The notes under the pieces are model-generated. The model did not search any database. It saw nothing but the letters and a program-made list of their open reading frames with translations, and was not told where the DNA came from. Shown piece by piece: positions 1 through 22,878 of a stretch of DNA of 22,878 nucleotides. The position numbers and the translations under genes were made by a program. Every line of letters begins with the position of its first letter. Within the stretch, counting starts at the first letter, position 1. The DNA comes from a virus, in IMG/VR virus record IMGVR_UViG_3300020438_000295, positions 1-22,878 of that record. One strand, written 5' to 3'.

Positions 1-1601
1 AAGAAAATATAGATCCTAAATCACAAGCTAAACATAAAGGTAAATCAGCACCATTTGGCTCAGCATATGAACCAGTAAATGAAAATGCTACATACTCTAG
101 TAAAATCGATTATAAACAACAAATAAAAGATTTAACTAAACATATGGTAAAAAAAGGTATGAACATTTTACCTTTACCTAAAGTCATATTTAAACACGGA
201 GACCAAGAAAATGCATCTCAATTTTTAGGTAAAACAGCATATTACAGTCCTAGTGATATGACAGTAGTATTATACACAGAAGGTAGACATCCTAAAGATA
301 TAGTAAGATCATTTGCTCATGAAATGATACACCACATCCAAAATTTAGAAGATAGATTAGAAAATATTTCTACTACTAACACAATGGAAGATGATCATTT
401 AAATGATATAGAAAGAGAAGCATATACAAAAGGTAACATGACATTCAGAAACTGGACTGATAGTAAAGATGGAGAAGAAGTCACTAGTTTAAATGAAATA
501 GGTGATGCTAGTTCAAAAGTATTTAGTTATAAAAAAAGACAACCAGGAATAGATGCAAAACCTTTTAAAGAAATTACTGATGAAGATGACAGAGTAGATA
601 ATATTGAAGCTGAAAACGTATATGAATTTGAAACAGATTTAGGTACTAAATATGTAGTTAATTTTGAAGCCGAATATGATCCTGATTATCAAGAATTAGA
701 TGTAGAAATAAATTTTACTACCCTTACAAAGGGAGGTGATATAGATACTGAAATGACACCCACTAATAAAGGAGAACAATACGCGGTAATGGCAACCATC
801 TCTGATATCATAATTAATTGGGTTAATGAATGGGATAAATATTTTTATATTAGTATGATATGGATAGAACCAAAAGTAGAGGAAGATGAAAAAGAAGAAT
901 TTTCAGTTTTTAGTCAAAGAGGTAGATTATATAAAATATATTTAGATAAACAATTATCAAGGCTTGATAAAAATTATGAAGTAGAACAAAAACCTAATGC
1001 TTTTAAAATAGTTCCTAAATTTGAAAATTCTTTTTACATTGATGAAACTAAAAAGCAAAAAGATCTATTTGGTTTAAACCAATTTGCTAGGGAATTAGTT
1101 AAAGAAATTTTTGGTAAAACGGTAACTATAGATATGGATCCTATTATTAAAACATTAGAATTTGAAATGCCAACAGGACAAGAAACAGATGAAAATGCTA
1201 TAGCAATAATAGATGCTGCTCCTCAAGGAAAAGTTCCACATCCGGTATTTTTAGATTTTTATGCTAAATTTGATAAATATTTTGGTGAAGAAAATGATAA
1301 TAGAATGTTAGATAATTTTGGATTAAAATACTTATTATCTAATGTATTAAATCTTCCAAATGAAGATATTCAAATAGTTATAAATCACTATGATACTACA
1401 GATCAGGATAGTGTAGAATGGTTTGAGCAACATGATAATGAATTAGAAAAAGATGAAGAACATAACATTCCAGGATTTGATGATTCTGAAGATGATTATG
1501 ATACTGTTATAAACTATAGAAAAAAACAATTGTCAAAATCCTTGGAGGAGCAAAATAAGGTTCGTATATTTAATAAAAATTGCAACTGTGATAAAACTTA
1601 A
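1..1601 (+). CDS. HExxH metallopeptidase-like protein, 5'-partial
   Basis: The reading frame is open from base 3 with no stop, so the gene starts before the window and 532 codons are visible. An ATG at 144 lies inside the frame and I do not take it as the start. The visible hallmark is HEMIH (bases about 318-332), a zinc-metallopeptidase HExxH motif with an extra His next to it, in the context FAHEMIHHIQ. No third zinc ligand could be assigned. The middle and C-terminal parts are acidic, with a beta-rich stretch around YEFETDLGTKYVVNF (bases 620-664), and the tail is Cys/Lys-rich (NCNCDKT). It overlaps the next gene by 14 bases. A peptidase packaged in or on the virion is possible, but function is inferred from one motif only. 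The N-terminus, where a leader might sit, is not visible. Confidence 0.7.
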   Translation, partial: ENIDPKSQAKHKGKSAPFGSAYEPVNENATYSSKIDYKQQIKDLTKHMVKKGMNILPLPKVIFKHGDQENASQFLGKTAYYSPSDMTVVLYTEGRHPKDIVRSFAHEMIHHIQNLEDRLENISTTNTMEDDHLNDIEREAYTKGNMTFRNWTDSKDGEEVTSLNEIGDASSKVFSYKKRQPGIDAKPFKEITDEDDRVDNIEAENVYEFETDLGTKYVVNFEAEYDPDYQELDVEINFTTLTKGGDIDTEMTPTNKGEQYAVMATISDIIINWVNEWDKYFYISMIWIEPKVEEDEKEEFSVFSQRGRLYKIYLDKQLSRLDKNYEVEQKPNAFKIVPKFENSFYIDETKKQKDLFGLNQFARELVKEIFGKTVTIDMDPIIKTLEFEMPTGQETDENAIAIIDAAPQGKVPHPVFLDFYAKFDKYFGEENDNRMLDNFGLKYLLSNVLNLPNEDIQIVINHYDTTDQDSVEWFEQHDNELEKDEEHNIPGFDDSEDDYDTVINYRKKQLSKSLEEQNKVRIFNKNCNCDKT

Positions 1602-2109
1602 AGAAATATATAATAGAATTATAGAAGAACTTAAACCTTCAAAATACACATTATATTGTGATATGGATGGTGTGTTATGTGATTTTGAAAAACGATTTGA
1701 AGATCTAACTGGTTTATCTCCTAGAGAGTATAAAGATAAAAATGGATTAAATCAATTCTGGAAAGCAATAGGAGATGATGGTGTTAGGTTTTGGGTAGGA
1801 ATGCCATGGATGCCCGATGGGAAACAATTATATGATTATATAAAACCTAATTTATATTCTTTATTATCATCCCCTTCTGCAGATAATAGTTCTCGTTTAG
1901 GAAAAAGATTATGGGTAAAAAAGAACATGCCCGGAACAAAACTTATTTTAGCTTCAAGAGTTAATAAACAAGACTATGCTAAAGAAAACGCAATATTAAT
2001 AGATGATCTTAAGCGGACCATTGATGAATGGAATGCTCAAGGAGGTATAGGTATCCTACATACCTCAGCTGCTTCGACTATAAAGCAGTTAAAAGAGTTA
2101 GGATTATAA
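1588..2109 (+). CDS. HAD-superfamily phosphatase, 5'(3')-deoxyribonucleotidase-like
   Basis: This 173-residue protein has HAD motif I as YCDMDGVLCDF, with the expected nucleophile Asp25 and acid/base Asp27. A later ILIDD near residues 136-140 fits motif IV, and a Trp/Gly-rich end (GGIGILH) follows. The layout fits small phage HAD hydrolases related to 5'(3')-deoxyribonucleotidases, which remove phosphate from nucleoside monophosphates; the substrate here is not shown. The start is GTG at 1588, inside the end of the preceding gene; no ATG lies nearby in frame. The first 18 residues (MIKLKEIYNRIIEELKPS) precede the catalytic domain and form an amphipathic segment like the class B leaders on neighbouring proteins. 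Assignment to the HAD fold is firm; nucleotidase activity is an inference. Confidence 0.8.
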   Translation: MIKLKEIYNRIIEELKPSKYTLYCDMDGVLCDFEKRFEDLTGLSPREYKDKNGLNQFWKAIGDDGVRFWVGMPWMPDGKQLYDYIKPNLYSLLSSPSADNSSRLGKRLWVKKNMPGTKLILASRVNKQDYAKENAILIDDLKRTIDEWNAQGGIGILHTSAASTIKQLKELGL

Positions 2110-2129
2110 GTTAAACTAAATTTTAAATT

Positions 2130-2285
2130 ATGGACAAAGTAAAAGCAATAGTAAACTCATCATGGTTTAGAGCAGCAGCTGCGGGTGCAGTTGGGGCCTT
2201 CCTTTTGGTTGATAAAAACATACTTTATGCTGGTATAGCATTTGGTATTGCTATTAGAGAATTTTTATTTGCAATGAAAAGTTAA
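2130..2285 (+). CDS. small membrane protein, 51 aa
   Basis: This short ORF runs from ATG 2130 to TAA 2283-2285. The product starts MDKVKAIVNSSWFRAAAAGA. A first hydrophobic segment covers roughly residues 15-27 and a second roughly residues 31-48, separated by a short polar turn (VDKN), so a two-helix hairpin in the membrane is likely. It sits 20 bases after the HAD gene and 6 bases before the next small gene, in the same transcriptional direction. Size and topology would fit a holin or another small inner-membrane protein, but no family was recognised and the lysis role is speculative. Confidence 0.6.
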   Translation: MDKVKAIVNSSWFRAAAAGAVGAFLLVDKNILYAGIAFGIAIREFLFAMKS

Positions 2286-2291
2286 AAAGTT

Positions 2292-2426
2292 ATGGCAAGA
2301 GCATATTCAACAAATAAATTAGAAAAACCAAAAAGAAAAAGACCTGGGGTTCATGCTAAGTCTAAAACTTCAAGTTTAAAATCTTCTATTAACTATAAAA
2401 AGAAATATAGAGGACAAGGAAAATGA
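2292..2426 (+). CDS. small basic phage protein, 44 aa
   Basis: The ORF starts at ATG 2292 and ends with TGA 2424-2426, which overlaps the ATG of the next gene (ATGA), suggesting coupled translation. The 44-residue product is strongly basic, with KPKRKRPGVHAKSKT in the middle and KKKYRGQGK at the C-terminus. Short proteins with this PGVHAKSKT/KKYRGQG pattern are, from memory, common in environmental phage genomes, but I know no function for them. Nucleic-acid binding is plausible from the charge alone. Confidence 0.65.
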   Translation: MARAYSTNKLEKPKRKRPGVHAKSKTSSLKSSINYKKKYRGQGK

Positions 2427-2992
2427 AAGATAATATTTTAAAAAAAGAATTCAATAAAAAAGACGTTGAACGTCTTAGAAATATTATCCAGGGCAAATCA
2501 AAAGAGCGTACTGGGGCTGGTATAGGTTATACTAAAAAAGAAGAATTTCACCAAGAAGGTGATATTTGGGAAGAAAATAATCGTACTTGGACTATTAAAA
2601 ATGGTATTAAACAAAACATTACCAAGTTAGATAAATTTAAAACAGCTACTGTACCTCTTTTTTGTCCCTCTTGTAACGGTATAATGAATAAACAATTAGA
2701 CCCCCACTATTTTAAAGCACATAAAATGTGTTTAAATTGTGCAACAGTTAAAGAAACCCAACTTAAAACTGAGGGAAAGTGGAAATCTCACACTCAAGAA
2801 ATTCATAACCAAGAAATTGATAAACTTATTCAGGAATATACCCAATTCATGGAATCAAAAATATCTGAAAGTAATGATGGATTCGTTACAGAATCTGGTG
2901 AAGTTGAAAAGTGGGTTGGTGGAATAAATAAAGAAAGGGCTGATGAAGCTTTACTTGAAGGGATTAAATATCTTAAAAGTCTAAAAAAGTAA
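2423..2992 (+). CDS. zinc-ribbon protein of unknown function
   Basis: This 189-residue protein carries two CxxC pairs, C81-P-S-C84 and C103-L-N-C106, separated by 18 residues that include His95 and His100. This is a typical zinc ribbon or knuckle. The N-terminal 70 residues are polar with a WEENNRTWTIKNG segment, and the C-terminus is a helical stretch ending ALLEGIKYLKSLKK. It is coupled to the preceding basic protein by an ATGA overlap. Metal binding is well supported by the four cysteines; the role in the phage is unknown. It lacks the N-terminal leaders seen on many neighbours. Confidence 0.75.
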   Translation: MKDNILKKEFNKKDVERLRNIIQGKSKERTGAGIGYTKKEEFHQEGDIWEENNRTWTIKNGIKQNITKLDKFKTATVPLFCPSCNGIMNKQLDPHYFKAHKMCLNCATVKETQLKTEGKWKSHTQEIHNQEIDKLIQEYTQFMESKISESNDGFVTESGEVEKWVGGINKERADEALLEGIKYLKSLKK

Positions 2993-3020
2993 TTATTCTA
3001 CATCTTTCTCATTTTTTCCC

Positions 3021-3030
3021 AATATTTATA
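3021..3030 (+). promoter_or_regulatory. candidate phage promoter element AATATTTATA
   Basis: AATATTTATA lies in the 106-base gap between two genes, within CCCAATATTTATAA, a 14-base string that recurs exactly at 12932-12945. It is 69 bases upstream of the ATG at 3099, farther than the other copies, so its link to that gene is weaker. It is an AT-rich motif in AT-rich DNA; its repetition before genes is the only support. Confidence 0.35.
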
Positions 3031-3098
3031 ACAGTATAAAGGGTTGTTTTTAATAAAAGTAAACATATAAAAATAACTTTTGAAAAAAATACATAGTA

Positions 3099-3425
3099 AT
3101 GGAACAAGAAGTATTGATGAGCATTTTAACTGCTATAACTAGTGCGTTAGGTGTTAAAGAAATTTGGTTAATTTACAAAAAAAGAGTAGAATTAAACCAA
3201 AAGAAATTAAATAAAGATGCTAACTTAAAAGACAAATTAATGTCTGAAGTAATTCTAGATTTAAAACATAAAATTGAAGAATTAGAAACTAAAATTGATG
3301 AATTGATTGAAGAAAATACTATGTTAAGAGAAAAATTAGCTCGTATGGAAGAAAGATTAATGCTTTCAGCAACTTCAAAAGCTAGAACTAAAAGAAGTAA
3401 AATAGAAAAAAAACCTGAAGAATAA
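3099..3425 (+). CDS. coiled-coil protein with hydrophobic N-terminus
   Basis: The product has 108 residues. The first 26 residues (MEQEVLMSILTAITSALGVK and onward) are hydrophobic and could be a membrane anchor. Residues about 48-90 form a clear heptad-type coiled coil (ILDLKHKIEELETKIDELIE, then ENTMLREKLARMEERLM). The C-terminal 20 residues are basic. The preceding gap holds a candidate promoter element at 3021 and a TAACTTTTG sequence (3074-3082) that loosely resembles the Bacteroidota -7 box TAnnTTTG. A short anchor plus coiled coil could suit a membrane-associated or structural role; no family was recognised. Confidence 0.7.
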   Translation: MEQEVLMSILTAITSALGVKEIWLIYKKRVELNQKKLNKDANLKDKLMSEVILDLKHKIEELETKIDELIEENTMLREKLARMEERLMLSATSKARTKRSKIEKKPEE

Positions 3426-3437
3426 AAAATAAAGATT

Positions 3438-3644
3438 ATGGGAAATTTTGATACACGTAAATGGTTTAAAAAACAATACTTAAAAGAAACTGACTTTGGA
3501 GCTGCAGGTACAGATAAAAGAACAGGTCAAGTAGTAGGTGAAATACTTGAATTAATTAGATCTACGGGTGTAGACCCATCAGAAGTAATGGAAGAAATAG
3601 GTCAAGAATTTGGAATTAATTTTGAATTTGGAAGAGGCTTTTAA
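3438..3644 (+). CDS. 68-aa protein with class A head-targeting-like leader
   Basis: The protein begins MGNFDTRKWFKKQYLKE, a variant of the leader found on five other proteins in the window (F-D-[L/T]-[R/K], then an aromatic, ending L-K-E). Cleavage after YLKE, at residue 17, would leave about 51 residues starting TDFGAAGTDKR. The remainder has a helical segment (VVGEILELIRSTG) and ends INFEFGRGF. The start ATG is 13 bases after the previous stop, with an A-rich leader and no Shine-Dalgarno sequence. I infer a small internal head protein; the body matches nothing I recognise. Confidence 0.65.
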   Translation: MGNFDTRKWFKKQYLKETDFGAAGTDKRTGQVVGEILELIRSTGVDPSEVMEEIGQEFGINFEFGRGF

Positions 3645-3670
3645 AACTCGCATAGATAACAACTCTCCAC

Positions 3671-3678
3671 ATATTTAT
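3671..3678 (+). promoter_or_regulatory. candidate phage promoter element ATATTTAT
   Basis: ATATTTAT lies in the 65-base gap before the gene at 3710. It is an imperfect copy of the AATATTTATA element found upstream of other genes, followed by CG rather than A, 31 bases from the ATG. A further ATATATTTAAATATTTT run follows it. Weak on its own. Confidence 0.25.
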
Positions 3679-3709
3679 CGATATATTTAAATATTTTAAA
3701 AATTAAAAA

Positions 3710-4423
3710 ATGAATGAATTTGATTTAAGAAATTTTCTTTACAATAATCCCTTAATGGAGAAAAAAGAAGACTCTAAAAAAGGTAATAAAGAAGAACAAA
3801 AACGAGCTAAAGGAGCTATTGCTGATGATGAAAAACATATTGCAAAGCTTGAAAAAGATTTAAAATTCCAAAAGAAAAAACTTAAAAAGTTAAAAGCGGA
3901 TGAACCTAAAGACGTTAATGAAGTAATTAAAGAGGGATTTAAACACTGGGACCAAATGAACGACCAGGAAAAAGAAAAATTTATAAAATCCTCAGCTGAG
4001 ATGGGAATTAAAGTAAACCCTGATGGAACACTAGCAGAAGATGACATGAAAGAAGAGATGAAAGACAAAAAACTTACAAAAGAATCTCTTAAAAACATGA
4101 TCAGAGAAAAAATCACTTCTATTTTAAATGAACAAGAAAGGGAAGATGATTTAGAAGATACTGTAAACGTAGATGTAGATAAAAAAGAAGATATTAAAGT
4201 TAAGGATACAGAAACAGTTGACGTTGATAAAGAATCAGAAGAATCTGATATTGAAGTTAAAACTGAAGTCCCAGGTGAAGATGCTGATACAGCTGCTGTA
4301 TTAGGTCTTTTAACTAAAGCTCAAGAAGAAGCTAAAGGAATGGGTGATGAAGTACTAATGGATCAAATTGGTAACACAATTACTTATTTCACAAGAAAGC
4401 ACGTTGTTCAACAATCAGCGTAA
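3710..4423 (+). CDS. Lys/Glu-rich protein with class A leader, possible prohead-core component
   Basis: The 237-residue product begins MNEFDLRNFLYNNPLMEKKE, a class A leader. Residues about 24-63 form a charged helical region rich in Lys and Glu. Around residues 123-139 there is LTKESLKNMIREKITSILNE, which is an internal copy of the class B leader ending in an I-L-N-E site of the gp21-cleavable type. The following section is very acidic with repeated VDVDK units (near 4167 and 4218). The C-terminus is a folded-looking domain (TAAVLGLLTKAQEEAKGMGD, onward). Such composition and internal cleavage-like sites recall T4 prohead core proteins, which are chopped by gp21. This is inferred from composition, not from homology. 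Confidence 0.7.
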   Translation: MNEFDLRNFLYNNPLMEKKEDSKKGNKEEQKRAKGAIADDEKHIAKLEKDLKFQKKKLKKLKADEPKDVNEVIKEGFKHWDQMNDQEKEKFIKSSAEMGIKVNPDGTLAEDDMKEEMKDKKLTKESLKNMIREKITSILNEQEREDDLEDTVNVDVDKKEDIKVKDTETVDVDKESEESDIEVKTEVPGEDADTAAVLGLLTKAQEEAKGMGDEVLMDQIGNTITYFTRKHVVQQSA

Positions 4424-4456
4424 GGTTAGTTATTAAAGTATTTAAATTAAATTGTT

Positions 4457-4627
4457 ATGAATTCAAATGAAATCTATATGAAAATGGCCGAGTTATGGAC
4501 TGAGATGTCTTTAGAACACTCAAAACCAAGTAAAGCAGCACATGGCCGAGCAAGAAGTGCCGCTACAAAAATTAAAAAACTGATTGCAGAATATAAAAAA
4601 GCATCAGTAGCTGAAGATAAAGCTTAA
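4457..4627 (+). CDS. histone H1/Hc1-like small basic protein, 56 aa
   Basis: The ORF begins at ATG 4457 and ends TAA 4625-4627. The product starts MNSNEIYMKMAELWTEMS and then has a basic helix SKAAHGRARSAATKIKKLIA ending EYKKASVAEDKA. The A.GRARSA..KIKKLI..YKKASV pattern resembles short phage and Bacteroidota proteins annotated as histone H1-like (Hc1), which are thought to bind DNA. The gene is in the same reading frame as the next one, separated only by the TAA and a single AAA codon. The DNA-binding role is inferred from charge and pattern. Confidence 0.6.
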   Translation: MNSNEIYMKMAELWTEMSLEHSKPSKAAHGRARSAATKIKKLIAEYKKASVAEDKA

Positions 4628-4630
4628 AAA

Positions 4631-5806
4631 TTGAAAAAATCGGAGTTAAAAAGACATATAATAGAAGCCTTAACTCCTCAAGAGGCTGACAAAGTAGATT
4701 CTAAATATAAAGAAATCTATGGGGGTATGTTAAAGGGCAATAAAAAAAAGCTCATGAAATACATTGACCCAGAATCAGGCCGACCTAACCCAGACAAAGT
4801 AGCATACGGTAGAGCAATTAAACTCATCCAAAAGGAATCCGCTAATTTAAAAGAAAAAGAACTTACTGCTGCTGAAAAGCGTAAAAAAGAAGACATAATA
4901 ATGTCTCTTAAAAAACAAAAGGGGGGTAAAGATAAACTTGAACCTTCTGATTATGCTATTGCTACATCTAAGGCTAAAAAATTAGCAGAAAAAGAAGAAA
5001 AAACCCTATCAGAAATAGATACTATTATGGAAGAAGATAAAATACCAGTAGATAAACTAGAAAAAAAAGTTAAATCTATCTTAAAAAAAGAAGGTGGAGC
5101 CGTTGGCTTAAAACCATTAGTGGATGCAGCTAAGGAATTAGGTGCTAGTAAAAAAGATCTTATGGGTATTCTTAAAAAAATGAAAGATGTTAAAACTCAT
5201 AAAGATGGAGATATTATTGATACTGGTGGGTTAAATGAAACGGGAATGGATAAAGCTAAAAAAAACATGGACATGTATAAAGATAAAAACAGACTACAAG
5301 AACTTATTAAATCAGCTTTAATGGGTCCTATGAATGAAAAAAAACAAAGACCAGATTATCCAGACATAGATGGAGATGGTGATACAAAAGAACCAATGGT
5401 TAAAGCAGCTAAAGACAAAGAAAAAGCTGAAGCAAATGAAGCAGAACTTCCAGGTGGTGTTTTAACAAAATTAAATCAAGAAGTTAAGGATATTCCTACT
5501 ATGGCTAAAGCAATGTTAAGTTTATACAACCAGATTAAGGATAAAGAACAATTAGATTTTTCTTCAAATGCTTCTATGAAAATAGTTTTAGCAAAATTAC
5601 AAGATTTAGCTTCAAAAGTTAAAACAAATGAAAGCTTTGATTCACTAGTTAAAAAAGTAGACAAAGCAAAAGGCTACACTAAAAAAGAAGCTGAAAAAGT
5701 AGCAGGAGCAATAGCAGCTAAAAAAATGAAAGGTGCAGGTAAAGGACCAACTGCTAAACAAAAGAAAAGAATGGCAGAAACTATTCTTAAAGAACTTAGA
5801 GGATAA
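4631..5806 (+). CDS. Lys-rich protein with class B leader, possible head-core protein
   Basis: I take TTG at 4631 as the start. It directly follows the in-frame stop of the preceding gene and gives MKKSELKRHIIEALTPQE, which parallels MKKAQLKEAIKNEI at 12961. The 391-residue product is dominated by Lys, Glu and Ala, with predicted helical and disordered stretches. Around residues 221-236 an internal leader-like unit NRLQELIKSALMGPMNEKK occurs, followed by YPDIDGDGDTKEPM (residues about 242-255), an Asp-rich loop resembling a calcium-binding turn. The C-terminus is basic (KKMKGAGKGPTAKQKKRMAE). Several (L/M/T)-N-E or L-S-E sites could be protease sites. I infer a virion or core protein; no homologous family of known function was recognised. 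Confidence 0.7.
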   Translation: MKKSELKRHIIEALTPQEADKVDSKYKEIYGGMLKGNKKKLMKYIDPESGRPNPDKVAYGRAIKLIQKESANLKEKELTAAEKRKKEDIIMSLKKQKGGKDKLEPSDYAIATSKAKKLAEKEEKTLSEIDTIMEEDKIPVDKLEKKVKSILKKEGGAVGLKPLVDAAKELGASKKDLMGILKKMKDVKTHKDGDIIDTGGLNETGMDKAKKNMDMYKDKNRLQELIKSALMGPMNEKKQRPDYPDIDGDGDTKEPMVKAAKDKEKAEANEAELPGGVLTKLNQEVKDIPTMAKAMLSLYNQIKDKEQLDFSSNASMKIVLAKLQDLASKVKTNESFDSLVKKVDKAKGYTKKEAEKVAGAIAAKKMKGAGKGPTAKQKKRMAETILKELRG

Positions 5807-6288
5807 TGACTAAAGAAGAGTTAAAAGATAGAATAAAAGGACTAGCATTTGAAGTCATAAAAGACAGAAAAACAGCTGAAATTGCTGCTGTTGAATATGA
5901 CGAGCTAACTAAATTTCCTGAATTAAAGGAAATAATAGTATCTCTTTTAACTGCTGAATTTGATAGTTTTATAGCCTCAATAGATTGGGTAGCACCAAGA
6001 CCAACTACATTCAGAATTAATTTACAAAATGATGAAAATTTTTATCTTATATGGATGGGTAGAAGTTGGATAGCACAAGTTGAAGGTAAAAAATACTATT
6101 TACTTAACTTACCTGAAGAAGAACGTGCTGCTGAAGCAATTGCTCGTTTATTAAGGTATGGTCCACCTGAAACAGAAGATGAAGCAGGAGGAGACGATGC
6201 AGGATTTGATGATGCTGGTGGTGAAGAAGCAGGTGGTGGAGAAGAAGTAACTATAGATGACTCAACTGATGTAGAAGTCGAAGTATAA
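5806..6288 (+). CDS. conserved phage protein with acidic Gly-rich tail
   Basis: The start ATG shares its A with the previous TAA stop (TAATG), so translation is probably coupled. The first 20 residues (MTKEELKDRIKGLAFEVIKD) look like a class B amphipathic leader. The core (residues about 55-120) contains IASIDWVAPRPTTFRI, FYLIWMGRSWIAQVEGKKYY and LNLPEEERAAEAIARLLRYG, a compact alpha/beta-looking domain that I recall from marine phage sequences without a function. From residue about 122 the protein is a low-complexity acidic Gly/Asp/Glu tail, which likely stays disordered. The role is unknown. Confidence 0.7.
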   Translation: MTKEELKDRIKGLAFEVIKDRKTAEIAAVEYDELTKFPELKEIIVSLLTAEFDSFIASIDWVAPRPTTFRINLQNDENFYLIWMGRSWIAQVEGKKYYLLNLPEEERAAEAIARLLRYGPPETEDEAGGDDAGFDDAGGEEAGGGEEVTIDDSTDVEVEV

Positions 6289-6292
6289 AATT

Positions 6293-6727
6293 ATGGAATT
6301 TGATTTATTAAAATATCTTAAAGAAGGAACATTACATGAAGCAGCAATGGCTTGTCCCATAGCTACTCAAGATTTAGAAGTAAATACTAAAAATAGAGAC
6401 GCTTCTATAAAAGCAGATTATATTAAATATGGCCCATTAAATGTAGATGAACCAGGAGACTACTGGAAAGACTTAGCTGAATATTGGGACACAACAGAAG
6501 AAGCAGCTAAAAAATCACTTTGCGGAAATTGTGTAGCATTTGATATTTCACCTAGAATGGATAAATGTATGCCAGGTCAAGTATCAGATGATAGTGGTAG
6601 ATTAGGATACTGTTGGATGCATAATTTTAAATGCCATTCAGCTAGAACTTGTAGAACTTGGGCTAAAGGTGGTCCTATTACAAAAGATAGTGTATCTTAC
6701 GATTGGCAAGAACGTAAAGAAAGTTAA
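6293..6727 (+). CDS. Cys-rich, HiPIP-like putative Fe-S protein with class A leader
   Basis: The 144-residue product starts MEFDLLKYLKEGTLHEAAMA, a class A leader ending in an L-H-E site at residue 16, so a processed form would begin AAMACP. It has seven cysteines: C21, C77, C80, C92, C107, C114 and C120. The order CGNC-x11-C-x14-C with Gly before the fourth Cys and aromatic residues after it resembles high-potential iron-sulfur proteins (HiPIPs), small electron carriers with one 4Fe-4S cluster. The extra cysteines are not explained by that fold; zinc binding is an alternative. From memory, similar proteins occur in other marine phages. I am fairly sure of metal binding and less sure of the cluster type. 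Confidence 0.7.
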   Translation: MEFDLLKYLKEGTLHEAAMACPIATQDLEVNTKNRDASIKADYIKYGPLNVDEPGDYWKDLAEYWDTTEEAAKKSLCGNCVAFDISPRMDKCMPGQVSDDSGRLGYCWMHNFKCHSARTCRTWAKGGPITKDSVSYDWQERKES

Positions 6728-6728
6728 T

Positions 6729-8195
6729 ATGGATTCAATAGATAAGTTTTTAAAATTATATTCCTATAAATTTCCTAAAGGATATCCTGACATAAATAAT
6801 GAGCAGGATATTTTACTACTCGAAAACATATTAGAGAAATTAAATATTGAAGTTTCTTTAAAAGAGGCAGCTTTATCCCCAACTGAATTAAATAAACCTT
6901 ATACCTCAAGGCATGAACTTGCGGGTCAATATGAAGATAGAGGAGAAAGATTTTTAGAAAAAATTGAAAAAAAACAATCGTTTGAGCTTAATGATGGTTC
7001 TAAAATTACTATTGATGTTGAAAGATCTACTGAAGCCATTAAAAACCTTAAAGATAAGAATTATAATGCCTTTGGAAGAGGAGCTAAAATCTTAATAGAC
7101 ACAGAGGGCAATGCTTATAGCTTATCATTATTTAAAAAAACACCTGAATTTGGTAGTGGAAAAGGAATGGGAGGAGGAGCAGCAAGTACTGCTATTCAAG
7201 AATCTTCTCAAAGTGTAGTAAATGCTATAGCTTATAATGTTAAAAAAGGTCAACTTTCTGAAGAAGATTTAACAGAAGAAAATATAAAAGAAGCATTTAA
7301 ATTTAGTGATATATCTAGCTCATTAGAAGAAGTATTAGATTTTATAAAAAATCAACCTAGTTGGACTAACACATTTATTTCTACAGCTAATATTTTATTA
7401 TCTAATTTCCCAAATTCTTCATTTCAACAACACAGAGGTTCTTCATTTGTAAATTCCATATATGAAGCTTATAAAGCAGCTAAAAAAGGAGCTGGTATTT
7501 CAATGCAAGCCGATAAATGGAATCCTGCAGATATTTGGATGGTAGATGCCTCTATTCTATCAACACAATTTCCAACTGAATTAAAAGAATTAAATGCTTT
7601 ATTAGCTGATCTTTACGCTGAAAATAAATTAATAGGGGTTTCTTTAAAGAAAACAGGAAAAGAAGCTAAAATAGGAACTTATAATTTAAGTGAAGAAGAT
7701 AAAGAAGGATACACTTATACAAATTCAGATTCAAGACCTACAAACAATAATACAGCTATAATATATAGTGATGGAGTTATAACATTTAGAACATTTAATT
7801 TTGCCTCCAATTTTGCAGGTGAAATTAAAGGTAAAACAGCATCTCATGGTAAAATAGGTCAAGGTGCTATAAATGATATTTTAAGAGAAAATAATTTACC
7901 CCTATTACCATCCCCAAAAGATTTACAATCTAAATTTAAATCTAAAGATGAAGATTTAACAGAAGATTTCTATTCAAATTATAATAAAATAGTAGAAGGT
8001 ATATCAAAAGACGAATTTGATGCTATAATAAATAGTAAAGATTTAAACTGGTTAGTATCAAAATATATGTCAACTAAGTTAGCTTCTACAATTGAAGCTC
8101 AAGATCAATCAATACAAGATGAAATAATCTCAGATATGATCCGATATGCCTCATCAGCTACAAAATCTAGTTCAGTATTTGCTAAAATATCATAA
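6729..8195 (+). CDS. large phage protein with possible PD-(D/E)XK nuclease-like core
   Basis: I start this gene at ATG 6729, one base after the preceding stop codon; a longer in-frame start at 6669 would sit inside the previous gene. The product has 488 residues. A leader-like segment near the N-terminus ends VSLKEAAL (L-K-E). Residues about 264-308 carry KWNPADIWMVD and, 33 residues on, IGVSLKK (D268, then S305-L-K307). This spacing resembles the D...(E/S)xK core of PD-(D/E)XK nucleases, with Ser in place of the usual acidic residue. A Gly-rich loop GSGKGMGGGAAS lies near residue 140 but is not a Walker A motif. No catalytic assignment is secure. An (L-x-E)-processed virion protein with a nuclease-like fold is a reasonable hypothesis. 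Confidence 0.65.
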   Translation: MDSIDKFLKLYSYKFPKGYPDINNEQDILLLENILEKLNIEVSLKEAALSPTELNKPYTSRHELAGQYEDRGERFLEKIEKKQSFELNDGSKITIDVERSTEAIKNLKDKNYNAFGRGAKILIDTEGNAYSLSLFKKTPEFGSGKGMGGGAASTAIQESSQSVVNAIAYNVKKGQLSEEDLTEENIKEAFKFSDISSSLEEVLDFIKNQPSWTNTFISTANILLSNFPNSSFQQHRGSSFVNSIYEAYKAAKKGAGISMQADKWNPADIWMVDASILSTQFPTELKELNALLADLYAENKLIGVSLKKTGKEAKIGTYNLSEEDKEGYTYTNSDSRPTNNNTAIIYSDGVITFRTFNFASNFAGEIKGKTASHGKIGQGAINDILRENNLPLLPSPKDLQSKFKSKDEDLTEDFYSNYNKIVEGISKDEFDAIINSKDLNWLVSKYMSTKLASTIEAQDQSIQDEIISDMIRYASSATKSSSVFAKIS

Positions 8196-8203
8196 TATTT
8201 ATA
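8194..8203 (+). promoter_or_regulatory. candidate phage promoter element AATATTTATA
   Basis: AATATTTATA begins in the TAA stop of the preceding gene and ends 3 bases before the ATG at 8207. This spacing is very short for a promoter of that gene unless transcription starts farther downstream, so here the match may be chance or serve another purpose. Confidence 0.25.
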
Positions 8204-8206
8204 CAC

Positions 8207-8878
8207 ATGACACGACTACAAACATTAATAAAAGAAGTATTATCACAACCTAAAAAAAAGGACTGTGGATGTGGTTGTAACGATTGTGGAGGTAAAGCAC
8301 CTATCCTAACAGAAAGTAAAGTAAAACACCTAATATCAGAAGGTTTACAATACCACATGGATAAAAAAATATCCCTATTTGAATCAGTATACCGAATGGG
8401 ATCCAAAAAACATTTTGAGCTTATAAGAGAAGCAAGAGCATTATGGGTAAGAGGTATAATAGATGTATCTGAAGATGATCAAGCGATATTAGAAACACAT
8501 TTAGGTAATTTTGGAATGTATGAAGGTGAAGAAGTACCTTTAGATATGCCTATGGTGAATGAAGAGGAACAATTAGACGAAAAGAAAAAGGCTAAATCAA
8601 AGAAAAAAGACCCACCACTAAACAAACCAAAACGAGGCGGCTCAAAAGCATATTACGTATATGTTAGAGACCCAAAAACTAAAAAAATTAAAAAAGTATC
8701 ATTTGGTTCAGGTGGATTAAGAGCTAAAATTAAAAACAAAAAAGCTAGAAACGCATTCGCAGCACGTCACAACTGCAAAAACAAAAAAGACAGAACAAAA
8801 GCAGGATACTGGTCATGTAATCTACCTAGATACGCTGATCAATTAGGTTTAGGTTCTAAAATGAATACTTTTTGGTAA
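8207..8878 (+). CDS. DUF5872-like basic phage protein with Cys cluster
   Basis: The 223-residue product starts MTRLQTLIKEVLSQPKKK, a class B leader. A Cys-rich knot CGCGCNDCGG follows at residues about 20-29, then a second leader-like unit (ILTESKVKHLISEGL). The middle is acidic (residues about 107-128). The C-terminal 80 residues hold VSFGSGGLRAKIKNKKARNA, FAARHNCKNKK and GYWSCNLPRYA, which match the pattern of the phage and giant-virus domain DUF5872 (basic, one or two conserved cysteines, RARHNC, YWSC). The function of that domain is unknown to me; its charge suggests nucleic-acid contact. The next gene carries a related pattern. Confidence 0.7.
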   Translation: MTRLQTLIKEVLSQPKKKDCGCGCNDCGGKAPILTESKVKHLISEGLQYHMDKKISLFESVYRMGSKKHFELIREARALWVRGIIDVSEDDQAILETHLGNFGMYEGEEVPLDMPMVNEEEQLDEKKKAKSKKKDPPLNKPKRGGSKAYYVYVRDPKTKKIKKVSFGSGGLRAKIKNKKARNAFAARHNCKNKKDRTKAGYWSCNLPRYADQLGLGSKMNTFW

Positions 8879-8879
8879 T

Positions 8880-9614
8880 ATGAATTCATTACAAGAAAAT
8901 AGAATTGAAGGTTTAATTAGAGAAAAACTCTGTAAAAAGGGTGAAGCTTACCGCAAACGTAGAATGGCAGCAGGAGAAAAATCATCTGCTTACCTATCTG
9001 GCCGTGCTGTTAAAGTATGTAAAGGTCAAATGAGCGGTAAGAAAAAAAAAACTAACGAAATCATAGATAAAGTTACTGAATCACTACGTGACTGGTTTAA
9101 GAAAGAAGACTGGGTTAGAATAGACACTCAAGGTAACATAGCAGGTAAATGTGGTACGATGAAAAAAGGTAAAGCCACTACAAGATGTTTACCTAGAAAA
9201 AAAGCACAATCATTATCTAAAGCCGAAAGAAAATCTACAGCAGCTAAAAAAGTTAGAGGTAGTAAAAAAGGTAAACAATTTGTAAAAAATACTAAAAAAG
9301 CTAAAGTTAAACTCGAAGAAATAGATTACGATAGCATTTTTAGAGTTGAAGCTTATTTACTAACCGATTTATCTAACAGAGTCCAAGGAGATATTCTATC
9401 AGATATAAGATCATTACCTGGTGTAACAATAGTAGGTTCTAGAGACATTAAAATCAACCCATCAAAAGAAAAATCAATCCTTAGTGTAAAAGTAGATCCA
9501 TACCCGTTTACAAAAATGGATGATGTATCAGCTGTTGATTCAGTAGATTATATAACTGATGAAGTTAGAAAAATAGCTGGAGTAAAAGCATTTAAAATAT
9601 TACAAAGATCATAA
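8880..9614 (+). CDS. DUF5872-like protein with ferredoxin-like C-terminal domain
   Basis: The 244-residue product begins MNSLQENRIEGLIREKLCKK, a class B leader running into a Cys/Lys-rich section (LCKKGEAYRKRRMAAGEKSS, then KVCKG). A second module (residues about 64-142) reads SLRDWFKKEDWVRIDTQG, CGTMKKGKATTRCLPRKKAQ and ends in a long Lys-rich stretch; this is the DWF..E.WV / CG..KKG...CLP.KKA pattern of DUF5872-like phage proteins. The last 95 residues (FRVEAYLLTDLSNRVQGDI, LPGVTIVGSRDIK) look like a beta-alpha-beta, ferredoxin-like fold. The gene is one base after the previous stop and overlaps the next start. It appears to be a fusion of a basic DNA-contact-like part and a small alpha/beta domain. 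Confidence 0.7.
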   Translation: MNSLQENRIEGLIREKLCKKGEAYRKRRMAAGEKSSAYLSGRAVKVCKGQMSGKKKKTNEIIDKVTESLRDWFKKEDWVRIDTQGNIAGKCGTMKKGKATTRCLPRKKAQSLSKAERKSTAAKKVRGSKKGKQFVKNTKKAKVKLEEIDYDSIFRVEAYLLTDLSNRVQGDILSDIRSLPGVTIVGSRDIKINPSKEKSILSVKVDPYPFTKMDDVSAVDSVDYITDEVRKIAGVKAFKILQRS

Positions 9615-9862
9615 TGAACCCATACATTGATAAAGATACAACAAGAACATTCTCTAAAGATGTAGATCCAATGTCTTTAATATGGCACACAGACCAAGAA
9701 GACAGAACAGTAACAGTATTAGAAGGCAAAGGATGGCAATTTCAGCGAGATAATGAGCTGCCTTTGGAACTTAAAGAGGGAGTTAATATATTTATACCAA
9801 AGGGCCAAATCCATAGGGTTATAAAAGGCCAAACGGATTTAAAACTAAAAATAAAAAAATGA
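9614..9862 (+). CDS. small cupin-like protein
   Basis: This 82-residue protein starts at ATG 9614, which overlaps the preceding TAA (TAATG), and ends within the next gene's ATGA overlap. SLIWHTDQEDRTVTVLEGKG, then ELKEGVNIFIPKGQIHRVIK, has the alternating hydrophobic strands, turn glycines and IPKG..H of the cupin (double-stranded beta-helix) fold. Only His at about residues 25 and 67 are candidate metal ligands, fewer than in metal-dependent cupin enzymes, so a binding or structural role is as likely as catalysis. Coupling to both neighbours suggests it is made in step with them. Confidence 0.65.
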   Translation: MNPYIDKDTTRTFSKDVDPMSLIWHTDQEDRTVTVLEGKGWQFQRDNELPLELKEGVNIFIPKGQIHRVIKGQTDLKLKIKK

Positions 9863-10659
9863 GAAATTTAAACGAAGGCAAAAAGAAATCACCATCATAT
9901 ATGGCTGAACTAGCTGAAATTGATAAACAATCAGCCGTTGTAGCTATGGAATCTAAAATCAACCACTTACAAGAAATGGCTGATAAGAAAAAAGAAAGAC
10001 TATCTATGGTTAGCGAAGACGAAAACTTATCTGAACTTATTGATAAGAAACGAGTTAAAATGATGGAACGAGAAATCAAAGAAATCGAAAGAGCTAAAAT
10101 GAAGTTAGAAAAACTTTATGAAAAAATGACTGGTAGTAAGAAGAAAGAAATGGTTGATGAGGAAGAAAAAATGGATGAAGGTCATGGTATGGATAGCATG
10201 TACGATGAAGATGATTCAGTAAGCGAAGGTGGATATGGTTCAACTACTTATGAGGAAGATGATTCAACTTACGAAGAAGATGATATGAAAGAATCAACTA
10301 ATGAAGAATATTTAAGAATGCAAAAATTAGCAGGTGTTATTTCTGAAGAAGAATATAAAAATAGATTAAATGAAGCCATGGATGTTAAAAGTGCAAATGA
10401 TATGGGGGATGAAATGGTTAAATCTTTTGGTAGAGATAATTTAATGGGAGCTGCAAAATTAGAAATTACAGGTGCTGATAAAAGTGAAGTAAAAGACGCA
10501 GCTGAATTAGGTAAAATGACATTACAAAATATGCTTAGTGCTATTTTTAAAAAATATGGACCTAATTTCTCTTCAGTAACGGAAAAAGGAAAATTAAGTA
10601 TAACTCCTCAATCTAAAGGGGGTGGAGCTCTAGGTTATTCCTTTGTAATAACTCAGTAA
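9859..10659 (+). CDS. charged coiled-coil phage protein with internal leader-like motif
   Basis: The start ATG overlaps the previous TGA stop. The 266-residue product has a long charged helix at residues about 12-95 (Lys/Glu-rich, likely coiled coil), then an acidic, Tyr/Ser-rich stretch with a repeated unit YEEDDSTYEEDD (near 10249-10284). Residues about 152-174 read EYLRMQKLAGVISEEEYKNR followed by LNEA; I recall the RMQ.LAG.I.E.EY...LNE pattern from many marine T4-like phage structural proteins. The C-terminal 90 residues appear folded (LEITGADKSEVKDAAELGKM, LGYSFVITQ). It is the last gene before the terminator. A virion or core role is inferred. Confidence 0.7.
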   Translation: MRNLNEGKKKSPSYMAELAEIDKQSAVVAMESKINHLQEMADKKKERLSMVSEDENLSELIDKKRVKMMEREIKEIERAKMKLEKLYEKMTGSKKKEMVDEEEKMDEGHGMDSMYDEDDSVSEGGYGSTTYEEDDSTYEEDDMKESTNEEYLRMQKLAGVISEEEYKNRLNEAMDVKSANDMGDEMVKSFGRDNLMGAAKLEITGADKSEVKDAAELGKMTLQNMLSAIFKKYGPNFSSVTEKGKLSITPQSKGGGALGYSFVITQ

Positions 10660-10670
10660 TCTAATATTTA

Positions 10671-10689
10671 ACCCGATTCATAGCCGGGT
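10671..10689 (+). other. short hairpin before the terminator
   Basis: ACCCG (10671-10675) can pair with CGGGT (10685-10689) across a nine-base loop. It lies between the end of the preceding gene and the strong terminator, without a T-run of its own. It could be a processing or stability element in the 3' end of the transcript, or chance. Confidence 0.3.
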
Positions 10690-10714
10690 GACTTAAAAAA
10701 TAATAATGACAGCT

Positions 10715-10749
10715 GTGGCGTCTCTAATTTGGAGACGCCACTTTTTTTT
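10715..10749 (+). terminator. strong rho-independent terminator
   Basis: GTGGCGTCTC (10715-10724) pairs perfectly with GAGACGCCAC (10732-10741) around a seven-base loop, and eight T residues follow (10742-10749). The 10-bp GC-rich stem stands out sharply from the AT-rich surroundings. It separates the upstream accessory genes from the oxidoreductase gene that starts at 10782, and marks a transcription-unit boundary. Confidence 0.92.
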
Positions 10750-10781
10750 CGTATATTCACAACAAAAACATAAATACATAA

Positions 10782-12140
10782 ATGGAAGTAACAGTAATGG
10801 TGGGAGCAGGAGTAGCAAACATAAATGCAGCTACTAAGCTTATAGATAACGGATACAAAGGTAAAATTAAAATTATTGATATGGGTAAAGACCCACATGA
10901 TAGATTACCTGAAGAAGTAATGACAGGAATGTTAGGTGCAGGAGGATGGTCAGATGGTAAATTAACTTATCATACTGAAGTAGGAGGTCAATTATCAAAA
11001 TATTGTGGGAATGAAAAGGCAATGGAGTTAATGGATCAAGTCATTAATAATTTTAAACGTTTTCACCCTAAACCAGAAGCGGTACAATGTTCTGATCCTC
11101 AAGCAGAACCAGAATTTATAAAACCATATTTTGGATTAAAACTATTTCCTGTATGGCACGTTGGTACAGATTATTTACACGAAATAGGTAAAAATTGGTA
11201 TAAATACTTAGTTGATAATGGTGTTGAATTTTACTGGCAGTGGAGAGTAACTAAAATTGATTTTAAAACTAAACACATTGATATGACATCTGAAAAATAT
11301 CCTCAATCAGATGATGATTGGATATTCTTTGATAAACTAATATTTGGTGTGGGTAAATCAGGTATCGATTTTGGTAAACGTTTAGCTGAAAAGTATAAAT
11401 TAAAAACAGAACCTAAAGCAGTTCAAATAGGAGTTAGATTTGAAGCACCACAAAAACATTTCCAAAAACTAATTGATATTAGTTACGATTTTAAATTATA
11501 TAGAAAATTTGAAGATAAAGGTGTATCATTAAGATCATTTTGTACAAACAATAATGCAGCTTATGTAGCAGCAGAACACACATATGGAGATTATAGTTAC
11601 AATGGTCATGCTAAAAAGGATGAAGCATATAGAAATGATATGACTAATTTTGGTATACTAATGGAAATTAGAGGTATAGATAAACCATTTGATTGGTCAA
11701 GAGAAGCAGTTAAAAAATTGCAAAAGAATGGTAAAGGTACATTTTACTCCCCTAATTCAAATAGAGTCCCATCTACCACCTCAGAAGGTGACTATGTAAA
11801 GGTAGAAGTAGTAAATAGTATGTTACCATTATATGATGCATTAGAGGATTATGCTTTTTATATAGAAGATTTTATTGAGGATATGAAGGAAGTATTCCCA
11901 ACATTAGGAAATGATTGGGGAATTTATATGCCTGAAGTTAAATATCTATCACCTGAACCATTAGTTAATTATAATGATTTAAGTTTAGAAGATTACCCAA
12001 ATATACACTTTGTAGGTGATGCTTTATCAGCAAGAGGTATTACAGTATCAGGGGCACAGGGAATATATGTTGCTGAAAGTTTAATTAAACAAAACAAAAA
12101 TGAGCAAGAAAGAGAAATTTTACGAGTACAAAACCATTAG
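10782..12140 (+). CDS. FAD-dependent oxidoreductase (COG2509-like)
   Basis: The 452-residue protein begins with a Rossmann dinucleotide-binding fold: a beta strand MEVTVMV, then GAGVANINAATKL (residues 8-20), where Asn takes the place of the usual third glycine. It ends with an FAD-domain signature HFVGDALSARGITVSGAQGI (near residue 410), typical of the GD...RG....G motif of FAD-dependent dehydrogenases. A mid-protein SFCTNNNAAYVAAEHTYGDY stretch recalls COG2509 enzymes, whose substrates are mostly unknown. No leader or transmembrane segment is visible. The gene follows a terminator and opens its own unit. It is unusual inside a head-gene region, and is best seen as an auxiliary metabolic gene or an RNA/lipid/protein-modifying enzyme; the substrate is not known. 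Confidence 0.8.
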   Translation: MEVTVMVGAGVANINAATKLIDNGYKGKIKIIDMGKDPHDRLPEEVMTGMLGAGGWSDGKLTYHTEVGGQLSKYCGNEKAMELMDQVINNFKRFHPKPEAVQCSDPQAEPEFIKPYFGLKLFPVWHVGTDYLHEIGKNWYKYLVDNGVEFYWQWRVTKIDFKTKHIDMTSEKYPQSDDDWIFFDKLIFGVGKSGIDFGKRLAEKYKLKTEPKAVQIGVRFEAPQKHFQKLIDISYDFKLYRKFEDKGVSLRSFCTNNNAAYVAAEHTYGDYSYNGHAKKDEAYRNDMTNFGILMEIRGIDKPFDWSREAVKKLQKNGKGTFYSPNSNRVPSTTSEGDYVKVEVVNSMLPLYDALEDYAFYIEDFIEDMKEVFPTLGNDWGIYMPEVKYLSPEPLVNYNDLSLEDYPNIHFVGDALSARGITVSGAQGIYVAESLIKQNKNEQEREILRVQNH

Positions 12141-12375
12141 AGTAGAGGGTGCTTTACACCACCTATTTAGAGAAGATAAAAACAAAAATTGGATTCACCA
12201 CAACACAGAAGGTCCAGCTATTGAACCTGTTAATTCAGAAGATAGAAGTGTTTCTAAAAAATATTATCTTTTTGGATTTGAAAAAACTAGAGAAGAATTC
12301 AATGAATATCAACAAAGCAAAGAAGGTTTACCTTGGTATAAAAATCCATCAATGAAAATGGTAGCTAGATTTTGA
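12100..12375 (+). CDS. small conserved phage protein of unknown function
   Basis: The ATG at 12100 lies inside the end of the oxidoreductase gene (41-base overlap, different frame). The 91-residue product contains HHNTEGPAIEPVNSEDRSVS, then KKYYLFGFEKTREEFNEY and ends GLPWYKNPSMKMVARF. The EGPA...K.Y...G pattern recalls short MORN-like phage proteins I have seen in T4-like genomes, where function is not known. The overlap suggests coupled expression with the oxidoreductase. A competing frame from 12149 was rejected. Confidence 0.65.
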   Translation: MSKKEKFYEYKTIRVEGALHHLFREDKNKNWIHHNTEGPAIEPVNSEDRSVSKKYYLFGFEKTREEFNEYQQSKEGLPWYKNPSMKMVARF

Positions 12376-12405
12376 TATGTTAAACAATTTTATTATATTA
12401 TAATT

Positions 12406-12945
12406 ATGAAAATAGGTTTTTGTGGTACAATGTCTGTAGGTAAAACTACATTAGTGAATGAATTAAAAACATTTCCTGAATTTAAGGATTATACATTTAG
12501 AACAGAACGTTCTAAGTATTTAAGAGATTTAGGTATTCCATTAAATACAGATTCAACATTAAAGGGTCAAACAATATTTTTAGCTGAACGAGCAGCTGAA
12601 TTGCTCCAAGAAAACATAATAACGGATAGAACAGTTATTGATGTTATGGCATTTACTAGTTTAGCTGATTCAATTGATTTTAATGAATTAGAAGATTTTG
12701 AAAATCTTGCAGCGAATTTTATTGAGGATTATGATTATATATTTTATGTTTCTCCTGAGGGAGTTGACATTGAAGATAATGGAGTTAGAGAAACAGATGC
12801 TAAATATAGAGATTTAGTAGATCTTAGTATAAATAAATTCTTGAATAGATATAGTTGGAAAATTAAAAATTTAGTAAGATTAAAGGGTACTACTAAAGAA
12901 CGTATAGAAATATTTCAAGAGGCACTTCTTCCCCAATATTTATAA
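12406..12945 (+). CDS. P-loop NTPase/kinase, NadR-like (AAA_28)
   Basis: The 179-residue protein opens MKIGFCGTMSVGKTTLV with a Walker A motif (GTMSVGKTT, residues 7-15). ITDRTVIDVMAF near residue 66 fits the following strand, YDYIFYVSPEG (near 113) resembles the strand before a substrate lid, and DNGVRETDAKYRD fits the (D/E)NGxRxxD segment of the AAA_28 group, which includes the nicotinamide-ribonucleoside kinase part of NadR. It is the length of a stand-alone kinase domain. A phosphotransfer role on a nucleoside or cofactor is likely; whether it acts on nicotinamide riboside is not shown. It follows the FAD enzyme, which is suggestive but no proof of a pathway. Confidence 0.78.
   Translation: MKIGFCGTMSVGKTTLVNELKTFPEFKDYTFRTERSKYLRDLGIPLNTDSTLKGQTIFLAERAAELLQENIITDRTVIDVMAFTSLADSIDFNELEDFENLAANFIEDYDYIFYVSPEGVDIEDNGVRETDAKYRDLVDLSINKFLNRYSWKIKNLVRLKGTTKERIEIFQEALLPQYL
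12935..12944 (+). promoter_or_regulatory. candidate phage promoter element AATATTTATA
   Basis: AATATTTATA overlaps the last codons and stop of the kinase gene and ends 16 bases before the ATG at 12961. It sits in CCCAATATTTATAA, the same 14 bases found at 3018-3031. The spacing would place a start of transcription a few bases before the gene, giving a short A-rich leader. Supported only by repetition and position. Confidence 0.4.
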
Positions 12946-12960
12946 TAAAATATTTTTATA

Positions 12961-13746
12961 ATGAAAAAAGCCCAACTTAAGGAAGCAATCAAAAACGAAA
13001 TTAAATCTGTACTATCAGAAGGAATGACTGATAAAGAAAGAGAAGATAAACTCCAACAAGCTAAAAGAGGTGGGGGAAAAGAAAAACCACTTAGAAAATT
13101 AGCTGCCACAGGTAAAAAAGAAGATTCTTTAAATGAAATTAGCTCTACTGAAGCTAATGCTCAATTAATGGAAATAGTAGAACACCAAAAGGAAATTCTA
13201 TATATTTTAAAAGAGTTAAAAAAAGGAGCTGATCTTGATGCCGCCATTAGGATAATAGAAAATGAAGTAGGTAAAACACTCACTAAAGTTAAAAACCTAA
13301 AACAAATAAAAGGACTTCAAACAACCTTTGCTGATATAAGAGAAGGTACTTGGAGTTCTGGAACTTATAATGAAATTGGGAGATTTATACAAGATGTAAA
13401 AAATCTTAAAGATAAATATTACAACATAGTAGGCAACGATGATGTATTTGATGGTTTAGATAGAGCTGAAGAATCTGCTAGAGAAATGATGATAAATGCT
13501 CCTGAAAACAGATCAGATCTTAATGAAGATGAAATGTCTGATGAAGAAAAAGATAAAGCAGCATCTAAAGGAGCTAAGAAAAAAGATTCAGTAGCTACTA
13601 TATCAAACAAACTTCAAAAACTAACAGCTAAAATGAAGAAAAAAGCTAAAGAGTTTAAAGAAGCTGAGGGTAAAGCTAAAGATAAAATTAAAGACGAGCT
13701 GAAAGACATGACAGCTGAAAAGAAAAAACTTGAAAAATCCCTTTAA
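12961..13746 (+). CDS. Lys/Glu-rich protein with class B leader
   Basis: The 261-residue product starts MKKAQLKEAIKNEIKSVLSE, the clearest class B leader in the window, ending in an L-S-E site at residue 20. A further SLNEISS unit follows near residue 57 and a DLNEDEM unit near 180. The middle (residues about 62-170) is helical (EHQKEILYILKELKKG, VKNLKQIKGLQTTFADIREG), and the last 60 residues are a very Lys-rich helix. The candidate promoter element is 16 bases upstream. Its end overlaps the start of the next gene by 17 bases. I infer a head-internal or core protein that is cut by the prohead protease; sequence family not recognised. Confidence 0.7.
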   Translation: MKKAQLKEAIKNEIKSVLSEGMTDKEREDKLQQAKRGGGKEKPLRKLAATGKKEDSLNEISSTEANAQLMEIVEHQKEILYILKELKKGADLDAAIRIIENEVGKTLTKVKNLKQIKGLQTTFADIREGTWSSGTYNEIGRFIQDVKNLKDKYYNIVGNDDVFDGLDRAEESAREMMINAPENRSDLNEDEMSDEEKDKAASKGAKKKDSVATISNKLQKLTAKMKKKAKEFKEAEGKAKDKIKDELKDMTAEKKKLEKSL

Positions 13747-14110
13747 AGACATAAAATTAGTTTTTATAATTGTTCTTGCAGTTGCTCTAATTTTAAGTTT
13801 TTTATTCCAACCCGCAACACAGATAGAAACATACGAAACTGAAATAAATTCATTAAAACAACAAAATGAAAGGTTGTTATTATCAAATGATAGTATAAAC
13901 AGAATAAATCAAAAGTTACAAGAAGAAATTACAGTAATGCTATATGCAATAGATAGCACAAAAGTTATATTAAAACAAACCGAAGAAAAACTTTCGGATT
14001 TAGAAAAAAAAAGAAATGAAGTATCTACTATCGTTACTAATATGGATAGCGATGATATTACCAATACATTCTCAGACTATCTCAAGAGGAGAAATACAGG
14101 AAATCGTTAA
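13730..14110 (+). CDS. membrane-anchored coiled-coil protein, i-spanin-like
   Basis: I choose TTG at 13730 as the start because the transmembrane segment comes straight after it and no in-frame ATG precedes it. The product (126 residues) has a basic N-terminus, one transmembrane helix (LVFIIVLAVALILSFLF, residues about 10-26), then a long coiled coil with Asn/Gln/Glu content to about residue 100. This is the plan of an inner-membrane spanin (Rz-like), with the coil in the periplasm. It overlaps the next gene, in another frame, by 95 bases, as Rz and Rz1 do in many phages. No sequence homology to a named spanin was recognised. Confidence 0.6.
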   Translation: MKNPFKDIKLVFIIVLAVALILSFLFQPATQIETYETEINSLKQQNERLLLSNDSINRINQKLQEEITVMLYAIDSTKVILKQTEEKLSDLEKKRNEVSTIVTNMDSDDITNTFSDYLKRRNTGNR

Positions 14111-14474
14111 TAGTAACGGTGATACTTTGGTAATAATGCATCTTGAAGACGCTAGAATCATTTTAAATGATTTACTAGAGTATGAAATCACTGATAGTTT
14201 ATTAACAGTTTATAAAGAAAAGGATAGTTTAAATACTAATACTATTTCATTACAAAAAGATGTTATATTTAAGCTAGTTGAAAAATCAGAAAATCAACAA
14301 TATCAAATAGAAAATTTTCAAGAAATTTTAGACAATAAAAATGAAGAATTAGGTTTTAAGGAAGACACAATTATCCAACAAAAAAAAGAAATTCGAAAAC
14401 AAAAGTTACTTAAGTTGGTAGGGTTCACAGGATCCATTATATTACCCATATTAACATTAATTGCATTATTATAA
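14016..14474 (+). CDS. secreted coiled-coil protein with C-terminal membrane helix
   Basis: The 152-residue protein starts with a signal peptide (MKYLLSLLIWIAMILPIHSQ) ending in Ser-Gln, a cleavage context common in Bacteroidota. There is no Cys after it, so it is not a lipoprotein as classical o-spanins are. Residues about 70-125 are coiled coil (SENQQYQIENFQEILDNKNE), and the C-terminus is a transmembrane segment (VGFTGSIILPILTLIALL). It starts inside the previous gene in another frame, and its stop abuts the terminase start. A membrane-spanning lysis partner is one reading; from memory, similar proteins occur in other Bacteroidota phages without function. Confidence 0.62.
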   Translation: MKYLLSLLIWIAMILPIHSQTISRGEIQEIVNSNGDTLVIMHLEDARIILNDLLEYEITDSLLTVYKEKDSLNTNTISLQKDVIFKLVEKSENQQYQIENFQEILDNKNEELGFKEDTIIQQKKEIRKQKLLKLVGFTGSIILPILTLIALL

Positions 14475-16049
14475 ATGAGTGATATTAAAAAGGTTATAAG
14501 ACAAGAATATTTAAAATGTGCATCAGATCCTGTACATTTTATGAAAAAATACTGTTTTATACAGCACCCTCAAAGGGGTAGAATTCAATTTTCATTATTT
14601 CCTTTTCAAGAAAAAATGTTATCTTTATTTCAAGATAACCCATATTCTATAGTTTTAAAATCTAGACAGCTAGGTATATCAACACTATCAGCAGGTTACT
14701 CTTTATGGACAATGTTATTTCATAAAGATAGAAATATTTTATGTATTGCAACTAAACAAGAAACAGCTAAAAATATGGTTACAAAGGTAAAATTCATGTA
14801 TGAAAATTTACCTTCCTGGCTTAAAGTAGATGCTTCAGAAAATAACAAATTAAACCTTAGGTTAAAAAATGGGTCCCAAATTAAAGCTACCTCAGCTGCT
14901 TCAGATGCAGGTAGATCAGAAGCAGTATCTTTACTATTAATAGATGAGGCGGCATTTATTGAAAACATAGGTGAAATTTGGGCTTCAGCTCAACAAACAC
15001 TAGCTACAGGGGGTGGTTGTATAGCAATTTCAACCCCATATGGTACTGGAAATTGGTTTCACCAAACTTGGGTTAGAGCAGAAAATAAAGAAAATGATTT
15101 TTTACCTATTAAATTACCTTGGTATGTCCACCCAGAAAGAGATGAAGCATGGAGAGCAAGACAAGATGAATTACTAGGTGATCCTAGAATGGCGGCTCAA
15201 GAATGTGATTGTGATTTTTCTACTTCTGGTGATGTAGTATTTTATCCTGAATATATAGAATACTATGAAAAAACATTTATTAAAGATCCTTTGGAGAGGC
15301 GAGGAGTAGATCGTAACTTATGGGTGTGGGAACCATGTGATTATTCAAGAGATTATATGGTTATAGCAGATGTTGCTAGAGGAGATGGAAAAGATTATTC
15401 TGCATTCCATATTATTGATGTAGAAAATAATGTACAAGTTGCAGAATATAAAGGACAATTAGGAACTAAAGAATATGGACATTTATTAGTGGGTATAGCA
15501 ACTGAATATAATAATGCTTTATTAGTAGTAGAAAATGCAAGTATAGGATGGTCAACAATACAAACAATAATAGATAGAGGATACACTAATTTTTATTATT
15601 CACCTAAGAGTGGAGAAGTAAGAGCTGATTCGTATTTTGAACAATATATGGATACATCAAAAATGACCCCTGGATTTACAATGTCATCAAGAACAAGACC
15701 TATGGTTATAAGTAAGTTTCAAGAATCAATATCTGATAAAGGTGTTACATTTTATTCTAAAAGGTTATTAGAGGAAATGAGAACCTTTATTTGGAGAAAT
15801 GGTAGACCTGAAGCACAACAAGGTTATAATGATGATTTAGTTATGTCTTTTGGCATAGGTCAATACATGAGAGATACAGCTTTTAGATTTAAACAACATG
15901 GAGTTGATTTATCAAAAAGTATGTTAAATGGTATAGCTTCTAATAAAACAAATTATATAGGTGCTTATACCCCATCTCAAGATAAAAATCCATGGAAAAT
16001 AGATAACCCATATTCGGGTGGAGAAGAGGACATTAAATGGCTCCTATAA
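14475..16049 (+). CDS. terminase large subunit (gp17-like)
   Basis: This ATPase-nuclease pumps DNA into the prohead through the portal and cuts the concatemer. The N-terminal ATPase carries the Walker A variant SRQLGIST (residues 63-70), Walker B LLLIDEA (153-159) and the coupling motif STPYGTG (186-192). The C-terminal RNase H-like nuclease shows acidic residues at IADVARGDG (D299), VVENASIG (E353) and NDD (about 453-454). At 524 residues it is shorter than T4 gp17 (610), mainly for lack of extra N- and C-terminal sequence. The start abuts the previous stop. In T4 genes 18 and 19 follow; here the portal gene comes next, 27 bases on. Confidence 0.96.
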   Translation: MSDIKKVIRQEYLKCASDPVHFMKKYCFIQHPQRGRIQFSLFPFQEKMLSLFQDNPYSIVLKSRQLGISTLSAGYSLWTMLFHKDRNILCIATKQETAKNMVTKVKFMYENLPSWLKVDASENNKLNLRLKNGSQIKATSAASDAGRSEAVSLLLIDEAAFIENIGEIWASAQQTLATGGGCIAISTPYGTGNWFHQTWVRAENKENDFLPIKLPWYVHPERDEAWRARQDELLGDPRMAAQECDCDFSTSGDVVFYPEYIEYYEKTFIKDPLERRGVDRNLWVWEPCDYSRDYMVIADVARGDGKDYSAFHIIDVENNVQVAEYKGQLGTKEYGHLLVGIATEYNNALLVVENASIGWSTIQTIIDRGYTNFYYSPKSGEVRADSYFEQYMDTSKMTPGFTMSSRTRPMVISKFQESISDKGVTFYSKRLLEEMRTFIWRNGRPEAQQGYNDDLVMSFGIGQYMRDTAFRFKQHGVDLSKSMLNGIASNKTNYIGAYTPSQDKNPWKIDNPYSGGEEDIKWLL

Positions 16050-16057
16050 TATTTATA
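16048..16057 (+). promoter_or_regulatory. candidate phage promoter element AATATTTATA
   Basis: AATATTTATA begins at the terminase stop codon, within CTATAATATTTATATAATAT, and ends 19 bases before the portal ATG at 16077. The spacing fits a promoter giving a short, Shine-Dalgarno-free leader. Supported by repetition before several genes. Confidence 0.4.
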
Positions 16058-16076
16058 TAATATAAGAATATAAAAA

Positions 16077-17969
16077 ATGGCAGATACAAGATTATTTTCA
16101 AGATTAAAAAGGTTATTTTCAACTGATGTAATAATTCGTAACCAAGGTGGGAACCAAATTAAGGTTATGGATGTTAATAAAATCCAACAATCAGGTGAAT
16201 ATGAGACTAATTCATTAGTAGATAGATTTAATAGAATATACTCCACATCTCCTACTTCTTTATATGGTTACCAAAGTAATTTCAATTATCAAACATTAAG
16301 ACCCCAACTCTACTCAGAATATGATTCTATGGATACAGATGCTATTATAGCTTCTGCTTTAGATATTATTGCTGATGAAAGTACTCTTAAAAATGATATG
16401 GGTGAAGTACTTCAAATTAGAAGTTCTGATGAAAATATACAAAAAATATTGTATAATTTATTTTATGATGTTTTAAATGTAGAATTTAATCTTTGGCCTT
16501 GGATTAGAAATATGTGTAAATATGGTGATTTTTTCTTAAAATTAGAAATTGCCGAAAAATTTGGTGTATATAACGTTATACCTTACAATGCATATCACAT
16601 AGAAAGAATCGAAGGAGGAGAACCAGATAAACCAGCAACAATACAATATAAATTCAACCCTGAAGGAGTCTCAGCAGGAGGTTATGGTTATTATAATGTT
16701 CCAACTTCAGATAATTTAAATGGTAGTGAAATTATATTTGACAATTATGAAATGACCCATTTTAGGTTGCTTACAGATACCAACTTTTTACCCTATGGTA
16801 GATCCTACATAGAACCAGCACGTAAATTGTTTAAACAGTACGTCCTAATGGAAGATGCGATGCTTATACATAGAATAGTAAGAGCACCTGAAAAACGCAT
16901 ATTTTACATCAACGTAGGAAATATTCCACCTGCTGAAGTAGAAAATTTTATGCAAAAGACTATTTCTAAAATGAAACGTACTCCATACATGGATAAACAA
17001 ACAGGGGAATATAACTTAAAATATAACATGCAAAACATGTTAGAGGATTTTTACATCCCAATTAGAGGTAATGATACAGCAACTAAAATAGACACTACCC
17101 CAGGATTACAATACGATGGTATTGCTGATGTAGAATATTTAAGAGAAAAATTATTTGCTGCTTTAAAAGTACCTAAAGCTTTTATGGGTTACGATGCTGA
17201 TACAGATGGTAAAGCTACATTAGCGGCACAAGATATTAGATTTGCTCGTACGATAGAAAGAATTCAAAGAATTATTGTATCTGAATTACAAAAGATAGCA
17301 TTAGTACATTTATATACTCAAGGTTATAAAGATGAAAGTTTAACTAACTTTGAATTATCAATGACTACCCCATCAATTATATACGATCAAGAGAGAGTAG
17401 CATTAATGACAGAAAAAATGACTTTAGCTCAATCAATGATTGATAGTCAAATTATTCCTACAGATTGGATTTATGAAAACATTTTTCACTTTAGTGAAGA
17501 CCAATATGATGAATACAGATCTTTAGTTAAACAAGATGCTAAACGTAAATTTAGATTATCTCAAATAGAAAATGAAGGAAATGATCCTCAAGAAACAGGT
17601 AAATCTTATGGTACACCTCATGATTTAGCTTCACTATATGGGGTAGGAAGAACCCAATCAGATCCTGGTAATGTTCCTGATGGGTATAATGAAAAAGAAC
17701 CATTAGGTAGAAAAAAGAAAAAGAAAACAGATAGAGGTACTCAAGATAATGCCTTTGGTAAAGACCCATTAGGTAGAAAGGGAATGAAAAATGATGACAA
17801 TGAATCTAATAGCATAAAACCTAAATTTAAAGGTGGTTCTCCATTAGCTTTAGAGACAAAAACTATGCTTGAAAAGGCACCTCGTCCACCTCGTACTGAA
17901 AAACAATTAGTTTTTGAGCAAAATAAACAAGGAGAAAGTTTATTAGATGAAAACCAATTGAAAGAGTAA
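16077..17969 (+). CDS. portal protein (gp20-like)
   Basis: The portal is a ring of twelve subunits at one vertex of the head that starts prohead assembly and passes DNA. The pattern PWIRNMCKYGDFFLKLEIAE, MTHFRLLTDTNFLPYGRSY, IEPARKLFKQYVLMEDAMLI and HRIVRAPEKRIFYINVGNIP (residues about 139-284) is typical of gp20 of T4-like phages, as is LFAALKVPKAFMGYDAD. The protein has 630 residues against 524 in T4; the extra length is mainly a disordered, Lys-rich C-terminal tail after residue about 520. That tail holds a doubled unit, KEPLGRK (about 540) and KDPLGRK (562). Its start follows a candidate promoter element. Confidence is high for the family. Confidence 0.95.
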   Translation: MADTRLFSRLKRLFSTDVIIRNQGGNQIKVMDVNKIQQSGEYETNSLVDRFNRIYSTSPTSLYGYQSNFNYQTLRPQLYSEYDSMDTDAIIASALDIIADESTLKNDMGEVLQIRSSDENIQKILYNLFYDVLNVEFNLWPWIRNMCKYGDFFLKLEIAEKFGVYNVIPYNAYHIERIEGGEPDKPATIQYKFNPEGVSAGGYGYYNVPTSDNLNGSEIIFDNYEMTHFRLLTDTNFLPYGRSYIEPARKLFKQYVLMEDAMLIHRIVRAPEKRIFYINVGNIPPAEVENFMQKTISKMKRTPYMDKQTGEYNLKYNMQNMLEDFYIPIRGNDTATKIDTTPGLQYDGIADVEYLREKLFAALKVPKAFMGYDADTDGKATLAAQDIRFARTIERIQRIIVSELQKIALVHLYTQGYKDESLTNFELSMTTPSIIYDQERVALMTEKMTLAQSMIDSQIIPTDWIYENIFHFSEDQYDEYRSLVKQDAKRKFRLSQIENEGNDPQETGKSYGTPHDLASLYGVGRTQSDPGNVPDGYNEKEPLGRKKKKKTDRGTQDNAFGKDPLGRKGMKNDDNESNSIKPKFKGGSPLALETKTMLEKAPRPPRTEKQLVFEQNKQGESLLDENQLKE

Positions 17970-17979
17970 ATATTTTTTA

Positions 17980-17989
17980 TATATTTATA
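17980..17989 (+). promoter_or_regulatory. candidate phage promoter element TATATTTATA
   Basis: TATATTTATA lies 22 bases upstream of the ATG at 18012, in the 42-base gap after the portal gene. It differs from AATATTTATA at one base. The AAAAGGA just before the ATG is too close to act as a ribosome site. Confidence 0.38.
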
Positions 17990-18011
17990 ACTAAATTCTA
18001 AACCAAAAGGA

Positions 18012-18881
18012 ATGAACATAAAACATTCGAAGTATAAAAACGCCGGTATTCTATTTGAATTATTGGTAAGACAAATAACTTCAGACACTCTAGAGGGTAA
18101 AAATTCTAAAGCTAATAAAATACTTCAACAATATTTTGTTAAAACAGAATTAGGAAAAGAATATAAATTGTATGAAAGTTTATTTTCAAAGAATAACCTT
18201 ACTGAAACGAAAGCTAATATTATAGTTGATACTTTAATTAATTCTTCTAAACACTTAAATAGAGGAGCTTTAAAAAGACAAAAATATAATTTAATTAGTG
18301 AAATTAAAAAACACTACGATTTATCTAAATTTTTTTCTCATAAATTACCCCATTATAAGACACAAGCTGCTTTTTATACTTTAATAGAAAGTTTTTCCCA
18401 AGAATCTTCAAATAATCCTCAACAAATTATAAACAATAAAATAACTATTCTTGAACACATAACAGCTGCTCCTATTTCTAAAGAAAAGGTAGAAGAAAAC
18501 GTAATTAAAGAATTTCAGGGATATGATAAAGGTTTACGAACTTTAACCTATAGAGTACTTTTAGATAAGTTTAATACTAAATATGATAATTTACTAGAGG
18601 AACAAAAAATAATTTTAAAAGAGTTATTAAACTCAATTGATAACACCCCCAAATTAAGAGAATTTCATAATCTTAAAGTTAATGAAATAAAAATTAAATT
18701 ATCTAATTTAAACCAAGAAGTTAAAGATAAAACTACTCAAATCAAAATTGAAGAGGTAGTTAAAATTCTTCCCACAATAGGTAAAACATCAAAAGTTAAA
18801 GATGATGATTTAATTAATTTGTTACAATATTACGATTTAATAGAAGAATTAAAAACTACAAATGTACAAGTTCAAGCTTAA
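18012..18881 (+). CDS. conserved protein between portal and protease, unknown
   Basis: The 289-residue protein starts MNIKHSKYKNAGILFELLVR and is largely alpha-helical, rich in Lys, Asn and Ile, with no motifs of an enzyme. The KHSKYKNAGILFELLVRQIT opening recalls proteins that sit beside the portal in other T4-like phages of marine bacteria, which have no assigned function. It occupies the place of T4 genes 67 and 68 (prohead core), yet it is much longer and I see no sequence tie to them. Its end overlaps the next gene by 20 bases. A role in prohead assembly is inferred from position only. Confidence 0.7.
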   Translation: MNIKHSKYKNAGILFELLVRQITSDTLEGKNSKANKILQQYFVKTELGKEYKLYESLFSKNNLTETKANIIVDTLINSSKHLNRGALKRQKYNLISEIKKHYDLSKFFSHKLPHYKTQAAFYTLIESFSQESSNNPQQIINNKITILEHITAAPISKEKVEENVIKEFQGYDKGLRTLTYRVLLDKFNTKYDNLLEEQKIILKELLNSIDNTPKLREFHNLKVNEIKIKLSNLNQEVKDKTTQIKIEEVVKILPTIGKTSKVKDDDLINLLQYYDLIEELKTTNVQVQA

Positions 18882-20001
18882 AGAAATAGAAGTTGGTGAC
18901 ACCGATACTAAAGGTGGTAAAAAATCTACTGTAACAGATGTTAACCCTGAAACTGGGGCTATTACTTGGGATGTAAAAGATGTAGCTGACTTTACTTCAA
19001 CATATAAAGAGTTAGAAAAAGCAAAAGATTTCTTGTCTAAATTAGAAAAAACTGGAAAATCTAAAGATGACCCTGCTATAGATAAATTAGCGGCTGAAAT
19101 TCAAGAATTATTCAATACATTCAGAACACACATTAGAAAAAACTATCCTGAAGAATATAAAAGAGTATTAAGATTAAAAGAATCAGTTAATGAACAATCC
19201 GAGCAATGGACACAATTAGATGTTATTAACATTAATAAATCACTAAGATTAGCTCTTAAAACATTTAACAATCTTGTTAGAAATTTAGAAAGATTAGAGG
19301 GAGAATTAGGTAAACATAGTAACAAACCACAAGGTAATCTTCTTCAAGGTATGGCTCCTGACTCATTTGATTATATGGGGGTACAAAATAAACTTAATAA
19401 ATTATATAATGCTTTTAGTAATGCCTTTTCTATTGATGAATCAGTTAATGAAAATGCTTTACAAGGTCCTGAAACTAAAGATGTTTATGAGGTAGGAGAT
19501 ACAGTTATATACCGAAAAGGTAATGTAGCTCACTCTGGTACGGTTGAGTTAAGAACAAAAGACTTTGATTATTATGTAACTGATGATAGTGATGGTAAAG
19601 GGTATCTTGTAAAAATGGACGATGTAATAGGTCTTAATTTAGAAGAAGGTGAAGGAATAGGATATCTAACTCCAAGAGCATTTGCTAAAAATAAGAAGTC
19701 TAAGGGGGCTGCTGATATTTATTACTATAAACTAGGATATAAGCCTGTACCCAAAATTAAACCTAAAGGTTTTGAGGTAAAACAATTATGGGAATATAGT
19801 GATTTCCAACAAAAAAGAATTAACGTATTTGATGAAATAGAAGAAAAAGTAAACTCAATTTCCCCTTTATTATCAAATGCTAAAAATGAAACAGCTGAAT
19901 ATTACAATGAAAACCCAGGTTCATATGCTATAGTTTATTCAACAGATATGGCAAATGAATTATTAGATGATATTATAAAATTATTAAAACAAAGTGAATA
20001 A
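18862..20001 (+). CDS. unknown protein with beta-barrel-like centre, prohead region
   Basis: The 379-residue protein starts at ATG 18862, inside the preceding gene. Its first residues MYKFKLKEIEVGD are reminiscent of the leaders, but shorter. Residues about 30-80 form a charged helical region; SFDYMGVQNKLNKLYNAFSN (about 170-189) is helical. Residues about 212-255 (VYEVGDTVIYRKGNVAHSGT, KGYLVKMDDVIGL) look like an SH3/KOW-type small beta barrel. It is followed by IGYLTPRAFAKNKKSKGAAD, a phrase I recall from other phage structural proteins. The last 80 residues are helical. It could be a head-core or scaffold-associated protein; function is not known. Confidence 0.68.
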   Translation: MYKFKLKEIEVGDTDTKGGKKSTVTDVNPETGAITWDVKDVADFTSTYKELEKAKDFLSKLEKTGKSKDDPAIDKLAAEIQELFNTFRTHIRKNYPEEYKRVLRLKESVNEQSEQWTQLDVININKSLRLALKTFNNLVRNLERLEGELGKHSNKPQGNLLQGMAPDSFDYMGVQNKLNKLYNAFSNAFSIDESVNENALQGPETKDVYEVGDTVIYRKGNVAHSGTVELRTKDFDYYVTDDSDGKGYLVKMDDVIGLNLEEGEGIGYLTPRAFAKNKKSKGAADIYYYKLGYKPVPKIKPKGFEVKQLWEYSDFQQKRINVFDEIEEKVNSISPLLSNAKNETAEYYNENPGSYAIVYSTDMANELLDDIIKLLKQSE

Positions 20002-20909
20002 TGAAAACACTAACAGAACAATACAGATTAATTAAAGAAGACAAGGGTCACAAAGGTGTTTTTCTTAAGGAGGCAAAACGTCAATTTCCTAATTTAATTA
20101 AAAATAATTCTTCATTTAATGAAGTATCTAAAATATTAAAACAGAAAAACATAATTTCTGAAAACTTTGTTGGTACTCCTATGATTGGTAACCCACTAGA
20201 AAGAAAAAAAGAATCATACGAAACAGCGTTTGAAAAATTTATATCTGAAGCTGAAGTAAAAGCTGAGGAGAAAAAAGTATCTAAAGAAGTAGAAGAAATT
20301 GATGAACATAATTACGATTATGAGGATAAAAAAACTCCAGATAATATGATTTTTGGTCAAATCCAAATGGGGTATTATTGTGAGTTAAAAGATCCTAAAA
20401 ATGAAGGAAAAACAGATCAAGAATTGTTAGAAATTGTTTACAAAAACTTAGCAAAAGATTCTATATATTATACTAAAAATGGACAATTTGGAGAACAAGA
20501 TTTAGGTTATACTGATGATGTCCCAAGTTTAGGACCAACTGAAGAACCAAAAGGACCACATAAGTCAAGTGGTTATGGTAAACTAAAAGAACATTCAGTT
20601 TCATTAGCCGGTGGTATAGTAACAGGAGGAGGATTTTCACATATGAATTATATGGATTATTTTGGTTTAAATGAAGATGAAACTAATGAGGCAACAGAAC
20701 AGGAAGTAAACAATCAAAAAGAATTAAATAAAGAATTGGAAAAAACAGCTAAGCTACAAAAAGATATGATGGAAGAAGACATGGATGCTCCAATGCATAT
20801 AGAAGCTTTAGCAGACGCAGCTGAAGCAGCTTATGAAGCAGGAATGAGTATAGATGAAATCATGAGTATGATAGAGCAACATTTAGGTCTTAAAATGGGA
20901 GATTTTTAA
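20001..20909 (+). CDS. unknown prohead-region protein, scaffold candidate
   Basis: The start ATG overlaps the previous TAA (TAATG), showing coupling. The 302-residue product is charged, with few hydrophobic clusters: an N-terminal helix region (residues 1-80), a middle segment MIFGQIQMGYYCELKDPKNE (near 116), a Gly-rich stretch (LAGGIVTGGGFSHMNYMDYF, about 202-221) and an acidic, helical C-terminus (KELNKELEKTAKLQKDMMEE, then ALADAAEAAYEAGMSIDEIM). It lies directly before the prohead protease, where T4 keeps small core proteins; the main T4 scaffold gp22 comes after the protease. A core or scaffold role is suggested by position and composition alone. Confidence 0.68.
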   Translation: MKTLTEQYRLIKEDKGHKGVFLKEAKRQFPNLIKNNSSFNEVSKILKQKNIISENFVGTPMIGNPLERKKESYETAFEKFISEAEVKAEEKKVSKEVEEIDEHNYDYEDKKTPDNMIFGQIQMGYYCELKDPKNEGKTDQELLEIVYKNLAKDSIYYTKNGQFGEQDLGYTDDVPSLGPTEEPKGPHKSSGYGKLKEHSVSLAGGIVTGGGFSHMNYMDYFGLNEDETNEATEQEVNNQKELNKELEKTAKLQKDMMEEDMDAPMHIEALADAAEAAYEAGMSIDEIMSMIEQHLGLKMGDF

Positions 20910-20910
20910 T

Positions 20911-21510
20911 ATGAAACAAGTACTTATAGAAACTCAATTATTCAAACCTACTAAAGGTTTACTATCAGAAGGACATATGTCTGAAAGAGGTAATCCTTTA
21001 GTACAAGGCATACTAGCAACCTGTGAGGTTAAAAATGGTAATGGTAGATTTTATTCTGAAGAATTATGGAAACGAGAAATAGATAAGTACATGGAATTAG
21101 TTAATCAAAATAGAGCATGTGGTGAATTAGATCACCCTGAATCTCAAGTTGTTAACTTAAAAAATGTTTCACATAACATCAAAGACATAAATTGGGATGG
21201 TAAAAACATAATGGGTACAATAGAAATATTACCTACACCATCAGGAAACATACTTAAAGCATTAATTGATAGTGGTATTACAGTAGGAGTATCATCACGA
21301 GGAATGGGTTCATTAGAACAAAATGGAGATATAATGGAAGTTCAAGATGATTTTGAATTATTATGTTGGGATTTTGTTTCTACACCTTCTAACCCAGGTT
21401 CATATATGACATTAAAAGAAGGAAAAGAAAACATTATAAACCCATACGCGAAAGCAAACACTATAGTAACAGAAATACTATGTGCAAACGGCAATTGCCC
21501 AATATTTTAA
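20911..21510 (+). CDS. prohead protease (gp21-like, peptidase S77)
   Basis: This serine protease acts inside the T4-type prohead: it cuts the capsid protein, core proteins and targeted internal proteins, usually after (L/I)-x-E, and then itself. The 199-residue protein is near T4 gp21 length (212). ACGELDHPES holds the likely catalytic His75, and TVGVSSRGMGS the catalytic Ser (128 or 129), in the order and spacing of herpesvirus-type maturation proteases. The N-terminus KPTKGLLSEGHMSERGNPLV has (L/M)-S-E sites that could be self-cleaved. It begins one base after the previous stop. The genes that follow carry leaders with sites of its expected type. Confidence 0.93.
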   Translation: MKQVLIETQLFKPTKGLLSEGHMSERGNPLVQGILATCEVKNGNGRFYSEELWKREIDKYMELVNQNRACGELDHPESQVVNLKNVSHNIKDINWDGKNIMGTIEILPTPSGNILKALIDSGITVGVSSRGMGSLEQNGDIMEVQDDFELLCWDFVSTPSNPGSYMTLKEGKENIINPYAKANTIVTEILCANGNCPIF

Positions 21511-21513
21511 AAA

Positions 21514-21567
21514 ATGAAAGATTTCGATTTAAGAAAATATTTAGCTGAAAACAAGTTAGTAAAAGAA
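21514..21567 (+). repeat. leader repeat copy 1 (codons 1-18)
   Basis: The first 54 bases agree with copy 2 (22171) at 49 of 54 positions and with copy 3 (22619) at 46 of 54 by direct comparison. Similarity stops just after the K-E codons. Differences include silent ones (GCT/GCA, TTC/TTT), so the peptide is under constraint. Confidence 0.85.
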
Positions 21568-22161
21568 GAACAAGGATCAATAACTATAAATTCTGAGGTT
21601 GATTTTGAAACTCCATTATCAAACATGGAAAATTCAGCACTAGAACCAAATCCAGAAGAAACTAATGTAATATTAGATTTTATTGGTTTTATAAGAGATA
21701 AGTATTCAAATTTATCATACAAACAATTTAGAGAATTTAGTGGAGATATCTTAAGAGATTCATTAGAAGAATTTGAAGATGAAGTTGACCCTCCTTTTAT
21801 GACTAATGTAGCAGTAGATAATTATATTGATTTGGTTTATGAGTTTGTAAATGAGTTGGATCTTAATTACCAAGAAGAATTAGAGGAAATTGATATGACT
21901 ATCAGTAGTGAAGCAGTTGAATCTTCAGTAAAACAAGGTTTAAATCAAATGTTTGAAAGATTAGCTGATATTGTTGATAATAAAGAGGATATTCAATCTG
22001 AAACACTAGGTGTAACTAATTATATTAAAGGGTTAATGAGAGAATATGCTAAATATGCTAATATGGATCGTCGAGACTCAATAGAAGGTGGAAATAAATT
22101 TTCAAAACAAGGTAAAGAAGAAGCAAGACAAGAAATCGAGAGAATATTATCAATGAAATAA
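21514..22161 (+). CDS. class A leader protein 1 (tandem set)
   Basis: The 215-residue product begins MKDFDLRKYLAENKLVKEEQ, a class A leader with a V-K-E site at residue 18. The body is acidic and mostly helical (VILDFIGFIRDKYSNLSYKQ, FREFSGDILRDSLEEFEDEV, VAVDNYIDLVYEFVNELDLN) and ends with a basic helix (GGNKFSKQGKEEARQEIERI). It follows the prohead protease by 3 bases and is the first of three tandem genes with the same leader but unrelated bodies. T4 places its scaffold gene 22 at this point, and an acidic helical body would suit a scaffold or internal head protein. No homology to gp22 was recognised. Confidence 0.7.
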   Translation: MKDFDLRKYLAENKLVKEEQGSITINSEVDFETPLSNMENSALEPNPEETNVILDFIGFIRDKYSNLSYKQFREFSGDILRDSLEEFEDEVDPPFMTNVAVDNYIDLVYEFVNELDLNYQEELEEIDMTISSEAVESSVKQGLNQMFERLADIVDNKEDIQSETLGVTNYIKGLMREYAKYANMDRRDSIEGGNKFSKQGKEEARQEIERILSMK

Positions 22162-22170
22162 TAAAAAGAT

Positions 22171-22224
22171 ATGAAAGATTTTGATTTAAAAAAATATTTA
22201 GCAGAAAACAAGCTATTAAAAGAA
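22171..22224 (+). repeat. leader repeat copy 2 (codons 1-18)
   Basis: This copy agrees with copy 1 and copy 3 at 49 of 54 bases each. It has TTT for Phe4 where the others have TTC. The similarity ends abruptly at the end of the leader. Confidence 0.85.
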
Positions 22225-22602
22225 AACAATCTCATAGATGAAAAACCATACATAGATGGTCTTGGTTTAGAAAAATTATATGATATCAAAAATAGATATG
22301 AAAAAGAAGGAAATCCTTTTGAAATAGAAAATGAGGTACAAGCTTATATTAATAGTAGAATAGAAAAATTAGAATCTCAACAAGAATATTATAACTCAAA
22401 AATTGGTATTTGGCAATATGGAGTAAATAAATTAAGCCCTGAAGATTTAGACATTTTACAATCTGCACAAAAAAGTGGAAAAATAGGTAATAAAGTAGGA
22501 ACTAGACTATCAGAGCCTGATATGGTGATATCTTATAATTCAGGAGATAAAGACATAGAAAACTTATTAAAATCTATTGAAAAAGACCCAGATTACTCTT
22601 AA
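22171..22602 (+). CDS. class A leader protein 2 (tandem set)
   Basis: The 143-residue product starts MKDFDLKKYLAENKLLKENN, a class A leader with an L-K-E site at residue 18. Cleavage there would leave 125 residues starting NNLIDEKPYIDGL. The body is helical (GLGLEKLYDIKNRYEKEGNP, AYINSRIEKLESQQEYYNSK) and ends LLKSIEKDPDYS; it shows no resemblance to the body of the gene before it. The start is 9 bases after the previous stop in an A-rich leader. I infer a small internal head protein; there is no evidence of enzymatic function. Confidence 0.7.
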   Translation: MKDFDLKKYLAENKLLKENNLIDEKPYIDGLGLEKLYDIKNRYEKEGNPFEIENEVQAYINSRIEKLESQQEYYNSKIGIWQYGVNKLSPEDLDILQSAQKSGKIGNKVGTRLSEPDMVISYNSGDKDIENLLKSIEKDPDYS

Positions 22603-22618
22603 AATAAAACAAAATAAA

Positions 22619-22672
22619 ATGAAAGATTTCGATTTAAAAGGATACTTAGCAGAAAATAAGCTATTAAAAGAA
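22619..22672 (+). repeat. leader repeat copy 3 (codons 1-18)
   Basis: Third tandem copy of the leader-coding sequence, with GGA (Gly8) in place of AAA/AAA Lys and TAC/AAT silent changes. It agrees with copy 1 at 46 of 54 bases and with copy 2 at 49 of 54. Confidence 0.85.
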
Positions 22673-22878
22673 GAAGAATTTGTATTCCCAATGGAATTTC
22701 AATTGAAAGAAGATGTAAACTATGAATCATTTGGAGTACATGGAGGTATACTATATAAAGGAGCCTATGTAAAAGATAGAATAGAATCTACTTATGATGA
22801 AGCTCTTTATGTAAATGTAGAAGCAGAACATGAAGCTAGATTAGATAAAGATGACATTAGAAATTTAAGACGATTAGG
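22619..22878 (+). CDS. class A leader protein 3, 3'-partial
   Basis: The gene starts at ATG 22619 and is open to the window end, with 86 full codons visible. It begins MKDFDLKGYLAENKLLKEEE, then FVFPMEFQLKEDVNYESFG, VHGGILYKGAYVKDRIESTY and VNVEAEHEARLDKDDIRNLR. The leader is almost the same as in the two genes before it, but the body is different and looks beta-rich at first. It is cut off, so neither length nor function can be stated. Confidence 0.7.
   Translation, partial: MKDFDLKGYLAENKLLKEEEFVFPMEFQLKEDVNYESFGVHGGILYKGAYVKDRIESTYDEALYVNVEAEHEARLDKDDIRNLRRL

Follow-up and report, generated by a model that had tools for sequence, protein, structure and literature searches.

In T-even bacteriophages a conserved capsid-targeting sequence (CTS) is joined to diverse bodies (PMC3012670), and conserved tags on diverse bodies in these phages are also attributed to Repoila 1994, to the extent that this work is represented in PMC12373910, where it is cited. 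The internal proteins (IPs) of T4 are injected anti-restriction proteins, and each of its three IPs is an inhibitor of a different type IV restriction enzyme (PMC12373910). In T4 gp21 cleaves after L/I-X-E, and within the tag residues 4 and 7 serve in targeting and residues 8 and 10 in processing (PMC9026906). The propeptides of giant-phage head proteins have been inferred to serve in targeting (PMC5694885, PMC10052503).

The locus described here lies in a 22,878-base IMG/VR fragment (the window, meaning the whole stretch of DNA analysed) of a T4-like myophage, a marine virus of bacteria. The window terminase shares 58% identity with its counterpart in Flavobacterium phage immuto, through which the hosts are inferred to be, probably, Bacteroidota. 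The gene for a gp21-type prohead protease, predicted to be the processing enzyme, occupies 20911..21510 on the plus strand (E=1.1e-56 to PHROG 207, head maturation protease), just upstream of the genes discussed below, where the original prediction had placed it. Relatives of this protease are encoded by 592 viral-contig stretches. The window protease contains LIE at residues 5-7; T4 gp21 carries near its start LIE-9, which conforms to its own cleavage logo (PMC9026906). The portal gene (16077-17969, PHROG 213) is located upstream of the protease gene. The portal C-terminus displays a conserved LLDE[NSR][QR][LI][KR]E-like sequence, in the window and similarly in L044, L057, L067-L069, L073, L076, L078, L119 and L140, with a prohead-protease motif at the last residue. 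It should be noted that the basis of the analysis is all computational; the contigs are fragmentary, some near-duplicates are left and gene starts were called mechanically.

Three consecutive ATG genes (21514-22161, 22171-22602 and 22619->22876, the third truncated by the window end) are flanked by the protease on one side and, on the other, by the slot that in relatives houses a gp22-like scaffold gene. The three proteins share an 18-residue start, MKDFDL[RK]xYLAENKL[LV]KE, beyond which similarity is at chance level. The tag of gene 1, MKDFDLRKYLAENKLVKE (21514..21567, plus strand), in which the sequence and the pattern census described below identify LAE12 and VKE18 as candidate cut sites, precedes a body of 197 residues (21568..22161, plus strand) that belongs to no PHROG or Pfam family. 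Gene 2 comprises the tag MKDFDLKKYLAENKLLKE (22171..22224, plus strand), with candidate sites LAE12 and LKE18, and a 125-residue body (22225..22602, plus strand). The tag of gene 3, MKDFDLKGYLAENKLLKE (22619..22672, plus strand), ends in LKE, and 68 residues of its body are seen before the window end cuts it off (22673..22876, plus strand). The bodies of genes 1 and 2, the complete ones, have no PHROG family match. The claim that the starts are nearly identical over 18 codons, with 46-49 of 54 bases in agreement, proved exact: pairwise identities of the leader DNA are 49, 46 and 49 of 54, while in the 30-base blocks that follow only 6-14 positions match. Simulation of codon usage in this AT-rich genome, given the protein identity, yielded expected leader identities of 45, 42.7 and 44.7 of 54, the simulation fractions for the observed identities being 0.04-0.11. 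As protein identity and codon usage predict nearly as much, the likeness of the leader DNA is mostly a protein-level constraint, and on the strength of the simulation we rejected the view that the 46-49/54 identity arises at the DNA level alone.

The tag had been proposed to resemble the T4 sequence MKTYQEFIAEA, which is correct for IPII and IPIII in the T4 record. The resemblance stands as a pattern (an aromatic at residue 4, then aromatic-L/I-A-E) but not as demonstrable homology, a tblastn search of the window leader against 50,697 phage records returning no match. Divergent tags of immuto were detected at E 0.003-0.009 when the immuto genome alone was searched, and a text search for the tag sequence found no paper containing it among those that could be searched. 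The gp21 rule invoked in the same context, (L/I)-x-E, is as published (PMC9026906), and the LKE of genes 2 and 3 fits it, but the distal site of gene 1, VKE, is outside the strict rule. Processing of the gene 1 product, in which LAE occupies residues 10-12, may depend on LAE12.

The distribution of the tag was explored by scanning 2.9 million viral contigs with a degenerate DNA pattern for [KNDE]FDL[KR]K[YF]LAE, the counts being of matches listed. Among these the pattern was at the protein start in 161 of 165 unique viral matches. The control, 257 Gb of bacterial and archaeal genomes, contained eight pattern matches, only two at a protein start, one of which (L230) looks phage-like. Tagged proteins with usable bodies, 160 among the matches listed, form at least 75 body clusters, which is an undercount because multi-body fusions chain some clusters. 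Across the 75 clusters the tag core is 78% identical, compared with 6.6% for the 30 residues beyond, a value that equals random expectation. Alignment of 93 tagged proteins gave the consensus MDNFDLKKYLAEGKLxxE, with almost nothing conserved after it. When all predicted proteins in the loci were considered, the reduced-alphabet 7-mer FDLKKFL was near the start in 58 body clusters, while in an internal control segment no 7-mer occurred in more than two. By scan, body 1 was found in one further contig and body 2 in one, against the 592 stretches that encode the protease. Body 1 also has more distant relatives, in L018, L019, L105 and L197, and it is a mosaic, its C-terminal half being common with L267 and its N-terminal part different. 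Of 26 contigs that are tagged or related, 13 have a gp21 homologue, among them all six longer than 65 kb; the contigs without a protease match, half of those searched, are mostly short fragments.

A prohead-protease motif is conserved at the end of the tag. Among the matches listed, 145 of 164 tags (88%) contain [LIM]xE no more than 12 residues after KYLAE, compared with 12.8% of body 12-mers; the remaining 19 lack [LIM]xE in the next 12 residues, although several have VxE or another xE. L/I-x-E is a short motif, with chance occurrence in 13-15% of comparable stretches. The tag has two lengths, KL-x-E and KLLK-E, and the residue before E is free (K, F, Y, N, H or T). As this middle residue varies freely with L and E kept, the conserved unit is L-x-E. 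Judged by sequence alone, a second candidate cut site is provided by LAE (residues 10-12).

The tandem arrangement was borne out, but tag-like starts at 3438, 3710 and 6293 had been missed by the original prediction. All of these genes are on the plus strand. The gene at 3438..3644 has a related start, MGNFDTRKWFKKQYLKE, identified from its sequence. Variant tags open the genes at 3710..4423 (MNEFDLRNFLYNNPLME), with homologous bodies (EDSKKGN...) under other tags elsewhere, and at 6293..6727 (MEFDLLKYLKEGTLHE), the body of which is related to phage proteins annotated HiPIP; these homologues mostly match the body only. In the unrelated Actinomycetia phage DSL-LC01 (L271) a different N-terminal part precedes the homologous HiPIP-like domain, and the next gene downstream is annotated as a capsid maturation protease. 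A second tag class, MKKAQLKEAIKNEIKSVLSE, is recognized by sequence in the plus-strand gene at 12961..13746, and a start of this design fills the protease-scaffold slot in L018, L019 and L078. A shared N-terminal element, approximately KKGYPDMNN or FPKGYPDINN, was observed on large, differing proteins of the window (6726-8195) and immuto (L004:21532). Unlike many neighbours, a P-loop protein (12406-12945) and an apparent FAD/NAD-binding oxidoreductase (10782-12140) of the window are untagged, both opening directly with nucleotide-binding motifs.

The same bodies occur behind different tags. The body NEEQGYTL... follows MDNFDLKKYLAEGKLYE in L207 and MKELNTFRQYLTEGVIKE in L157, the body DNGPEE follows MDNFDLRKYLAEGRLYEEAV in L127 and MKKSELVKLIKEELNIQ in the cultured phage immuto, and the body DITKLRGQE follows MENFNLKKYLAESKLLKE in L139 and MKELSRFRQFLAEGIIKE in L157, while the RDRCLRIADRKF body has at least five different starts. 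A zeta-toxin-like kinase (Pfam E=2e-17, above the cut-off), whose domain starts at residue 19, directly past the tag, was seen with MNDFDFKKYLAEGRLLKE, with MISLINLLKE and, in a cultured marine phage, with MKTFAELQE; overall, the starts of this kinase comprise an FDF tag, MISLINLLKE and similar sequences, and MKTFAELQE and MIPFILKE in cultured marine phages. In 17 distinct body pairs local alignments typically begin at L/I-x-E itself, and the alternative tags on the same bodies have little in common except this motif. A first junction statistic was not above its null and is uninformative, as the alignments begin at or before the motif itself. The immuto gene directly after that phage's own protease starts with MENNFDIHKWQAKFLKE, and its body resembles, by eye, that of FDL-tagged L127_855.

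The protease-scaffold slot varies between relatives from 127 to 2,935 bp and holds 0-3 tagged genes; it is empty in L007, the protease of which is 95% identical. Other tag types in the slot of relatives are MRKSELRQIIKEEISKVLNE, MNTTELKQIIKEELTKILNE and MKKQIISEEFLKFQKLAGLI. From the ATG to just beyond the stop (22171-22608) gene 2 exhibits 98.2% DNA identity to L105, whereas the L105 flanks are only 82.3% (protease region) and 78% (gene upstream) identical to the window, and thus the gene was recently exchanged as a cassette. An N-terminus resembling MKKQI[IL]SE[EQ]FxxxQxLAG[LIV][LI]TES recurs in the slot of L055, L056, L063 and L076 and in immuto (L004:16676). This MKKQI[IL]SE-type start is on several unrelated bodies and is probably another tag type. 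Two tags in series, MKDFDLKTFISKNPLLEEH...MKKSELRKII, were observed on one protein (L094:5098 and L109:366).

The functions of the bodies are largely unknown. Searches of the 93 tagged proteins against Pfam, PHROGs and PADLOC gave few real matches, comprising the zeta-toxin-like kinase, weak AAA/dNK matches and a PHROG ATPase; the PADLOC matches (best E 0.001) were treated as noise. No peptidase domain was found in the tagged proteins scanned, and no embedded metallopeptidase domain was matched by Pfam in the 93, although weak matches could be missed. The AF2 model of gene 1 (pLDDT 41) is unusable. The recurrent body L149 was modelled with a pLDDT of 74, the means of body blocks being about 75-94 while tag residues 1-14 are mostly below 50. 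As the body is confident and residues 1-14 are not, the tag is outside that fold. In a fold search L149 matched nothing in the PDB (best E 0.97), and at E<=0.001 there was only a single viral match, without a name.

Some tagged proteins contain several bodies, as revealed by homology to stand-alone bodies. These fused proteins retain one full tag, at the start. Internal tag remnants (such as ...KLAEGKLLKE|NIDFPEL...) number 27 in tagged proteins compared with 1.75 in shuffles, and in L202 an internal tag persists with isoleucine in place of its start methionine. Low-complexity acidic bodies inflated the counts of a joint survey with loose settings, and a stricter survey was used instead. In the latter 36 joints were located without using the motif, as positions within a protein at which a body known in stand-alone form starts. 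L/I/V/M/F-x-E is at 27 of the 36, against a background of 15%, and the full tag at only two. The associated P value of 2e-15 overstates independence, as joints and tags are related by descent. The joints thus appear to keep the part predicted to be needed for cutting and to lose the part expected for targeting. We read the multi-body proteins as natural cut-apart fusions, although cleavage, like injection, is only inferred.

The comparisons demonstrate a modular tag, a conserved motif, tag swaps, cassette exchange and the nature of the joints. The tag-swapping system of the original prediction is supported by many bodies under one tag, one body under different tags, the exchanged cassette, the motif at tag ends and joints, and the gp21 homologues; delivery to the head remains an inference. 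We consider it likely, with considerable confidence, that the 18-residue start is a capsid-targeting propeptide that undergoes cleavage, but in the absence of virion proteomics scaffold binding, cleavage, packaging and injection are all inferred. By analogy with T4, the tag, a short aromatic-containing helix (FDL[RK]K[YF]L) at the N-terminus, would bind the prohead scaffold core during assembly. The adjacent gp21-type protease would then cleave after L/I-x-E (LAE12 and/or LKE18), freeing the body in the head, and the bodies, again as in T4, may be injected with the DNA and act early in infection. Injection is without direct support because body functions are so poorly understood. The tag is a portable module: bodies gain, lose and exchange tags, and tag-body cassettes recombine into the protease-scaffold slot. 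Adjacent tagged genes also fuse, and one targeting part together with a putative cut site at most joints could allow several bodies to be delivered and then separated.

Other explanations for these data can be envisaged. The joints could reflect plain gene fusion and neutral decay; however, neutral decay by itself gives no reason for the cut motif to be favoured at these positions. The tag could also remain uncut and dock its protein permanently to scaffold, capsid or portal, with L/I-x-E merely a by-product of a conserved amphipathic L/K/E-rich helix. The motif is indeed short, K, L and E abound in the tag, and AF2 predicts helix at residues 6-12 of gene 1 (at low confidence) and at residues 6-11 and 14-19 of L149. 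Such a helix is, however, difficult to reconcile with the retention of L and E around a freely varying residue, with the same L/I-x-E ending on unrelated tag types, with fusion joints that retain the xE part and drop the FDLRKY part, and with the adjoining gp21-type protease, and we view an uncut tag as unlikely.

It is also conceivable that selection acts on the nucleic acid (DNA or RNA), favouring the shuffling of cassettes or the strength of the start site, the encoded peptide being incidental. Leader-only islands of ~48-78 bp are ~80-92% identical between different genes, some extending past the ATG; codon sharing of tags is 81% within a contig and 73% between contigs, and the exchanged cassette has an edge at the ATG. 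This explanation nevertheless seems very improbable, as the DNA likeness is close to that predicted from protein identity and codon usage, the tags on the same bodies differ in sequence but are alike in protein design, and the internal remnants in fused proteins cannot serve as starts. There is scarcely any case for the tag being a degradation signal or an address elsewhere, such as the tail or baseplate, the host membrane or the replication site. While the tagged genes of some contigs are far from the protease, the protease-scaffold slot is used repeatedly, the L/I-x-E design is common to the tags and other tag types are in the same slot.

The proposal that the tag is a cleaved capsid-targeting propeptide can be extended to a general cargo-delivery code of marine T4-like phages, in which several short N-terminal tags, mutually replaceable and dissimilar in sequence but each ending in or near L/I-x-E, would address a large pool of enzymes and inhibitors to the head, and fused cargoes would be head polyproteins that are targeted once and cut at each joint by the prohead protease. 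The tags in the proposed code are FDL[RK]KYLAEGKLxE, MKKSELRxxIKEEI..LxE, M[IK]xLxxLLKE, MKELxxFRQFLxEGxIKE, MKDLKxIQEFFSKPxxE and LQKLAGLITES. We hold the arguments for and against this wider extension to be evenly balanced. If the proposal is correct, the tag makes it possible to search for proteins carried in phage heads and probably injected, and the otherwise unannotated bodies, at least 75 clusters among the matches listed, are candidates for factors with which marine phages take over the host early in infection or counter its defences. Given that three T4 IPs act against distinct enzymes, the diversity of the bodies would suggest a broad arms race. The natural tags, tag swaps and cut-apart fusions are directly testable, the cultured relative being Flavobacterium phage immuto.

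The class of mechanism proposed is known from T4. In the T4 internal proteins (IPI, IPII, IPIII and Alt), as here, a short N-terminal propeptide is on unrelated bodies, with an aromatic at residue 4, aromatic-(L/I)-A-E, an (L/I)-x-E cut rule and a gp21-type protease encoded, and in both systems the accessory genes vary between relatives. In contrast to the 10-residue T4 tag, the tag described here has 18 residues, two candidate sites and no detectable sequence homology to its T4 counterpart. The bodies are also far more numerous, the tags are of several types that can replace one another, candidate cut sites are retained in multi-body fusions and the slot adjoins the protease gene, whereas the T4 ip genes are among early-region accessory genes and not next to the protease gene. 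As far as searched, the tag, its scale and interchangeability, the protease-scaffold slot and the cut-site joints seem undescribed. In the giant phages SPN3US, phiKZ and 201phi2-1 head proteins similarly lose N-terminal propeptides to a gp21-related protease, after x-E (PMC5694885, PMC10052503), although the SPN3US propeptides are mostly 111-254 residues, compared with the short tag shared here by dozens of unrelated small bodies. The fusions may be compared with the polyvalent proteins of phages and plasmids, in which several domains in one polypeptide are to be separated later; those proteins are injected (PMC5512222), and for the fusions both injection and separation are inferences. In polyvalent proteins an embedded metallopeptidase was proposed as the cutter (PMC5512222), whereas the joints described here carry sites of the prohead-protease type.
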